From: a virus
Length of the DNA stretch: 64,000 nucleotides
Direction: 5' to 3' (one strand)
Virus record (IMG/VR): IMGVR_UViG_3300007510_001324
Span: 1-64,000 of that record
Part shown: positions 1 to 64,000 of the stretch, one piece after another
Numbering within the stretch: position 1 is the first letter of the stretch
Layout of the letters: each line of letters opens with the position of its first letter
Made by a program: the position numbers and the translations under genes
Notes under the pieces: model-generated
Databases searched by the model: none
Seen by the model: the letters and a program-made list of their open reading frames with translations, nothing else
What the model was told of the DNA's origin: nothing

Positions 1-15
1 TTCTCCGCCGGTACC

Positions 16-213
16 ATGAGTACCAGAGCACAAAAGTGGGTAAGCCTAGTAGCAGTTATTATTGCTACTATTCTTTGGCTATACCGCTTCCCATTAACAA
101 TGGCCGGTATGAGAGACCCACTCAATACGTGGGTGGAATGGATTGCGGCCCCAATCATTATAGCCGCATGGTTCGGTGTTAGAAAAAAATGGAAACAAGC
201 CAATGGAAACTAA
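16..213 (+). CDS. Small membrane protein, unknown function
   Basis: The 65-residue product has two hydrophobic stretches (about residues 8-29 and 42-55) and a basic C-terminus (RKKWKQ), so it is probably a two-pass inner-membrane protein. The ATG sits in an ATGA overlap with a frame that is open from the window edge to a TGA at 17-19. That suggests a translationally coupled upstream gene lying mostly outside the window. I do not recognise the family. A holin-like or superinfection role is possible from size and topology, but nothing in the sequence proves it. Confidence 0.6.
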   Translation: MSTRAQKWVSLVAVIIATILWLYRFPLTMAGMRDPLNTWVEWIAAPIIIAAWFGVRKKWKQANGN

Positions 214-427
214 AATGATGAGCTTCCCGGACGTGATTAACACTATCTGGATGAAACATCGAAAACTTTACATGGATCTGCTATTGATAAAATCACCAAC
301 GCCGGTCCTGGATGCTCAAGTAAGGGAGCATCTTAGTGAATTGTTTGCTAACGAAGAAGACATTACACCTAGAGTGGTAAACGCCTCTCTTCGTATTATA
401 CTCATAAAATTTCAAAGGGAGCTCTAG
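203..427 (+). CDS. Hypothetical protein
   Basis: The reading frame overlaps the end of the upstream membrane-protein gene. It is open from a GTG at 176, but the ATG at 203 (74 residues, METKMMSFPDV...) is the simpler start; ATGs at 215 and 218 are also possible. There is no strong Shine-Dalgarno site, so coupling to the upstream gene is likely. The product is soluble, with mixed helix-like composition and no recognisable motif. Its stop codon lies inside the stem-loop of the terminator that ends this short operon. Confidence 0.6.
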   Translation: METKMMSFPDVINTIWMKHRKLYMDLLLIKSPTPVLDAQVREHLSELFANEEDITPRVVNASLRIILIKFQREL

Positions 428-439
428 CTCCCTTTTTTT
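416..439 (+). terminator. Intrinsic terminator overlapping a stop codon
   Basis: There is a perfect 8-bp inverted repeat AGGGAGCT/AGCTCCCT (416-423 with 426-433) followed by seven T. The TAG stop of the upstream gene lies inside the hairpin, so the coding end and the transcription stop are compacted together. Confidence 0.85.
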
Positions 440-454
440 ACAAAGGAATACAAA

Positions 455-763
455 ATGACCGTAGATGAATTATCAGATTATATACTCGTGGTATACGGAG
501 GATCCCATTATGTTTTAATGTTTGATGAAGAATTCAGGCATATCAGAATGCGTTATCCTAAGAAACATTTGAAGGATCATCTCAAGCATAAACTCAAGAA
601 TCAATCTCAGCTGACCGATGAATTAGTTTCGGCTGTATTTGCACGTATTGTGGAAAAATTAATGCTGCGAAACAGCATACTAAATGCTATAGATACTGGA
701 GATATCACATTAGCTAAATTCAAGGACGTAAAGAAGAAAGAACTAAAGAAAATAGGAACCTAG
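455..763 (+). CDS. Hypothetical protein
   Basis: This 102-residue protein has a good Shine-Dalgarno site (AAAGGA) before ATG 455. It is charged, with a lysine-rich C-terminus (KFKDVKKKELKKIG), and resembles many small phage regulators or accessory proteins, but I recognise no domain. It lies between two intrinsic terminators. Its transcript therefore needs either read-through of the first terminator or a promoter in the 430-455 interval, and I see none there. Confidence 0.65.
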   Translation: MTVDELSDYILVVYGGSHYVLMFDEEFRHIRMRYPKKHLKDHLKHKLKNQSQLTDELVSAVFARIVEKLMLRNSILNAIDTGDITLAKFKDVKKKELKKIGT

Positions 764-776
764 CGTTCCTTTTTTT
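754..776. terminator. Bidirectional intrinsic terminator
   Basis: Stem AGGAAC/GTTCCT (754-759 with 765-770) with a 5-nt loop, followed by a T-run on the plus strand and a weaker ATTTT run on the minus strand. It separates the convergent plus gene ending at 763 and minus gene ending at 775. Confidence 0.8.
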
Positions 777-3330
777 AATACCAATCGGCACTAAGTTCAT
801 ACCAACCTTCGCCCATTATTACACGTTGTACGTCTTTAAAGTATTTATCATACTTTAGTCCTATATTCTCTAATGAATATTTCTCACCATGTTCTCTGCA
901 GGGCCAACTGACTAGTTCTCTTTTTTTAATTATATTTTTACCTGCATCTATATAATCTTTTAATGTTCGGCATCTATATCCAGTAACGCCATCTATCACA
1001 GTCTCTGGAAAGGCTCCCCAATCCGACGTAATTACTGGCGTACCGCATAACATAGATTCAACAGCTACGCCCCCAAAAGGTTCTGGATAATGTGTGGGAA
1101 CAAAGGTAGCTATAGATCCTTTTAAAAAGTCGCTACGTTCTTTAATGCCTACTGTTCCTATATGCTCAAACATCTTGTATTGATCTTTTAATTTCTTTAC
1201 AAATTTATCATCTGGGCCACCTAATTGTCCAGCAGCTTTTAAAGGAATGCCTAGGTCCTCTGCTACGAGACAGGCGGTTTCTATGCCTTTATCAACATTC
1301 ATCCTGCCCAAGAATGCGAAATAGGATTTTTTATCGGAACTCTCCCAGGCAAACTCTTTTAGATCAAAATAATTAGGTATTACAACATGGTATGCTTTGG
1401 GGTTACCACTATCTTCTCTAGCTCTGCACTCATTCATCCAGGCATAGCTTTCATACACACGATAAGGGGCAAAGCATGCTCTATGGCTATAACCAATGCC
1501 CATTTCTATTACTGGTCCAAATTCCATGGCAAAGGCATGAGGGTGGCCAAAAGAACTAAGTATTAGATCCCCAGATTTATAGTATAAGCCAAGCTTATCT
1601 TTAGCATTGTTTTGGAAAACTCTCCAGGAGGTACCGTACGTATCATATTTAAATTGATATTTTTCCTTTTCAAAGTCACCGTACTCTGCCTGCCATGTAT
1701 TATTATCAACTACATCTATATGTTTTACATTTTTATACTGCTCAACGTCTGGACCCTCAACCCCATAGTGAAGTACTTCATAGCCCATAGCTCCCATCAT
1801 TTTAGCCATTTTACGAGTCTTCATGGTAAAAGCACAGTGTGAAAAGTCTTCTCTTGTTATAGTATGACCTAGACCTAGAAGATGCAACGTGGGCCTACGA
1901 TGTTTGCCAGTTTTTATATTTATTTTTTTATTATATAACTTTTCATTAAACCGCGCGTCATCGTGATAATGCATAATTTTTATCTTATCCTCTAACCCCG
2001 GGTCATTGTGTTCCCCACCAGTAGAGTTATAAGTACTCCCGAATGTAGTATATTCCAAATTATTCTGATGTATATAAATAGTCAATAATCCCTGTTCCAT
2101 AGGCCAAATAGTGCTATATTTTATTCTATCACTTATTTCCGCTAGCTCTTTTATTTTATCTTTTACTCCGTACTTATCAAGGTTAAAGACAATAACACCA
2201 GCATTAAACGGGTGCTCATCTAAATGAGCGCTCGCTGAATTGCCAAATAATTCCCAATAATCATCAGATACATAAGTGCCGCCCACTTTACCAAGCTTAT
2301 ACATGTCATCTATATCTCTAATGGTACCGCCAGTATCATAAGTAATGTGTAAATCATTATTGTGTGTATCTGCGAAATAGAAAAAGTCGTCACATGGACG
2401 AAGTATAGCTGTGTCTGCGTCCATTATGATAAGGGATCCATGAAATATTTCACCCTTGTTAATTAGTTCATTAGCTATTTTAAATTTGTCTATGGTTATT
2501 TTGTCATGATCCCCATGATACAAAAATATGTTTGCCTCCGGGTAGAAGGTTTCTATAGAACGTACAAGCCTTTCTGCATATTTTTCGAATCGTTCACCGT
2601 ACACGGGTATTACGAAATTTAGATACTTTTCAAATTGATCGTAAAATGGATTAATTTCTACATAAACCTCTTCCCAGTCGCGTTCTTTCCAGGCTACTCC
2701 GCGAGAGTAATTAGATAATTGCCTACCAAAGTGATACAGAAATACTCCAGACGAATCTAAATCTTTTCTATAAATTCTTTCTGGCTCTAGCCCTATATGT
2801 TTTACATAGGCAGTACCAGTTTTATACTTTATATATTTAGGATATTTTGTCTTGCAGAATAAAAACATATCATATGTCTTATCTGGTTTTAGTCGCTTAT
2901 TTTTTCCTATAACATTACTTACTGATACCCACAAAGTATTATTAGGGTCGGCTTCCCCGATAATATTATCCAATTTGAATTTATCTAGACCACTAACAAC
3001 GCAGTCCCCATCTAAACGCATTACCCAATCATACGATGTCTTCTCTAAGCAAAAATTTTGATAACTTGTCATATGTCTAGGATCATGCTCAAAAGCGTTT
3101 ACCGAAGCTTCGCTGGTGACTGGCCAATATATCGCATGATTATAGCGATAAAATTTAATATTAACCTTATGATCCAAAGACGATATGAGCGATTCTATAA
3201 TATTAACAGTATTATCTGTAGAAATATTATCAACTACTATTATTTCATCTACTATATCAACAATTGATTTAACCGAAGATTCAATTGTGCGTTCGCAGTT
3301 ATGTGTTCTTACTATTGCTGATACTTTCAT
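775..3330 (-). CDS. Three-domain glycosyltransferase (GT2-, GT8- and GT4-like)
   Basis: This 851-residue protein is most simply read as three glycosyltransferase modules in one chain. Residues 1 to about 225 look like a GT2 domain (MKVSAIVRTHNCERT, then DEIIVVDNISTDNT). Residues about 237-455 look like a GT8-type domain (FVIPVYGERF, with metal-binding DAD near 304-306). Residues about 470-851 form a GT4 domain (FAFLGRMNVDKG near 670, then EPFGGVAVESMLCGTPV near 748). It probably transfers sugars to phage DNA, capsid or a host glycan; the acceptor cannot be read from sequence. It shares an ATGA overlap with the upstream gene. Domain assignment is confident; the substrate is unknown. Confidence 0.85.
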   Translation of the reverse strand: MKVSAIVRTHNCERTIESSVKSIVDIVDEIIVVDNISTDNTVNIIESLISSLDHKVNIKFYRYNHAIYWPVTSEASVNAFEHDPRHMTSYQNFCLEKTSYDWVMRLDGDCVVSGLDKFKLDNIIGEADPNNTLWVSVSNVIGKNKRLKPDKTYDMFLFCKTKYPKYIKYKTGTAYVKHIGLEPERIYRKDLDSSGVFLYHFGRQLSNYSRGVAWKERDWEEVYVEINPFYDQFEKYLNFVIPVYGERFEKYAERLVRSIETFYPEANIFLYHGDHDKITIDKFKIANELINKGEIFHGSLIIMDADTAILRPCDDFFYFADTHNNDLHITYDTGGTIRDIDDMYKLGKVGGTYVSDDYWELFGNSASAHLDEHPFNAGVIVFNLDKYGVKDKIKELAEISDRIKYSTIWPMEQGLLTIYIHQNNLEYTTFGSTYNSTGGEHNDPGLEDKIKIMHYHDDARFNEKLYNKKINIKTGKHRRPTLHLLGLGHTITREDFSHCAFTMKTRKMAKMMGAMGYEVLHYGVEGPDVEQYKNVKHIDVVDNNTWQAEYGDFEKEKYQFKYDTYGTSWRVFQNNAKDKLGLYYKSGDLILSSFGHPHAFAMEFGPVIEMGIGYSHRACFAPYRVYESYAWMNECRAREDSGNPKAYHVVIPNYFDLKEFAWESSDKKSYFAFLGRMNVDKGIETACLVAEDLGIPLKAAGQLGGPDDKFVKKLKDQYKMFEHIGTVGIKERSDFLKGSIATFVPTHYPEPFGGVAVESMLCGTPVITSDWGAFPETVIDGVTGYRCRTLKDYIDAGKNIIKKRELVSWPCREHGEKYSLENIGLKYDKYFKDVQRVIMGEGWYELSADWY

Positions 3331-3818
3331 AATAATTGCTTATCCACCATTAGTTGTAAATGAGGTATAGTTTGGGTGTTTACTATATTTGCAAACGCTT
3401 TACCTATGTCATGACCTTTAGCCACTCTTCCTAGAACCTGTGCAAGTTCTACATGAGACAAAACATGTTCAGCCAGGTAGTCTCTTGCCCATTGAGCCTG
3501 GGCGAATAGATTATCTTCTTCTACATAGTGGTAGTGTATCTTTATAGGACAAAGCAAATGATCTTTAATATCCTTTGGTGGATTAATATGATCTTTTAAA
3601 AACTCACCGTGTTTGCCTATTATACTTAGATCTACCCAAGGAACAAAGCCTCCACCTCCCAATAGGAAAGGCCCAGTAAGTGTTATTGTTCCATCCCACA
3701 GTGGTATATCTTTAATAGATTCACGAACAAGGCCAGCTAAGTCTTTTTGTGTGTTCGTGCCTCTTTTAGATAACCACAATAATTTCTTATATAGTTCGTA
3801 TTGTTCGTTATATTTCAT
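3327..3818 (-). CDS. Hypothetical protein upstream of the glycosyltransferase
   Basis: The 163-residue product has no motif I recognise. The middle is glycine-rich (GPFLLGGGGFVPWVDL), and the C-terminal half is His- and Ala-rich with predicted helices. It is the first gene of a two-gene minus operon with the three-domain glycosyltransferase (ATGA overlap at 3327-3330), so it may help that enzyme or supply a substrate. Upstream lie three AGTCAA copies that read TTGACT on the minus strand and could serve as a -35 element. Confidence 0.65.
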   Translation of the reverse strand: MKYNEQYELYKKLLWLSKRGTNTQKDLAGLVRESIKDIPLWDGTITLTGPFLLGGGGFVPWVDLSIIGKHGEFLKDHINPPKDIKDHLLCPIKIHYHYVEEDNLFAQAQWARDYLAEHVLSHVELAQVLGRVAKGHDIGKAFANIVNTQTIPHLQLMVDKQLL

Positions 3819-3825
3819 TAAACTA

Positions 3826-3854
3826 AGTTTAGTAATAAATTAGTCAAAAGTCAA
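3826..3854 (-). promoter_or_regulatory. Possible sigma70-type promoter for the 3818-775 operon
   Basis: On the minus strand, TTGACT (3849-3854) is followed after 17 nt by TAAACT (3826-3831). Two more TTGACT copies flank it, at 3854-3859 and 3842-3847. The -10 match is only 4 of 6, so this is weaker than the other minus-strand promoters in the window. Confidence 0.4.
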
Positions 3855-3861
3855 GTCAAAT

Positions 3862-3874
3862 TATGGTATAAGAT
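3862..3874 (+). promoter_or_regulatory. TATGGTATAAGAT promoter-like motif, copy 1
   Basis: An extended -10 element (TGG then TATAAG at 3867-3872, then ATAA) points along the plus strand with no good -35. It matches the motifs at 11291, 18627, 46034 and 58735. There is no plausible plus-strand gene directly downstream; a long stem-loop follows within five bases. Confidence 0.55.
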
Positions 3875-3876
3875 AA

Positions 3877-3914
3877 AAGTAGGCTTTAATACGCTATGTA
3901 TTATGAGCTTACTT
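3877..3914 (+). ncRNA. Possible small structured RNA
   Basis: A 38-nt inverted repeat pairs 877-885 with 906-914 (one G-T pair). A 1x2 internal loop follows, then 887-892 (TAATAC) pairs with 898-903 (GTATTA) around a GCTAT loop. It starts about where a transcript from the motif at 3867-3872 would begin. The rest of the 137-base gap shows nothing else I can name. Confidence 0.4.
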
Positions 3915-3955
3915 ACTTCATTCATAGTTTTTGGAGTTACGGGACGCGTCTTACT

Positions 3956-5158
3956 TTATTCACTCTGAGGCAACAAGTAGGCCGAAAGGAAAGGAATTGA
4001 CATGTCTAATAAAAAATTGGTGGTGGTTTGCTCTGGCTCAACCGCCTGCACCCCATCAATTTTTACCCAATATATTTTTTTATTATTTACCATATATTTA
4101 CGCCAATTGTCGATATATGTTAAATTTTTGTCTGCTATATGCAGATCATTCTCTAATAAGCGGGTAGCGTATTTTCTAGTTAGCTCGTCTTCGCTTCCAG
4201 TTAGTATAGCTTTATAGTAAGAAAGTGTATCAGAGATAGCTCTATCCATCGGAACCGCACGTCCGCCTTCCTGGTTTGAATGGTATACGTCTTTGAATCT
4301 ATCTACTTCTCTTTGACGTTTACTGTTGTCTATTTTTAATTTATCTATTAAAGGATAGAAAGAAGTGGGGCGTAACCTGGTAACGTAATATTTATAGTAG
4401 CCATAATCAGTTTTATCATTAGTTTCTTGTCCAAGACTAGCTACTAGTTGTCTGAAGTTAAACCAAAATGTTCGCCTTTGTTGAACACATTTAAATTTTG
4501 GGCGAGATAAGGAATCATGTTTTCCTTCCCAACCTGCTCCGTCTCCCCCAAGAGGCAAGTTACCCCACTTGTTAAATAGCCCGGAGAACAGCCCTAGTCT
4601 ATAGTCATAACTATGCGCTAAAAAATCATCAGTCAGATTCATTCTTAGGGTAGTTATGCTAGGATTAACGGAACGTTTTTTGACACTATTTAATGCTATA
4701 TTGTTGCCAATTTCCCAAGCTTCTTCAAACCCACCCGGTAGATCTGGGCCTGGGACCTCTAATTCTAAAGGCAAAGGCACCCAGGCTCCAAGCGCGTCTT
4801 CTCCCGATATATTAGTTACTATACCAAGATTTTTATCAAAGGCCAAAATACTATGACCTCTTATAACTTTATTACGCAGTTTGAAATCGTATAGCTCTTT
4901 TTTATATTCTACTTTCTTTAACGTGCGAGCTCTTACTAGTTTATATCTATCCACATCAAAGGTAAATATTTTTAGATATGGAGGCAACTTTCCATCTTTA
5001 TATCGTTGCCAAAATACATTGTACTTTATATTTTCAAATAGTATGGTACCGCCACGACGTGCTACTCCTATTAACCCAGGCAATTTACCGAAGTCTTGGT
5101 TAAAAGGTTTTCTAAAATCATATGCAACCAGTATATGTTGACATGGACCGTGTAGCAT
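3956..5158 (-). CDS. Hypothetical protein co-transcribed with the fused RNA polymerase
   Basis: The 400-residue product follows the polymerase gene with a TAATG overlap at 5156-5160, so it is translationally coupled to it. I do not recognise the fold. The N-terminal third is basic and beta-rich (KLVRARTLKKVEYKK, then HSILAFDKNLGIVTN), loosely like the last blocks of Hint/intein domains, but the splice-junction residues are not convincing. The middle has a Gly-rich loop (LGGDGAGWEGK). Operon position suggests a partner or accessory factor of the polymerase; this is inference only. Confidence 0.7.
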   Translation of the reverse strand: MLHGPCQHILVAYDFRKPFNQDFGKLPGLIGVARRGGTILFENIKYNVFWQRYKDGKLPPYLKIFTFDVDRYKLVRARTLKKVEYKKELYDFKLRNKVIRGHSILAFDKNLGIVTNISGEDALGAWVPLPLELEVPGPDLPGGFEEAWEIGNNIALNSVKKRSVNPSITTLRMNLTDDFLAHSYDYRLGLFSGLFNKWGNLPLGGDGAGWEGKHDSLSRPKFKCVQQRRTFWFNFRQLVASLGQETNDKTDYGYYKYYVTRLRPTSFYPLIDKLKIDNSKRQREVDRFKDVYHSNQEGGRAVPMDRAISDTLSYYKAILTGSEDELTRKYATRLLENDLHIADKNLTYIDNWRKYMVNNKKIYWVKIDGVQAVEPEQTTTNFLLDMSIPFLSAYLLPQSE

Positions 5159-8100
5159 TAGTATCTACCATCTTCTTTTTTACCAAACTCAGTTCCGTAC
5201 ATGTATGCAGGTATAGGATCAACTCCGTGAATATCTGATACCAGTCCACGAGCTGCGGCTTCTTGTACTGTTCCGCGCAACCTGTTTACGCTTAATCTAC
5301 TTAACCAGTCTGCCCGGTCATGAGGTAACATGTCAATGGATTTAAAGTATGGCTCATACTGTATTAATTCTTTACCCTCAGCTTTTCGTTTTGTATTTAA
5401 TTTCTTTAGATGCCATATATCGGCAACATCCCCTCTAATTAAATCACTATCTTCCGGAGCTTCTGTGATGCGTGCCTGCGAACCCATAGCACGAACTACT
5501 GTTTCATAGGTACGCTTATGGAATTGGCCATCAAACACATCATCCAGTTCATCCACGATATACTTCTCAGCATCTAGATGTGACTTTAGCTTACTTAACT
5601 CCTGGGGCTTAATGATGCCTTCTGATAACAAATCTCCCTTGCTTACTTTGCTTCCTTCTTTTACTTTTAACCCCATACCAGCAGGGATTCTATGTGCTAT
5701 ATCCCCTATAGTTACATCATAACCCCCTAATGGGTTTTCTGTTACTTTACTAACCTCGCCAGAAACTTCAGACAAGGTAGCCTTACCGCCTAACACAGCG
5801 GGCACCTTTACTAATTGGATAATACGAGGGAACCCCGCAACCAACATTGATGTACCTTTAGCCGTTCCGCCGCTATGGAAAGTCTGCATCTGTAATTGTG
5901 TACTACGCTCTGTCATAGTTTGGCCATCTATGATGCCAACATTATCTCCGACTTTAGGAGGCTTATTATTAGCCATTAAACCATAGCACTGAATACAAAC
6001 TCCTTTTGCGGTCTCACAGGTCAGGGGTGAGCGTACTTTGATAGTTTTTAATTTTTTAGCTTTAGCTTTTCGTAATAGCTCGGTGGTAACTAATTCGTCT
6101 TTCCTTCCAACCCCTACTATTTTTTCAGCTAAAAATCTATCTACTGCATTTTTATCATTGACTGCTATTTCGATGCCGTCAGTTGTTTCACAATCTTCTT
6201 CCGTGATAACAAGATTTCTAGTCACTGCTAATAAGGACTTATTGAGAAACCCAGTATCTTGCGTATTAATAGCTCTATCTACAGCCCCTTTACGTGCCCC
6301 ATACATAGAGTTCCAATAACCTGCCACATCTTGTCCCTCTGTCCAGGATTTAACATTAGGTACTGGGATAGGATTATTGTGCACATCTAAAAGAACACCC
6401 GGCATTGATAAGATTTGCTGAGCAGAGTTAGCTACTTTTTTACCTCCAGCGCCAGACTCCTGCATAATACGTAAGTTGTTTTCTCTGCTATATAGCTTCT
6501 CTTTGTCTTTAACAGCCTTAGCCTGCCCAACTGCAATCTTGTTGTCTATGCCCATGAAAGCATTTACTACTTTCGTATCGGCAGGTTTGGGACCTACTTT
6601 TCTCCAAGTATCCGCTACTGCTTTGTCCCTAAAAGATCTATCTATATCTAGATCATTAAGGGAAATACTAAACCCGTGTTGATGTGCGGAGTCTGCTCCC
6701 AGACTCTTCAGGGAGTCTGCAACTTGGCCGTAGTCTTTATCAGATTCAAGAGCTATTCTGGTCATTAATTCGTTTACATTCTTTCCATTCATTTCGTTAG
6801 AGCGTACAAATTTATGGAACTTTTTAGGTACGGATTTAACCAATATCTCTCTTCCAAGGGTAGTTCTACCCTTGCCCTTAATTGTTATCTCTGTAGTCAA
6901 GGGAACTTTAGCTTTAGTTGCCGCAGCAATTGACTCGTATTCTTTAGTGCTTTTCTTTTCAGTTCGGGTGAGTAACCATATACCTAATTGGTAATCTTGG
7001 CCAAAGCCTTGTATAGGCATTGTTTTAGCTCCGTGCATGCCCGGCATAAATACATTACGAGAGGGCATCATGCCATATGCTTCTTCTACGGCCTTATCTG
7101 TAACCGGTACGTGTACAGACATTGTGTCGCCGTCAAAGTCTGCATTAAACCCTTTTGTCACCAAAGGATTAAGCTTGATAGCATTGCCTTCTACGTTAAT
7201 TGGATTAAATGCCTGCAAACCAAACTTGTGAAGAGAAGGTGCGCGGTTAACCATTACTGGACGTTTTTTCATAACAGCTATTAGAGCTTCTTTAGCTCTA
7301 TCCGTTTTCTTTTCTATTTCCTCCATAGCTTGTATAGGTTGAAAACCTTGGTCTTTAAGTTCTTTCATTACAAAAGGTTTATAAATGTCCCACCCCATCA
7401 CCTCAGGAATGCCTATCTGATCTAAACCTAAGCTAGGTTCAAGAGTAATTGTGGATCTACCGGTTAAGTCTTGGCGTTTTCTCCAGAGCTTGCTCTGGAT
7501 AAAGCCATACTTGGGAGACGTACCTTTTTTACCAGACAGTTGAGCAAGTGCTCCAAGTCTTTTCTCTTGTCCAAACCCTACCGGGTCTGTTACGCCCTGT
7601 ACTTCACTAACTGCCTCATATAAACTTTTGCGAGTATTACCACCCAATTCCTTATAAGCAACACTGCCCATCGTCTTGTATTGTTTAAGACTGTTGTTTA
7701 CTAAACCTAAATTTCTGTATGACCAATTGATAGGATTAACCATTAAGTCCCCACTAGGAAGTGGATAGACAGGTCTAAATACCGGAGGTAAAACAGGAAC
7801 TTTAGATATCATTAAATCAGTTGGCTTCAGCTCAAACTTTTTCAATGCCTCCAGATATCTTATTTTTTTATTTAATTTATCTACATTTTGTGGAGCTGTG
7901 GTCTGTAGAGATTTCTTGGTCTTGCGTAAGTCTGCGTTAATATCAACCTTGCCTAAGGCAGCTTCTATAGCCGCAAAGCCAGTCTTACCATCTAACTCTT
8001 CTTGTTCGTTTATTATTTTCATATACTTGCTATGCGTGATACCAAGAATAGAAGTAATAGATTTTTGCATGAGTGGAGAGGGGATCTTTTCTTCAAGTTT

Positions 8101-11100
8101 AATATATCCCCACTTCTTTCCTTGCATTCCGCCTGTGATGTTTTGATCAAACAGGCCGCCTTTAATACTGGCAAGGTTCTTACCAATCAACATGTGCCCA
8201 GGATCTTTGATTTCCGATTTCGTGCCGGTCAGCTCAGTAACGGCTTTGTCTGTTAAAGGAGATGCTTGTATATAATCTCCCTTTTTCTCGACATTAACGC
8301 CAGAGGCTTTAAGATAGTTAACCATCTTATCCCAGGCAAAGTTTCTATTGGGTGGAGGTATAGGTAATCCTAGTTGAATGTTTCTCCATATTTCGTCGTT
8401 CTTTTGACCTTTAATAGCTGTAGAATCATACAGGTTTGCTTTCGCCCCATGCGCCATGGCTACGTAAGTGGTAAGCTGATCAAAAGCTTGACCACCATCA
8501 TCTCCTCTAGTGGGCTGTTCGTCCATACTGTAAGAGCCATAAGATCTATGTTTTAACTTATGTTCTACAACATGCATGAGTTTAAGTATATGCTGGTTTC
8601 CTACGAACACTTTGTTAGTAAAAGATTTACCATCTTTCCCATCAGTAAGCTCTTCGTCAAACTCTAACCCATTTTTCTTGAATTCTTTCTTTAATTTAGC
8701 TAAATGGTCTGTTCCATCAAAGTTGGCTACTTCATAATCTTTGCCTGTTTTTTCTGCTAGCTTACCAGCGGCCGTTTCTAATAACTGGCCAATATTCATA
8801 CGACCCGGTACACCAAACGGGGAGGCTATAACATCTATTGCTTTGCCATCTTTGGTATGAGGAGCCTCATCATCTTTAATGATTTTGGATACAATCATCT
8901 TGTTGCCATAACGACCAGCAATTTTATCGCCTATTTCCATAGGGGCAATTACTTTTACATGCACATTGTAACGCCTACGCGTAAGTTTACGCACATATAA
9001 TACTTTACCTCGGTTATGGCCGTCATACTCCAAAGTACTTCGTGCGTAAGGAACAGATAGACTCTTATTCATAGTTTTTAGAATCTTCTCTTCGTCTGTG
9101 TATTCTTTAGGAGCGAGGCCAGCAATCAACACATCATTAGGATCTACTTCTGATCCTTTTTTAATAATACCTTCATCATCTAATTTAGCATAGTTTTCTG
9201 GTGTCATGCTGTCCGGATAATAAGCTAATAATTTAGCTTTATCTATCATGCCTTCTTTGGGCGCTGTATAAGAGAATTTTAAAATTTTCTCAGAGGTCAT
9301 TCTATTGGCAAATGACTCAGTTACGACAACCGAATCTTCGAAATTATAGCCCTTCCAAGGCATATATGCTATCTTAGCATTAACACCTAAAGCAAGTTCG
9401 CCCTTATCCTGGAAGTTATTCTCTGCAAGTTTATCCCCTGGGTATACTTTACTACCAGGAGCTACTACGGGTTTGCTATTTATGAAAGCTTCTTGGTTTA
9501 ACGGGAAATCATTGAATAATCCAATCTTGTGTGTTTTGTTATCTTGGTCTTTTATAAATATGTAATCTTTTGTGACTTTGGATACAGTACCCTCTTCTAA
9601 CTCATTAGGAACTTTAGGATTAACAGTGTCACTGATAGCTTTGCCAAAAGTTTGTCTCTTGTTGGGCCCCAGCACACGTACATGCGGCTTATCAGGATTA
9701 GATACTGCAACAGCCTGCCCAATCTGTTTACTGGCAACCATAGCGCGGTTACCAGATACCGTGCCCAAAAATGGAATCAAGTTACTTTGGAAAGAGAACA
9801 TAAAGGTTGGATTATGTATATATCCATCTATTTCCTTACCTGCAATAAGTAATGATCTGCCCTTCCAGTTACCTTTTACTAGAGCCCCGACAGGCTTAAC
9901 TTTTCCATCTACCACTTTATATTGGTCAGGAAACCCTATCTTACGATCCCACATTTCTTTTGGTGTAAATTCTTTTATACGGCCTGCCGGTGTTATAACT
10001 TTAGTTACAAGTCCTTTTTCTGTTTTAGAAACACCTATAGCTAGCGGTAAGGTAACACCAATTTTACCAGTTTCTGGTGTATTAATCGGATCTAAGAATC
10101 CAACTGTAGAAGGATGTACATCTCGTACATTCATAGTTACAGCATGCCTGGATTGTATTCCACCAGTTCCCATAACGGTTGTTTTATTCCATTCGCCTAA
10201 AATAGCTGCTGGATTAGTCTGCGGCGGGGGACTACTAAGTTCACCAACTGAGAAGAACTCCTTAATAGGATCACCGTAAGTATTAGTAGGAATAATGTCT
10301 CTGATGGTTTCTTTATTATCTAAACGCCATTTAATCTTGTTTGTAATCTTCGTAGTACGCGCATCTAGAAAGGCTTTAAGCTGGTCTTGTGGTGTGAACA
10401 GCTCTTTGAATACCAAGGAATCTCTTTCATCTTCTTTTTCTTCTCTACGCATTACGCGTAACAATTTTGAAGAAGTTGCTAGTAGTAAGTCTTTATTTAC
10501 CTTATTAAAACCTTGGCCCAGGGTAAGCTCTGTTGTTTCTGAGGATACTGAGGTATCTTCTAAATACTTTTTAAAGAGCCTTAGAGCTTCTGCGTAGTCA
10601 TTTGTTTTGTGATGCAATAAAGTATCTACTAATTTTATAATAGATCCATGTAGCTCTTTTATTCCAGCCCTAGCATTAGCCTCGAATATCTCTTTACCCC
10701 ATGCTCGGCGCATAGGTTCATCTGGCATGCCGAGAGCATGTAAAATAGCATATATAGGATAGTTTTGATTACCAGCCTGAAGGAAGAATACCTCTTTTTT
10801 CGGGTCCAGCATCATTTTGAAGTTGAAGCCCTTTTCCAGGTTAAACTGACTTTCAAACTGGCCATTAGACTTTTCACGCGTGTATACACCAGAACGAAGA
10901 CGAAACTGATTGAGAGTCTGGTACTCATTCCCCTCGATGATAACTGAAAATCTATTTGTCATCCTCGGTATAGAGGTGATTTTCATTTTCTTAGCTCTAG
11001 AAATAACTTTACCGGTTTCATTATCTATTAAATCAAAATCGGCGTATACAGGCATTACCCAAGACTTACCATCTAGCTTAATTTCTTTCTGGGCTGGCAA

Positions 11101-11262
11101 ATCATTGATCGGGGCTTTGGTCTCATCTGCAATAATATTTTTAATACGTATACTATTCTTTTTACCCTTTATAGGAAATTCCTTGTAAAGGGCATCAACT
11201 ACCGACGACTGCATCAAAAGATCTTGTTCGTTGATGTTTAAGGAGTCAACTCTCTTCGCCAT
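5158..11262 (-). CDS. Fused RNA polymerase beta-beta' subunit
   Basis: A single 2,034-residue chain carries both catalytic subunits of a bacterial-type multisubunit polymerase. Beta hallmarks come first (VRDVHPSTVGFLDPINTPE, GYNFEDSVVV, GDKIAGRYGNK, RGDDGGQAFDQL). Beta' follows, with the catalytic NADFDGD at residues 1373-1379 and a late Cys cluster (EEDCETTDG, then LTCETAKGVCIQCYG) matching the second beta' zinc site. The bridge region after beta (GGLFDQNITGG, then GKKWGYIKL) sits where bacterial beta' has its four-Cys N-terminal zinc domain, yet has no cysteines. Length is about 700 residues less than E. coli beta plus beta'. It presumably transcribes phage genes with a phage or host sigma factor. 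No alpha or omega gene is seen here. Confidence 0.97.
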   Translation of the reverse strand: MAKRVDSLNINEQDLLMQSSVVDALYKEFPIKGKKNSIRIKNIIADETKAPINDLPAQKEIKLDGKSWVMPVYADFDLIDNETGKVISRAKKMKITSIPRMTNRFSVIIEGNEYQTLNQFRLRSGVYTREKSNGQFESQFNLEKGFNFKMMLDPKKEVFFLQAGNQNYPIYAILHALGMPDEPMRRAWGKEIFEANARAGIKELHGSIIKLVDTLLHHKTNDYAEALRLFKKYLEDTSVSSETTELTLGQGFNKVNKDLLLATSSKLLRVMRREEKEDERDSLVFKELFTPQDQLKAFLDARTTKITNKIKWRLDNKETIRDIIPTNTYGDPIKEFFSVGELSSPPPQTNPAAILGEWNKTTVMGTGGIQSRHAVTMNVRDVHPSTVGFLDPINTPETGKIGVTLPLAIGVSKTEKGLVTKVITPAGRIKEFTPKEMWDRKIGFPDQYKVVDGKVKPVGALVKGNWKGRSLLIAGKEIDGYIHNPTFMFSFQSNLIPFLGTVSGNRAMVASKQIGQAVAVSNPDKPHVRVLGPNKRQTFGKAISDTVNPKVPNELEEGTVSKVTKDYIFIKDQDNKTHKIGLFNDFPLNQEAFINSKPVVAPGSKVYPGDKLAENNFQDKGELALGVNAKIAYMPWKGYNFEDSVVVTESFANRMTSEKILKFSYTAPKEGMIDKAKLLAYYPDSMTPENYAKLDDEGIIKKGSEVDPNDVLIAGLAPKEYTDEEKILKTMNKSLSVPYARSTLEYDGHNRGKVLYVRKLTRRRYNVHVKVIAPMEIGDKIAGRYGNKMIVSKIIKDDEAPHTKDGKAIDVIASPFGVPGRMNIGQLLETAAGKLAEKTGKDYEVANFDGTDHLAKLKKEFKKNGLEFDEELTDGKDGKSFTNKVFVGNQHILKLMHVVEHKLKHRSYGSYSMDEQPTRGDDGGQAFDQLTTYVAMAHGAKANLYDSTAIKGQKNDEIWRNIQLGLPIPPPNRNFAWDKMVNYLKASGVNVEKKGDYIQASPLTDKAVTELTGTKSEIKDPGHMLIGKNLASIKGGLFDQNITGGMQGKKWGYIKLEEKIPSPLMQKSITSILGITHSKYMKIINEQEELDGKTGFAAIEAALGKVDINADLRKTKKSLQTTAPQNVDKLNKKIRYLEALKKFELKPTDLMISKVPVLPPVFRPVYPLPSGDLMVNPINWSYRNLGLVNNSLKQYKTMGSVAYKELGGNTRKSLYEAVSEVQGVTDPVGFGQEKRLGALAQLSGKKGTSPKYGFIQSKLWRKRQDLTGRSTITLEPSLGLDQIGIPEVMGWDIYKPFVMKELKDQGFQPIQAMEEIEKKTDRAKEALIAVMKKRPVMVNRAPSLHKFGLQAFNPINVEGNAIKLNPLVTKGFNADFDGDTMSVHVPVTDKAVEEAYGMMPSRNVFMPGMHGAKTMPIQGFGQDYQLGIWLLTRTEKKSTKEYESIAAATKAKVPLTTEITIKGKGRTTLGREILVKSVPKKFHKFVRSNEMNGKNVNELMTRIALESDKDYGQVADSLKSLGADSAHQHGFSISLNDLDIDRSFRDKAVADTWRKVGPKPADTKVVNAFMGIDNKIAVGQAKAVKDKEKLYSRENNLRIMQESGAGGKKVANSAQQILSMPGVLLDVHNNPIPVPNVKSWTEGQDVAGYWNSMYGARKGAVDRAINTQDTGFLNKSLLAVTRNLVITEEDCETTDGIEIAVNDKNAVDRFLAEKIVGVGRKDELVTTELLRKAKAKKLKTIKVRSPLTCETAKGVCIQCYGLMANNKPPKVGDNVGIIDGQTMTERSTQLQMQTFHSGGTAKGTSMLVAGFPRIIQLVKVPAVLGGKATLSEVSGEVSKVTENPLGGYDVTIGDIAHRIPAGMGLKVKEGSKVSKGDLLSEGIIKPQELSKLKSHLDAEKYIVDELDDVFDGQFHKRTYETVVRAMGSQARITEAPEDSDLIRGDVADIWHLKKLNTKRKAEGKELIQYEPYFKSIDMLPHDRADWLSRLSVNRLRGTVQEAAARGLVSDIHGVDPIPAYMYGTEFGKKEDGRY

Positions 11263-11267
11263 TGCTA

Positions 11268-11296
11268 TTGACCTTTTCGTAATTTTATGGTATAAG
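11268..11296 (+). promoter_or_regulatory. Plus-strand promoter, motif copy 2 (with a -35)
   Basis: TTGACC (11268-11273), a 17-nt spacer ending TATGG, then TATAAG (11291-11296) and ATAAAT. It is the only one of the five TGGTATAAG-type sites that also has a good -35 box. It should drive the plus operon that begins near 11.4 kb. Confidence 0.75.
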
Positions 11297-11319
11297 ATAA
11301 ATATGTAGTAAGCTATTTA

Positions 11320-11348
11320 ATTATAAATACAAATATATAATTGGTCAA
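11320..11348 (-). promoter_or_regulatory. Strong sigma70-type promoter for the fused polymerase
   Basis: On the minus strand TTGACC (11343-11348) and TATAAT (11320-11325) are separated by exactly 17 nt. The expected start is near 11313, giving a leader of about 50 nt. Host polymerase could thus transcribe the phage polymerase gene early. Confidence 0.8.
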
Positions 11349-11392
11349 CTCTTTGGTCACAATGATCAAAGACACCAAGTCAGGAGGTAGAC

Positions 11393-11401
11393 ATGCGCTA
11401 A
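11393..11401 (+). CDS. Two-codon minigene (Met-Arg-stop)
   Basis: The best Shine-Dalgarno site of the operon (AGGAGG, 11382-11387) is placed five bases before ATG CGC TAA. The stop overlaps the ATG at 11401 of the next frame (TAATG). It may be a coupling device or a peptidyl-tRNA drop-off minigene as known from phage lambda. It could also be chance, with the SD serving 11401 at long spacing. Confidence 0.35.
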   Translation: MR

Positions 11402-11550
11402 TGGTAATGCAACGAAGAAAACTCAGAAGATCGGGTACAGGTGGCGCAAATCTTAATTCAGGTTTGAAGCAATTTACCGCCGTAAGTTCCCCCAAGAGGT
11501 CTGGAGCAAAGAGAAGCTCATCTTCAAAGTCGGGCAACTCAAAGAAATGA
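11401..11550 (+). CDS. Small basic Ser/Lys-rich protein
   Basis: About 49 residues (MVMQRRKLRRSG...) ending in a Ser/Lys-rich tail (KRSGAKRSSSSKSGNSKK). The very high positive charge fits nucleic-acid binding. The frame is open further upstream (ATG 11362, TTG 11341), but those starts have no ribosome site and overlap the minus promoter. The ATG at 11401 follows AGGAGG at 13 bases and is coupled to the Met-Arg minigene. It is the first gene of the plus operon. No family recognised. Confidence 0.5.
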   Translation: MVMQRRKLRRSGTGGANLNSGLKQFTAVSSPKRSGAKRSSSSKSGNSKK

Positions 11551-11613
11551 CGAACTATGAATGAAGAGACGACAAGTCTCTTCTTTAACTACAACAAATA
11601 TAATGGAGAATGT

Positions 11614-11850
11614 ATGAATGTAGAGCGAGAACTATTATCATTGTTTGATGATGTTCCAGCCATGAAAGCTTTTTTAGCTAAAAAAGGATTAAAGGACGAA
11701 ACTTTAGTTCCATTTATAGCCGGAGTTAGGCTTACGGTGGGAATGTTGGGCGGTGATAAGGAGGCAAAAAAACGCTTTGAACTTTTTATTAAAGAAAATG
11801 AAGAATATCTTAAAAAATTCTTAAAAGATGTTGAGGGGGGTAACCTGTGA
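11614..11850 (+). CDS. Small hypothetical protein
   Basis: The start at ATG 11614 has GGAG seven bases upstream and gives 78 residues; an in-frame ATG at 11557 would add a low-complexity leader without a ribosome site. The product is helical and charged (LLSLFDDVPAMKAFLAKKG, KKRFELFIKENEEYLKKF). Its end overlaps the GTG start of the next gene by four bases. It may be an adaptor for the downstream zinc-ribbon or AAA+ proteins; this is positional inference only. Confidence 0.65.
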   Translation: MNVERELLSLFDDVPAMKAFLAKKGLKDETLVPFIAGVRLTVGMLGGDKEAKKRFELFIKENEEYLKKFLKDVEGGNL

Positions 11851-12419
11851 ACTGTGAAGTATGCAATCGCCCGTTAACAAACGAGGAAATGCAGCTAGGT
11901 AAAGGTTTTTGCTATTTTTGTCTTTATGATAACGCAACCACAGTGCAAGAACGTACGGGCCAGCGTGTGTCAATACCACCGCCGGAGGCTTTAGGCCGCA
12001 CTATGGAAGAATTAGAATCATATAAACAAAGTAAAGTAGTTGCGCAAGAGAAAACTAAGAAACTACTGGCTAGTAGTGAAACTACAAATTCAGAATTTGT
12101 GCCTACTCATAAACTATCTTTCACCAACGAAGAACGAGAAGAGATGTTAAAGAAGTTTGGGTTTGATCCTGGCGTACCGCCTAAGTTTACAAAAATAACT
12201 TCTAAAAATAATGGCCCAAATCAAGCACAACTATCATTTACAATTCCAGCAGTCGTAGATCCAGAAGCAGTGGAAATAGTACAAGAAACCCTGACAGAGT
12301 GGGTAGCCATGCTAATTAGGCTTATAACATTTGGGTCTGCCGCAGCTAAGCCTATGGAAGAAGTTCTTTTCGGAAGATCTAACAAATCACAATTTGGACC
12401 ACCACACGGAGAATACTAG
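11847..12419 (+). CDS. Zinc-ribbon protein of unknown function
   Basis: 190 residues from a GTG start. The N-terminus holds two CxxC pairs (MNCEVC, then CYFC about 17 residues later), a zinc ribbon. The middle is charged and probably disordered, and the C-terminal part is a helical domain (VDPEAVEIVQETLTEWVAMLIRLI) that could pack on a partner or membrane. It lies three bases before the MoxR-type ATPase, so it may be a substrate or adaptor of that complex. No named family recognised. Confidence 0.7.
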   Translation: MNCEVCNRPLTNEEMQLGKGFCYFCLYDNATTVQERTGQRVSIPPPEALGRTMEELESYKQSKVVAQEKTKKLLASSETTNSEFVPTHKLSFTNEEREEMLKKFGFDPGVPPKFTKITSKNNGPNQAQLSFTIPAVVDPEAVEIVQETLTEWVAMLIRLITFGSAAAKPMEEVLFGRSNKSQFGPPHGEY

Positions 12420-12422
12420 AAA

Positions 12423-13601
12423 ATGGCAATCACAGTACAACAAAAAATAAAAGAAAACGAACAATTTCTTAACTCCTTATACGTAGAAAGAGAAGATGCA
12501 ATTCATGGAATGCCTTTAGCATTGTATTCCAACAGCAATATATTATTGTTAGGTCCTCCAGGGACAGCAAAAAGCGCGTTGATTCGTGGCTGGGCAAAAG
12601 CATTTGGTGGTACTTATTTTGAGTGGCTGGTAACAAAATTTTCTACGCCAGACGAACTATTTGGGCCGATTTCAGCCAAGGGCTTGGAGGAAGATGACTA
12701 TAGACGCGTTACTTTGGGTAAATTACCAGAATCAGATTTCGCGTTCATAGATGAAGTATTTAAGGCTAACAGCGGTATTCTAAACTCGCTGCTAACTATT
12801 ATGAATGAACGCCTATTTCCTAATGGCAGGGATGCTAACCCAAACATACCACTAAAGTTAATGATTGGTGCGTCAAACGAGATACCGGCAGAGGACGATG
12901 GGCTGGATGCCATGTACGATAGATTCCAATTTAAATACAGAATTGGATATATTAACGATTCCGCAGAATTTAAAAAAGCTTTAGGAAACGATTACTCGTT
13001 AAAAATTCCTCATACTATTACTCAAGCAGAGATACAAAAAGGTATGAAGCAAATTCAGGAAGTTACTTACGATGAAAACATAGTTAACTTTATGATAGAC
13101 ATCAAAAGAAGTCTAGAACAAAAGACAATCGTGGTAACCGACAGAACCTGGGTGAAGGCCGTTCATATAATGAAAACAGAAGCCTTTCTGCGAGGAAGAA
13201 ATCACGTATCAGAAGAAGATTTCGAAATCTTAAAGAATGTACTATGGTCCAAACCTGAAGATGAAAGAATCGTGCATATAGCCGTTCTTACAGTCACTCT
13301 TCCTGAAAAAGCTAGAATCATAGACACTTACGAAAAGGCTGTAGACGTTTATAAAAAATTCAAAGAGTCAAGCAAGAAGCAGTCGGATAAGAGTACTCTT
13401 GGTCTCGACACTATGGATAAGATAGGCGCAGCAATCAAAAAGATAGAAGGATCTTTCAAGCAGCTTAGGGAACGCGGAAAAAATCTAGATTCATTGCAAA
13501 TATATAGCAAGAAACTGCAACGCATGAATCAGGAAGTAGTTAAGGAAGTTACAGGAATGTCTGTATCCACTACTACCGAAAGCGGAGATCTTAATTTATG
13601 A
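12423..13601 (+). CDS. MoxR/RavA-type AAA+ ATPase
   Basis: 392 residues. Walker A is GPPGTAKS at 44-51 and Walker B is FAFIDE at 106-111, followed by the MoxR-type sensor stretch NSLLTIMNERLFPNG. These ATPases form hexameric rings that remodel or load metal cofactors into targets, usually with a VWA-domain partner. The next gene, overlapping by four bases, encodes exactly such a partner. The C-terminal 80 residues are helical. A MoxR-VWA pair in a phage could remodel host or virion protein complexes; the target is unknown. Confidence 0.9.
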   Translation: MAITVQQKIKENEQFLNSLYVEREDAIHGMPLALYSNSNILLLGPPGTAKSALIRGWAKAFGGTYFEWLVTKFSTPDELFGPISAKGLEEDDYRRVTLGKLPESDFAFIDEVFKANSGILNSLLTIMNERLFPNGRDANPNIPLKLMIGASNEIPAEDDGLDAMYDRFQFKYRIGYINDSAEFKKALGNDYSLKIPHTITQAEIQKGMKQIQEVTYDENIVNFMIDIKRSLEQKTIVVTDRTWVKAVHIMKTEAFLRGRNHVSEEDFEILKNVLWSKPEDERIVHIAVLTVTLPEKARIIDTYEKAVDVYKKFKESSKKQSDKSTLGLDTMDKIGAAIKKIEGSFKQLRERGKNLDSLQIYSKKLQRMNQEVVKEVTGMSVSTTTESGDLNL

Positions 13602-15184
13602 AAAAAGTAGACAATAGTATATTATCGAAGAAAAGGGGATCATTTACCGATCCCCTTTTTAATTATAAGCATACTATCTACAACGACGCATTCGATATAT
13701 CTAACTTCGAGCAATTAAAGGCGGATGCTCCTAAAATAAACGAATTACAAGTACGCGGGCAGCAAGAATATGAAAACTTCACACCGCTATATCAAGACGT
13801 ATATTCTTCATTGTATAGATACCACGCAAAGCTGAGACCAGAGTACGAAATGGATCATGAGTACTTGCTTAACAGAATGGTTATGGAACACATAACTGAG
13901 TCAGCTAAATACAAAGAGCTGAGAGCAATAACAAGAATGGACCCTTTGGCTACGGCAGTGGCAACAGAAACTTTTGGTGAAAAAGCTCTCGAACTAGCAA
14001 AAGGGCTAAAAGAGCAACAGAAAGCGTTTAACGAGGCTGCGGAGCAAGCCGCCAAAGACATGAAAGAAGCGGAAGAAGAAGCACAGGCTGCAGCGGAAGC
14101 TGAAGATGAATCAGAAGAAGGAGAAGAAGGCAACGACACTGCAAAAGCTAACGCCAAGATAAAAATGGACGAAGCCAGAAAACAGCTAGAAGATGCCTAC
14201 AAAGACCTAAAAAATTGGGATAAGAAAAAACTTACCCCAGCTATGAATAAAATCATGAACGAAACCGTTCGTATAACCGCTGATACCAAGGATACGTTGT
14301 CCCAGTGGGGATTGGGTGGCGGAGATGGTGGCCAGTCCTTAAATTATAGACAGCAAATGAATATGCTGAACAAAATTAAGAATAGCTACAAGTTAACAGA
14401 AATAGCTAAAATAGCCGGTCGTTTAAAAATGATCGCGACTAAGATAGGAAAAGAAAAAATCAAACGAGGAAGCGAAGAAGTATATTCCGTAGAACGCGGC
14501 AGCGATTTATCTAGAATAGTTCCTTCCGAGTTAAGTAATCTCTCTAGCAGTAATAAGTTGCGTAGACTAATGTTTAAGGCAGATTTAGTAGATGGAAAAT
14601 TATTACAATATGCCTTATCCGGACATGCTAAAAAATCAAAAGGCCCAATCATATGCTGCATTGATGAATCTGGCAGCATGGGTGGGCAGTTAGAATACTG
14701 GGCAAAAGCAGTAGCATTAGCATTGTTGGATACGGCTCAACGAGAAAACAGAGACTTCCTTGTGATCCACTACTCAGGCGAATACAGCCCGCGCCAGTTG
14801 CCGGTGCATGATTTTCCAAAAAACTCGCCGCCAGATATCGAGAAAACAATTGCAATGGCAGAAAAGTTTATAAATGGTGGCACAAATTTCGAACCACCTT
14901 TAAAGTTAGCAATGGAATATATAGATAACAAGCCAGAATTCTCAAAAGCTGATATTGTATTTATCACAGACGGCGAAGCCCCGCTGACCAATGATTTTGT
15001 AGACAAATTCAATAAATGGTGCAAAGAGAAAAAAGTTCAAGTATTAGCAATACTAATGGACTCTGGGTATTATTCCTCACAGACGCTTAATCAAATATCT
15101 AGGATGGTAACAAAACTATCAGATATTAACGACAAGGGCACTGAAAAAGAGGTAATGCTAAACATATTCCAAACCCTTAACTAA
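13598..15184 (+). CDS. VWA-domain protein (CoxE/ViaA-like)
   Basis: 528 residues. The C-terminal von Willebrand A domain carries the MIDAS motif DESGS at 356-360, then GGTNFEPPL and FITDGEAP for the remaining metal ligands. The N-terminal half is helical, with a long acidic, Ala/Glu-rich coiled stretch near residues 140-200. Together with the overlapping AAA+ gene it makes a RavA-ViaA-like two-component machine. Its stop codon lies inside the first arm of retron RNA unit A, so the two elements are physically joined. Confidence 0.88.
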   Translation: MKKVDNSILSKKRGSFTDPLFNYKHTIYNDAFDISNFEQLKADAPKINELQVRGQQEYENFTPLYQDVYSSLYRYHAKLRPEYEMDHEYLLNRMVMEHITESAKYKELRAITRMDPLATAVATETFGEKALELAKGLKEQQKAFNEAAEQAAKDMKEAEEEAQAAAEAEDESEEGEEGNDTAKANAKIKMDEARKQLEDAYKDLKNWDKKKLTPAMNKIMNETVRITADTKDTLSQWGLGGGDGGQSLNYRQQMNMLNKIKNSYKLTEIAKIAGRLKMIATKIGKEKIKRGSEEVYSVERGSDLSRIVPSELSNLSSSNKLRRLMFKADLVDGKLLQYALSGHAKKSKGPIICCIDESGSMGGQLEYWAKAVALALLDTAQRENRDFLVIHYSGEYSPRQLPVHDFPKNSPPDIEKTIAMAEKFINGGTNFEPPLKLAMEYIDNKPEFSKADIVFITDGEAPLTNDFVDKFNKWCKEKKVQVLAILMDSGYYSSQTLNQISRMVTKLSDINDKGTEKEVMLNIFQTLN

Positions 15185-15394
15185 ATATTTTAGAATCCAT
15201 CCATAAAAGATGTTACGTCTTTTCTAGCACAAAGTCCACGACATAAGAAGGCACGATAGCCAGGATCCCGGGTAACAAACTAGTTCATGCTAAAGCGTTA
15301 TCACCTAAACTTTTTAGCATTCACAAGTAAAGCTACCTGGGATCCTGGCCCCCAAGTGCTAATTCCCTAAAGAATTACAAGTAAAATATTTAGT
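15180..15394 (+). ncRNA. Retron-type msr-msd RNA, unit A
   Basis: Arms 15180-15192 and 15382-15394 pair perfectly over 13 bp (ACTAAATATTTTA with TAAAATATTTAGT). A G follows the 5' arm directly (TTTTA|GAAT) and CAAG precedes the 3' arm, as in retron a1/a2 junctions. Inside are an 8-bp hairpin with a TTA loop (15205-15223); a long msd-like hairpin, 15259-15273 with 15335-15349 (15 pairs, one G-T); an inner 8-bp stem, 15287-15294 with 15313-15320; and a small hairpin at 15361-15376. It would be the longest template of the three units. Confidence 0.75.
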
Positions 15395-15402
15395 GCAACT
15401 CC

Positions 15403-15499
15403 TCCTTTATAGCGAATCAATGGAGTGCTTCGCTCCGTATGGATTCAATTCCGCGATCAGTAGATGAACGTATATAGTGCTTACAACAAGTATAAAGGA
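15403..15499 (+). ncRNA. Retron-type RNA, unit B
   Basis: Arms 15403-15411 (TCCTTTATA) and 15491-15499 (TATAAAGGA) pair over 9 bp. G follows the 5' arm and CAAG precedes the 3' arm, as in units A and C. The main internal hairpin is 15414-15446, with an outer GAATC/GATTC stem and an inner 6-pair stem, GGAGTG to CGCTCC (one G-T), around a 3-nt CTT loop. No clear long msd hairpin is visible, so it may be a short or minimal copy. Confidence 0.6.
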
Positions 15500-15671
15500 T
15501 AGTTTTAGAATTCAAAGTAGATGAGACGTAACGTCTTAATAAGTAAATTAATAGTTAGCCGCCTACCTTAGGGGGTGGCTAAAAAGTTAACAAGCTGATA
15601 AACGGGCCCACCAACTGGGCACGTTTACGCTCGCGGGCCGTAACAAAAAGACTCGGCCCCAAGTAAAACTA
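15500..15671 (+). ncRNA. Retron-type msr-msd RNA, unit C
   Basis: Arms 15500-15507 (TAGTTTTA) and 15664-15671 (TAAAACTA) pair over 8 bp, with the same G|GAAT and CAAG junctions. Internal hairpins: 15522-15538 (7 pairs, TAA loop); 15555-15563 with 15574-15582 (9 pairs, one G-T); 15599-15627 (6 pairs, one mismatch, then 5 pairs); and 15635-15640 with 15654-15659 (6 pairs). Its 5' arm abuts unit B with no gap. Its 3' arm ends one base before the Shine-Dalgarno GGAG of the RT gene, so folding could affect RT translation. Confidence 0.7.
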
Positions 15672-15679
15672 GGAGTAAT

Positions 15680-16510
15680 ATGAAGATTGATTTGTCCGCT
15701 ATAAATTATAAAACGTTTCGGATTCCAAAACGAAGAGGAGGGCATAGAGAGATTAATGCCCCGGATGAAGAAACAGCAAAAATGCAATATGATATATTAT
15801 ATAATTTCCTATACAAATTTTCAGCCCACCCCATAGCGCACGGTTTCATTAAAAATAGAAGTCCGCTATCCAACGCGAAGTATCACGTGGGCGCAAAAAT
15901 ATTAGTAAAATTAGATATTAAAGATTTCTTTCCTTCTTTGACGGAGGCTAAAGTAAAAAGACTTTTTGAATACCTATTATCACTCAAGAAGGTTAGTACG
16001 AAGAACGATATAGATGATCTAGTAAAAATGGTAACATACAAAGGGCATTGTCCACAAGGAGCATGTACTTCCCCCGCCATCGGGAATCTAATCCTGTTAG
16101 GAGTGGATAAAAAATTACAAGAACTACAGCACGATTTTGATTGTGTTATAACGAGATACGCAGATGATATAGTATGCTCGTCAAAAACTAATATGGATCT
16201 TCCTAAGATCATCCCAGTTATTAAGAAACTATTAGAACTAAACGGCTTTAAGTTAAACCAAAAGAAAATTAAGGTACAAAGGCAACATAAAAGAATGTCT
16301 GTCACGGGCGTAGTAGTAAATGAAAAGCCCAACATATCACGTACAAAAAGACGAAATTTAAGAGCGCAGCTACATAATCTAGAAGGTAAGACAATCAGTA
16401 AAAAAGAACATCAAGTGTTAAGTGGAAAAGTAGCCTGGATTAAACAGCTTAATCCATTACATGGCGAAAAGTTAGAGAAGCAATTAGAAGGGATACAAAT
16501 TAACACATGA
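15680..16510 (+). CDS. Retron-type reverse transcriptase
   Basis: 276 residues, near the lower end for retron RTs. Motifs in order: IPKRRGGHREI (14-24), retron-specific NAxxH (NAKYH, 65-69), metal-binding LDIKDFF (78-84), QGACTSP (126-132), YADD (160-163) and VTG (208-210, retron region Y). A basic thumb follows (RTKRRNLRAQL). QGxxxSP and VTG argue against a diversity-generating retroelement RT, which has an SQ motif. It should prime from the 2'-OH of a G in its cognate RNA and make msDNA. Shine-Dalgarno AGGAG lies just before ATG. The preceding 495 nt hold three candidate RNAs. Confidence 0.92.
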   Translation: MKIDLSAINYKTFRIPKRRGGHREINAPDEETAKMQYDILYNFLYKFSAHPIAHGFIKNRSPLSNAKYHVGAKILVKLDIKDFFPSLTEAKVKRLFEYLLSLKKVSTKNDIDDLVKMVTYKGHCPQGACTSPAIGNLILLGVDKKLQELQHDFDCVITRYADDIVCSSKTNMDLPKIIPVIKKLLELNGFKLNQKKIKVQRQHKRMSVTGVVVNEKPNISRTKRRNLRAQLHNLEGKTISKKEHQVLSGKVAWIKQLNPLHGEKLEKQLEGIQINT

Positions 16511-16517
16511 GAGGCCT

Positions 16518-16724
16518 ATGGCAAAATTATCCGCCATCTTAGACTCAATAGACGGCGTGCTCTTATTGACAAATCAGCTAATTAATTATACAATTAATAG
16601 TGGAGATGATATGCTAGATCTGCCAGATGAACTAATCAATATAGGACAGAGAATAACTAGCAAAGAATATTTAAAATTAATAAATGAATATTTTAATATA
16701 AAGGAAGAAGATGGCAAAAACTAA
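16518..16724 (+). CDS. Small protein downstream of the retron RT
   Basis: 68 residues, acidic and helical, with no recognisable motif. It starts seven bases after the RT stop with a GAGAGG ribosome site and overlaps the next gene by 14 bases. Position makes it a candidate retron accessory protein, but it is far smaller than known retron effectors. An internal sigma70-like promoter, then GGAG and an in-frame ATG at 16611, could yield a 37-residue C-terminal product. Confidence 0.6.
   Translation: MAKLSAILDSIDGVLLLTNQLINYTINSGDDMLDLPDELINIGQRITSKEYLKLINEYFNIKEEDGKN
16566..16594 (+). promoter_or_regulatory. Internal sigma70-like promoter
   Basis: TTGACA (16566-16571), a 17-nt spacer, then TACAAT (16589-16594), inside the 68-residue gene. 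Expected start is near 16601. It would transcribe the GT4 glycosyltransferase apart from the retron cassette. It lies in coding sequence, so chance cannot be excluded. Confidence 0.5.
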
Positions 16725-18081
16725 AACACCGAAAGCAGTACAGAAAACTAAGAAACGAGTATTAATTTGGGGAGACTCTCCTAATGTACCCACCGGCTTT
16801 GGTATTGTATCTAAGAACCTATTTTCAGAACTACACAAAAAATATGAAGTAGGATTTCTGGGAATAAACGAACATGGTCTAAAAAGATACGATACTACTA
16901 AATGGTTTATCTACGGCATTGACCAAGGTGATCCTTTCGGGTACAAAAAACTGCCTCACATTATGAAAGACTTTAAAGCAGATCTGATTATCTTATTCCA
17001 AGATATTTTTAATATAGAGAATGCTATAAAAGTAGTACGGCAGAACGATATCAATGTACCAGTAATCACTTATTTTCCTGTAGATGGACATCCTTATAAT
17101 AAGGCATGGAACACTCTTTTTCAAAAGGGCAAAGTAAAAGAATCTGAACAGATTTTTGATATGGTACAAGAAGTAATTACATATACAGATTGGGCAGCAG
17201 ATGAAATAAGAGCAGCTATTCCTGTATCGGGCCAAAAAGAAATTCATACGTTGGCTCACGGTATAGATTTTAAAGCTTTCCACCCGCTACCAGAAAACAC
17301 TGTAGAAGAATTACGCAAAAAACATGGCTGGGATGATAAGTTTATGATTATAAACAACAATAGATTCCAACCAAGAAAACAAATGCTATTAACGTTGACT
17401 GCTACCTCAATGCTGTTTTATGGGTATAATAAATGTAATTGTGGGTTCTACTACCCAATAAATGAACATAAGTGCTCCCTGAACGGGTGTGGTCCAGAAG
17501 ATATAGCTGATGTAGTACCAGGAACTTTTGACATAGGTATTTACATACATGCAGCTAACCATGAAATGATGATGGGTCCTCCACCAGGATGTCTTTTAAC
17601 TGCATCGGCTTCTAATGCCGGGTGGTTACAACCAGAAGTAGGGGTTAACCTATTGTTAAGAAAAGAATCACCGTACTCTAAACCGCTTAGCGAACAAGAG
17701 CTAAATGAGCTTTATAATATGGCTGACATCAATCTTACAACGGCAATAGGTGAAGGGTTTGGATTTTCTTTAGGTGAAGCTTCGGCTACAGCTACAACCA
17801 CAATAGCTCCTAAAAATTCCGTTATGAGAGAGATCTTGGGTCCTCCAGGATCTTTTGTAGATAATGCAGGCATTTTCTCAATGGCAATGGATAATGGCCA
17901 TATGAGACCTGTGGTAAGCATGCCTAAGTTAATAGATACTTTAACAGAGCACTATGAAGCTTGGGTGGCTAATGGTAGAAAGAAAATTAGAAATCAACCA
18001 GCGCTTGACAGGATGAAAAAAGATTTTGACTGGCAAGACAAGAGAGATAAGTTATTAACCATAATTAGGAAATATGTATAA
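16711..18081 (+). CDS. GT4-family glycosyltransferase
   Basis: 456 residues with a GT-B fold pattern. The N-terminus is a nucleotide-fold start with GFG loop (RVLIWGDSPNVPTGFGIVS), and the C-terminal donor site contains INNNRFQPRKQM and EGFGFSLGEASATATTTIAP. A Cys-containing insert (CNCGFYYPINEHKCSLNGC, near residues 232-255) between them looks like a small zinc knuckle. It probably modifies phage DNA, virion proteins or host surface glycans together with the other two glycosyltransferase genes of the window. It overlaps its upstream neighbour and shares one base with the next gene. Confidence 0.85.
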   Translation: MAKTKTPKAVQKTKKRVLIWGDSPNVPTGFGIVSKNLFSELHKKYEVGFLGINEHGLKRYDTTKWFIYGIDQGDPFGYKKLPHIMKDFKADLIILFQDIFNIENAIKVVRQNDINVPVITYFPVDGHPYNKAWNTLFQKGKVKESEQIFDMVQEVITYTDWAADEIRAAIPVSGQKEIHTLAHGIDFKAFHPLPENTVEELRKKHGWDDKFMIINNNRFQPRKQMLLTLTATSMLFYGYNKCNCGFYYPINEHKCSLNGCGPEDIADVVPGTFDIGIYIHAANHEMMMGPPPGCLLTASASNAGWLQPEVGVNLLLRKESPYSKPLSEQELNELYNMADINLTTAIGEGFGFSLGEASATATTTIAPKNSVMREILGPPGSFVDNAGIFSMAMDNGHMRPVVSMPKLIDTLTEHYEAWVANGRKKIRNQPALDRMKKDFDWQDKRDKLLTIIRKYV

Positions 18082-18443
18082 TGGACCAATTTGCAGACTT
18101 AAGAAAAATGTATGATGTGCTGTCCACCCATCTAAAAAATCACAAGGGCACAGATTACGTAATACCTCCTAGCTACCTATCACTTATACCCGCTATCGGT
18201 AAAGTGAAGGCATGTATATTTATTGATGACGAAACAGGCCTTAGGGTGAAAGCTAAAGCAGGCTTAGTAGAAGTAGATAAAGGAATGCCAGAAGATTCTA
18301 TAATAAAATGGTACGAAGAGCTTATAGAAACAGGTTTAATACCAAAAAATTCTTTAATACCAAAAAATTCTTGTTATGAACTTAATTACATAGAAGGTGA
18401 AAGATTTATAGAAGTTGTAATTTTCATAGATTTGATTGATTGA
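18081..18443 (+). CDS. Hypothetical protein with in-frame tandem repeat
   Basis: 120 residues, no recognised family. Start and upstream stop overlap by one base (TAATG). The sequence is a mixed alpha/beta, acidic protein. An 18-bp direct duplication at 18335-18370 inserts LIPKNS twice in a row, and the protein continues normally after it, so it tolerates the extra copy. It is the last gene before the operon terminator. A role with the glycosyltransferase is only positional inference. Confidence 0.65.
   Translation: MDQFADLRKMYDVLSTHLKNHKGTDYVIPPSYLSLIPAIGKVKACIFIDDETGLRVKAKAGLVEVDKGMPEDSIIKWYEELIETGLIPKNSLIPKNSCYELNYIEGERFIEVVIFIDLID
18335..18370 (+). repeat. 18-bp tandem duplication
   Basis: Two identical 18-base units (18335-18352 and 18353-18370, TTTAATACCAAAAAATTC) in direct tandem, in frame, encoding a repeated six-residue block. 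It looks like a recent slippage event. Confidence 0.9.
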
Positions 18444-18584
18444 TAAGTTACGTTATATAATGATATCTCAAAATATAAATTATAAAGATAATATTTAGAA
18501 AAAGAGTCGTTAAGACGAAAGAAAAGGGTTTCCACAGCATTTGCACTGAAGTCCTGAGATAGAATTTTATAATAAAAAGATTTA
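18444..18584 (+). other. Unexplained 3' untranslated region
   Basis: About 140 transcribed bases without a gene lie before the terminator. Complementary pairs 18464-18470 with 18555-18561 (7 bp) and 18479-18486 with 18566-18573 (8 bp) cross each other, as in a pseudoknot. The stretch is AT-rich, so chance is possible. I see no tRNA or ribozyme core. Confidence 0.3.
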
Positions 18585-18612
18585 AGAGGGTACGCGTGTA
18601 CCCTCTTTTTTT
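18585..18612 (+). terminator. Intrinsic terminator of the 11.4-18.4 kb operon
   Basis: Perfect 9-bp stem AGAGGGTAC/GTACCCTCT (18585-18593 with 18598-18606), GCGT loop, then seven T. Confidence 0.9.
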
Positions 18613-18622
18613 ACGCTATAAT

Positions 18623-18634
18623 AGGGTATAAGAT
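18623..18634 (+). promoter_or_regulatory. GGGTATAAGATA promoter-like motif, copy 3
   Basis: TATAAG at 18627-18632 followed by ATAAAT, pointing plus. No -35 match. It lies just after one terminator and 25 bases before another, so any transcript would be about 40-50 nt and non-coding. Confidence 0.45.
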
Positions 18635-18657
18635 AAATGGAATTCCGCGTATTGAAA

Positions 18658-18684
18658 AAGGAGCCATGTGGCTCCTTCTTTTAT
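18658..18684. terminator. Bidirectional intrinsic terminator
   Basis: A 9-bp inverted repeat AAGGAGCCA/TGGCTCCTT (18658-18666 with 18669-18677). There are T-rich tails on both strands: CTTTTATTT on plus and TTTTTC on minus. It ends the long minus-strand virion operon and would also stop transcription from the plus motif at 18627. Confidence 0.8.
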
Positions 18685-18869
18685 TTATTTTTTCTATACC
18701 AAACAGTGACCAAAGGTTCAGCTTGTTTAGTAGACGGGGTAGAATATTTAAACTGTTCTTTCTCCACCTCGCATTCGGGGTCATTGAGTATCTCTTCGTA
18801 TTCTTTTTTATCTTCTGGTTTAGACAGATTAAAGAATGCAACCCTCTTTTCAACATTATCGCCAATCAT
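18681..18869 (-). CDS. Small hypothetical protein
   Basis: 62 residues, charged (MIGDNVEKRVAFFNL, then KPEDKKEYEEILNDPE), no motif recognised. It is the last gene of the minus-strand virion operon and overlaps the protease gene by four bases. Its stop lies next to the bidirectional terminator. Confidence 0.6.
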   Translation of the reverse strand: MIGDNVEKRVAFFNLSKPEDKKEYEEILNDPECEVEKEQFKYSTPSTKQAEPLVTVWYRKNK

Positions 18870-19903
18870 TGCTCCACCGTTTTAAAGGTATGCATTCTTG
18901 ACCAGCCTTCATTATCCCCGCCGTAAATATATACTTTCCAATAGTAAATGGTATTTGGCTCTAGATAATTGGTAAAGTATACGGGTGTAGTTAAATCTTG
19001 TACTCTAAGAATAGGCATCCTAAAACTTGGGTAATCATTTACCAGTAAGGTATATCGGTCGCCTATATCTCTCCATATAAATAAGGTATTTTTATCTGGT
19101 ACATTTATAATATTATCATGCGGGTATAGCAGACACTTTTCTCTGGGGTAAAAGTTTTGCAACATATGTTGATTATTGGTAAAATCAAACGGGCCGGGAG
19201 TCAAGTCGTCTAGAGTATACCAACCATCCCACGACCCCCCCGCTCCCCATACTACATGGTACTTAGGAGTGCCATCCCAGGAGCGATCGTACCCATCTAT
19301 AATAAAGGAGTGACCACCGCCACCATATACAACTGGCCTCTTTTTAAGGAGTTCTTCTTGCAGCATAGCGTGCCATGTGCTATCATCATATGCCCCCTCG
19401 TTAATGTTCTTAACATTATACTGGTAATTCCAGTATGTGTAACAATTCGTAGGCACGGATCCTATGTTAGTCGAAGTAACACGTGGATTGGGATGTCCGG
19501 CCATTCCCTCGTGCCCGTAGTTAGCCCCATAACTTATACCTACATGGTAGAGTAAAGTTGCTATACCCTTTGTGTCGTTCCATCTTATAGGAGTACGCCC
19601 TATTTCAGCAGTTAGTTCGCCGTATACGGTGTTAGTAGTGGCTGTACCATAACCCATCAACGGCAGTTTATAATAGTTCATTACCTGCGCTATTGCCAGT
19701 GGTACGCAACCCGTAGGCACATGACCACTATAACCGTTAGAGTCTGCTGGACAAGCCTGATTATAAGGCGCTTTCTGATGCCAGCTTGTCTCAAGTAAAG
19801 GGGGCGCTAGTGGAATGTGATCTTCGAATGTTATTTGAGAAAAAGCAGAACATGATATAAAGAAAATAAGGAGCAAACTTATTAAAAGTTTATTTCTGTA
19901 CAT
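18866..19903 (-). CDS. Secreted C10-family (streptopain-like) cysteine protease
   Basis: 345 residues. A signal peptide (LLISLLLIFFISCSAFSQ) precedes a papain-like C10 domain. The catalytic Cys is C66 in PTGCVPLAIAQVM, after the family's PYNQACP stretch; the catalytic His is H198 in GGGGHSFIIDGYD; the conserved Trp block is VVWGAGGSWDGWYTLDD. About 100 C-terminal residues form a beta domain like fibronectin III (EPNTIYYWKVYIYG). C10 proteases are best known from streptococci and Bacteroidota. In a phage the enzyme could act on exported host proteins, on the capsule, or as part of the virion. The full catalytic set argues that it is active. Confidence 0.88.
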   Translation of the reverse strand: MYRNKLLISLLLIFFISCSAFSQITFEDHIPLAPPLLETSWHQKAPYNQACPADSNGYSGHVPTGCVPLAIAQVMNYYKLPLMGYGTATTNTVYGELTAEIGRTPIRWNDTKGIATLLYHVGISYGANYGHEGMAGHPNPRVTSTNIGSVPTNCYTYWNYQYNVKNINEGAYDDSTWHAMLQEELLKKRPVVYGGGGHSFIIDGYDRSWDGTPKYHVVWGAGGSWDGWYTLDDLTPGPFDFTNNQHMLQNFYPREKCLLYPHDNIINVPDKNTLFIWRDIGDRYTLLVNDYPSFRMPILRVQDLTTPVYFTNYLEPNTIYYWKVYIYGGDNEGWSRMHTFKTVEQ

Positions 19904-20051
19904 CTTCTGGTTCCTCTTCTAACTCTTCCCAACCTTCAGAAAGCTCGGCTGTTTTTTCTATACCCCTTTCTCGCATTTCTGCTTCTGGGTATCTTTTAAT
20001 TTCCCCAGTTTCTTTATGCCTAAAGACTCTATAAGTACCATACTTTTCCAT
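19890..20051 (-). CDS. Short hypothetical protein between portal and protease
   Basis: A 53-residue frame (MEKYGTYRVFRHKETGEIKR...) is coupled to the portal gene by a TAATG overlap and runs 14 bases into the protease gene, so it fills the gap exactly. Composition is acidic at the C-terminus (EGWEELEEEPEDVQK). It resembles small phage proteins with an RVFRHKETGEIKR-type beta hairpin. Gap filling and coupling make it a credible gene; function unknown. Confidence 0.65.
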   Translation of the reverse strand: MEKYGTYRVFRHKETGEIKRYPEAEMRERGIEKTAELSEGWEELEEEPEDVQK

Positions 20052-21925
20052 TACGGAGTACCTCTTTTTTGGCCTGTATGTTTTTCCGGTTTAACTTTTT
20101 TAGCCTGTATCTGTTCACGTTTAACATCTTGCGCGGCGGCTTCTTGCTCAGCTGCCACAGTTTGTGGCATAGAAGCCATCATGAACTCTTGTATAGCACC
20201 CATTCTTTTACGCACTAAACTAAAGGTTATTGGCTTCTGCGTTAACAGCTCTTGCAATACTTTAATTTGTTGCGCTTCTGGTAAGGAGAAAATTTTGAGA
20301 GCTAACATATGAATTTGCTTTGAAGGCTCAGCTTCTTCTGGTAAACCTTCTTTAGTTAGCTCTTCCTGGAACATTTCTTCATCTATTTTAAGTTTCTCGT
20401 CATTAAATGCCCACTCCGCTCTAGCCTGAGAACGTGCTGTTAATATCTGTACACTTTGTTGTACTTCTGCTTCGGCTTCAGTAGTTTTACCCATTAGATC
20501 TTTTTTATGTACAATTTCTAATTCACGCTGAGCTAGATCTTCTGTAACATCATATCCAAATTCATCTAGTAATTTACTATCGCTAATCTTGTTCAGTTGC
20601 GCAAGTTCTAACATAATACGCTTGCTTTCGCTGTCGTCAGACATTCTGAAGCGTTTGAATTTAATAGCAACATCTGGATAATCAAGAAACTTTTTAACAG
20701 TTGGCACTACAAAATAGTTTATAAAATCTAAAAGTTGCTCTCTATACGATAAGAAATGATTCTCTACGATCCTTAATGAAATCGATGATCCAGTCCAGCT
20801 AGCCCCACCTTTAACAAATTCAACAGGTACGCCTAGTGAAGATATAATATTCTCTTCTAGGAACTTAAGCTCAGGAGTCACCATAAGAGCTCTAGCGTCC
20901 CCACCAAGCGATTGATAGCCTATAGGTATAGGGAAGATACCAACATGGTTTGGGTCTTTTCTCCAATTAAGTATTTGAGCTTCAATTTTATTGCGCCACT
21001 TTCCTAAATTCATTCCTGAATATGGATCCATTGTTCCTTGCGCCGCTGGGTAAATTGCTCGCATAGGAATAATGTGTTCTACTGCAATGGCTTCGTTTCC
21101 TCTACGAAGTGTTTGCATGTACCAAATTAAAGATAGCGCTGGCAATAACATGGGTTTACCCCAACCCATATCTTCTTCTGCCAGGGTGTGGCGTTTAAAG
21201 TGGTATAGATTATCTTTATTTAGCTCAATTTTCTTTTTATCTTTTAGAGCTTTCATGAACAGCATTGGGGTATGCTCAAGTGTATATCGCTCATTTTTTT
21301 GAATTAAGCCTTGGGTTCTTTTAGTTATATTATAAAAGTATCTAGATTTTCCTGTAAACGGATCATATAGTACATCTATATTTTCAGGAGCCCATCTAAT
21401 AAAATTAAGATTATTAGGGTGTTTATCTACCTTATCATCTACTTTAAAATATCCCTCTTTATTGCACTTGTGGCATGTTCCGTGGAATTTCCATTGTTTT
21501 AATTTTATTTTTTTTACTTCTCTAAATGGAAACCATTCTCCACATCCGTGACACCCAAGATATCTCTTAAAATCCATATTAGCAGAAACAAAACAGTTAC
21601 CGAAGGTCATGTAATCAAGACCAATTTCAATGAGCAAGGATTTTAATTTTAAATGATGCCCAAATAACTCACGATAACGATCTTTGGTTTCTTGCTTTTC
21701 TATCTTTTCGTAGATAAAATCAGTAATAGGATATTCAGCAAGTTTATAGATAACCGAATTTATAAACTCGTTCTTATAAAAAAAGCTTCTACAGTACTTA
21801 AACAGTTTTTTAATTGTAGACGGAATATAATCCTTCGACAGATCAAAAAACGGGTTAGGATATTTTTGTCTTTGTGTAGTAGTTACACTACCAGACGTTC
21901 CTGTTAATTGAGAAACTGTAGGCAT
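20051..21925 (-). CDS. Phage portal protein
   Basis: 624 residues. The portal would form the dodecameric ring through which DNA enters and leaves the capsid. Support is length and portal-like motifs: an early helical crown region, then LAEEDMGWGKPMLLPALSLIWYMQ, SSLGVPVEFVKGGASWTGSS and LREQLLDFI-like helices, typical of myovirus portals. Unusually, a four-Cys zinc ribbon (C125, C128, C151, C154) is inserted in the N-terminal half. The C-terminus is Gln/Glu-rich. Terminase and capsid genes are not in the window. Confidence 0.8.
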   Translation of the reverse strand: MPTVSQLTGTSGSVTTTQRQKYPNPFFDLSKDYIPSTIKKLFKYCRSFFYKNEFINSVIYKLAEYPITDFIYEKIEKQETKDRYRELFGHHLKLKSLLIEIGLDYMTFGNCFVSANMDFKRYLGCHGCGEWFPFREVKKIKLKQWKFHGTCHKCNKEGYFKVDDKVDKHPNNLNFIRWAPENIDVLYDPFTGKSRYFYNITKRTQGLIQKNERYTLEHTPMLFMKALKDKKKIELNKDNLYHFKRHTLAEEDMGWGKPMLLPALSLIWYMQTLRRGNEAIAVEHIIPMRAIYPAAQGTMDPYSGMNLGKWRNKIEAQILNWRKDPNHVGIFPIPIGYQSLGGDARALMVTPELKFLEENIISSLGVPVEFVKGGASWTGSSISLRIVENHFLSYREQLLDFINYFVVPTVKKFLDYPDVAIKFKRFRMSDDSESKRIMLELAQLNKISDSKLLDEFGYDVTEDLAQRELEIVHKKDLMGKTTEAEAEVQQSVQILTARSQARAEWAFNDEKLKIDEEMFQEELTKEGLPEEAEPSKQIHMLALKIFSLPEAQQIKVLQELLTQKPITFSLVRKRMGAIQEFMMASMPQTVAAEQEAAAQDVKREQIQAKKVKPEKHTGQKRGTP

Positions 21926-22386
21926 TATTGATTCTTTCGTTCTATATATAACTGAATAGCTAAGTATTTGTCACGCTGTATATTTAGATGGCCTGACATT
22001 ACGGTGCGCAGTTTGGCAATTATAGTATTAAATACATTATTATCTAGCTTAGTAAATTGTGGCGGATAAATATAAACACCGTTTTCATTAAATAAATATT
22101 GACAGTACTTTTGCACTTCCCAGGAATAGCTTTTTTTAGGTCGTAACTTTGATGCCAAAGATACTGTATACCAAATATGTTCAGGTTGGCATCCTTCCAC
22201 AAACCCAAAATCTGGAATTATATCATTTACGGCTAGCACGCATTTTTCAAAAATATGCATGTCGTCAAAGAAAGAGTCAACGTTCTTAATAACTTTAAGA
22301 GCATTAAGTTTTTCTTTGTCTGTTTGGTCCAGTTCAGGGAACAGATGATCGATTGTCTCTGGTTCGTAATTATCTGTCTTTAGCAT
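21925..22386 (-). CDS. Hypothetical protein upstream of portal
   Basis: 153 residues, ending where the portal gene begins (one-base overlap) and overlapping its upstream neighbour by 17 bases. Mostly helical, with no recognised motif. Position next to the portal fits a head-assembly or head-completion factor, but the sequence does not show this. Confidence 0.65.
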   Translation of the reverse strand: MLKTDNYEPETIDHLFPELDQTDKEKLNALKVIKNVDSFFDDMHIFEKCVLAVNDIIPDFGFVEGCQPEHIWYTVSLASKLRPKKSYSWEVQKYCQYLFNENGVYIYPPQFTKLDNNVFNTIIAKLRTVMSGHLNIQRDKYLAIQLYIERKNQ

Positions 22387-22693
22387 CTAATTTTTTCGCT
22401 ATTTGGCTTGCCACCATCCAAGCAGTCCCCATACCCAAAGCACTTTTTGCAGCGCGTGCTGGATATTTTTTAAGATATTCTTGCTTAAATTGCTTGCCAA
22501 AAGTTTCTTTGAAGGCTTCTCCTAGAAGTTTTCGTGAGTTTACTTTATTACCTTTTGCAATTTCGCGTGTAACAAGCTGCTCGTACTTATCAAACGGTAA
22601 GGTAACACCAGCCTGAATAGCACCAGCAGTTGCTCCTATACCTAAATCTCTAAGAGGCCTGCTATTTTCTACGTATTTTTTATTTTTATTCAT
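22370..22693 (-). CDS. Hypothetical protein with glycine/alanine helices
   Basis: 107 residues. Two short Gly/Ala-rich helices (DLGIGATAGAIQAGVTLPF and ARAAKSALGMGTAWMVASQI) flank a basic middle, as in small membrane-associated phage proteins. Overlaps both neighbours. Function unknown. Confidence 0.6.
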   Translation of the reverse strand: MNKNKKYVENSRPLRDLGIGATAGAIQAGVTLPFDKYEQLVTREIAKGNKVNSRKLLGEAFKETFGKQFKQEYLKKYPARAAKSALGMGTAWMVASQIAKKLDAKDR

Positions 22694-23801
22694 CTGAAAG
22701 TTTCTCCACCAAAGCGTCTTTTATTGGCATGGGTAGAGATTGAAAAACATCCAGAGATTCTGGTGTTCCGGAAGTTAACTCGTCTAAAGTATAGGTATCA
22801 ACTATACCATTCAAATCTCTTCCACGTAAAGAACTAAAAGAGCTAGAACTTATTTTTACACCATCGTGATATATACTAGCTTCCTTTACAAACGGAGACA
22901 GCGTTGATAGTAAGGGTTCCTCAATTCTGTCGCCCCAGTGTTTGTGTACTTTGAATTTTTTATCTACGGCTTCCAAAGCTTCCGCTGTTTTTTCTGGAGT
23001 AAATTCGGCAGATTTTTCTAATAGTTCGTCATAGACCTGCACTGCATCTTCGTTACCAGCTAATAATTTTTGCCTATTTTTAATATGTAGCACAAAATTA
23101 GGATTGAGCCTGGTTTCATCGAGCTCTGCAAATTTAGTCAGGCTGCCTTCTATTTGAACATCTTCTCTATCGCCGGCCGCTTGTGTATTTTTACAGAATG
23201 CAAGTTTATCTATAGCTTTAAATTCGTGTTGATATTTCTCAAAATAAGCACAGGCTGTTTTGATGTAACTTTCGTCATGAAGAGGATATCTTTTTTTCTT
23301 GCCCGGGAGAGCATAGGATCCAGTGTCTTTTTTAGATTCTAAACTATCGCGATATCGTGCTAGCTTACGCATGTAATCCAACTCATTAATATCATCCACA
23401 TTCAATAAAGATGTAGGAGCGTTTACCGGTGTGATTTCAACTAGTTCTTCCGGAAAATCTAATTCAAACCTTGCGGCAGCTCTAGATAAATTATACGAAG
23501 CTATTTTACAGATTTCATCAGGAAGCTGAGCATGATTTTTTAGTAGCATGGCTATATTTAACTCTGCTAGCTCTGGCCTATGATGTGCAAACTTTTTAAT
23601 TTCACCCGTGCCTGAAACAAATAGTGTAAGCGCGCAATTATCAGCCGGTAACTCGTCCATTTCCTCGATAGATGGTATTTTTGCATTCCTCGCTGACGAT
23701 GAAACACTTACACCATCTATAAATTCTGCCAACTTTTGGATATTGCCAGATGTTGCTTCATCTGTGATATCATAAAGGGTATGCAAAAACTTATTCATCA
23801 T
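22686..23801 (-). CDS. Hypothetical virion-region protein
   Basis: 371 residues. The stretch YALPGKKKRYPLHDESYIKTACAYF near 165-190 resembles a short motif (KYPL-D--H---A) common in phage head-region proteins of the DUF6582 kind. The rest is acidic and helical. It is translated from a start that overlaps the endolysin gene by 11 bases. It may be a scaffold, protease-linked or internal head protein; I cannot choose. Confidence 0.6.
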   Translation of the reverse strand: MMNKFLHTLYDITDEATSGNIQKLAEFIDGVSVSSSARNAKIPSIEEMDELPADNCALTLFVSGTGEIKKFAHHRPELAELNIAMLLKNHAQLPDEICKIASYNLSRAAARFELDFPEELVEITPVNAPTSLLNVDDINELDYMRKLARYRDSLESKKDTGSYALPGKKKRYPLHDESYIKTACAYFEKYQHEFKAIDKLAFCKNTQAAGDREDVQIEGSLTKFAELDETRLNPNFVLHIKNRQKLLAGNEDAVQVYDELLEKSAEFTPEKTAEALEAVDKKFKVHKHWGDRIEEPLLSTLSPFVKEASIYHDGVKISSSSFSSLRGRDLNGIVDTYTLDELTSGTPESLDVFQSLPMPIKDALVEKLSDE

Positions 23802-24303
23802 TTCTCCAATGAGTATTTATGTATTCTTGTATGTCAATTCCAGGACAGTCAGGCTTATTTTCAGAAACCTCGTTATGCCCTTTTATATTATTTTTATCTA
23901 TATCATACTTTTCACAAAGTATAGTCAGTAAAACACCTAAGCCCTTTAACTGTTCTTCAGTAACATAATCATTGCCAAGATGCGTGTCTGGACCTTTAAA
24001 ATCGCCCAACACCATGATACCTATACTATGATAATTGCTGCCCTTAGCATGCCATACTAAATCAGATATTCTATTTGTTTGGCAAATTTTGCCATCCTTA
24101 TCCAATACAAAGTGATAACATATATGCGGGCACCCAGTTGGCGATATATGATTATTCGTAGTTCCTACGTGGTAATCATTTATCTGTTCTATTGTTCCAG
24201 CTCCGGCAGTCTGGTGAACTACTATTTTATCAATAGCAGAAACAGGACGTTTTGCCCATTTTTTAGTTTCATGCCAAGCTAGTGTTTTTATTAAATTTTT
24301 CAT
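23791..24303 (-). CDS. Endolysin: PGRP-type N-acetylmuramoyl-L-alanine amidase
   Basis: 170 residues forming one amidase_2/PGRP domain that cleaves between MurNAc and L-Ala of peptidoglycan. Zinc ligands are visible: H30 in IVVHQTAG, the late His in IKGHNEV, and the Cys in PDCPG. YHFVLDKDGKI is also typical. There is no signal peptide, so it needs a holin, which I cannot identify here. A near-consensus promoter (TTGACA-17-TATATT) ends nine bases before the ATG, so its mRNA would be nearly leaderless. Confidence 0.92.
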   Translation of the reverse strand: MKNLIKTLAWHETKKWAKRPVSAIDKIVVHQTAGAGTIEQINDYHVGTTNNHISPTGCPHICYHFVLDKDGKICQTNRISDLVWHAKGSNYHSIGIMVLGDFKGPDTHLGNDYVTEEQLKGLGVLLTILCEKYDIDKNNIKGHNEVSENKPDCPGIDIQEYINTHWRNDE

Positions 24304-24311
24304 TCTAATTA

Positions 24312-24340
24312 AATATAAACCTACTATTAAAATCTGTCAA
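24312..24340 (-). promoter_or_regulatory. Strong sigma70-type promoter for the endolysin
   Basis: On the minus strand TTGACA (24335-24340) and TATATT (24312-24317) are spaced by 17 nt. The predicted start (about 24304-24306) leaves only one to three bases before the ATG at 24303. Confidence 0.75.
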
Positions 24341-24363
24341 ATTTTTACGACTATGGCGTAAAA

Positions 24364-26010
24364 TTAGCTAAATATCTGTGTCATTAGCACGTCAGTTACC
24401 TGTTCATAATAACTTGGTGGGTCTGCTCCCTTTCCTTCCACATGACTTCCTGTCCACCCCGGCGGATTACCAGGTTTAAGTCCTGTTCCGTGTCTATACC
24501 ACTTATTTCGATTACCATCGTATATGTACAAATATAAATTATTGAATACAGTCTCCGTACAAAACAATGCCTGCCCATCCTGCGCTAAAGTGGTAGTTAT
24601 ATCCACACCAGATGCAAGAATAGGTAATTTTGTAGGTAAATAATGCGAACTATTTTGATATAAATTAAATGCTTGTAAATCACTACAGTTGGATTTATAT
24701 ATTCTTACATTGTCTAAAACTAAGTTATCATTGCGCCTATCGTTTATATCGCAAGCTACGTAAAGACCGCCTCCAGCAGTAGCGGGTGCTATTCCAATGG
24801 TATTAGTTTCACTTGTTATGAGCTCTCCGTTGATCCATACCCCTGATTTATAACCCCCATCGCTGTTATAAATACTATGAGATGCAACAATATGCATCTG
24901 TATGCCGCTTGCCCCTGTCATGATAAGGCCAGAGGGAACTTCAGCTTCTACGAAGTTATCTGTTCCGCCTTCTTTTATCAGGTTAAAAATAATTATACAT
25001 TCTCCAGAAGCTGCCCCAGAATAAAGAAGTTCGTACTGACTGCATGATATAATAGGTGAAGTTATTTTTACTACGTTCGGGTTATATATCGTGGCTTCTA
25101 AAGTTATTGGGTCTAACAATGAATCCCTAGTAGCATTTTTCATGGTGGCAAAGGTTCCATATAGCCAATTATCGTCAGTGTCGTCAAACAAGGCACTGCC
25201 AGATCCGTATATAGTATATACACTTTCTGGGTCTATTCCGCTTAACGTGAGGTCGTTTGCCATTAAAGACGAGTCTTCGCCATAATTACTTAAATTCTCA
25301 AAAGTTAAATCTAGAACACAGGAACTCAACGCAGCATCGACACCGTCAGAACCAGTTATTCCGGCGGTACCTTCTGATCCTGTTATACCAGTAGGTCCTG
25401 TTTCACCTATTTGCCCGAATGGACCCGTTGATCCAGTAGGTCCTGTTTCCCCTATTTGTCCTTGTGGTCCAGTATATCCAGATGTACCGGCATCTCCAGT
25501 AGGTCCCGTTATACCAGTAGCACCATTAGCGCCTGTATTTCCGGTTGCGCCTGTTGCTCCGGTATTTCCGGCATCTCCGGTATTTCCGGCATCTCCGGTA
25601 GGTCCCGTTATACCTGCAGCTCCAGTTATTCCCGTAGGTCCTGTTTCCCCTATTTGTCCTTGTGGTCCAGTATATCCAGATGTACCGGCATCTCCAGTAG
25701 GTCCAACTGTTCCTGTTATACCAGTAGGTCCAGTTTTACCTATTTGCCCGAAAGGTCCTGTTGATCCAGTAGGTCCTGTTTGTCCTATCTGTCCTTGTGG
25801 TCCTGTATATCCAGATTCACCTGTATTTCCAGTAGGTCCAGTTATTCCAGTATTCCCGGCAGATCCAGTTGCCCCGGACGATCCTGTAGGACCTGTAATA
25901 CCAGTACTTCCTTCTGGCCCAGTTGGACCTTGTTCCCCCGCAGGACCGCTTTCCCCTGTTCCAAGAATCTTTTTGTAATAGCCTGTACTTTTCTTTTCTA
26001 TGTAAGCCAT
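24364..26010 (-). CDS. Collagen-like tail-fibre protein
   Basis: 548 residues. From about 18 to 226 the chain is Gly-X-Y triplets, mainly GPTG, GITG and GSTG, which would form a triple-helical shaft. The C-terminal 300 residues look like a LamG/concanavalin-type beta sandwich ([32 protein letters not shown]), probably a receptor-binding or glycan-binding tip. It overlaps the upstream gene by one base. A trimeric adhesion fibre is the best reading. Confidence 0.85.
25436..25704 (-). repeat. 71-bp direct repeat in the collagen-like region
   Basis: Positions 25436-25506 and 25634-25704 are identical over 71 bases. The offset is 198 bp, exactly 66 codons or 22 Gly-X-Y triplets, so whole-block duplication keeps the triplet phase. 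Shorter GPTG-coding repeats fill the stretch between. Confidence 0.85.
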
Positions 26011-26393
26011 TAGGGTCTCCCCAACGTGGCAATGGGCAAATCAAAGTTTTGGTCTATGACCCCAGATAATGTGTTATAATCTGTAATATTATAACGTTGC
26101 AGTAATTCCCAAACGGTTTCTGGGTCCATAATATCTTCCGGCGTATCGGTACCGGCCCATTCTGGGGCATCTAAAATTTCTAATATTTCTCTATGTGTAT
26201 ACTTAGTATAAGGCCTAAACATATTATGTGGTATAACATATTTTAATAGAACCAGATCAGGACCAGATACTGTACGTCGTACGTTACCCATATCCATTCT
26301 ACAATAAGTTACCATTTCGCGTGTTAGTTCCGCAAATGGTATTATAACATAAATATAAACAGGTCGCTGTCTATCAGCTGCGGCAATAGGCAT
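26010..26393 (-). CDS. Hypothetical tail-region protein
   Basis: 127 residues without a recognised domain, overlapping both neighbours by one base. Composition is mixed, with a Pro/Thr/Asp-rich C-terminal half ([18 protein letters not shown]). It lies inside a fibre cluster, so a small structural or connector role is likely. Confidence 0.6.
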
Positions 26394-27226
26394 TATGGAT
26401 GATCCAGTGTATAATCTGTTGCGTCTGGTCCCACCATTGTGCCGTGGTGATTCTTTCCAGAACAGTCGTAGATAGTAGTTCCGGTAGCAGCTTCTGGCCC
26501 GTCACCCATCTTCCACCAGGCTTCCAAATAGTCTTGTTTATCATAGTCCCCAAAAGATTGTAAAAGGTTTGCCTGTCCCCTTGCTGCCCATATACTAGAG
26601 TGGTCTTCGGGCTCAAGTGCTATACCACTCCATATAGCGGCCTCGGCTATATGACCCAACCATGCATAATTTCCATTAGAGGAGCCTCCTATGCACACCT
26701 CAGCTGCACTGTTAGGATTAAGCACCACGTGTGCTCCCCAAGCAGCATTCCAACTTTGCCGCATTTCTAGTCTTCCGTTTCTAAATAGATCTATTGCATG
26801 GTGTGTACTACCTATAGTTATACCACTTGCATGAAAAGACATACTCCAAAGTGACCACTCATCTCCTGGAACATCCCATGAATATTTAGAATAGTGTACT
26901 GTGTCTGCGTAATATGAATAACCATACTCACTGTTCCAAACACCGTCACTGCTGGTATAAAAATAAAATAAAGACGGGTCGTGAGTGCTTGCATATAACA
27001 TCCAGCATCGTTGGTTGTCGGTTGTACTATATTTTGATATTGGGGATCTGCTAGTACTTAGAGGTTCAACGTCAGCTTTTGCCCACACTGCAAAAGAAAA
27101 AGGTTGATCTAAATGCCAGTCTCCTGTAGACACCCTATCGCCAGAACCATCAAAATACAATGAATATTTATTTTGGTAATCTTGTGCGTTAGAATCTATT
27201 AACCCCGGGGTTCTTGTTCGTCTCAT
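26393..27226 (-). CDS. LamG-like (concanavalin-fold) virion protein
   Basis: 277 residues. YSLYFDGSGDRVSTG followed by PFSFAVWAKAD, IDLFRNGRLEMR and WLGHIAEAAIWSGIAL is the LamG/laminin-G-like jelly-roll pattern seen in phage fibre and capsid-decoration lectins. It probably binds a surface glycan. It overlaps the upstream gene by four bases. Confidence 0.8.
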   Translation of the reverse strand: MRRTRTPGLIDSNAQDYQNKYSLYFDGSGDRVSTGDWHLDQPFSFAVWAKADVEPLSTSRSPISKYSTTDNQRCWMLYASTHDPSLFYFYTSSDGVWNSEYGYSYYADTVHYSKYSWDVPGDEWSLWSMSFHASGITIGSTHHAIDLFRNGRLEMRQSWNAAWGAHVVLNPNSAAEVCIGGSSNGNYAWLGHIAEAAIWSGIALEPEDHSSIWAARGQANLLQSFGDYDKQDYLEAWWKMGDGPEAATGTTIYDCSGKNHHGTMVGPDATDYTLDHP

Positions 27227-27765
27227 TCTTGTACTACTCCTGAATATACCACTAAAAACCCACCAGTTTCTTTTGCATCTATATCTTCATATACACTAAA
27301 CGATGCATAAGAATCATCGGTTTCCCACATTTCTGACTCATCATCGAACAGTGTTCCACTAAGCACAATATTTACAAATTTAGTTCCAGATTTATCATAG
27401 GGGGATAAACCACTTATCCAATTTTGTATATCTTCTCCATACGCTTCTTTGGCTATATGTTCTTGGAAATCAAAATCTTGCGAAACTTCCATATACGAAC
27501 ATGCTTTAGCATAAGGGTTATCAAAGTTAAATAGACTGGAGGTTACTCCGCCTGCGTTTATCTCAAGCTCGTTTGCAAGGCTTTCGTCATAAAATCTAAA
27601 ATAAACATCTATACCGTCCGCTAGGTGTGTAACCGTAGGACGAATAGTGCTAGTATGATCCAATCTTGCATAAAAAGTAAAGGCTCCAGAGGCATTGTAA
27701 CTAGTTATAAGATTTAACTGGTCTTGAACTACTTGAAATTTATATATGTACACAAAATCAGCCAT
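27223..27765 (-). CDS. Hypothetical virion-region protein
   Basis: 180 residues, beta-rich and acidic, no named domain. Overlaps neighbours at both ends (four bases downstream, one base upstream), so it is tightly coupled within the fibre operon. Likely a tail or fibre component by position. Confidence 0.6.
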   Translation of the reverse strand: MADFVYIYKFQVVQDQLNLITSYNASGAFTFYARLDHTSTIRPTVTHLADGIDVYFRFYDESLANELEINAGGVTSSLFNFDNPYAKACSYMEVSQDFDFQEHIAKEAYGEDIQNWISGLSPYDKSGTKFVNIVLSGTLFDDESEMWETDDSYASFSVYEDIDAKETGGFLVVYSGVVQE

Positions 27766-28379
27766 TATAACACAGTTCCTGTTGCGGTGCCTGGAAAAGT
27801 AATAGCATATATTGGGTCTCCTTCTACTTCATTTCTATTACTATCTTCAATACTAGTATATGAATTTACCTCTATAAGACTACCCGGTGTTTCATCTGCT
27901 ACCCCATTCCATGCGAAATCAACACCGCTAAAATGTACACTGAAGATTATATAATCCATTTGCTGTGCAGTGCCTCTATCAGCAGAAGACAACTGTTTAT
28001 CGCCACCGGTTCCACTACATGTAACCCAAAAGGCAAAATTAAAGTCCCTATAATTTCCACCAGTATATACCTGCGGAGAATAGTATATAAGACATTGATC
28101 GGTATCACTAATAGGCTTTGCTATATTTGTAGTTTCTCCTTCTTGCCCCCCTGATATCACAACTCTATTTATAGATATTTTATCGTCAAAATAATCGGAA
28201 GTACTCCATTCTAATTCCTCGCTGCCCTCGACATAGTCTAGTTTAAAAAAAGTACCTATATGCATGGGGCCAATACCGGATGCAGCAACAGCCGCTGTTC
28301 CAGGATCAAACTTTTCCTGAAACATATGTACCACGTGTTGCGGAATCTCAGCCGCTATTTCTATTTGCAGGTCGCTCAT
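27765..28379 (-). CDS. Hypothetical virion-region protein
   Basis: 204 residues, predicted mostly beta with many Ser/Thr/Asp. No recognised family. It overlaps the upstream gene by four bases. Probably part of the fibre/tail apparatus. Confidence 0.6.
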   Translation of the reverse strand: MSDLQIEIAAEIPQHVVHMFQEKFDPGTAAVAASGIGPMHIGTFFKLDYVEGSEELEWSTSDYFDDKISINRVVISGGQEGETTNIAKPISDTDQCLIYYSPQVYTGGNYRDFNFAFWVTCSGTGGDKQLSSADRGTAQQMDYIIFSVHFSGVDFAWNGVADETPGSLIEVNSYTSIEDSNRNEVEGDPIYAITFPGTATGTVL

Positions 28380-28729
28380 AGTGTTTGATCTATGTTATTA
28401 ACATATCCTGTAAAAAAAGTAGTTCCCAATTCTGTGCCAGAGGCTATAACACTAACGTCGGTTCCTAGACCAACTGGTAAGCCTGGTAGTACTAACACAA
28501 GTCCATTGCTAGCAGGTATACCTACATTGAACGAGGACTGGCCACTAAAGAATACAGTAACTGTAGAATCTATTGTTCCGCTATTACCAGCATAAAGCCA
28601 TAACTCATCTAATATATCACTATCGCCATCCATAGAAGGTATGTGCACATCTGTCTCTGTTGCATCACTTGGAAATATAGGTTGCCCAAGCGTACTTTCA
28701 CTTAAATAACCTTTAGTATAATAACCCAT
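28376..28729 (-). CDS. Hypothetical virion-region protein
   Basis: 117 residues with a beta-sandwich-like pattern of short hydrophobic strands (VTVFFSGQSSFNVGIPASNG, VLVLPGLPVG). No named family. It resembles small decoration or fibre-adaptor proteins. Starts 11 bases after the end of the gene upstream. Confidence 0.6.
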   Translation of the reverse strand: MGYYTKGYLSESTLGQPIFPSDATETDVHIPSMDGDSDILDELWLYAGNSGTIDSTVTVFFSGQSSFNVGIPASNGLVLVLPGLPVGLGTDVSVIASGTELGTTFFTGYVNNIDQTL

Positions 28730-28740
28730 AATTTACACCT

Positions 28741-30303
28741 TTAATCAAATACTGGAGTTTCCACATCACCCTCAGTCGGTGCGGGATTAACATATACACC
28801 GACACGATCTATGGAACCTAATGCCGTTTTACCATCTACGTGAGCTTCCATTATTACTTTATAACCAAAATGAGTATAGTTATTACTAAGTCCGGATATT
28901 TCCCCCACTTCGTATATATCTGCTACTAGTCCACTTGACCAGAACATTAAGCATTCGTGGTAACCTGGGGATTCTCCAGAGAATGTAGCAATAACAGAAG
29001 TATTAACATATGGACTAGTATCCAGTAAATCCATGCCGTCTGGTTCTAAGTGTATCATGAATTGATCAATCTCTTCACCAGCATCTACAGCCGTCAATGT
29101 TGAAGTATAGGTATATTCTATACCACTACTAGATACCCCCGTGAACGTAACTGCGTTGTCTACGATTGCGAGAGGACTAGCTACATCTACCTCGTAGTTT
29201 CTTAAACCACTATTACAGAAGTTTTCAAGAAGAGCATAAGAAGCCCAGTCTGCAAGATCAAATTGACGTTTAAGATCTTCCATTTTCTTCAAGCATACTA
29301 CATCTGCCTCTATACTAGAAGTATCCACTTCAGCTGCAACCCCCTCTTGTGCTGGCGTTGTTACAGTTACAACATTGCTCCATCTACCCCCTTGGTAGTT
29401 AACCCCAACACCTCTTATTCTAAATTCATATTCCGTTTCAAAGGACAACTCATTCACAGTTGCGGTAAGTCTACTGCCCTCAACATGGTTTATGTATTGC
29501 CACTCTACTCCGCTCCATTTGTAAAAAATAGTCCAATGTTGTGGAACCTGGTTTGTAAAATCTCGTCTCCAGTTTAAAGTTACATAAGGACTTCCACCGA
29601 TTCCGCTGCCATTTAGAAAATCAACGTATGTATTTACGGGGAAATCTGTAGTTTCAGTAGCTAGCGTTACTATGTAATTGCCAGCATCTATACTAGATAT
29701 ATCATTGAAGACTACTTTAGCATCGTCCAAATATCTACAAACATCCCCTGCGGAACCCAATGCTAGTAATGTATCTGCGCTATCGCACCCACTAATGTAA
29801 ATGTTAGTAGAGTTTCCAGAGTAAGTAAGTAATCTAGGTATGCTATCATCTAAATAATTATATGATTCTAAACCTATACTAACGCTGGTAATGACAGCAT
29901 AAGCAGGAGAAACCGCTGGCATTAGACGAACAATATTTCTTTCTTCGCCTACTTTTATGTTGTATCTGTTATATCTTACATATTCTAAACTGTTAAAAAC
30001 TAAAGAGTAAACAGAATCTCTTAAATCTTCAAACTGTATGTTACCTGTCTCATTTACTTTGAAACTACTAGCAATTTGTGCTTTCCAGGAGCCCATTGTA
30101 TCGCTCCGCTGCATCAAGTTGTCTAGTAAAAATCCAGCTCCACCTTCTGGCAAGTTTTCTAATACAAGAGTATTAGTTCCTTTTGACGGGAAGTAAAAAT
30201 CAGTATTTACTCCTTGCCCAATTTGGCTAGCCCCGCCCATAAACTCAGCGGCGGGGTCACTAACCGTAATAATGCCAGAGGAAAAAAGAGGATTAAGAGC
30301 CAT
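28741..30303 (-). CDS. Tail protein with fibronectin type III domain
   Basis: 520 residues. A fibronectin III domain lies near 235-320 (VTLNWRRDF, then NELSFETEYEFRIRGVG, then SNVVTVTTP). The flanking parts are beta-rich and unrecognised. Fn3 domains are common in tail tip and fibre proteins that bind cell surfaces. It overlaps the large gene upstream by 11 bases. Confidence 0.75.
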   Translation of the reverse strand: MALNPLFSSGIITVSDPAAEFMGGASQIGQGVNTDFYFPSKGTNTLVLENLPEGGAGFLLDNLMQRSDTMGSWKAQIASSFKVNETGNIQFEDLRDSVYSLVFNSLEYVRYNRYNIKVGEERNIVRLMPAVSPAYAVITSVSIGLESYNYLDDSIPRLLTYSGNSTNIYISGCDSADTLLALGSAGDVCRYLDDAKVVFNDISSIDAGNYIVTLATETTDFPVNTYVDFLNGSGIGGSPYVTLNWRRDFTNQVPQHWTIFYKWSGVEWQYINHVEGSRLTATVNELSFETEYEFRIRGVGVNYQGGRWSNVVTVTTPAQEGVAAEVDTSSIEADVVCLKKMEDLKRQFDLADWASYALLENFCNSGLRNYEVDVASPLAIVDNAVTFTGVSSSGIEYTYTSTLTAVDAGEEIDQFMIHLEPDGMDLLDTSPYVNTSVIATFSGESPGYHECLMFWSSGLVADIYEVGEISGLSNNYTHFGYKVIMEAHVDGKTALGSIDRVGVYVNPAPTEGDVETPVFD

Positions 30304-32605
30304 ATGGTACGAATCCCGTTATACCAGAATTAGCTATTTGGTTAATAGCGGTTACAAGGTTAACGTATTCTCCTGTCTTAGGCAATGCAGCTATAGCTTG
30401 TTCTAAAGATGTTAATTGCTTTTCAGTTTCTAAGCTTAAAGCTTTTAATTCTATTACCCGAGCCTTAGCTAATCTTTGAGATTCTGCATCTACGATGTTT
30501 TGAATTGTTAAAGTTTCATTATCTGGGGTAGCCGCACGAACGTCTATATAAAGCCCACTCGTCCACGCGGATGCATAGTCGTAAATATTAACAGATCTTG
30601 CATAAGCCATATAGTAATGGTCAGGCACAACATCAAATGAATAGGTTGTACCATATACACCATAGATACTATCATCATCCGTTGTCTCTGTTATAAACTC
30701 AGCCGCATCGTCCGTTCCACCGGAGATAGTAAGATAAACAGTAACTAACCCAGAGGAGGCTGTTGCAGGACCTTCAAAGTCAAAAGATTTAACACGGCTA
30801 TAGGAACTGCCTATTTTTATTTTATCCTGTGCAGTTACAAATGCTGTATTAACACCAGATACAAAAACCAACTTGTTTGGAAAATCACTTGCTTCTTCGA
30901 CCACAACAGGATTTCTTTCATCATCCAAATATCTGCTATTTTTGTCTTTAGTCTTAAAATCTGGAGTAGTGTGGTGTCTATATTCCCCTTTGACTTGTTC
31001 TGGGTAGGTTTCTAATAACTCTTTTATAAGCTTATCTTCCGCACCAGAACCCTTAACTTGCATTACTTTTACTTCGTAGTTTTTAATCTTTTGATTATTC
31101 ACTAAGGTGGGAGCTACCCATTCTAGTCTGCAGGTAAAAGATTTTTGTGCTTTATCCGGGAATATACGTGTTTTATTATTTTGATTTATGAGAGAAGCGG
31201 CCGCTGTTTCTACTTCGTCGTCCTTCTGATCAACAGACGATTGAATACTTCCGTCGGTATCATTTGATAAAAGTAGTCCTATATACTGGCTATTAACACT
31301 AACTACGTCTGATAATGTACGAGTGTCTTGATTACCGGCATCATCCCACCCTAGTTGTGTGGCAGTTATGGTATCATACGTAGAACCAAAAGAATAACCT
31401 CCAGTAACGATTCCTGTTACAGAGGTCCATATTCCAGAAGCTGCCACAGAATAAGTACCGCCATCTCTATAGTCAACATAACACCCACTGACAGTGGCGG
31501 CTGGACTTGAAATCATATAATCTACAATTTTATTCTGTAAATCAGTTACATAGCCTCTACCTAATAATATTTTTGATCTTTCGGCCTGTGCTACATTAAA
31601 AGTAAGTCCAGCAGCTTCGATGTCAGACCTAAACTCAGAATCAGGTATATGACTATAAATAGTTTTAGAAAGATCAGTAGGAGGATTAGGTTGTACAGGG
31701 ATAGCGTAGGCTTGGACTTCCCTTACCCCCCAACCATCGTCATAGTCTATAACACCATCTCTAAATAAAGCTTCTAATTCAGCTAAACCACTAGTTCCAG
31801 CAGAATGAGCAGGTAAAATATGCTGTTCATCAACAACTGTTCTAGTACCTTCTCCGTCATCACGGTTATAAGTTCCGTTGTAAGCTATCCCCGAACTGAC
31901 AACTAAAGCTTCTTTAAAACCACTGGCAGTTATAGTATACGCTGGTTCAGTACCATCGGATACTATTTTTACATTATTACCAATATAAATCCCGGAAGCA
32001 CCGACAAGACCACTAAATTTAATGTCATTACGATCCGCGGCTGCATATAATTCAGATATTACTTTATCACGTAACTGTAAAACACCGCTTATTCTCAAAT
32101 CCTCTGTTGCATAACCAGGTGATCCTTCCCAATTAAAAACTCCTATTAACAGCTCTGTACTACTATCCCAATCTGCAGGTGTGATTCCGGTGACCGTGTA
32201 AGAAGCATCTATTGTTTTATAGAATGCATCTACACCGCTTGGGTATACAAAACCATCTAACCCGTTAGTAACACTACCTGCTACGTTTTCATCTTTATAT
32301 TTCAATACTACATATTCACCATCTACCAAACCAGGTATCGTAGCAGTAGAAGTTTGTAACCATTGATAATCAGGAGTTAATACATAACCGGGCTGCACTT
32401 GACCGATAGTTGTAGTTAAGCAATAAAGTTCTAGACCATGATCACTAGCATCTATACCCCCATCCTTTAAACGGCATACAATGCCAGGTGTCTCCACAAA
32501 TACTTTTAGGAGATTCTCTAAATTAGTCTCAGTATACTGCTGCACACCGCTTATAATTGAAGGTAAACTATCTAATGTACCCTGTGTAACTATTCTTTTT
32601 TTCAT
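30293..32605 (-). CDS. Large tail/fibre structural protein
   Basis: 770 residues, long, beta-rich and acidic, with repeated GI/GV-S/T strand patterns and a helical C-terminus with heptad character (NIVDAESQRLAKARVIELKALSLETEK). An Fn3-like stretch (SFTCRLEWVAPTLVNNQKIKNYEVKVMQ) is visible. Probable baseplate-associated fibre or spike component. The 76 bases upstream show no clear promoter or terminator. Confidence 0.7.
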   Translation of the reverse strand: MKKRIVTQGTLDSLPSIISGVQQYTETNLENLLKVFVETPGIVCRLKDGGIDASDHGLELYCLTTTIGQVQPGYVLTPDYQWLQTSTATIPGLVDGEYVVLKYKDENVAGSVTNGLDGFVYPSGVDAFYKTIDASYTVTGITPADWDSSTELLIGVFNWEGSPGYATEDLRISGVLQLRDKVISELYAAADRNDIKFSGLVGASGIYIGNNVKIVSDGTEPAYTITASGFKEALVVSSGIAYNGTYNRDDGEGTRTVVDEQHILPAHSAGTSGLAELEALFRDGVIDYDDGWGVREVQAYAIPVQPNPPTDLSKTIYSHIPDSEFRSDIEAAGLTFNVAQAERSKILLGRGYVTDLQNKIVDYMISSPAATVSGCYVDYRDGGTYSVAASGIWTSVTGIVTGGYSFGSTYDTITATQLGWDDAGNQDTRTLSDVVSVNSQYIGLLLSNDTDGSIQSSVDQKDDEVETAAASLINQNNKTRIFPDKAQKSFTCRLEWVAPTLVNNQKIKNYEVKVMQVKGSGAEDKLIKELLETYPEQVKGEYRHHTTPDFKTKDKNSRYLDDERNPVVVEEASDFPNKLVFVSGVNTAFVTAQDKIKIGSSYSRVKSFDFEGPATASSGLVTVYLTISGGTDDAAEFITETTDDDSIYGVYGTTYSFDVVPDHYYMAYARSVNIYDYASAWTSGLYIDVRAATPDNETLTIQNIVDAESQRLAKARVIELKALSLETEKQLTSLEQAIAALPKTGEYVNLVTAINQIANSGITGFVPYGS

Positions 32606-32681
32606 TATAACGTCCTATAATGTAATTGTGTTATTGTGGCGATACGTCTTTTATTAATCCGCTTATAAGTATTATTTATTT

Positions 32682-34355
32682 TCATGCTGTGCGAATTATG
32701 CCAGCCATTTCATTGGTATCAGTGTAAAAGTTTTCTAAACTATCTAAAGTATAGGATGATACTAATTCGGCACCGTTTACTAATCTTGTTCCCACAGTGT
32801 TATATTTTGTATACTTTATTTTAAAAGTGGTAAGATCAATATATTGTACGCCTAATTGATACATATAAGCAATTAGATCGGTGACCTCAAATGACGTATC
32901 TAAAGCATTTACCCAATCTTTAAGTTTTGTCTTTAAGACTTCTAAGTCTGGTCCACCGGTATACAAAACTGTATCAAAATTGATAAGTATCATGGGCATT
33001 GTTTTTATAAGATTACTCTGACCAAGTCCCCTGAATTCTGAAGTTTGAACTAAAGCTTGCATGCCTGATCCGGTTAATAAGTACCTATAATCTATATCAA
33101 TGGTACCGGCAATATAATCACTATACAGTTGAATATAAGCATCCGTGCTTGTAGACCCGTAAAAAGATTTAGTGTTCGGCATTACTTTAAATTCTAAATC
33201 ATCGCCGGTTGCGTTTAGTCTTACAGCATCTACCTGAGCTACCGGCAGTGTAAAATTATCAGCTGTAAGTGATACTTGATCATCAGATACACTAACATCT
33301 TCTACAGTATCAAATGTTATATCATCTGGCGAATTTACATAAATATCTACAAAATTACCAGTGTGTATGCCGGATAAAAGAATATTATCAATATAGGCAT
33401 AATTTAAGGAAATGGTAGCATCATCGTATCCGCTGACTGTGGTTAGCAGTACATTTACATAATCAGATGTATCCCTATAAGAACTAATGCCGGAGGCCGT
33501 TGTTACCTCTATTATTCCTTCAGACATTAAAGAATCATAACGGGTTTCCAATAACTCATATGCACTATTATCTACATTATATATAAGAGCAGTTAACCCG
33601 CTACAGGTATTAATATTCCAAGTCCCTATAGCATTTATATAAACATTTGCTTGTTGAGTGTCAGAAATTTGGGAACTTGGGGTATAAAATTTTAATAAGA
33701 CATTTGACCAGTTTGATAAAGTCGATGAAATTTGTATTGTGTCGTACCACCAACTATACCCGCGCGAAGTCAACACAGACACGCCAAAATCTGTCCCATT
33801 GGCCGCTGGTGTATACACACTATCCCAAGTTGGTCCTATCTCTACTATTTTTGTAGTTGCATCTGCGTCGTCTATATAAACAGCTACACTATTATATTCA
33901 TTAATAGTCATTTTGAAATAGTAAGTGCTATTAGCGGTTATAGTACATTTACCAGCAGCTAAAAACTTATTTATACCTCCTGTTTGTACTACCTGCTCGC
34001 CCATCATAATAACATCTTCTTCTAAAGCATTGTTATCCACGATGTACACATTATAATCACTACCATCCCCTTTTCTCCAAGCAAACCCCAAACCATCCCA
34101 GGCAATGGGGGAATTGTGCTGTTTACGTACGGTTACATAAGAAAACTGTCCGTCAGTTGTAGCGTCGTTCGTTTTAAAAGTTCCAGTGATTTCTATACCA
34201 TTATCCTGTGTTAAAATAGTATGTAATACCGGACTTTCATTATATGATTTTCTAGTTTTACTATCTAGCACTAAGTTGTTTAATGCAACAAAAGCATTAT
34301 CAACCCTTTCAATTGGCACAGAAGGATTTTCGTGATGTTCTACTATTCTGCTCAT
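32682..34355 (-). CDS. Putative carbohydrate-binding tail protein
   Basis: 557 residues. Residues about 50-210 resemble a laminin-G or family-16-like beta sandwich (GIEITGTFKTND, then GLGFAWRKGDGSDYNVYIVD, then TYYFKMTINEYNSVAVYIDD), as in lectin domains. The C-terminal 200 residues look like an attachment domain. Overlaps the baseplate-J gene by one base, so it is likely a fibre or wedge-linked protein. Confidence 0.65.
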   Translation of the reverse strand: MSRIVEHHENPSVPIERVDNAFVALNNLVLDSKTRKSYNESPVLHTILTQDNGIEITGTFKTNDATTDGQFSYVTVRKQHNSPIAWDGLGFAWRKGDGSDYNVYIVDNNALEEDVIMMGEQVVQTGGINKFLAAGKCTITANSTYYFKMTINEYNSVAVYIDDADATTKIVEIGPTWDSVYTPAANGTDFGVSVLTSRGYSWWYDTIQISSTLSNWSNVLLKFYTPSSQISDTQQANVYINAIGTWNINTCSGLTALIYNVDNSAYELLETRYDSLMSEGIIEVTTASGISSYRDTSDYVNVLLTTVSGYDDATISLNYAYIDNILLSGIHTGNFVDIYVNSPDDITFDTVEDVSVSDDQVSLTADNFTLPVAQVDAVRLNATGDDLEFKVMPNTKSFYGSTSTDAYIQLYSDYIAGTIDIDYRYLLTGSGMQALVQTSEFRGLGQSNLIKTMPMILINFDTVLYTGGPDLEVLKTKLKDWVNALDTSFEVTDLIAYMYQLGVQYIDLTTFKIKYTKYNTVGTRLVNGAELVSSYTLDSLENFYTDTNEMAGIIRTA

Positions 34356-35572
34356 TATATAATGTCTCCCGGTAATTCTACTCTTTCTAATTCCATTTCC
34401 AGGCCAGACAATACTGCATCAAGAATAGCTTCAGATAAATATACAGAGCTTACATCATACTCTTGAACTCCAAGTCTTACCATATTATCTTCCCATATAA
34501 TTTCTTTAGTTGCGCTGCTTAAGCCTCTTTCTGTGGTAGAAGCGAACCACACAGGCGATAGACCTGACATATGTACACCGGATGGGTTAAAATTATCGTA
34601 TAAAAGCTCTTGTAGCCCGGCCGTACAGTAATAACTATCTTCCGCGTAGACTCCTAAATACATATCATCTGTTACTTCTTGTAAAAAGACACTAGGTACA
34701 GGAAAATCATATACTCCACTTACAGTATACGGGTCGCTACCGGTCTTTCCCATCATTATCACTGACTTATTATAAGGAGCCCAATGCTGCCACTGTTTGC
34801 AACCGTTAAAGTCTATTTTATTATAATTTTCTAATTGTCCGCGGTCATAATTTAGATCTCGTATCATTAGAGTATCACCGGCTCCTACAATTCCTACATT
34901 CTGCACATTAGGGTAATTATTTATTAGAACTTTATTTATCCCGCCGGTAGAAGTAGCTGCTTGTACATTTTGTGATACCAATAGTCTATCATATAATTCT
35001 GCATTTGTTTCTTTATCAACCCCTCCAGTTATGGCTACAATATTAGTTACAGCTTGATAACTAGTTGTCCTGTCTACCCATTCAGTTATTTCTCCAGCAT
35101 CTACCCTATAAACATCCCCCATCTCTTCTGCTTCTACTGGTATATCATTGGAACTATAATAAGGATATCTTTCCAACCCCATAGCATCTGCGGTTACATA
35201 TCGAGTTTTTGTAGCTTTATATATTAAACCACTTTTTGATTTAAACCTGCTTCCAACTGGTATAGTTATATTCTTTTTACTAGAAAAGTATATTCTAACA
35301 TTACCGGTTGCTTTAGTACCGGATTCCCTTTCAATAAAGAAATTTGAAGCTATAATATCCAGGTCATCCTCTGATAACCCAGAAGAATTTATCATTGCTT
35401 TTTGTATGTTAGCTTCATGTACTGCTTCATAGGGTTCTAGCATAGAAGCAATTGGGAAAACCACAAGATCGTTTATAGCAGATCCATCTCGTAAATCTAA
35501 GCTAGGGTCTAATTGTCTAAGCTTTAGTTTTAATTTCTCTGTAAGCTGCGTTAATGTTGATAAATAAGACAT
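34355..35572 (-). CDS. Baseplate wedge protein (baseplate J/gp6-like)
   Basis: 405 residues. The pattern is that of baseplate J proteins: an N-terminal helix pair (DPSLDLRDGSAINDLVVFPIASM), a beta domain (GNVRIYFSSKKNITIPVGSRF), and the ITGGVDKETNAELYDRLL-like signature before a helix. These build the baseplate ring that triggers sheath contraction. Order with the gp25-like gene next door supports the call. Confidence 0.88.
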   Translation of the reverse strand: MSYLSTLTQLTEKLKLKLRQLDPSLDLRDGSAINDLVVFPIASMLEPYEAVHEANIQKAMINSSGLSEDDLDIIASNFFIERESGTKATGNVRIYFSSKKNITIPVGSRFKSKSGLIYKATKTRYVTADAMGLERYPYYSSNDIPVEAEEMGDVYRVDAGEITEWVDRTTSYQAVTNIVAITGGVDKETNAELYDRLLVSQNVQAATSTGGINKVLINNYPNVQNVGIVGAGDTLMIRDLNYDRGQLENYNKIDFNGCKQWQHWAPYNKSVIMMGKTGSDPYTVSGVYDFPVPSVFLQEVTDDMYLGVYAEDSYYCTAGLQELLYDNFNPSGVHMSGLSPVWFASTTERGLSSATKEIIWEDNMVRLGVQEYDVSSVYLSEAILDAVLSGLEMELERVELPGDII

Positions 35573-35579
35573 CCAATCC

Positions 35580-36017
35580 TCAAATTGTTATGCTATACCT
35601 TAAATCATTCTTTGATGTTATAGCTAAAAAAATATGCCACGTTTGTGCTTCTTTTGAATAATTTATTTTTATTATTTCAATATTTTTTAGTTGTTGGCTA
35701 GTAGGCAATGATGGTATTTTAGCCTGTTCTGCTTTAATACTCTCAACAGCCTGTTTTACTGCTACCGCAATATCTGTTTTACTATCCTCTATACCGTCTA
35801 AGGTAAATCCTTTATTTATAAAAGAATTTAAATAAGTGCCTATTGATGGATTATAGCCATTAGTGCCCTTAGTATTCAAAAGAACCTTCACTATATATTG
35901 TAAAAAGGTTTCCTCATTAGTCAATGCTGATACGTTATTTTCATCCAACTTAAATTCGGCTCTATTTGTGGATGCATTTATATTTACTACCTTTATATCT
36001 CTATATCTTTGTCTCAT
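35580..36017 (-). CDS. gp25-like baseplate wedge protein
   Basis: 145 residues. The core ETFLQYIVKVLLNTKGTNGYNPSIGTYLNSFINKG matches the length and layout of GPW/gp25-type wedge proteins, which use an iL-T-xGeR-x-P-xfG motif in the same position. It sits seven bases before the baseplate-J gene. It overlaps the upstream gene by four bases. Confidence 0.75.
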   Translation of the reverse strand: MRQRYRDIKVVNINASTNRAEFKLDENNVSALTNEETFLQYIVKVLLNTKGTNGYNPSIGTYLNSFINKGFTLDGIEDSKTDIAVAVKQAVESIKAEQAKIPSLPTSQQLKNIEIIKINYSKEAQTWHIFLAITSKNDLRYSITI

Positions 36018-37942
36018 ACTAATCTCCTATGATCCTCTTCGCCATATTTAGGGGGGTCATCAGGATCGTGCATAGGGCCTTCGTTTGGTGATATATCCTT
36101 TAGAGGAGATTCTAAAATCATTTCATAAAATTGTTGAAAGAATTTATTATCCCTCAAAGTACGTTCATTAGCTTCTTGTTGTACTTGTTCTTCTGTTTCT
36201 AGAGCGCTTGGTAAAGTACCAGTGTCTGCGCTAGCTTTTGTACTTCCATTATCTTGAAAACAGTTTATCACATTACTAGCAGTGCTAGCCACCAACATGT
36301 TCAACCCGCTGGTAATTGATGCAGCATCACTAGCCAGCGATAGAGAAGCATTCATAGTGGATGTTACAGCAGAGGCCATCATTCCTGTTTTTATAATACT
36401 TGAAGATGCAGAAAAGTCTATGCTATCAAGATATTCTGTAACATGCAGAATGAAATTCTCTGCATCACTGATGATGTCTTCTGGTATACTTTCTAAAAAT
36501 GTATTTGTTTTTGTAAGTAGACGTCCATCTTCTATAATAGCATTGTTTAATTGTACTAAAATATTGCCAGTTAGATCTTTTAATCTTTGTCTATTACTAC
36601 TGTTTGTAAACCCAGTAATTAATCTCAGAGCTTCTGTGCAAAATAGACCTATAGATCCAGCCACACCTTCTAATGATTCTTGATAAATATAGTCATCGTT
36701 CTCATCTACTCTGCTTAACCAAGCTATTAAATCATTAAAAGCTTCGGTTTGTAAAGCTTCTTCCCGTTCTTGGTCTATTAGTAAATTTACGGAGCTATCA
36801 TTTCGTAGCTTTGTCTCTATATCTACCAGATCCCAGATCCACTCAGTTTTTTTCCACCCCAATCTAAAATCATTAACACTGCCTCCCGATAATTCTGCAT
36901 CGGCTAGATAACCGCCTATATCACTGTGCGTTGCTCTTAATTTATTATATATATCTAGTAATCTGTTTAATGCTAGCTGGGAGGAGTTAGTTAAATTAGA
37001 ATAGTCAGTATCAAAATTTAATAAAGCGGTAGTAACTGCTTTTATAGCTAAACTAGTTGGTATAACCCCCACCTTTAGGGATTCTATAATACCCTCGAAA
37101 GAAATAATGTTTATAGCGCCAATGCCTTCGTAATCTAAAGTATAGGCATCTATTTGCAAATTTGGTAAAGTTGTTGGTAAATTATCTGCAATTATTTGTA
37201 AATCTGCTAACAGCCTATCGGCCACCACCTTAAAAATAGTGCCTATTGTATCTCTATAATTCTCAATAACATCATTTATCTGGTCTTCTATTTCTTCTGA
37301 ATTGGCACCATCTCTAAATATATTATCAAGTATAGCTCCTGCTTGCTCTGCTACCTCTGTATTGTAATGCAAGTAATTCAAAGCAACTACAACATTAGTG
37401 TGAGCAATGCTTATGTTGTTTTGTATGGCTATATAACCCGGCTCAGGTTGACCAAGTAAATTAGTAGCTGCGTTTAAATACTTTAAAGCTTGTGTTATGG
37501 CAGCGTATGCATCATCCAAATTATCTTCTAAGACATAAGCATAAAAGAGGCCTTCTAAAATATTAAATATATCTTCTAAGGCTGCGTATATATTACGAGT
37601 AGCAATTCTTCTTGCTTCTAAGTTATCTTTAAGTGTTTGTGCCAATCTTTTTTTAAGTGCTAAATCAAACCCGACAGTTATGGCTGGTCCTATAGTGGTA
37701 GCTGTATCTACTATTTCGTTTATTATATCTTGACCATCTGCTACTCTATCTCTAACTACATGAATCAAAGATTGGGTAACTCCCAGAATAACGTTTGCCA
37801 AAGGACCAATGGCTATATTATTAAGTAAGTTCATAATGCCAGCGTTGGTGTTCACTGAGCTAAAATTAGACGAATTTATATCACCGCCAAGGTGTTCTTT
37901 TTGTTTTTCTATTTCATCTCTTATAGAGTCAAAGCAACCCAT
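36014..37942 (-). CDS. Long helical tail/baseplate protein, unknown family
   Basis: 642 residues, almost wholly helical with many leucine/isoleucine heptads and Asn/Asp-rich turns. No recognised domain. It is located between the sigma factor gene and the gp25-like wedge gene, and it overlaps both. A hub, wedge or assembly chaperone role is possible by position. Confidence 0.6.
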   Translation of the reverse strand: MGCFDSIRDEIEKQKEHLGGDINSSNFSSVNTNAGIMNLLNNIAIGPLANVILGVTQSLIHVVRDRVADGQDIINEIVDTATTIGPAITVGFDLALKKRLAQTLKDNLEARRIATRNIYAALEDIFNILEGLFYAYVLEDNLDDAYAAITQALKYLNAATNLLGQPEPGYIAIQNNISIAHTNVVVALNYLHYNTEVAEQAGAILDNIFRDGANSEEIEDQINDVIENYRDTIGTIFKVVADRLLADLQIIADNLPTTLPNLQIDAYTLDYEGIGAINIISFEGIIESLKVGVIPTSLAIKAVTTALLNFDTDYSNLTNSSQLALNRLLDIYNKLRATHSDIGGYLADAELSGGSVNDFRLGWKKTEWIWDLVDIETKLRNDSSVNLLIDQEREEALQTEAFNDLIAWLSRVDENDDYIYQESLEGVAGSIGLFCTEALRLITGFTNSSNRQRLKDLTGNILVQLNNAIIEDGRLLTKTNTFLESIPEDIISDAENFILHVTEYLDSIDFSASSSIIKTGMMASAVTSTMNASLSLASDAASITSGLNMLVASTASNVINCFQDNGSTKASADTGTLPSALETEEQVQQEANERTLRDNKFFQQFYEMILESPLKDISPNEGPMHDPDDPPKYGEEDHRRLV

Positions 37943-38673
37943 TAAAATTTCCTATGAGCTTGTATTTGTTCGGCAATAATAGCTCTACGTTTTCTGATAT
38001 ATGATTCTGATTTGTTAAGCTTTTTGGCTATCTCTTTTACCTTAAGTGGCTGTCTACCACCAATACCAAAAGAGTATTCTATTATTTTTTTATCTTCCAT
38101 AGACGCGCTGTGATACACGAAGCTAATATAATCTTTTAGCTTATCTGTCTCGTAAAGTTTACTATCAAAGAACGCGGAAGAGTCATCTTCTTCTCCTGAC
38201 TCTTGTACAATGGTTAAATCCTTACGAAGCTCCATCTGCATACGCTCTGTTTCGGCCAAAGACCACCCTAGATCGGCCGATAACTCAGCTAGGCTAGGTT
38301 CTCTACCTAATTTATTTTCTAAGAGCCTGTAGGTGTTATTGTACTTTGTTATCAGAATACCGCGATGCTCTGGAATCTTGCCAACGTTCTGATATTCAAT
38401 TACAAAGCGTTGCATATGTCTCATGTTATTTACAACATGTGTATTTAAACCAGCCTTACTGGGGTCGTAAGTATGAAAACTATCGTATGCTAATTTACGA
38501 GCCTGCGTTTCCAGGGCAACCCTAGGTAAGCCCGATGTGGAGTATTTAGATACTTGTTGTTGTATTAGTGGGTCCATACTGGTCAATAAACTTGGAAGTG
38601 CTTTATTATCCCCAGTTTTCCAAGCTTCCCACATTTTCATTTCTTCTTGCTTACGCTCTTGTAATGTTGGCAT
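37942..38673 (-). CDS. Phage RNA polymerase sigma factor (sigma70 family)
   Basis: 243 residues. The N-terminus contains a region-2-like stretch (AYDSFHTYDPSKAGLNTHVVNNMRHMQ), the middle a region-3-like block (REPSLAELSADLGWSLAETERMQ), and the C-terminus a region-4 helix-turn-helix (PLKVKEIAKKLNKSESYIRKRRAII). It could direct the fused phage polymerase, or host polymerase, to phage promoters. Placement inside the tail operon would couple its synthesis to the late genes. It lacks region 1.1. Which promoters it reads is unknown. Confidence 0.88.
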   Translation of the reverse strand: MPTLQERKQEEMKMWEAWKTGDNKALPSLLTSMDPLIQQQVSKYSTSGLPRVALETQARKLAYDSFHTYDPSKAGLNTHVVNNMRHMQRFVIEYQNVGKIPEHRGILITKYNNTYRLLENKLGREPSLAELSADLGWSLAETERMQMELRKDLTIVQESGEEDDSSAFFDSKLYETDKLKDYISFVYHSASMEDKKIIEYSFGIGGRQPLKVKEIAKKLNKSESYIRKRRAIIAEQIQAHRKF

Positions 38674-38674
38674 A

Positions 38675-39739
38675 TTATGTACTTTGTTCGTTTAGTTTTA
38701 TTTGTAACCCGTTATTATCATTTGATAATTTAAATATCTCTACTTCTACCTCTGCACGGAATGTCTCTAGTTCTGTTATTTTTACATCAATGTCTTCTAT
38801 TTCCGAATTTTTGACTAATACATCGTTGCCATAAGTAGGGGTGTTCATATCTAATCCCCTTATTTCCGCTAGCAGTTCATCTCTGTCTTCTTTTAATGTA
38901 ATTAACTGATTAGCTATAATATTAATAAAATTATCAATGGTAGTAGTATTAACTATAGTGTAGTCTGTTATACGAGAAATTTCGTCCAACCTGGTAAGTT
39001 CCATTATGCTTCCAAGCTGTAAAATCATCAGAACATCCTCACTAAGATATGGCTTATAATAATAAGAATAGGATTCCTTAGTAACATGGTCTGTAATTAT
39101 CATAGACATATTAAAAATACGATGCGCTGGAGTAGCGCTACTTTTATTTAAAGTAAAAGACACTGGATACCCATACATTATATCATTACCAAAAACTAAC
39201 AATGCTATTCTGCCACTTTCCGCAAGTTTACTTCCTCTAAGATGTGTATTCCAAAATTCCTTGAACCCACCAACCCACTCTTTACTCTGGTTTCGCATTT
39301 GTGTGAAATCGCTATTATCTTCATAGTCAAAACGCTGTTTTAAATTGGCAGGTTTTGCCTCTAATAAAACTCCGGTTATATTGTATACCTTTGTTTTTTC
39401 GTCGAAAAAGTACAAAGATGGTGCACCAAATGTTTCCAGTATCTGTACTTTCTCTTGTCGCACTTCCCTAAAAGCTGTTAATAAAAACTGATTTGTGCCA
39501 AAAATAGATGGAATAGCATCTTTTCCGGCGTTTGGGTTTGGCGTTGTTAATAGCATAGCGCTTTGTTGTTTAAAATCAATACCAATGTTTTTGGTTTCGT
39601 ACTTATTTACTATATTAGATCGCCCTGTTACCCCACGGCTACCAGCAGAATCTAAATACGCAACCGCATTGGGAGCATTAAGTAGGATATCGCCGCCTGT
39701 CCCTGTATTATTTATAACGGTAGCATAATCAATTGCCAT
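38675..39739 (-). CDS. Putative tail structural protein
   Basis: 354 residues with a beta-rich core (VRQEKVQILETFGAPSLYFFDEKTKVYNITGVLLEA) and a C-terminal coiled coil (ELLAEIRGLD, then DVKITELETFRAEVEVEI). No named family, but the layout resembles baseplate or tail-tube-associated proteins of large myophages. Ends two bases before the sigma-factor start and overlaps its upstream gene by one base. Confidence 0.65.
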   Translation of the reverse strand: MAIDYATVINNTGTGGDILLNAPNAVAYLDSAGSRGVTGRSNIVNKYETKNIGIDFKQQSAMLLTTPNPNAGKDAIPSIFGTNQFLLTAFREVRQEKVQILETFGAPSLYFFDEKTKVYNITGVLLEAKPANLKQRFDYEDNSDFTQMRNQSKEWVGGFKEFWNTHLRGSKLAESGRIALLVFGNDIMYGYPVSFTLNKSSATPAHRIFNMSMIITDHVTKESYSYYYKPYLSEDVLMILQLGSIMELTRLDEISRITDYTIVNTTTIDNFINIIANQLITLKEDRDELLAEIRGLDMNTPTYGNDVLVKNSEIEDIDVKITELETFRAEVEVEIFKLSNDNNGLQIKLNEQST

Positions 39740-42015
39740 TATCCTAACTCCACATTATTAGATATCATTATTTCTTGCACGACTTCTTGTCGCTCTTTCA
39801 CAAACAGTTTCCTGGTACCTTTGCCTTCGGGGTCATCTATTATTGCATCCCATAGCTCACTCTCTTCGAATTCTTTACCAGCTAAATCTTTTATAGAGTG
39901 CGTGTTGTTTTCATGGTCTAAGGAAACAGCGCTGTCAGCCCCTAAAAACTTCCACGTCTCTGATTCACTTGGTATATTTCTTGATGTATTTATATTTATA
40001 AATTGTCTACGCTCCCTGTCATTACTATTCTTTAGAATAGCTTTTAAATGTAAAATAGCGCTATAAGTTATATTGGAAACTCCAAGATAACTACTATTGG
40101 TTATGCCAGGAGTAGCAAATTCATATATACTTCCATCTTTGTCCGAATCGTCATAAGCCATTATTTCATTATATAGTTCAGTACCTATTTTAGCTGGCAT
40201 ATAGCTAGAGTCATAAAAATAGTCAAAGTGTGGTAATAAATCCCGCAGGGCTCTAGATTCGTATGTGGTGTCAAGTTCAGTTTGCTCGTCTATAATTCTA
40301 ACTTTATCCAAAGTTAAATCTTGCGTGGCATTTCCATTAGCATCTATTGTGGATGTAATACCCGTGACCAGTCCCACCAATGATGATAGTTTTTCTTCAC
40401 CTATTACAAGAGAAGGAAAGCCAACCAATCTATTAGGATTATAACTCGTGGATACAGCTGCGCGTCTTGCACTAAATTTTGCATTATAAAATCTAGCCTC
40501 TAGAACCTTTACCATGTATTCTTCTATTTCTTCTGTGGATAGTAAGCCACGCTCATGGTATTCTTCTTTACTTTTGCCTTTTTTATTTAATTTATCTAAA
40601 AATGGACTGTGAACGCCTTCCGCTTCTACAAAAAAGAAATCATCTTGGTTGCCTTCCGGGTCTGTAGGAAATACAGCGCCAACAAATGCCAGCTCTACAG
40701 AAGACGGGTACCCGGTTTTAACAGCGCGCATACCAGACAATAGCTCTCTATAACTAAGACCTGCTGCAGGGTAAGAAACAGTTTTTGATTCTTCCTGTGG
40801 AAAATGAGCTGCCCAAGCACCAATAGACTTATATTCGAAATATTCTTCTTCAAGCCATATATTAGGTTTTATTTCTTCATCAACCCAAATCTTTGGAACC
40901 ATAAACATGAAGTCAGCTATTGCCGGGTCAGTTCCTCGTTTTAATATTTGTGGAGCCAATGTAGCAGACATTCTAGTTGGTTCATTTTCAAAATTTCTAG
41001 AAAAACTTAGAGTAGAAATATCGTCCGGATAAATTACATTGCATTTTATAGGCAGTGCATAACTGAGGTCAGGTTTTAGTATAATATTTTTAAATTTATT
41101 TCCATTTTCATATGAAATTGGCGCACCTATTTCCGCGATGCTATATAAGAAGTAGTCTAATATCCCTTGCAAAACAGTGCTAAAACTATTGACACCCGCT
41201 AAACTTCTAAGGTGTCCTCGGAATGGACTATTATTGAAAGTTATCAGTCTAGTAAAGATTTCATCGGCGTTACTATTTTTTATAGTATAGACTCGTTCCC
41301 ATAATTTAGATCTCTTGTTTAAAATATTATAGTATGGGTTAGAAGATACGACAAAATCATTTAAATTTCTAAACAAGGCTTCTAATAAATTTGGAACTGT
41401 ATAATTGTATGGTCCTAGTATTTCATTGCCGTCTGAATCATATTCTCTAGTTATTGCCAGGTCTAAAAGCTTGTTATAAACTAAGTCAAAAAATGAATTT
41501 TTCTGTGCCCGTTTAGTAAAATGCCAACCCTGAGCAACATAGTCCGGAACTGAGGATTCTCCTCCGTGCGGTTGTTCGTCTTTGTCTAAATTCTGTGCTT
41601 CGGCTTTTTGGAAAAATAGATCTTCGTTCTTACTGCTGGGAACTTCTGGCAAACCTCGTATTAGATAAAAATCCGTCATCTCGCGACGATTCTCTCCCCC
41701 AAAGCCCGCTACCCCCATTACAAAATCTCTCCAGTTTGTAGTAAACCCGACGAAGTTAGCGTTTACACTTCTACTACCTGTCGTTTTTTGAAAACCTACA
41801 GAAGTTAATTCCCCTGTATATATTAGCCTATAAGCACCGTTATGATAATAAAAAACGTGACACACTGTTTTAGGTAATAAATTTAAAAAACGATCGTTAG
41901 TTGAAAAGTTAATGGAACACGTAGGCGGAGCATTTTCTCTTTCTACTATTTGTACTCTGGTAAAAGGAACTTGTATTCCTTCTAAATAAACTTTTGCTTT
42001 TACTAATTTACTCAT
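39739..42015 (-). CDS. Putative baseplate hub protein (gp27-like)
   Basis: 758 residues. The N-terminal 100 residues (VYLEGIQVPFTRVQIVERENAPPTC, then LIYTGELTSVGF) follow the pattern of hub proteins of the gp27/late-control D type, and the chain is long and beta-rich. It lies directly downstream of the tape-measure gene, where tail-tip proteins are usually coded. Other tail-tip roles are possible. Confidence 0.6.
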   Translation of the reverse strand: MSKLVKAKVYLEGIQVPFTRVQIVERENAPPTCSINFSTNDRFLNLLPKTVCHVFYYHNGAYRLIYTGELTSVGFQKTTGSRSVNANFVGFTTNWRDFVMGVAGFGGENRREMTDFYLIRGLPEVPSSKNEDLFFQKAEAQNLDKDEQPHGGESSVPDYVAQGWHFTKRAQKNSFFDLVYNKLLDLAITREYDSDGNEILGPYNYTVPNLLEALFRNLNDFVVSSNPYYNILNKRSKLWERVYTIKNSNADEIFTRLITFNNSPFRGHLRSLAGVNSFSTVLQGILDYFLYSIAEIGAPISYENGNKFKNIILKPDLSYALPIKCNVIYPDDISTLSFSRNFENEPTRMSATLAPQILKRGTDPAIADFMFMVPKIWVDEEIKPNIWLEEEYFEYKSIGAWAAHFPQEESKTVSYPAAGLSYRELLSGMRAVKTGYPSSVELAFVGAVFPTDPEGNQDDFFFVEAEGVHSPFLDKLNKKGKSKEEYHERGLLSTEEIEEYMVKVLEARFYNAKFSARRAAVSTSYNPNRLVGFPSLVIGEEKLSSLVGLVTGITSTIDANGNATQDLTLDKVRIIDEQTELDTTYESRALRDLLPHFDYFYDSSYMPAKIGTELYNEIMAYDDSDKDGSIYEFATPGITNSSYLGVSNITYSAILHLKAILKNSNDRERRQFININTSRNIPSESETWKFLGADSAVSLDHENNTHSIKDLAGKEFEESELWDAIIDDPEGKGTRKLFVKERQEVVQEIMISNNVELG

Positions 42016-45000
42016 AATGTGGATAATGTGGCAATCTGGTATTTAAAACTTCATGTATTCTTTGTAGAGTGAATTGCTGCATAATATTTGAATCTAGTGT
42101 TTTTCTTGGGGTATCACCTTCGCTCAAATACTCCTTCATCTCTTCTTCTGTAGTAATTTTAGGATCTACATTATGTATGAAGGTAGAAGTACTATTCATC
42201 ATGGCATATAATGCTTTGGTATCTGCCTCTACCCCTGCCGCCAATTCTCTCTGCTCTGAACTAGCTGCTGCAGAAAAGGCATGACTAGCCGCCGCTTCCT
42301 GGTCTTCAAGGCTATATCCGCTATTTCTGGTAGAAATTTGTGCCCGCACGCCTTCGCGTAGATAAGGATTAGCCATAACGCCGGCTTCTCTAACTAGGAA
42401 TGTTCCTAATTGTGGGCCTAATCCAGCTTCATCTGCTAATTCTGAAGCCTTTGATATCGCTCCCGTAAGATCTAACATTTCATCCATTCCCCCACTTACG
42501 GCAGCTCCTAGAGCGCCTCGCACGCCGGTAGCTTGTAATATACCTCTAAGCCGCGCATTCACACCGCCTACATGTTCATCGTAAGAGCTAACCATCCCTC
42601 GCATAACGCCACTACTAAGGGATCCTTTTCTAAGGTTAGATAACGCTGAGCCGGCAGTCATTATAAGATTATTATTGCGAGCTCTTTCCCTGTCCTCCAT
42701 TGTTCCTACTTGCATAGCTGTATATCTATTGCGTAGCTCGCCATAATCTTCATCCCAATCCTCTACACTAATGTTTTCGGTGTCTCTAAGTTCTTCAAAA
42801 ATTCTATCCATTTCTACATCTTTTAATGTATATTTATCCCCATAAACGGATTCAATTGCTTTAAAGAATTTTCTTTGCGAAAACCAAGACCAATCTCCGG
42901 AGGTGCCGGCGAGTCCGCCGCCACCAAATAATCTTTTACCTTCAGCATTTACCCGGCCTACTATGCCCTCGTATTCTTCTTCATAATCTTCTATAGTATT
43001 CCCAATACCTTTTAAAGGTCTCCAATAGTCTGGAGTAAATTCTCTGCGTCCCGCTAAACCGCGCGCTGTATCACTTCCGTTGTCCCCTGCATAATATAGT
43101 TCGCTTGCTGCTTCTGCCACCGTCATATTATTTCCTCTTATTCTAGCCCACTTTTGGGAGGCAGCGGAAAATGTCATGCCAGATAGCCCAGCCCCGCTTA
43201 TCTGTTTTAATAAATCTAAATCCATTTCACCAGTATATTCCTGCTGGACTCCGGCTGCTACCTCTTCAAATAAATCTATTTGAGATTCATAAGCTTCAGC
43301 GCTGTCAAAATGCTCATGCCTTAAAGCCCCGCGGGCAATAGCACGGCCCATCCATTTTGTGGCATTTCTGTTCATAGCATGAGTCTGTGCCACTTCTCGC
43401 TGACTGGCATTTAGGCGATAGCTGGATGTCCATGAAATATCTTTTCTATACCCATAATCACTAGAACCTCTAACACTACCAACAGTCGAAAGCATATCCG
43501 CAAGTTCTCCCGCGGCTGCCGCGTTATCCCAATCTTCAAGTTGGTCTAGAGCATAGTCCGGAAGTCGTATAGCCTCGTCCCTGCCAATAAGTCTGTTACT
43601 TATTCTTCCAGTTCCACCAACAAAAGAAGAAACATCAGCTAAAATACCCTCCCCAGCAGCTTCCCAATCTGAACGAATCGGATCAGCAATTTCTCCCCAA
43701 AGATCTGATAGGAAACCAACAACAGCTCCAGTAGCTCTTTCTGTATTAAGTGCTAATCTAGATGTTCTACTATGCGAAGTTGAAGGAGCATATCTAGCAG
43801 CTCTATCAGCAGATGCAGCATAATCATAAGAATCCATGCCCATTTTTAGAGCAGCCTCTGCAGCCGATTGATAAGTATATCCTGCATAATTTACGAACCA
43901 ACCCCTAAGTGCAGCATTGGATATCGACTGATTTTGATCTAACATAAGATCCTCTCTGGCACGATCAACACTCATGCGACCTTCTAGTTGATCCATAACT
44001 AGTGGGTTCATAGCTCCTATTAATTCGCGCTGTAAGCCAGTAAAGGTTGCTCTGGACAGAGGATCTGTAAATGTCGGACTACCCGCTTCCATTATTCCCG
44101 CAAAACTCATATTAGCCATTTGGCTTGTATTTAAACCACCGGCAACCATAGCAGCCATAGCCATTTGGCCCATATCACTTTGCATGAAATTCATACCTTG
44201 GCGAACATTGCCTGCTGCCATAGCCTCAACCCCGCCGCCCATAGCTATTATTCTTTGGTCAGCAGAGCCTAAACTATTATATAAAGCCTGGCTATGAATC
44301 ATAGAAGTTACACCAGCACCAAAAGCATTGGATGCCGATATTCCTGCGTTAGCCATTATGCCGCCAGCTGATAAACCTGCTTGAGCTAGTTGAGTAGATT
44401 CAAACCCCATAGCAGCACCTACCTCTAGCACGCCCCTGGAAAGCGCTCCGTCTGTTAAATCACTAGCGTTTATGCCCATAGAATATGATTCGCCCATAAA
44501 CCCGAGAATCTCTTCCTTAGATGCACGTAATCTAGATTGTAATTGCTTGAGTGCTCCTATCTCATCTTTTACTTTTTGAACATATTGGTCAGCAGAAGTA
44601 ACATCATTAAAGGCACCGACACTAGTCAGTTCTCCCATTAGCTCGCCAAGACCTTCAACCCCTCCGGTTAACCTGCTAGTTTCGTAAGAACTACGTGCCC
44701 AACCCCTTAAATTGCTGGCAGCAGCTGTAGATTCCCCCCAATCCAGGCCTCCTCCTGCTATGCCTTTTGTGCTTTGGAATATATAATTAATACTATTTAA
44801 CTCATCCTGGTGAGCAGCTCCTATAGTATTGCCTATAAAAGATCCTATACCACGCCCTATGGTATCTCCTATACCGGCTCCTACTAAAGGAGCTACAAAG
44901 GCTCCTGGACCAGTAGCCGGTCCTAAAAATGATCCAACTCCTGCACCGGCTAAACCAAAGGCAGATCCAAACGCAGCTTCAAATGCAGTAGTTGCTCCAG

Positions 45001-45217
45001 CTGTGCTGGTATAGACGTCATTGTAACGTATGGAGTCTTTTGTTATACCGCCATAATACCCGGGCGCTTCCCGCGTCCTATCGCCAAAGGTTTCCGCGTA
45101 ATACACATGATGCGGTATACGATCTTGCATATGGAAATTTAAGGGACTGGAAGCTTCTTGCCCCATAGCAGATTGAATATATTCATTATCGTAAAAATTA
45201 AATGGAGATTTAGGCAT
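42008..45217 (-). CDS. Putative tail tape-measure protein
   Basis: 1,069 residues, mainly helical. Near residues 75-140 is a Gly/Ala/Pro-rich hydrophobic stretch (GLAGAGVGSFLGPATG, then GIGDTIGRGIGSFIGNTIGAA), as in tape-measure proteins whose segments insert in the host membrane. It follows two tail-assembly-chaperone frames, the standard order. At about 0.15 nm per residue it would set a tail near 160 nm. Identity rests on order, size and composition rather than on a domain. Confidence 0.7.
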   Translation of the reverse strand: MPKSPFNFYDNEYIQSAMGQEASSPLNFHMQDRIPHHVYYAETFGDRTREAPGYYGGITKDSIRYNDVYTSTAGATTAFEAAFGSAFGLAGAGVGSFLGPATGPGAFVAPLVGAGIGDTIGRGIGSFIGNTIGAAHQDELNSINYIFQSTKGIAGGGLDWGESTAAASNLRGWARSSYETSRLTGGVEGLGELMGELTSVGAFNDVTSADQYVQKVKDEIGALKQLQSRLRASKEEILGFMGESYSMGINASDLTDGALSRGVLEVGAAMGFESTQLAQAGLSAGGIMANAGISASNAFGAGVTSMIHSQALYNSLGSADQRIIAMGGGVEAMAAGNVRQGMNFMQSDMGQMAMAAMVAGGLNTSQMANMSFAGIMEAGSPTFTDPLSRATFTGLQRELIGAMNPLVMDQLEGRMSVDRAREDLMLDQNQSISNAALRGWFVNYAGYTYQSAAEAALKMGMDSYDYAASADRAARYAPSTSHSRTSRLALNTERATGAVVGFLSDLWGEIADPIRSDWEAAGEGILADVSSFVGGTGRISNRLIGRDEAIRLPDYALDQLEDWDNAAAAGELADMLSTVGSVRGSSDYGYRKDISWTSSYRLNASQREVAQTHAMNRNATKWMGRAIARGALRHEHFDSAEAYESQIDLFEEVAAGVQQEYTGEMDLDLLKQISGAGLSGMTFSAASQKWARIRGNNMTVAEAASELYYAGDNGSDTARGLAGRREFTPDYWRPLKGIGNTIEDYEEEYEGIVGRVNAEGKRLFGGGGLAGTSGDWSWFSQRKFFKAIESVYGDKYTLKDVEMDRIFEELRDTENISVEDWDEDYGELRNRYTAMQVGTMEDRERARNNNLIMTAGSALSNLRKGSLSSGVMRGMVSSYDEHVGGVNARLRGILQATGVRGALGAAVSGGMDEMLDLTGAISKASELADEAGLGPQLGTFLVREAGVMANPYLREGVRAQISTRNSGYSLEDQEAAASHAFSAAASSEQRELAAGVEADTKALYAMMNSTSTFIHNVDPKITTEEEMKEYLSEGDTPRKTLDSNIMQQFTLQRIHEVLNTRLPHYPHYE

Positions 45218-45222
45218 AGTAC

Positions 45223-45552
45223 TTATTCTTGTTTAAACACAATTGGTTTATCTTTGAATTTATTGTCGAATTCTTTTATCTTGTCTGCAAAAGAAACTCT
45301 TTCTTTTTTTCGTGTGGGATCTATAGAATCCCAGTAATCGCTTAGTAATTGGTTAAAACTAGTTCGGGCTTCGTCATCTTCAGGGTTCATTAAAACGGAT
45401 CTATATTTTAGTTCTGTTTCTAAAAAATGTTGCCTCTCTTTGGACGCATAAAACATCAATAGAGCAAGCTCGGTTGGGGTGCGCATAATCTTAGCTACAT
45501 CCGCCCCATTAATCATCATTTCAGCGCGAAGCCGATTAATAGGGCTTAGGAT
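45223..45552 (-). CDS. Tail assembly chaperone, -1 frameshift extension
   Basis: The frame is open from 45552 through the ATG at 45519 to the stop at 45223. ATG 45519 has no Shine-Dalgarno site. If ribosomes slip -1 at 45552-45558 they read ILSPINRLRAEMM... directly into this frame, giving a fusion of the upstream chaperone plus 109 residues. This matches the G/G-T chaperone pair that precedes tape-measure genes in lambda and many tailed phages. Independent start at 45519 remains possible. Confidence 0.75.
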   Translation of the reverse strand: MLSPINRLRAEMMINGADVAKIMRTPTELALLMFYASKERQHFLETELKYRSVLMNPEDDEARTSFNQLLSDYWDSIDPTRKKERVSFADKIKEFDNKFKDKPIVFKQE

Positions 45553-45558
45553 AAATTT
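45529..45558 (-). promoter_or_regulatory. Programmed -1 frameshift signal
   Basis: On the minus strand the heptamer A AAT TTA (45558 to 45552) is in the correct phase (zero-frame codons AAT TTA), two codons before the stop. Four bases later a stem AAGCC/GGCTT (45543-45547 with 45529-45533) closes a 9-nt loop. Heptamer, spacer and stem are the standard elements. Confidence 0.7.
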
Positions 45559-45962
45559 TTAAAATGCTTATCTTTAGCTGCATCATGGATAACCTTTTCA
45601 AAAGTATTCTGGTATGATATAATTATATCTAGCACAGAGCTTGGAAGTTTGGTTATAAATTCTAAAGCAGCCTCTGGGGTATCAAATTTCTCTTCGCCAT
45701 AAGATTTTAAAGTATGGCTGAGTATTTTAATTTGGTATTTATGCACGGTAAAGGCGGGTGAACCCTTTATTGCCTGCATTTCATCTTCTACTGTAAGTTG
45801 ATTACTGTTGTTTAGGTTAGATATCTTTACCGAAGTTTTATCAAAAAGTTCAAAACTGTACTCAGTGCTAAATTTAAAAACAAGATTTTCCAAATGCTCT
45901 TGGATTTGTGCGTCTGTTAGTTTTAGGTCAACTACTGGTTGTTCGGTTTTTTTGTCGGGCAT
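45546..45962 (-). CDS. Tail assembly chaperone (zero-frame product)
   Basis: 138 residues, acidic and helical, in the position of the gpG-type chaperone upstream of the tape measure. Shine-Dalgarno AGAGG lies just before the ATG. The end carries the slippery heptamer. It is the first gene of the tail operon and starts about 29 bases after a near-perfect sigma70-type promoter. No sequence family is needed for the call; gene order and frameshift signal support it. Confidence 0.7.
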   Translation of the reverse strand: MPDKKTEQPVVDLKLTDAQIQEHLENLVFKFSTEYSFELFDKTSVKISNLNNSNQLTVEDEMQAIKGSPAFTVHKYQIKILSHTLKSYGEEKFDTPEAALEFITKLPSSVLDIIISYQNTFEKVIHDAAKDKHFKNLS

Positions 45963-45997
45963 AATTTCCTCTTTATTAAAGTTTTACTGTCCTTTAA

Positions 45998-46026
45998 AGT
46001 ATACGATAGAGCAAATTTTCTGTCAA
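45998..46026 (-). promoter_or_regulatory. Strong sigma70-type promoter of the tail operon
   Basis: TTGACA (46021-46026) and TATACT (45998-46003) on the minus strand, 17-nt spacer. The -35 box ends seven bases from the TATAAG of the plus-strand motif, so the two promoters are back to back. Confidence 0.8.
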
Positions 46027-46030
46027 TATG

Positions 46031-46039
46031 TGGTATAAG
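46031..46039 (+). promoter_or_regulatory. TGGTATAAG promoter-like motif, copy 4
   Basis: TGGTATAAG (46031-46039) followed by AATTATA, pointing at the plus operon that starts at 46083. The post -10 ATA of the other copies is replaced by AAT. No -35. Confidence 0.6.
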
Positions 46040-46082
46040 AATTATACAAGGCAATGTACCTTCGATTTTTAGCGGGAGTAAA

Positions 46083-46628
46083 ATGGATATCAGTGTAATT
46101 ATGATAGGTTCTAATTTTTACAATTACCTGGACCAAAGTTTAGAAAGTGTAGCTAACCAGGAAGGTTATCGTGACTTTGAGTATGAGGTAATTTTAATAA
46201 ATGAGAACACGGTTGACAGGGGACAAACAGATAGTAAAATAGAAGACTGGAAGCGTAAGGTAGTAGCTTATAGACCTTTCGATTTTTTAGCTTTTAAACA
46301 CCCGGGAGGAGTTAGCCCAACAGAGGTGAGAAACTTTGCTAGAAAAAAAGCAAGGGCTTCAATAGTGGCTTATTTAAGTCCAAGAGACACAATGGCTAAA
46401 GATAGATTACTAACTATTTTTAATTTATTTACAACTATATATACAACAGGATCACATCTCATATATTCAGCATATGAGGAAAAAGGAAGAATAATAGAGC
46501 CAGCTGGATTACACTTTGAGAGAATACCGTTTATGGCAATAGCACACAACAAAACAATTAGTAAAATAAAAACACATTATAGCCCAATAGTGGCAGGCTC
46601 GCATTATGTAGCAAAAGAAAGGAAATGA
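46083..46628 (+). CDS. Small GT2-like glycosyltransferase
   Basis: 181 residues from ATG 46083 (GGGAG ribosome site); the frame is open further upstream but that part overlaps the promoter. SVIMIGSNFYNYLDQSLESV and EYEVILINENTVDRG match the N-terminal nucleotide-binding half of GT2 enzymes. It is short and lacks an obvious acceptor half, so it may be a minimal or specialised enzyme. First gene of the plus-strand replication region. Confidence 0.6.
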   Translation: MDISVIMIGSNFYNYLDQSLESVANQEGYRDFEYEVILINENTVDRGQTDSKIEDWKRKVVAYRPFDFLAFKHPGGVSPTEVRNFARKKARASIVAYLSPRDTMAKDRLLTIFNLFTTIYTTGSHLIYSAYEEKGRIIEPAGLHFERIPFMAIAHNKTISKIKTHYSPIVAGSHYVAKERK

Positions 46629-48088
46629 TGTTCGTAATAGTACAAGAAACTACTAATATTAAGTATGATCGTAAAAACAAAGAAGAAAGAGCGGTAATAT
46701 CCATATTAGAAAAAGAATTAACTATAACAAATCCACAATATATAAATAAACAAAAATTAAATCTTCCTAACTATGGAATACAAAAAAATTTAACATATAT
46801 GTGGCATTTAGGCTCATCAGAAGTTTCCATACCAGTAGGGTATACTCAACGCCTGTTAGAGCTTACAAAAATGGCTAATATAAAACCAGTGTTTGCAGAT
46901 GCTAGGGCGGAGGGCATAGATTTAGCAAAAGAAACATTAGGCAAGTACAAATTCACTGGCACCCTACGAAAGTACCAACATGATGCTATGATCAGCATCG
47001 GAGACAGAACTATGGGTGTTGTTCAAGCTATGACAGGTTCTGGGAAAACTCTTGTAATGGTAAATATGCTAACACAACGAAAAGTAGCTACTTTAGTTGT
47101 AGTAAACAGAATTGAGTTAGCGCAACAATTTATAGCACAAATTAAAAAATTTACAAATATACCAGATGAGCACATAGGACTTATGGCAGAAGGTAAATGC
47201 GAATTTAGGCCAATATCTATTGCCACTTTTCAAACACTGCATAGATTTGATAAAAAGACAATTAATGCCTGTAATAAATTTTTCGGCCAGGTAATTGTAG
47301 ATGAAGTGCATATTGTATCTGCCACCACATACTTTGATGTAATGAATACATTAAAAACAAAGTATAAATTTGGATTTAGTGCTACGCTTAAACGAGACGA
47401 TGGACTAAGCGATTTAATAAATTGGGCAACAGGACCAAAGATACATGAAGTTCCACTAGATGAATTAGATGACGTTCTACTCTACCCCACTTATAAATCA
47501 ATAAATACGGATTACTATTATCCGTTGACTACAACAACTGATTATCAAGATATGATAACTGATCTATCAGAGGACGAAGAAAGAAATGACTTAATCATAG
47601 AAGAACTAAATTTTTATCCAAAAGAGCAAACTGTTTTACTATGTTCAAGAATAGTACAATGCCTGCTGCTGCACGAAAAGATACCAGGATCGGATGTTTT
47701 AATAGCCCCAATACCAAAGGCCACAAAAGAAAGATTAGCAAAATCGTTGGGAGATGTTCGTGTAGATGTATTAAAATCAAAGGCTTCGAAAATACATCGA
47801 AAAAAAGTGATAGATCGCTTGCGTAAAGGGGATCTTCGCATTATAATATCTACATACGGATTATTCTCAACGGGACTGGATGTACCCACGTTAGAGGTTG
47901 GATTATTGTGCGCGCCTATTAAATCTACCATTAAAATAAGGCAATCTGCAGGCCGTTTAATGCGTAAGGCCGCTACAGTGGATAAACACCCCATTATTAT
48001 AGATTTTGTAGATCGAAGAATAGATCTATTAAGGGGACAAGCTGTCCGTAGATCAAAAATACTCAAAAATTTGAAAGGCACTGATTGA
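46625..48088 (+). CDS. DEAH-type helicase (UvsW-like)
   Basis: 487 residues. Walker A is AMTGSGKT near 135-142, the DEVH box is at 225-228, motif III is FGFSATLKRDDG, and the helicase C-terminal domain contains STYGLFSTGLDVPTLEVGLL and QSAGRLMRKA. UvsW-type helicases unwind branched DNA and R-loops in recombination-linked replication. It overlaps the upstream gene by four bases and the deformylase by one. Confidence 0.92.
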   Translation: MMFVIVQETTNIKYDRKNKEERAVISILEKELTITNPQYINKQKLNLPNYGIQKNLTYMWHLGSSEVSIPVGYTQRLLELTKMANIKPVFADARAEGIDLAKETLGKYKFTGTLRKYQHDAMISIGDRTMGVVQAMTGSGKTLVMVNMLTQRKVATLVVVNRIELAQQFIAQIKKFTNIPDEHIGLMAEGKCEFRPISIATFQTLHRFDKKTINACNKFFGQVIVDEVHIVSATTYFDVMNTLKTKYKFGFSATLKRDDGLSDLINWATGPKIHEVPLDELDDVLLYPTYKSINTDYYYPLTTTTDYQDMITDLSEDEERNDLIIEELNFYPKEQTVLLCSRIVQCLLLHEKIPGSDVLIAPIPKATKERLAKSLGDVRVDVLKSKASKIHRKKVIDRLRKGDLRIIISTYGLFSTGLDVPTLEVGLLCAPIKSTIKIRQSAGRLMRKAATVDKHPIIIDFVDRRIDLLRGQAVRRSKILKNLKGTD

Positions 48089-48528
48089 TGAAAGCAGTCA
48101 AAGTTCTTCCACACGGCTTACTAACGACAGATATACAAGAAGTCAGCGAAGAAAAGGCAAAAGAAATCATAGCACTACTGGAAGAACATTGGGAAAAAGA
48201 GGAACTAAAAGATAAAGGATACGGATTAGCAGCTCCTCAGGTGGGCTTACCCTTTAAGGTAGCCATCATAAGACTTCCAGGTGGTATTAACTATCCTTTA
48301 GTAAATCCTGTAATACTTAGGAAAGCAAACCAATACGTCGTTGAAAACGAAGGATGTTTGTCCTTAGACAGAAGATATAACACAAAAAGATACAAAAGAA
48401 TCAAAATAGTTGATGACATCAGAGGCCAAAGGAATGCCAAAGAACTTGAAGCCCTTGTCTTACAGCATGAGGTTGATCATCTAAATGGCTTAACTATCAA
48501 AGATAGGAGAGCAAATAGATGGGGGTAG
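48088..48528 (+). CDS. def: Peptide deformylase
   Basis: 146 residues from ATG 48088. All three family motifs are complete: GYGLAAPQVG (44-53), EGCLS (88-92, metal Cys) and HEVDH (127-131, metal His and catalytic Glu). It removes formyl groups from nascent proteins at the ribosome exit. Phage copies are known from cyanophages and others and may favour phage translation. The helicase stop and this ATG overlap (TGATG). Confidence 0.95.
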   Translation: MKAVKVLPHGLLTTDIQEVSEEKAKEIIALLEEHWEKEELKDKGYGLAAPQVGLPFKVAIIRLPGGINYPLVNPVILRKANQYVVENEGCLSLDRRYNTKRYKRIKIVDDIRGQRNAKELEALVLQHEVDHLNGLTIKDRRANRWG

Positions 48529-48902
48529 GAAACGATTATTCCGATTTTGGAGATTTCTTAGATGATATAAAGCATACTGGCAAAGATAAAAAAGATGAAT
48601 TTGTATCTAAACCCACAACCGAAAACGGAGAAAGTCCACTTCCTAACCACCTTATAAAAAAGGTATGTGGCACTTGTAAATATTTTTACAGGGCCAATAT
48701 CGGGACCACTCTTGGTGGTTTATGTGCTGTGTTTGTAGCTGACAGGGCACAGACAAAAAAAGAACGGGACCAAATAGACCCAAAAACATTACCTCCGACT
48801 ATGCTATTTACGTGCTGTGATTTGCATACATTTGCAAGCAAAGCAAGGATACTTAGCTACACAAACAAAGCAAACATACCACCAAGCGCGAGGGAAAGTT
48901 AA
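48519..48902 (+). CDS. Hypothetical protein with conserved cysteines
   Basis: 127 residues. CGTCKYFY, then LCAVF, then TCCDLH place at least five cysteines in two clusters, suggesting metal binding. The N-terminus is acidic. No family recognised. Overlaps the deformylase gene by ten bases. Confidence 0.65.
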   Translation: MGVGNDYSDFGDFLDDIKHTGKDKKDEFVSKPTTENGESPLPNHLIKKVCGTCKYFYRANIGTTLGGLCAVFVADRAQTKKERDQIDPKTLPPTMLFTCCDLHTFASKARILSYTNKANIPPSARES

Positions 48903-48903
48903 T

Positions 48904-49296
48904 ATGGTTTCAAGCATTATAATTACTGCGCTGGTCCTGTTTCTTGCGGCTGGTTTAATACAAATTCGTAGATTAAATTACAAAGTGCGAATTCACCAAG
49001 AACGGCTTATGGATAAATCATTACAGCACGACCAGCTGCTTTCTCAAAAAAAATCCTCCGAAATAAGAACGGGGCAAATAGCCGAAACGCTTGCCCCCTT
49101 TTTAAAAGATTTTCCTTATAACCCTAAACAGGCGCATTTTCTGGGCAACCCAATAGATTATGTAGTTTTTGCAAAAGATGAGATAGTTTTTGTAGAAATT
49201 AAATCTGGAAAGTCAAAACTAACTAGCGGTCAACGAGCTATTAAACAGTTGATACAAGATAAAAACATTACATGGAAAGAAATTAGAATTGAATAA
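48904..49296 (+). CDS. Holliday-junction-resolvase-like nuclease with membrane anchor
   Basis: About 130 residues from ATG 48904. An N-terminal transmembrane helix (3-21) and a linker precede SEIRTGQIAETLAPFLKDFPYNP, then NPIDYVVF and VEIKSGKSKLTSGQ. These match the Endonuc_Holl family (archaeal resolvase-related), with PD-ExK-type acidic residues D85, E98 and K100. It may process recombination intermediates near the membrane. The membrane anchor is typical of this family. Confidence 0.85.
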   Translation: MVSSIIITALVLFLAAGLIQIRRLNYKVRIHQERLMDKSLQHDQLLSQKKSSEIRTGQIAETLAPFLKDFPYNPKQAHFLGNPIDYVVFAKDEIVFVEIKSGKSKLTSGQRAIKQLIQDKNITWKEIRIE

Positions 49297-49305
49297 GGAG
49301 GACCA

Positions 49306-51984
49306 TTGGGCATACCTCTAACAGCAGAAGAGTACAAAAGACTCTTTGTTCACACCGAATCTCGGTATGCTATACAAAAAGGTGATGGGCAGTACCAGGC
49401 TTTTAACCGTCCGATTAGCCTCCAGGATATAAAAGATCATTTAGAGGGTAAGGCCACTTTTGGGTTCTACCAACTTAAGGAAGACCCACCAGGAAAGTGG
49501 ACGGTTAAATGGGCTGTAGTAGACATTGATATAAACAAGACCGAGTGGAACAAGCCAACTTTCAACATTGATGATTGGAAAGAGATCCTAGATAAACAAG
49601 TAGAAGAAGTACAGAATGTTTTAAATAAATTTAATTTGCCCCATTACGTAGAATGGTCAGGCTTTAAAGGTTATCATGTGTGGGTATTCTTTGAAAAACC
49701 AATGGACGCTAGAGTTGTAAAAAATTCTCTGGAAAACATGTTTGAAAAAGTAGATCCTGTACACGAAGGATTACACTTGGAGCTCTTCCCTAAACAAGAT
49801 AGGGCAGATTCGGGTAATCTTGTAAAAGGTCCTTATGCGATTCATCAAAAAACACAACAAAAATCATATTTTACAGACCCTACATTTTGTTTTAAAAACA
49901 TAAAGTTTGCAAATTATCGCCAAGTGCTCAATTCCGCAAACCCCTTAGAGGCGGTAGTAAAGAACTGTGCCGCTATACGAAATTTAAAAGAAAAGGTAGA
50001 AGCATCGAACCACCTTACAGACCAGGAACGTGTAGCATTGATGCTTACTTTTGCGGGCTTAGAGGGCGGCTCCGTTTTTCTGGAAAAAGAATTCCTAAGC
50101 AAATGTTCAGACTACGACCCCAAAAAAGTTAAATACCATGTGGATCGGGCACTTAAAAAACAATACAAGCCTATACTATGTACAACTTTACAGGACAGAA
50201 GATTCGAAAAGATTTGTCCACATCAATGTAGTATAATAGGAAAAAGCAAGTCACCGATAGCATTCTATTATAGAACACGCGGCGATGATGAACCAATTGG
50301 GGCCTCGGATAGTTCTCCTCTCATGGATTTATACTCAGCAGACAACTGTTATTACCTAAGGGGAAAAGACGGCAGCGGGGATATTCCATTATCAACTTTT
50401 GTTTATGATGTTCACGAAGATCTAGAAATAGATGATGGTATAAAAAAATATCGCATGTTTAAAGGTATTATACATAAAAGAGATGGTAGTTCCTTTCCGT
50501 TTGATATTGACCCTGTTCACTTTTCTACAGAGTCAAAATTCAAGGAGGCCTTATACACCGCTGGCGGTCTTGGTAACCTTACCTTTACAGCATTCAAGCC
50601 CTTGGCGATAGCCATAGAAACCTTTAGCAACCCAAGGAAACTAGAAATAAGTAAAAATTTCGGGTATAATACAGAATTAACCGCTTACTATACACCCTCA
50701 TATGTTGTAAGCGTTGATGGAATAGAAAAAAATACAGAAATTAAAATAGACCTGACAGGGGAGGACAAAGCCGAGCAATTGGATTTTACTGTACTATCAG
50801 ACGACGAGTTCGACGATATAAGTGATCATATAAGAGATACCCTACTAACGGTTCCGGAGGATCCATTCATAGCACATGCAACATTTGCACACGCTATGTT
50901 ACCGGTGATTGGAGCCTTTGTAACGCAAGATGATAAAACTAGATTTATCTATTATTTGCAGGGCACCACAGGAAAAGGAAAGTCCTGGCTATTGAACAAA
51001 ATGATGATGTTTTATGGGAATTTTAAAAATGTTCCATCATGGTTAAGTACTCCTTACTCATTGCAGAAAATGGGCCATAGATTTAAAGATGCTTTCTTTC
51101 ATGTTGATGATTTTAAAAAGGCAAATTTTTCTAAAGGCGACTGGGCAAAAGCACTTGCTATATTACAAGGTTATGCCGACGATTCTGGGCGGTCACGTCT
51201 AAAGTCAGATAGTACATTCCAAGAAAGTTATTATATACGAGGATACCTGGCTGTAACCGCAGAGCATGATATAGAAGGCGAAGCTTCTAACCTGGCAAGA
51301 ATGATAACTATTCGTTACAAATCTAAAAATGAAACCGACTTGGAAAAAGGTGAAATCTGTAACAGGCTGCAGCACAAATACAGTGGATTTACCCCGAGAT
51401 ATATTCAATGGGTGTTACGACAAGACCCTGCCATTTTCCAAAAAACAATGTCTAAGTACGCTGCAAATTTTAATAAAACCATATCAGGGCAACCTAACTC
51501 TGTTCGCATAGCTAGAAATTTTGCTATGCTAATGACTAGTTACTATTATGTAGCTACTTTCCTATGGAAAGATCCAGAAAAACTTATCGAAGATTTTCAT
51601 AAGCAACTTGAAGTAGAATTATTAGCTAATTTACAAGGAGCAACAGAAGAGTTGGCTTCAAATATATTTTGGGAAACATTGCAAGAAATGTTAGCATCGG
51701 ATAGACTCAAAATCCAAGCATCCCAATCCGTATCCGACGAAACAAAAAAGAATGTAACAAGTGTTGGTTTTCATCACGCTGGCGAAACTTACTTAGTGGT
51801 AAATTTAGCTTACTCTGAAGTAACCAGATACTTGCAGCTTGTTGGCAGGCCTTTCGGGCACAGTAAGAAAGCCATATATAACGAATTGTTTCAAGAGGGA
51901 AAAATTCTCGATAGAGACACAGAGCCAAAAAAGATGAATGGAAAAGTGGTAAGAGTCGTGAGGGTTAATTTTGATGAAGATTAA
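49306..51984 (+). CDS. Primase-helicase (AEP primase fused to SF3/D5-like ATPase)
   Basis: 892 residues from a TTG start with a strong AAGGAGG site. The N-terminal part has archaeo-eukaryotic primase features (WAVVDIDINK, then WSGFKGYHVWVFFEKP). A Cys-containing linker (LCTTLQDRRFEKICPHQCS) follows. The C-terminal ATPase has Walker A GTTGKGKS (553-560) and a later FFHVDDF in the Walker B position. It should prime and unwind at the replication fork. The D5/SF3-type assignment is by pattern; other helicase types are possible. Confidence 0.85.
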   Translation: MGIPLTAEEYKRLFVHTESRYAIQKGDGQYQAFNRPISLQDIKDHLEGKATFGFYQLKEDPPGKWTVKWAVVDIDINKTEWNKPTFNIDDWKEILDKQVEEVQNVLNKFNLPHYVEWSGFKGYHVWVFFEKPMDARVVKNSLENMFEKVDPVHEGLHLELFPKQDRADSGNLVKGPYAIHQKTQQKSYFTDPTFCFKNIKFANYRQVLNSANPLEAVVKNCAAIRNLKEKVEASNHLTDQERVALMLTFAGLEGGSVFLEKEFLSKCSDYDPKKVKYHVDRALKKQYKPILCTTLQDRRFEKICPHQCSIIGKSKSPIAFYYRTRGDDEPIGASDSSPLMDLYSADNCYYLRGKDGSGDIPLSTFVYDVHEDLEIDDGIKKYRMFKGIIHKRDGSSFPFDIDPVHFSTESKFKEALYTAGGLGNLTFTAFKPLAIAIETFSNPRKLEISKNFGYNTELTAYYTPSYVVSVDGIEKNTEIKIDLTGEDKAEQLDFTVLSDDEFDDISDHIRDTLLTVPEDPFIAHATFAHAMLPVIGAFVTQDDKTRFIYYLQGTTGKGKSWLLNKMMMFYGNFKNVPSWLSTPYSLQKMGHRFKDAFFHVDDFKKANFSKGDWAKALAILQGYADDSGRSRLKSDSTFQESYYIRGYLAVTAEHDIEGEASNLARMITIRYKSKNETDLEKGEICNRLQHKYSGFTPRYIQWVLRQDPAIFQKTMSKYAANFNKTISGQPNSVRIARNFAMLMTSYYYVATFLWKDPEKLIEDFHKQLEVELLANLQGATEELASNIFWETLQEMLASDRLKIQASQSVSDETKKNVTSVGFHHAGETYLVVNLAYSEVTRYLQLVGRPFGHSKKAIYNELFQEGKILDRDTEPKKMNGKVVRVVRVNFDED

Positions 51985-52159
51985 AGTGTCGTCTAAAATA
52001 GAGCTTAAAACTGGGGAAACCGCATACATAAATGCAATTGGCATATCGTACGACCCGGAAGAGCCGGAAGAAGAACTAGAAGAATATGTTGAATTAAATA
52101 TGTATAACGGAGAGGAAAGGAAAGTAACTATAACAGAATTAGAAGGATTAATAAAATAG
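51974..52159 (+). CDS. Small hypothetical protein
   Basis: 61 residues from ATG 51974, overlapping the primase-helicase end by 11 bases. Mostly beta with an acidic stretch (PEEPEEELEEYVEL). Unknown role in the replication block. Confidence 0.6.
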   Translation: MKIKVSSKIELKTGETAYINAIGISYDPEEPEEELEEYVELNMYNGEERKVTITELEGLIK

Positions 52160-52990
52160 ATGTTAGGAATTTGGCCGTTAGCTTCTTCGTCAGAGGCTAA
52201 TACTACGCTAATATTTGATGACGACATGATGTTCTTAATAGACGCAGGAATGGGGGTTAGAGCTCTAACTAAGAAATTAGAGAACTACTTCAAAATGCGC
52301 CCTATTGATATTTCTAATGTTCTAATTACACACGAACATACAGATCATATCAAAAGTGTAGGAGCTATTTGGAATAAATTTCATCCACAAGTATGGGTAA
52401 ATCAGGTATCTATGGAGAAAAAAGCTAATTACTTTAGCAAAATACCTAAACCCGTCAACATGGTATCCTCGGTACTAACTTGGGATGGCACCTACGTGGG
52501 AACATCTAACATGGCTGCGGGGAATGTTATTGGAATAACAAATTTCGAAATAGAGCCCTTTAGCACAAAACACGATAGCGTATCATCCGTTGGGTTTGTT
52601 ATTACACATAAACCATCCGGATATAAAATCGGTTATATAACCGATACTGGAGCTATGACTAAATTAATGTACAAAAAATTAGAAGGGGTCGAAACCCTAT
52701 TTATCGAGGCAGATTATGATGAAGAATCTTTAAACAACTATGACGATTATGACGAATTCCTAAAAGATCGTATCAAAAGCAATTTTGGGCATCTTAGCAA
52801 TAAGCAAATGACGGAAGCTGTTAATAAAATAGGCATTGACGTTTTAGATAATTTAATCATAGGGCATCTAAGCCCCAGGACCAACACCCCTGAAAAAGTA
52901 AGAGAGGAGATAGAAAAAAATATAGGAAATGGATGGGAAATCAAGGCGATAATAGCTCCCATAGAAAACCCTATTATACTGTTGGAGTGA
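52160..52990 (+). CDS. Metallo-beta-lactamase-fold hydrolase (YycJ/WalJ-like)
   Basis: 276 residues. HEHTDH at 58-63 supplies the dinuclear metal site. ITDTG and FIEADYDEESL follow as later ligands, and the fold begins with LASSSEANTTLIF, as in YycJ-type proteins that act as 5'-3' exonucleases or nucleases. It directly follows a small gene without a gap. Placement in the replication block supports nucleic-acid processing. Confidence 0.88.
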   Translation: MLGIWPLASSSEANTTLIFDDDMMFLIDAGMGVRALTKKLENYFKMRPIDISNVLITHEHTDHIKSVGAIWNKFHPQVWVNQVSMEKKANYFSKIPKPVNMVSSVLTWDGTYVGTSNMAAGNVIGITNFEIEPFSTKHDSVSSVGFVITHKPSGYKIGYITDTGAMTKLMYKKLEGVETLFIEADYDEESLNNYDDYDEFLKDRIKSNFGHLSNKQMTEAVNKIGIDVLDNLIIGHLSPRTNTPEKVREEIEKNIGNGWEIKAIIAPIENPIILLE

Positions 52991-52992
52991 AA

Positions 52993-53346
52993 ATGTTATT
53001 CTATAGAACTTACGGAAAAAAGGTATGGGCAATAGTAAATGGTAAGCTTACGCCTCCAGAACCACAAAAAAATTACCAATCTCGTAGAGGTGTTAAAAGC
53101 TATGTTGTGCCAGAATGCGGAATCCTAGTTGACTATAGCGAGAGTGTGAATGAAGGAAAACCAATAATTTTGGTGGAATTGGGATATTTAGAGAAAGACT
53201 TGGCTCTGTTGATTGAAATGCTATTAAAAATAAATAAAGAAGTAGAGATAAGGGAATGTAAAAACCTTAGAGTGCTTCGTGATTTAGATAGAGTTGTAGC
53301 ATTCACTAACCTGGCTGTCAATAAGGATACATCACATGCCATCTAA
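52993..53346 (+). CDS. Hypothetical protein
   Basis: 117 residues from ATG 52993 (two bases after the MBL gene stop); the frame is also open upstream inside that gene. Basic N-terminus, later helical (EKDLALLIEMLLKINKEVEI). No recognised motif. Overlaps the exonuclease gene by 11 bases. Confidence 0.6.
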   Translation: MLFYRTYGKKVWAIVNGKLTPPEPQKNYQSRRGVKSYVVPECGILVDYSESVNEGKPIILVELGYLEKDLALLIEMLLKINKEVEIRECKNLRVLRDLDRVVAFTNLAVNKDTSHAI

Positions 53347-54007
53347 AAGTTTTAAAGATCCTATAGTATTCGATATAGAAACTATACCAGATCAAAAAAT
53401 GACAGATTTACATATAGAGAAATTAAACGAAAGGGTAGATATTTTTAAGAAAAACATGCGAGAAGGAGAAACCGAAGAAGGGTTATGGAATAGACTAGCG
53501 TCTACTGATCCTTGGTATGGGCAGATCGTATGTATAGGATGTTATAGGCCTAATAAAGAGGGCGGCCCAGAAGAGGTTGCGTTTATAAAAGGAACAGAAA
53601 AAGATATCCTGCAAAACTTTTGGAAATACATCAATGGAATGATCTTCAAGGATGTATTTATCTCATATAACGGGTTGCGTTTTGACGTACCTTTTATTAT
53701 AATAAGATCACTGATACACTCTGTACCGCAGACCAGTTTCAGGTTTATAAATACCCGACGGTATCAAACTGATCCTCACTTTGATGTGCAAATGCTTTTA
53801 GCTGATTGGGAGTTCAGAAAAGCAACTTCTCTAGAAATAGCCGCAGTTTCATTAGGGCTAGAATCACCCAAAGAAGGTGAAGTACGCGCAAGCAACGTGT
53901 TTGACGCATGGAAAGACGGAAAGATACAAGAGATTGGAAAATACTGTATCAAAGATGTCATAACTACATATAAAATAGCCGAAAGGCTACTAGACTACAA
54001 AAATTAG
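53336..54007 (+). CDS. DnaQ-like 3'-5' exonuclease (DNA_pol_B_exo2 family)
   Basis: 223 residues. IVFDIETIPDQ holds catalytic D13 and E15 (ExoI); the YNGLRFDVPFII segment matches ExoII; and YCIKDVITTYKIAERLL supplies the last acidic residue (ExoIII). It could proofread or trim DNA during recombination or replication. Stand-alone proteins of this family are common in large phages. Confidence 0.9.
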   Translation: MPSKSFKDPIVFDIETIPDQKMTDLHIEKLNERVDIFKKNMREGETEEGLWNRLASTDPWYGQIVCIGCYRPNKEGGPEEVAFIKGTEKDILQNFWKYINGMIFKDVFISYNGLRFDVPFIIIRSLIHSVPQTSFRFINTRRYQTDPHFDVQMLLADWEFRKATSLEIAAVSLGLESPKEGEVRASNVFDAWKDGKIQEIGKYCIKDVITTYKIAERLLDYKN

Positions 54008-54017
54008 GAACAAATTA

Positions 54018-54989
54018 ATGAGTTTATTTTCTAAACCGCCACAAACAAATGTTAAGTTGAAAATGTTAATTTTTGGCGCTACGGGAACATTAAAAACAAG
54101 AACAGCTTTACAGTTTCCAAAGCCCGCTGTAATTGATATGGAAAAAGGCACTGTTCACTATACAAAAGAATTCGATTTTGAATCTATAGTGACCACAGAC
54201 GTAGCCACAGTACATAAAGCCGTAGATGAAATTATTATAGATCCTGGGGAATTCAAAACTATTGTGTTAGATTCCAGCTCAGTATATTGGGATTTCTTAC
54301 AAGAATCGCATTTAAAACGTTTGCGCGTAAAAAAAGGTTCATCTTCTTATGTGCTTGCACCGCACGATTACAAAGCAATCAAGGCTGATTCGAAGAGTCT
54401 TGCAACAAAGCTTATAGCAGTTGATCTTAATGTAATAGTAACAGCTAGGGACAAAACCGAGTATAGTTCGGATGGCGGTTCTGGTGACTTTATGAAAGTT
54501 GTTGGAACTAAACCAGATTGTCCAAAAGAATATCCATTCATCTTTGACATTGTATTAGAACTCTATAAAGAGGGAGCAGTTGGCAAAGAAGTTGTAATGG
54601 CAAGAGTTATTAAAGATCGCACAAATAAATTACCAGATGTTTTCGAGTACTCTTTCGAGAAGCTAGAAAACTATTTTGGAAAAGACGTAATTTACAGAGA
54701 TGTTGATAAAGTCGCAGGACAAAAACGCCTGGAAGTAACTGGTAACAGATCAGTTGACACAACATTTAATGGGAAAGCCATTAAAACTGCCGGTGTAACC
54801 GGAGATAATTTAATTAAAATTAAAAACTTAAAGAAACTATTAGATGACGATGCAGCTTTTGCATCAAAATTAAACGAAGATTATTCTGTCTCTTCTGCCC
54901 TTGATCTTAAGGACGACGAAGCAGAATTATTCATCAATGACTTAAATACAGAATTAGTAACAAAAAGTGAAAGTGACGAGGAAAAATAA
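54018..54989 (+). CDS. Sak4-like RecA-fold ATPase
   Basis: 323 residues. Walker A is GATGTLKT at 20-27 and a Walker B-like TIVLDSSSVYW follows; the layout is that of phage Sak4/AAA_24 single-strand annealing-linked ATPases. It is followed after two bases by an SSB-like gene, the usual partner. It probably loads or drives strand annealing in phage recombination. The C-terminus is acidic. Confidence 0.85.
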   Translation: MSLFSKPPQTNVKLKMLIFGATGTLKTRTALQFPKPAVIDMEKGTVHYTKEFDFESIVTTDVATVHKAVDEIIIDPGEFKTIVLDSSSVYWDFLQESHLKRLRVKKGSSSYVLAPHDYKAIKADSKSLATKLIAVDLNVIVTARDKTEYSSDGGSGDFMKVVGTKPDCPKEYPFIFDIVLELYKEGAVGKEVVMARVIKDRTNKLPDVFEYSFEKLENYFGKDVIYRDVDKVAGQKRLEVTGNRSVDTTFNGKAIKTAGVTGDNLIKIKNLKKLLDDDAAFASKLNEDYSVSSALDLKDDEAELFINDLNTELVTKSESDEEK

Positions 54990-54991
54990 TA

Positions 54992-55462
54992 ATGGGATAT
55001 AAATTTAGTGAAGCGAAGAAAAATCAAAATAAGTTTACTCCACTACCTGAATCGCGTTACAATGTCAAGGCCATCAAAGCAGAAAAAAGAATATCTGGGC
55101 CGGGGAATGACATGGCTAGCGTAACTTTCGTAGTGGGTGACCAGGGTGATTACAACGGAAGAAAACTATTCGATAATTTAGTTTTCACCGACAATGCCCT
55201 GTGGAAGATTCTTTCCTTATTTGAGGCTGCTGGTGCTTCAGATCTATTAACAGACGATAGAGAAATAGATGATATTATTCAAGACATTCCCGGATTAACC
55301 GCTAATGTCTTTGTAGAAGTAGACGAGGATAGAAACAAGCTGTCTTTATATAAAGCTATTCCAGAAAGCGAAAAAGCAACTTTAGCTTTCGATGGAGATC
55401 TAGAATTTCCAGTGGCAGAAGAAACTCCCGCTGAAACGGAGGAAGACGCTGATTTCAGATAA
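54992..55462 (+). CDS. SSB-like protein (DUF669 type)
   Basis: 156 residues. LPESRYNVKAIKAEKRISG, then VTFVVGDQGDYNGRKLFDNL fits the DUF669 family, which often sits beside Sak4 ATPases and acts as a single-strand DNA-binding protein. The C-terminal tail is strongly acidic (EETEEDADF), a common partner-docking feature of SSBs. Confidence 0.8.
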   Translation: MGYKFSEAKKNQNKFTPLPESRYNVKAIKAEKRISGPGNDMASVTFVVGDQGDYNGRKLFDNLVFTDNALWKILSLFEAAGASDLLTDDREIDDIIQDIPGLTANVFVEVDEDRNKLSLYKAIPESEKATLAFDGDLEFPVAEETPAETEEDADFR

Positions 55463-55470
55463 TACCAAGA

Positions 55471-55504
55471 AGGGGGACACCGGTGGGTGTCTCCCTCTTT
55501 TTTT
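55471..55504 (+). terminator. Intrinsic terminator after the recombination block
   Basis: Stem of 10-11 pairs (55471-55481 with 55486-55496, one G-T) with a GGTG loop and seven T. It ends the plus operon that began near 46 kb. Confidence 0.88.
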
Positions 55505-55520
55505 CAGTGAATATAAATAT

Positions 55521-55715
55521 TTGAGACCCTTTGCTTATATGCAAGAAGGTATCATTTATGATCATGATTTTAAAATTTTTTTAAATTTAACTAATTTTAA
55601 TAATATAGAGGGCAGAATACAATCATCTACACCAGTCGAAATAGATAACAAACAAGACACAGTAGTAGGAATTGGTAAAACGCCCCTTGCTGCACTATTA
55701 GCAGCTTTTAACTAG
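55521..55715 (+). CDS. Small hypothetical protein
   Basis: 64 residues if the TTG at 55521 is used, or 58 from ATG 55539; neither has a ribosome site. The C-terminus (VVGIGKTPLAALLAAFN) resembles the GxGKTPxxAL tail of small phage proteins. Lies between a terminator and the reductase gene, so it needs its own promoter or read-through. Confidence 0.55.
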   Translation: MRPFAYMQEGIIYDHDFKIFLNLTNFNNIEGRIQSSTPVEIDNKQDTVVGIGKTPLAALLAAFN

Positions 55716-55722
55716 GATAGAC

Positions 55723-58257
55723 ATGAGTAAATTACCACTAGAGGTTTGGGCTGCCAATTATAAATATAATAATGAATCCTTTAGCAATACCTGGGACAGG
55801 GTAGCTTGGGATATGGCGTGGGTAGAACACCCACACCCAGAAGGCGCTAGGCCACTTAAAGACGTCTTTTTAAGCACATTATTCACCGGTAATAAACCTT
55901 TCATGCCAGGAGGTAGAATAATTGCAAACGCCGGGACTGATTACAAGAATACAACACTTATAAATTGTACTACAATGCACCCCGGCGACTTAGAAGGCAT
56001 TGAAGATATTGATAGTATCGAAAACATTTTTAATCAAGTAAAAATGCAAGCACATATCCTAAAGAGCGAGTCAGGGTATGGTACTAACTTTTCTTACTTG
56101 AGGCCTCGTGGAACTATTATAGAGGGCGTCAGAGTATCCACCCCAGGACCCGTAGCTTTTATGGAAATATGGAATACTGTTTCAGATGTTATAACAAGAG
56201 GCGGCGGTGTCCCCATTCTCGATAAAGATAAAGATCGGAAAGATTTAAAGGATAAGATTCGCAAGGGTGCCATGATGGGCATTATTAGCGTTTGGCACCC
56301 AGATATAGAAGATTTTATACACGCTAAACAAAGCAAAGATTATCTTACGAAATTTAACACGTCGGTAGGAGTAACAGCCGGATTCATGGAAGCTGTAAAA
56401 GCCGATGCCAATTGGGATTTAGTTTTTCCTGACACCACTTGTAAAGAATACAAAAGTAAATGGAATGGCGATATTGATACTTGGAAAAATTTAGATTTAC
56501 CAATTATCGTATACAAAACAGTAAAGGCTAGAGATATTTACGAAAATATAATGAACGCATCTTACACTCGTAATGAACCCGGCATAATATTTTTAGATCT
56601 AGTCAACAAAAACAACCCAGCAGCATATTGTGAAACAGTGCACCAAACTAACCCCTGCGGCGAAGTACCAATGCCTACAGGAGTGTGCGATTTAGGATCT
56701 ATAAATCTACCATATTTTTGGAGTAACTCTAAAAAAGGCTTTGATTTCGAAGGATTAGAAAAAACCATACCACATATGGTGCGCTTTCTGGACAATGTAT
56801 TAGATGCAACTAATTATCCACTTAAAGAATTAGAAATAGAGTCAAAAAAGTTTAGACGTATAGGCCTCGGTATAATGGGCTTAGGTTCTATTGGCTTTAT
56901 GATGGGCGAACGCTATGGCTCTAAGAAGTTTTTAGAATTCGTAGATAAATTATACAAAACAATAACTTATGCTGTTTATAAAGCCTCTATAGAATTAGCA
57001 AAAGAAAAGGGAGCTTTCTCGCTATTCGATGCTGATAAACACTTAAATACTCCATATTGGAAAAATTTGCCACTTCCAGTAATATGGAAAACTGAACTAG
57101 AAGAAGGTATACGTAAGCATGGTTTACGCAATTCTCATCTTACAATGATTGCACCAACCGGCAATACTGGTGTACTAGCCAATATTACATCCGGAGGAGC
57201 AGAACCCGTATTCAGTAAAGAATACACGCGTTGGATCATAGTAAATGACGGCGAAAAGTCTAACTTAGAATACAATGGAATGAGGTTTCCTGATCCTAAA
57301 AAGGGTGAATGGTTTGAAACAAAAGAATTTACCTTTAAAGCCAGGGGGGACGAAGAAGTATTAGAAGGTACATTTGATGGAATGCGTTATGAGATAGATA
57401 AAAATCGTGGCATGGTTAAAGCCGAGCTAGTACAAGATTATGGCTGGCGCTGGGTGCTAGACGAAATAGAACCAAGAGTTCGAGAAAAATTAAATTCAGA
57501 AGGTGTCTATGCCGGAGCAGCTGAACTTAGCGTAGAAGAACACTTAGCACCCTTGATTGTTATCTATAGATACTTACATTTAGGTATATCCAAAACTATA
57601 AACATTCCTAGTGATTATAGTTATGAACAGTTTAAAGAGGTATACGAAACTGCCTACTCTAATAATATTAAGGGGTTAACTACCTATAGAGCAGGCACAA
57701 TGACCGCTGTTTTGGAAACAACGGAAGAAGAACACGATGAGTTAGAAATACGACACAACGTTAAATTCCCTGAAAAGTTTCCTGCACGTGGTCACTTAAT
57801 TAAGTCTGAAAATAAAAAGTGGTATGTCATACTAGCTTTTGAAAGTGATAGAAAGGTAAAACCGATAGCTGTGTTTACTTATACTAATTCGGTTGAAAAG
57901 ACAGTAATTACAAACGAAACATTAGAATTATTGAAAGGATTCTCAAAAAAATACGAATTTCTTCAAAAGTATATAGATGACCTTGAAGGTAAAAGTTATC
58001 ATCAAACTAATATAGAAAAGATCTGCAGAATGCTTGGGCTTTTGCTACGACACAATATACCTTTAACCGAGATAAGCGAAGCAATTGATGATGCAGGCTT
58101 GCCAGCAGGATCATTTATATTTTTATTAAACAAACTTTTAAAATCTTACATTCCCAACGGAACAAAAATTAAACAGACATGCGAGTCCTGCGGCGAGCAG
58201 ATGTTACTACAAGAAGGATGCGCTGTTTGCCCACATTGTGGACTTTCGCTATGTTAA
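55723..58257 (+). CDS. nrdJ: Class II (B12-dependent) ribonucleotide reductase
   Basis: 844 residues. The catalytic set for adenosylcobalamin-dependent reductases is present: GGRIIANAG, C82 in NCTTMH, NPCGE (C312, E314), and IAPTGNTGVLANITSGG. The C-terminus has a zinc ribbon (CESCGEQM, then CPHCGLSLC) for thioredoxin-type re-reduction. It makes dNTPs without needing oxygen. No separate small subunit is needed. Confidence 0.93.
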   Translation: MSKLPLEVWAANYKYNNESFSNTWDRVAWDMAWVEHPHPEGARPLKDVFLSTLFTGNKPFMPGGRIIANAGTDYKNTTLINCTTMHPGDLEGIEDIDSIENIFNQVKMQAHILKSESGYGTNFSYLRPRGTIIEGVRVSTPGPVAFMEIWNTVSDVITRGGGVPILDKDKDRKDLKDKIRKGAMMGIISVWHPDIEDFIHAKQSKDYLTKFNTSVGVTAGFMEAVKADANWDLVFPDTTCKEYKSKWNGDIDTWKNLDLPIIVYKTVKARDIYENIMNASYTRNEPGIIFLDLVNKNNPAAYCETVHQTNPCGEVPMPTGVCDLGSINLPYFWSNSKKGFDFEGLEKTIPHMVRFLDNVLDATNYPLKELEIESKKFRRIGLGIMGLGSIGFMMGERYGSKKFLEFVDKLYKTITYAVYKASIELAKEKGAFSLFDADKHLNTPYWKNLPLPVIWKTELEEGIRKHGLRNSHLTMIAPTGNTGVLANITSGGAEPVFSKEYTRWIIVNDGEKSNLEYNGMRFPDPKKGEWFETKEFTFKARGDEEVLEGTFDGMRYEIDKNRGMVKAELVQDYGWRWVLDEIEPRVREKLNSEGVYAGAAELSVEEHLAPLIVIYRYLHLGISKTINIPSDYSYEQFKEVYETAYSNNIKGLTTYRAGTMTAVLETTEEEHDELEIRHNVKFPEKFPARGHLIKSENKKWYVILAFESDRKVKPIAVFTYTNSVEKTVITNETLELLKGFSKKYEFLQKYIDDLEGKSYHQTNIEKICRMLGLLLRHNIPLTEISEAIDDAGLPAGSFIFLLNKLLKSYIPNGTKIKQTCESCGEQMLLQEGCAVCPHCGLSLC

Positions 58258-58269
58258 AGGAGTTTACAA

Positions 58270-58494
58270 ATGGAATTAGAACAAGTTGTGATCGATGAGT
58301 TAAAAGAAAATTATCCGGACAATCTCAATAACATGCGAATGTTATCCGATTTCGAACCAACGCTTTTAGCCGCGTTAGTTAAGGATTTTATTGACGACAA
58401 CGTCCCCACTCTTGCTGATTTCGATGAGGAAATTGATTGGAACGATATAGCAGAAAAACTACTAATATTTGACAATTCTCAAATAATAGGTTAA
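58270..58494 (+). CDS. Small acidic hypothetical protein
   Basis: 74 residues, strongly acidic and helical (AALVKDFIDDNVPTLADFDEE). AAGGAG ribosome site near the end of the reductase gene. It probably shares the reductase transcript. Function unknown. Confidence 0.6.
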   Translation: MELEQVVIDELKENYPDNLNNMRMLSDFEPTLLAALVKDFIDDNVPTLADFDEEIDWNDIAEKLLIFDNSQIIG

Positions 58495-58504
58495 CGAATA
58501 TAAG

Positions 58505-58533
58505 TAGCCGGGGTATCCCCGGCTATCTTTTTT
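58505..58533 (+). terminator. Intrinsic terminator of the reductase operon
   Basis: Perfect 9-bp stem TAGCCGGGG/CCCCGGCTA with TAT loop (58505-58525) followed by six T. The next ATG starts right after the T-run. Confidence 0.9.
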
Positions 58534-58716
58534 ATGGGTAAATATATAGAATACGACGCTAGCGAAGAGGAAGACTTTAATATAGAAGAAGGTGATCCTA
58601 TATTAGAATTTATGATTAAAGCTAAAGATGATTTAGAAGTCATAAAAGATGAATTCGACTTTTTTGAGTCTAAATTCATAATACCCACGGTAGAGTTGCT
58701 AGGTAATCCCTACTAA
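58534..58716 (+). CDS. Small acidic protein starting at a terminator
   Basis: 60 residues, very acidic (YDASEEEDFNIEEGDPILEF). The ATG abuts the T-run of the upstream terminator and has no ribosome site, so it would need terminator read-through or a leaderless start. Composition looks like a real small phage protein. Moderate confidence. Confidence 0.5.
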   Translation: MGKYIEYDASEEEDFNIEEGDPILEFMIKAKDDLEVIKDEFDFFESKFIIPTVELLGNPY

Positions 58717-58730
58717 ATATCTCCTCAATT

Positions 58731-58743
58731 ATGGTATAAGATA
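58731..58743 (+). promoter_or_regulatory. ATGGTATAAGATA promoter-like motif, copy 5
   Basis: TATAAG at 58735-58740 preceded by ATGG and followed by ATAC, with no -35 match. It points at the gene at 58815 but is followed first by an attenuator-like hairpin. Confidence 0.6.
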
Positions 58744-58771
58744 CATAGTTTAAAGTCTAAATACATTTATT

Positions 58772-58797
58772 GCTCGGTTGATTCCGGGCTTTTTTTA
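58772..58797 (+). terminator. Attenuator-like terminator in a 5' leader
   Basis: Stem GCTCGG/CCGGGC (58772-58777 with 58784-58789, one G-T pair), 6-nt loop, then eight T. It lies between the promoter motif at 58735 and the GTG at 58815, so the downstream genes may be expressed only when it is bypassed. Confidence 0.65.
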
Positions 58798-58814
58798 TAA
58801 CAGGGAGAACGCAC

Positions 58815-59024
58815 GTGAAAACAACTAAGTTCGTATGCCCAGAATGCTGCGCTATTATGGATATGATCAATGTATGCGGGAGCAATATTTGTAGTACATG
58901 CGGAGCTATTATTCAAAGCGGTACCGAGGTTAACAGGGTTAAAATAAAAAATTTTACTGACCCTGTTCCAAACTACTCATTAAAACCGTCACGTAGAAAG
59001 AACAACAGGCAGGAGAAAAGATGA
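58815..59024 (+). CDS. Small zinc-ribbon protein
   Basis: 69 residues from a GTG start (AGGGAGA upstream). CPECC, then CGSNICSTCG gives two Cys pairs of a zinc ribbon, as in transcription-factor-like small proteins. The C-terminus is basic (KPSRRKNNRQEKR). It may bind nucleic acid or act on transcription. Overlaps the next gene by four bases. Confidence 0.65.
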   Translation: MKTTKFVCPECCAIMDMINVCGSNICSTCGAIIQSGTEVNRVKIKNFTDPVPNYSLKPSRRKNNRQEKR

Positions 59025-59293
59025 TTGTTGCAGTTATGATAATAAGGCTAGTAATAGTAATTGCAGCCTTATTACTTCTTTACTGGGTGTTTAACCGTAA
59101 AACAACCACACGAAAAACCAAAGATAAAATAGTAAAGGATAAACGAAAGGATCTGATAGATAAAGAACAGCACCTTAAAGATGCTGAAGAAGAACTTGAT
59201 CTGACAGAAAAAATTATCAACACCGACAAACAAACGGAAAAGGTAGAAAAACAAACGGAAAAATTGGAGGAAAAAAATGTCAAGCACAAGTAA
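59021..59293 (+). CDS. Membrane-anchored coiled-coil protein
   Basis: 90 residues. An N-terminal transmembrane helix (about 2-24) is followed by a basic segment and a long Lys/Glu-rich coiled coil. It overlaps the SPFH-protein gene by 17 bases and is co-transcribed with it, so it may be its partner in the inner membrane. Confidence 0.65.
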   Translation: MIVAVMIIRLVIVIAALLLLYWVFNRKTTTRKTKDKIVKDKRKDLIDKEQHLKDAEEELDLTEKIINTDKQTEKVEKQTEKLEEKNVKHK

Positions 59294-60563
59294 ACCTTTG
59301 TGGAAAAAGGTTTTAACTGGTCTTGTAGCTGTGGTACTATTGTTGGCCATTTGGGCCCTGGTAAAGGGTGCTAACAGCGTAGAATCTGGCACCTATCATG
59401 TTACTCAGCAGATGTACACTGGTAATATGAAAGTATATGACCAACCTGGATTTTATGTGAATTTCCTGGAAATACAGGATAAGTGGCCTAAAAACTACAC
59501 TCATAACTTCATTCAGGAAGGACGGCAGAAACCTGTTGCCCGCTTCAACGATGCTACCACTGCCGATTTGTTAGGAAATCTTCGTATTATCCTGCCTACA
59601 AATAATCTGCAGCGGTTACAACTGCGAACAGAGCATAATTTTACCGGCATTGAAGATCTATCGCAAAACATGATCCACCCGCGTCTTATTAATGCTATCA
59701 AGAAAACAGGTCCGGTCTTTGAAGCTCGCGAAACCTGGCAAGGCGATGGTCGCCAACGGTTCTACGAATTATGTATCGATCAGTTGCTATACGGTGACTA
59801 TCAATATGAAACCAACGAACGTGTTGTGGTGGATTCTACCATGTCTCCGCCTAAAACCCAGAAACGTACTGTAGCTCGTATTTTATACGCAGACGACGGC
59901 ATAACCCCGCTGAGATCAACTACTGGTATTTTTGATACCTATGGTATAATGGCAGACATGTTCAACATTGAACAGTTTAAATATGACGCCCGCGTCGAGG
60001 CCCAACAGGATAGACAGAAACAGATTAATTCTGAAATCCAAACAGCCCGGGCGCAATCTGAGCTTGCCAAGTCTGAAGCTGAACGTGCCGAGTTCCAGGG
60101 CCGCAAAGCGGTTACGGAAGCTCGGTATGCTAAGCTACAAGAACTTGCACCGGTGATTGAACAGGCCCGTGTTGATTCACTCACTGCTACTATTGAAGCT
60201 GCACGTAAACGCTCGGTTGCTGAAATCCGTGTTGAAGAAGCTCGCAACTACAAGAAAGCACGCGACATGGAAGCAGCCGCCGATGCTAATTATCGTCGTT
60301 CTGTATTCTATGCTGATGGCGGATTCGAGCTTAAGATGAAAACGCTGGAAACAGTAGGCCTGGCAAATGCCGAGGCGGTTCGTTATCGTCCCGTACCTAC
60401 CTACTTCTTTGCAGGAGGAACTGCTACTGACGACGGTTCCGGTGGCGTAGCTCCGTACGATGCTTCTATCCAGGGATTACTTGATCTCAAGATGGCAGAA
60501 GTAATGGGAGCTTTTGAAGTTGATACTCGTCCATCTTCCCGTGAAACCGGTATTAAACCTTAA
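59277..60563 (+). CDS. SPFH/band-7 (prohibitin-like) membrane protein
   Basis: 428 residues. An N-terminal transmembrane helix (about 12-34) precedes an SPFH domain (GANSVESGTYHV, then YDQPGFYVN). A coiled-coil region follows (AQSELAKSEAERAEFQGRKAV; IEAARKRSVAEIRVEEARN), as in HflK/C or prohibitins. The C-terminus has a Gly-rich linker. It could organise or stabilise membrane proteins during infection. Codons are visibly richer in G/C at third positions than in neighbours, which suggests recent acquisition. Confidence 0.85.
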   Translation: MSSTSKPLWKKVLTGLVAVVLLLAIWALVKGANSVESGTYHVTQQMYTGNMKVYDQPGFYVNFLEIQDKWPKNYTHNFIQEGRQKPVARFNDATTADLLGNLRIILPTNNLQRLQLRTEHNFTGIEDLSQNMIHPRLINAIKKTGPVFEARETWQGDGRQRFYELCIDQLLYGDYQYETNERVVVDSTMSPPKTQKRTVARILYADDGITPLRSTTGIFDTYGIMADMFNIEQFKYDARVEAQQDRQKQINSEIQTARAQSELAKSEAERAEFQGRKAVTEARYAKLQELAPVIEQARVDSLTATIEAARKRSVAEIRVEEARNYKKARDMEAAADANYRRSVFYADGGFELKMKTLETVGLANAEAVRYRPVPTYFFAGGTATDDGSGGVAPYDASIQGLLDLKMAEVMGAFEVDTRPSSRETGIKP

Positions 60564-60595
60564 ATATTAGGTTTATTGCCGAGATGATATGATCG

Positions 60596-60625
60596 AAAGC
60601 CCGTCAATACGGCGGGCTTTTTTTT
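60596..60625 (+). terminator. Intrinsic terminator after the SPFH gene
   Basis: Stem of 8 pairs AAAGCCCG/CGGGCTTT (60596-60603 with 60613-60620) and a long T-run. Confidence 0.88.
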
Positions 60626-60642
60626 ATTCTAGGAGCATAAAA

Positions 60643-60786
60643 ATGAAATTATATAAAATAAGAAACCCAGAGGGTAAATTTTCTAACGGGGGAAGTTACC
60701 CACGCTTTACCAAGGGTGGCAAAACTTGGAGATTCGGACCATTAAAGAAGTCACCTTTCTATGTTAAGAAAATATTTAGGTCCTAA
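60643..60786 (+). CDS. Small basic hypothetical protein
   Basis: 47 residues from ATG 60643 (TAGGAG site). Lys/Arg/Gly/aromatic-rich (YPRFTKGGKTWRFGPLKK), suggesting a small nucleic-acid- or protein-binding fold. The frame is open upstream, but that part lies in the terminator. Confidence 0.65.
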   Translation: MKLYKIRNPEGKFSNGGSYPRFTKGGKTWRFGPLKKSPFYVKKIFRS

Positions 60787-60895
60787 TAATCGTAGAAGAC
60801 GTATATATGAATCTTGTGAGATCGTTGAATATGAATTGAAGGAAACCCATGTATTCAATTTAAATGAGGAGCTCAGAGACAATATAGGAGAGTAA
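60761..60895 (+). CDS. Short hypothetical protein
   Basis: A 44-residue frame (MLRKYLGPNNRRRR...) overlaps the upstream gene by 26 bases and ends one base before the ATG at 60897. It therefore fills the gap and fits the tight local packing. Basic N-terminus, acidic C-terminus. No ribosome site of its own; coupling is likely. Confidence 0.5.
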   Translation: MLRKYLGPNNRRRRIYESCEIVEYELKETHVFNLNEELRDNIGE

Positions 60896-60896
60896 A

Positions 60897-61229
60897 ATGC
60901 ATTGGTTATTAGCACACTTTATTGGCGATTGGCTGTTTCAAGGCGATGGCACCGCTTTAGCAAAAAAAGAAAGTACCTTGATATGTTTGCGCCATGTGTG
61001 CATATATATGGTTTTATTCTTACTAGTTCCCGGAATGGTATGGTGGAAATTTTTGCTAATAGCAGTACAACACTACGCAATAGACAGAACACAATTCGTA
61101 TCCTGGTGGTTACGAACTTTTAATAGAAAAAACTTCCTGAAGGAAGATCACCCAATGTTCCCACTAGGGTACATAGTAACAGATCAGTTATTACATATAG
61201 TATGGATAGCTTTGGTTATGGCTTTATAA
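60897..61229 (+). CDS. DUF3307-like membrane protein
   Basis: 110 residues with HWLLAHFIGDWLFQGD at the start and three hydrophobic helices, as in the phage-associated DUF3307 family. Function is not known; it may alter the host membrane. Ribosome site GGAGAG. Confidence 0.75.
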   Translation: MHWLLAHFIGDWLFQGDGTALAKKESTLICLRHVCIYMVLFLLVPGMVWWKFLLIAVQHYAIDRTQFVSWWLRTFNRKNFLKEDHPMFPLGYIVTDQLLHIVWIALVMAL

Positions 61230-61240
61230 GGAAAATTTAA

Positions 61241-61738
61241 ATGAAATTAATAACAGCACCTGACTCTATAAAAGACAGGTATGAATTTAGTATACCGGTT
61301 GTATTTTTAGCCGGCGGAATAACAAACTGCCCGACATGGCAAGATGAAGTTGTAGAAAAATTAAAAGACGAAGATATGCTTTTGCTCAATCCAAGGAGAA
61401 AAAATTTTCCTATAGATGATCCATCAGCCGCTAGAGAACAGGTAGAATGGGAATTTCAGGCAATAAATAGCTGTGATATCTTCAGCATGTGGTTTGTTAA
61501 CAGCGCGTCTGTTCAACCTATATGCATGTACGAACTAGGACGAAACCTAGCAATTGCGGGTCTATATAATTCTTGGGTACCAGATATTGTCACCATTGGC
61601 ATAGAACCTGGCTACCTTAGGGAACAAGACGTTAGAATACAAGTTGATCTCGTCAATAAAAAAACTGCAGCGAATATAGCAACTACTTTAGACGAACACG
61701 TTGAAAATATAAAAAGGATAGCAGAGGGTTATTTATAA
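61241..61738 (+). CDS. Nucleoside 2-deoxyribosyltransferase-like protein
   Basis: 165 residues. VFLAGGITNCPTWQ and then NPRRKNFP and MYELGRNLAIAG match the Nuc_deoxyri_tr2 fold (GG near the start, E-rich turn with YELG). Such enzymes swap bases on deoxynucleosides or cleave nucleotide glycosidic bonds. It adjoins NAD and HAD-type genes, so it may belong to nucleotide salvage or NAD-related turnover. Confidence 0.75.
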   Translation: MKLITAPDSIKDRYEFSIPVVFLAGGITNCPTWQDEVVEKLKDEDMLLLNPRRKNFPIDDPSAAREQVEWEFQAINSCDIFSMWFVNSASVQPICMYELGRNLAIAGLYNSWVPDIVTIGIEPGYLREQDVRIQVDLVNKKTAANIATTLDEHVENIKRIAEGYL

Positions 61739-61749
61739 ATGAGGTAATC

Positions 61750-62154
61750 ATGCACATAGCTTTCGACATGCACGGGGTGTTAACAGAATATCCCAACATT
61801 TTCCAGCCAATAATGGCACTTTTAAAAGACAACGGGATAGATATATCTATCATGTCGGGACCGCCCAGACCCGACGTTGTTCGCAAGTTGGAAAAATATG
61901 GGTACAAGAGAGGAATACATTTTGATCATGTAATTTCCATCGTAGACTATTTGCACTATAAAAATGCCGTAATGAAACTAGATGAGAAAGGGACCTGGTG
62001 GACAGACGATGAAACCTGGTGGAAGTCTAAAGGGGAGCTATGCAAAGAATTCAAGGTAGGTATATTGATAGATAACTCCCCCGAATACGCTCCTTTTATA
62101 GATAGTCAAGAAACAATATTCCTGTTACTAAATGGAGGTAAAAATGGAAAATAA
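61750..62154 (+). CDS. HAD-superfamily phosphatase-like protein
   Basis: 134 residues. AFDMHGVLTEYPNIF resembles HAD motif I (DxDG, here DMHG), with ISIMSGPPRPD as motif II and GILIDNSPEYAPF as the late acidic motif. The second Asp of motif I is His, so catalysis may be altered. Likely acts on a phosphorylated nucleotide or sugar. Confidence 0.65.
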   Translation: MHIAFDMHGVLTEYPNIFQPIMALLKDNGIDISIMSGPPRPDVVRKLEKYGYKRGIHFDHVISIVDYLHYKNAVMKLDEKGTWWTDDETWWKSKGELCKEFKVGILIDNSPEYAPFIDSQETIFLLLNGGKNGK

Positions 62155-63124
62155 ATCCATACAAGAAGCTGATGTAGGAGTGATTGTAGGTCGATTCCAA
62201 GTACATGAGTTGACCAGAGTCCACAAAGATTTAATACAGACAGTATTGGATCGCCATGATAAGGTCATCATATTTCTAGGCATAGGCCATCAGCCAACAA
62301 CCTCCAGAAATCCACTAGATTACATGAGTAGGCAACAAATGATTGCCAGCAGCTTCCCAGAAGACTTTTCAAAAATGGCTATTTGTCCTATTTCTGATTG
62401 TCTCAGCGATGAAACCTGGTCTATATCGCTAGACGCGGGGATACATCATTTGCTAGGGCCAAGACAAACTGCTTTACTGTACGGCGGTACAGACTCTTTC
62501 ATAGCGCACTATTCCGGCAAATACCCAACACAAGAACTGGTACCCCGGGAATATGTTAAAGAGTACCGAGGTACCGAGCTGAGGAATAGACTTGGTAATA
62601 GAGTAATCGATACTCCAGAATTTAGAGCCGGAGTAGTCTGGGCAACTCGTAATAAATTTCCTGCTGTAATTTCCACAGTTGACATAGCCATACTGAATCG
62701 GAATAAGGAAGAAGTGCTGCTTGGCAGAAAAGAGGGGGAAAAAGGTTGGCGTTTTATAGGCGGCCATGTAGATCCAGGAGAATCTTTCGAAGAAGCTGCC
62801 AGACGTGAAGCCAGGGAAGAAACTGCCTATGACATGGAATTCGGACCCCCTTCTTATATAGGTAGCTATTTCATAGATGATTGGCGATATAAAAACGAAG
62901 ACGATAAAGTTACAACAGCTTTCTTTGCCGTAGATTATTTATATGGTGCTGCTAAATTTGCTGACGATATCGTTGAAGTAAAATGGATCCCCTTCAAACA
63001 TCTTACAGATAACCATGTGGGATTGCAAATGGTTCCTGCACATACCGTGTTAAAAGCCGCTTTGGTAGATTATCTCAAACTGGAGGAAGAAAACAATGCT
63101 GAACAATCTTCTGATGCTGACTGA
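62144..63124 (+). CDS. Bifunctional NMN adenylyltransferase / Nudix hydrolase (NadM-type)
   Basis: 326 residues from ATG 62144 (GGAGGT site; an ATG at 62132 is less well placed). The N-terminal nucleotidyltransferase has GVIVGRFQVHELTRVH and later TSRNPLDYMSRQQMI; the usual HxGH site reads TRVH. The C-terminal Nudix domain has the complete box GGHVDPGESFEEAARREAREETA. It should make NAD from NMN and ATP, and the Nudix half may clear ADP-ribose or other nucleotides. It overlaps the NAMPT gene by 29 bases. Confidence 0.88.
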   Translation: MENKSIQEADVGVIVGRFQVHELTRVHKDLIQTVLDRHDKVIIFLGIGHQPTTSRNPLDYMSRQQMIASSFPEDFSKMAICPISDCLSDETWSISLDAGIHHLLGPRQTALLYGGTDSFIAHYSGKYPTQELVPREYVKEYRGTELRNRLGNRVIDTPEFRAGVVWATRNKFPAVISTVDIAILNRNKEEVLLGRKEGEKGWRFIGGHVDPGESFEEAARREAREETAYDMEFGPPSYIGSYFIDDWRYKNEDDKVTTAFFAVDYLYGAAKFADDIVEVKWIPFKHLTDNHVGLQMVPAHTVLKAALVDYLKLEEENNAEQSSDAD

Positions 63125-64000
63125 CAGCTATAAAATGACTCACTGGCCCCAGTATCCGCCATGTACCGAGCAGGTGTATTCTTACTTCGAATCGCGCGGA
63201 GGAGAATTCCCTGCAACAATCTTTTTTGGTCTTCAATACATAATCAAAAGGTTTTTTGAAGGCATAGCATTTACCCCGAGTGATGTACTGGAAGCAGAGA
63301 CTATCGCTGGCCACCATTTCGGCAACAAAGAGTTGTTTAATCTGGCGGGCTGGGGACATCTATATGAAAAGCATGGTGGTATTTTGCCTATCCGTATTAA
63401 AGCTGTTCCAGAGGGCACTAAGATCCCTATAAGGAATGTTTTGATGACAGTTGAAAATACCGACCCGGAATTCTATTGGTTAACAAATTATTTGGAGACG
63501 TTGCTAGTACAAACATGGTATCCAACCACAATAGCAACAAACTCTTACGAATGCAAGAAAATCATTCTTGAATTCCTGGAAGCCACGGGCACCCCAGAAA
63601 CAATCGGCTTCAAATTACATGATTTCGGTTGTCGCGGGGTAACCTGCATGGAACAAGCCGGTATAGGCGGTATGGCACATTTGACCAGCTTCTTGGGGAC
63701 AGACACCCTACCAGCGCTTCATTTTGCCAACGAGTATTATGACGGCAAGTACAAAGAAATCGGGTTCTCTATTCCTGCCTCAGAACATAGTACTATGACA
63801 GCTTGGCTCAAAGACGGCGAAGTAGAGGCCTTCCGCAACATGCTGGTAAAGTACCCAACCGGCCTGGTAGCCTGTGTTTCGGATCAATACGATATCTACA
63901 ATGCCTGTCGTAATCTTTGGGGAACAGCATTGAAAGAAGAAGTTCTTTCACGCGAGGGCACTCTTGTGATACGTCCGGATAGCGGTGATCCTCCTACAGT
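63096..64000 (+). CDS. Nicotinamide phosphoribosyltransferase (NAMPT), partial
   Basis: At least 301 residues; the gene runs off the window. Start ATG 63096 follows GGAGGA. MLTDSYKMTHWPQYP, then YFESRGG, then IGFKLHDFGCRGV, HFANEYYDG and VIRPDSGDPP are NAMPT/NadV hallmarks. The enzyme makes NMN from nicotinamide and PRPP. With the overlapping NMNAT-Nudix gene it completes a two-step NAD salvage route, as in phage NAD-reconstitution pathway 2. Confidence 0.95.
   Translation, partial: MLNNLLMLTDSYKMTHWPQYPPCTEQVYSYFESRGGEFPATIFFGLQYIIKRFFEGIAFTPSDVLEAETIAGHHFGNKELFNLAGWGHLYEKHGGILPIRIKAVPEGTKIPIRNVLMTVENTDPEFYWLTNYLETLLVQTWYPTTIATNSYECKKIILEFLEATGTPETIGFKLHDFGCRGVTCMEQAGIGGMAHLTSFLGTDTLPALHFANEYYDGKYKEIGFSIPASEHSTMTAWLKDGEVEAFRNMLVKYPTGLVACVSDQYDIYNACRNLWGTALKEEVLSREGTLVIRPDSGDPPT

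Follow-up and report, generated by a model that had tools for sequence, protein, structure and literature searches.

A putative natural array of three retron RNAs ahead of one reverse transcriptase in a large phage

The usual view of a retron is of a single reverse transcriptase (RT) with a single msr-msd RNA and at least one effector. In the virus record considered here an RT of the retron family stands directly behind three diverged tandem RNA units, and it is very probable that these are distinct msr-msd RNAs, likely to be carried on one transcript, from which the single RT would make three distinct msDNAs, i.e., that they form a natural retron array. That three retron-type RNAs precede one RT had been proposed in a preliminary description of this DNA, and it is supported by the family to which the RT belongs, by co-variation of the arms that close the units and by the presence of one triloop hairpin in each of them. 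The source record has 139,801 bases, and the window, i.e., the whole stretch of DNA that was analysed, is a 64-kb (64,000 nt) part of it. In window coordinates the features are:

12423..13601, + strand: MoxR-type AAA ATPase adjoining the VWA gene; a neighbour that is not counted with the retron
13598..15184, + strand: VWA-domain protein directly 5′ of the array, its 3′ end overlapping the first arm; not claimed as part of the retron
15180..15394, + strand: unit 1, putative msr-msd RNA; a1 15180-15192, a2 15382-15394, 13-bp perfect end stem
Within unit 1, + strand: G 15193; triloop hairpin 15205-15223; msd-like long stem 15259-15274/15334-15349; CAAG
15403..15499, + strand: unit 2, 97 nt; a1 15403-15411, a2 15491-15499, 9-bp perfect end stem
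Within unit 2, + strand: G 15412 (AGC context); triloop hairpin 15420-15438; CAAG
15500..15671, + strand: unit 3; a1 15500-15507, a2 15664-15671, 8-bp perfect end stem
Within unit 3, + strand: G 15508; triloop hairpin 15522-15538; further stems; CAAG
15680..16510, + strand: retron-family RT, 276 aa, with NAKYH, YADD and VTG motifs
16518..16724, + strand: 68-aa ORF with no assigned function, 3′ of the RT

The gap between the VWA stop, which ends at 15184, and the RT ATG at 15680 is 495 nt, as had been given in the preliminary description, and of its further statement that three units abut there, the part on units 2 and 3 stood, whereas units 1 and 2 are 8 nt apart; the 5′ arm of unit 1 begins within the 3′ end of the VWA gene. 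The arms and coordinates it had assigned were borne out, the end stems being perfectly paired over 13, 9 and 8 bp, and so was the layout of the junctions, with a G straight after the 5′ arm and CAAG straight before the 3′ arm in 3/3 units. According to that description the branching G directly follows a1 in Ec86 too. As to the wider context of the priming G, which is next to a1 in all three units, it is AGC only in unit 2 and AGA in units 1 and 3. Folded singly, units 1 (−68.6 kcal/mol, the whole unit closed) and 3 (−55.5 kcal/mol, also closed) form their end stems, and unit 2 does so only in part. The segment 15180-15679 folds 8 sd better than shuffles of it (z −7.95).

A feature absent from the preliminary description was first noticed in those folds of single units. 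Each window unit has, 3′ of the priming G, one hairpin of 7–8 bp (8, 8 and 7 bp in units 1, 2 and 3) with a 3-nt loop closed as [C/T]G-NNN-CG, and in the whole 64-kb window there are exactly three such hairpins of at least 6 bp, one per unit. In the related stretch L016 (6,350 nt) there are six, again one per unit, and in the closest relative, L002, three are within its four units and two elsewhere. Is the hairpin peculiar to these phages? Of 76 bacterial retron loci, 44 have it in the 500 nt 5′ of the RT, 36 of them once and 8 twice, where DNA downstream of the RT leads one to expect 0.166 per 500 nt, so a motif derived from the phage units recurs, mostly once, in separate bacterial retrons. 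Before other phage RTs it is rare (5 of 61 loci; 0.047 expected per 500 nt). According to PMC6868368, RT-Ec86 depends on an msr stem of 8 bp with a three-base loop, and for Ec86 the parts played by a hairpin of this sort and by the priming G are established there. Two distant phage RT genes have four triloop hairpins each upstream (L018, upstream of 4488, and L218:4016-4519), and are perhaps a second lineage with arrays; the L018 RT has a Cys-rich N-terminal extension.

The window RT is, to judge by its sequence, a member of the retron family. PADLOC retron RT profiles match it, the best being RT_XIII (7.7e-79), and in comparison with PDB sequences it matches the Ec86 RT at 3.3e-32. It has NAKYH for the NAXXH of region X, SVTG where region Y starts with VTG, and YADD, i.e., intact catalytic residues. 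NAXXH and VTG are each present in 14 of 16 validated retron RTs according to PMC6868368; among the clade RTs described below NAXXH is in 8 of 17, and the remainder have mostly GAXXH. The likeness to type XIII retrons, which lies in the shared best profile, is limited to the RT: 79 PADLOC families match it, those listed being mostly RTs of other retron types, and type XIII partner proteins have no match in the eight neighbouring ORFs. The locus is for the present not filed as type XIII. Searched with the RT, the 139,801-base record gives a single match, itself.

Scanning IMG/VR with the RT gave L002, whose RT is 76% identical, and L011-L017 (41–45%), and scanning it with the VWA protein gave L078-L090. 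Together with the window, 17 loci form one RT clade (SH-aLRT 99, in a quick tree of 110 rows that took in 39 of the 80 bacterial loci and left out the eight later loci considered below). The order VWA, upstream region, RT is common to all 17, with the VWA gene neighbouring the retron in 17/17, and the MoxR ATPase and VWA pair is present in the 8 loci compared. Conversely, the VWA loci L074-L090 have a clade RT downstream in 17/17, some being on contigs already in the set, while L091 has a different RT further away from VWA and the 28 VWA loci L092-L119 have no RT within the fetched stretch. By eye and scan together, there are three units in the window, four in L002 (one with a mismatched stem), six in L016, each with its own arms and own hairpin, two to three in each of L011 and L012, two in each of L013, L014, L078, L079, L082, L086 and L090, one to two in L085, one in each of L017, L083 and L089, and none or one in L084; L087 was left out of the counts as its matches are identical to those of L078. 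At least two units are called in 10 of 17 clade loci by a rule based on the stem and in 7 of 17 by a rule combining stem and hairpin. With arrays in related phages, the three-unit layout is not peculiar to one sequence. Two details of relatives may be recorded here. In L090:7086-8130 the VWA match stops at about 7086 and similar sequence returns some 1 kb further on, which looks like a gene split by an insert. Downstream of the L078 retron, L078:9596-10318 encodes a GP88-like protein (PF17338, E 3e-12), which has a CxxxCxxC stretch close to the N-terminus, and ORFs similar to it occur in several relatives.

The preliminary description had argued from the differing yet complementary arms that pairing looks selected, and had named relatives with arms varying without complementarity as what would tell against this. 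Comparison was possible for five units, window units 1, 2 and 3 with L002 units B, C and D, and two units of L013 with those of L014, correspondence being judged from order and the arms being placed by seeking pairing in each. Of 59 arm pairs, 37 were unchanged, 6 had changed on one side, 15 had changed on both sides and still pair, and 1 was lost (window unit 2 against L002 C). The 15 changes on both sides that keep pairing agree with the earlier argument, and with 1 of 59 pairs lost the relatives came out opposite to arms drifting out of complementarity. Between window unit 1 and L002 B, 7 of 13 pairs have changed on both sides, and arms exchanged between the two would match at no more than 6 of 13 positions. 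An unlikely alternative, that a single unit is a live msr-msd while chance has preserved the others as decayed or duplicated copies, can draw on the mismatched end stem of L002 unit C and on the single recognisable unit in L017, L083, L089 and L209, but in the window the arms are perfect and the hairpins intact in every one of the three units, and the changes on both sides that keep pairing, found between the window and L002 in units 1, 2 and 3 (with the one loss in 2/C), are not what decay leads one to expect.

When each of the 34 units listed is taken with its own two arms, 268 of 272 positions pair, as compared with 210 in the best of 10,000 re-dealings of arms; since the units were picked for pairing, this shows the diversity of the arms more than it proves pairing. 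In the window, L002 and L016 every a1 finds its longest pairing in the a2 of its own unit. Seen from a2 there is one tie, in L016 unit 6, whose a2 pairs over the same length with the a1 of unit 3. Whole-unit alignment was too gappy for a covariance model, and counts of arms and hairpins were used in its place. A G after a1 and a G before a2 are in 34/34 units, both being imposed by the search, and AG before a2 is in 32/34, being imposed by some of the searches and not by all. An a1 ending in TA, which no search imposed, is in 29/34.

How would such an array work? It would be transcribed, probably as one RNA, and each unit would fold by itself, its paired arms bringing the G after a1 beside the template end before a2. 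The RT would bind the triloop hairpin of a unit, prime from that G and copy the 3′ part of that same unit, so that three separate msDNAs may result. It is improbable that the units are instead RNA structures which the RT binds, or which act otherwise, as in regulation of RT translation or as a scaffold, with no separate reverse transcription: the array does lie directly 5′ of the RT start, and a hairpin and stems by themselves do not demonstrate reverse transcription, but the layout is that of retron priming, down to the a1 ending in TA in those 29 units, and the RT has kept its catalytic residues.

How many units would be found by accident? For the window the rule asked for 8 or more perfect pairs in the stem, a G following a1 and AG preceding a2, and was applied also to dinucleotide shuffles; 3 units were observed with a mean of 0.024 in 1000 shuffles, of which 0 reach 3; when the AG condition is dropped there are 5, as compared with 0.28 (300 shuffles, 0 reaching 5). 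By the stem rule the 17 clade loci have 32 units, where shuffles give 7.4 and no more than 14 in any of 300 rounds, which means that some single unit calls are chance. By that rule alone L011, L013, L014, L017, L079, L083, L085 and L090 are not individually unusual (25–92 of 300 shuffles reach their number), and no unit is called in L084 or L089. By the combined rule of stem plus hairpin, there are 30 units as against 0.31 in shuffles (largest in 200 rounds, 3), and on the rest of the clade stretches, 28 in 491,712 nt, both strands; doubtful among the 30 are the L013 and L084 picks and the 7-bp units in L011 and L012. By the time L078-L090 were fetched the hairpin motif had been set, but the thresholds of the combined rule were chosen after these were inspected. 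Eight loci were fetched after the rule was set and have 8 units, with 0.26 expected: three in L201, two in each of L217 and L218, one in L209, and none in L205, L212, L213 and L219. These eight were taken in from 58 first fetched, from which 10 on contigs already in the set, 3 copies of L213, L220 (truncated a little short of the RT match) and a further 36 loci that are more distant were left out. As units were sought by pairing and the hairpin was read off them, only the later eight and the bacterial loci, and in part the nine loci L078-L090, are independent tests. Chance hairpins in an AT-rich intergenic region have next to no prospect of being the explanation, for though the simple stem rule does yield its 7.4 units in shuffles of the 17 regions, the combined rule leaves chance well under one unit there and its excess is repeated in the later loci, and for the window chance is ruled out as not one of the 1000 shuffles reaches three.

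Having at least two units within 800 nt upstream also sets the clade apart from control loci, by the strict stem rule (7/17 as against 5/133; Fisher p 4e-5), by the combined rule (6/17, 9/133; p 0.002) and by hairpin count (7/17, 10/133; p 0.0007); 9 of 142 control loci were without 800 nt upstream, and L018 was removed for its four hairpins. For the eight later loci the corresponding figures are 0/8, 3/8 and 3/8. Two units are called by the combined rule in 9 of 74 bacterial loci, which were re-examined along with L175. These nine have a GC content of 0.57 to 0.72 and their shuffles give 0.21 to 0.72 units; being GC-rich, with two units reached in 2–9 of 100 shuffles in seven of the nine, they were taken as background. 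Second units may be present in L154, where 1 of 100 shuffles reaches two, and in L179 (0 of 100). L154, a bacterial retron of Myxococcales, has beside its RT one unit in which CGCAGTTA is directly followed by G, and then, after the triloop hairpin, CAAG directly precedes TAGCTGCG, so that the junctions are as in the phage units; the possible second one is a weaker call further up. Two units in L043 and three in L070, called by the stem rule, were treated as chance, neither locus having a triloop hairpin.

In six loci neighbouring units share an arm, the 3′ arm of one overlapping the 5′ arm of the next. In L002, L078, L082 and L086 the fixed rule calls both neighbours separately, with the first a2 overlapping the second a1, and L079 and L090 share arms with looser stems; the window units share none. 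As the shared segment is the template end for the unit on its left and provides the priming G for that on its right, both should not close together on one molecule. When such pairs are folded jointly the winner is unit 1 for L078 and L086 and unit 2 for L002 and L079, and neither wins clearly for L082 and L090; the shared arms may be a switch or mere compactness, between which the folds do not decide. A tentative wider picture, on balance rather doubtful, is that large phages carry expandable arrays in which units with self-pairing arms are gained and lost, with the shared arms in several serving as a built-in switch that chooses the msDNA.

How does the array compare with what is known? Going by its title, Gonzalez-Delgado 2024 reportedly concerns engineered retron arrays with several units together; those arrays are man-made, and the phage array is natural. 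In common with Ec86 (Retron-Eco1) and ordinary bacterial retrons as PMC6868368 describes them, the array has the RT family, the region X and Y motifs, paired a1 and a2, a priming G and a stem with a three-base loop, resembling the element that RT-Ec86 binds. It differs in that there is usually one msr-msd per RT in those retrons, and there are three in the window and up to six in a relative, and in that the window is without a recognised effector beside the RT. The testable features of a retron are present apart from strict AGC, which is confined to unit 2, and a known partner protein, and the three units depart from the architecture of one msr-msd per RT. Retron-Nex1 (Ne160) is described in PMC6868368 as having repeated msr and msd copies with no RT within a kilobase, and is akin in having several natural msr/msd copies in one genome, whereas the array units are diverged, in tandem and directly before the RT. 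In the literature searched, with subscription journals largely outside it, no description of a natural tandem msr-msd array was found, and within those bounds the novelty claimed earlier for one RT with three RNAs stands, Ne160 being an older partial precedent. If the reading as an array is true, one retron could make a repertoire of msDNAs (one RT, up to six RNAs), and there would be a natural design for multiplexed retron tools. Many diverged units served side by side by one RT would also permit a direct test of which msr parts are recognised.

Why would a virus need several msDNAs? In known retrons, according to PMC13158370, msDNA is a sensor or latch for an effector. Among the 8 neighbouring ORFs scanned no retron partner protein was found; JetC is matched weakly by the VWA gene (0.00087). 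An ORF overlapping the RT end occurs in 15 of 17 clade loci, the two without it being the window and L002. It is possible that the msDNAs themselves are the point, in that a set of them might serve as exchangeable baits for DNA-processing proteins of the host or of rival phages, with several targets covered together. As no known effector is near and the overlapping ORF is missing in the window and L002, such a role is favoured, weakly; at the same time the lack of an effector near the array leaves the bait idea itself without direct support. The overlapping ORF itself (L016:5750-6229 and equivalents) is of 154 to 214 aa and strongly diverged. Scans of four of the 15 up to E 0.1 gave nothing in PHROG or PADLOC, and no Pfam family matched them above its cut-off. 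An AlphaFold2 model from the 15 sequences has pLDDT 80 and no Foldseek match at E 0.001; a likeness to type III secretion chaperones (best VIA-align Z 7.5) is within the stated background and no function is claimed from it. The 15-sequence profile finds four chains among PDB sequences, at E 0.0011 or worse and with no common theme.

That an msd copies another part of the phage is not supported, as there is no second copy of the array in the 139,801-base record at E 0.001 and no meaningful match in the rest of the window (best E 0.38). Rfam has no match in the window at gathering score, and for window 15000-18000 there is no DNA match among 50,697 phage records, 57 of which have protein matches to that region, all below 60% identity. 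A sigma-70 promoter scan gave 2 sites, with 2.0 in shuffles; terminator-like sites number three, where shuffles give 0.5, and every one of them is on the minus strand. In L001, whose record has 189,182 bases as compared with 139,801, an identical array is present, which speaks against an assembly error, though both records could be of the same virus. Elsewhere in the window a 2034-aa ORF (5158-11262, − strand) encodes a fused multisubunit-type RNA polymerase with beta and beta′ domains together, matching Pfam RNA_pol_Rpb2_6 (E 8e-65) and Rpb1_2 (E 4e-26) and having NADFDGD.
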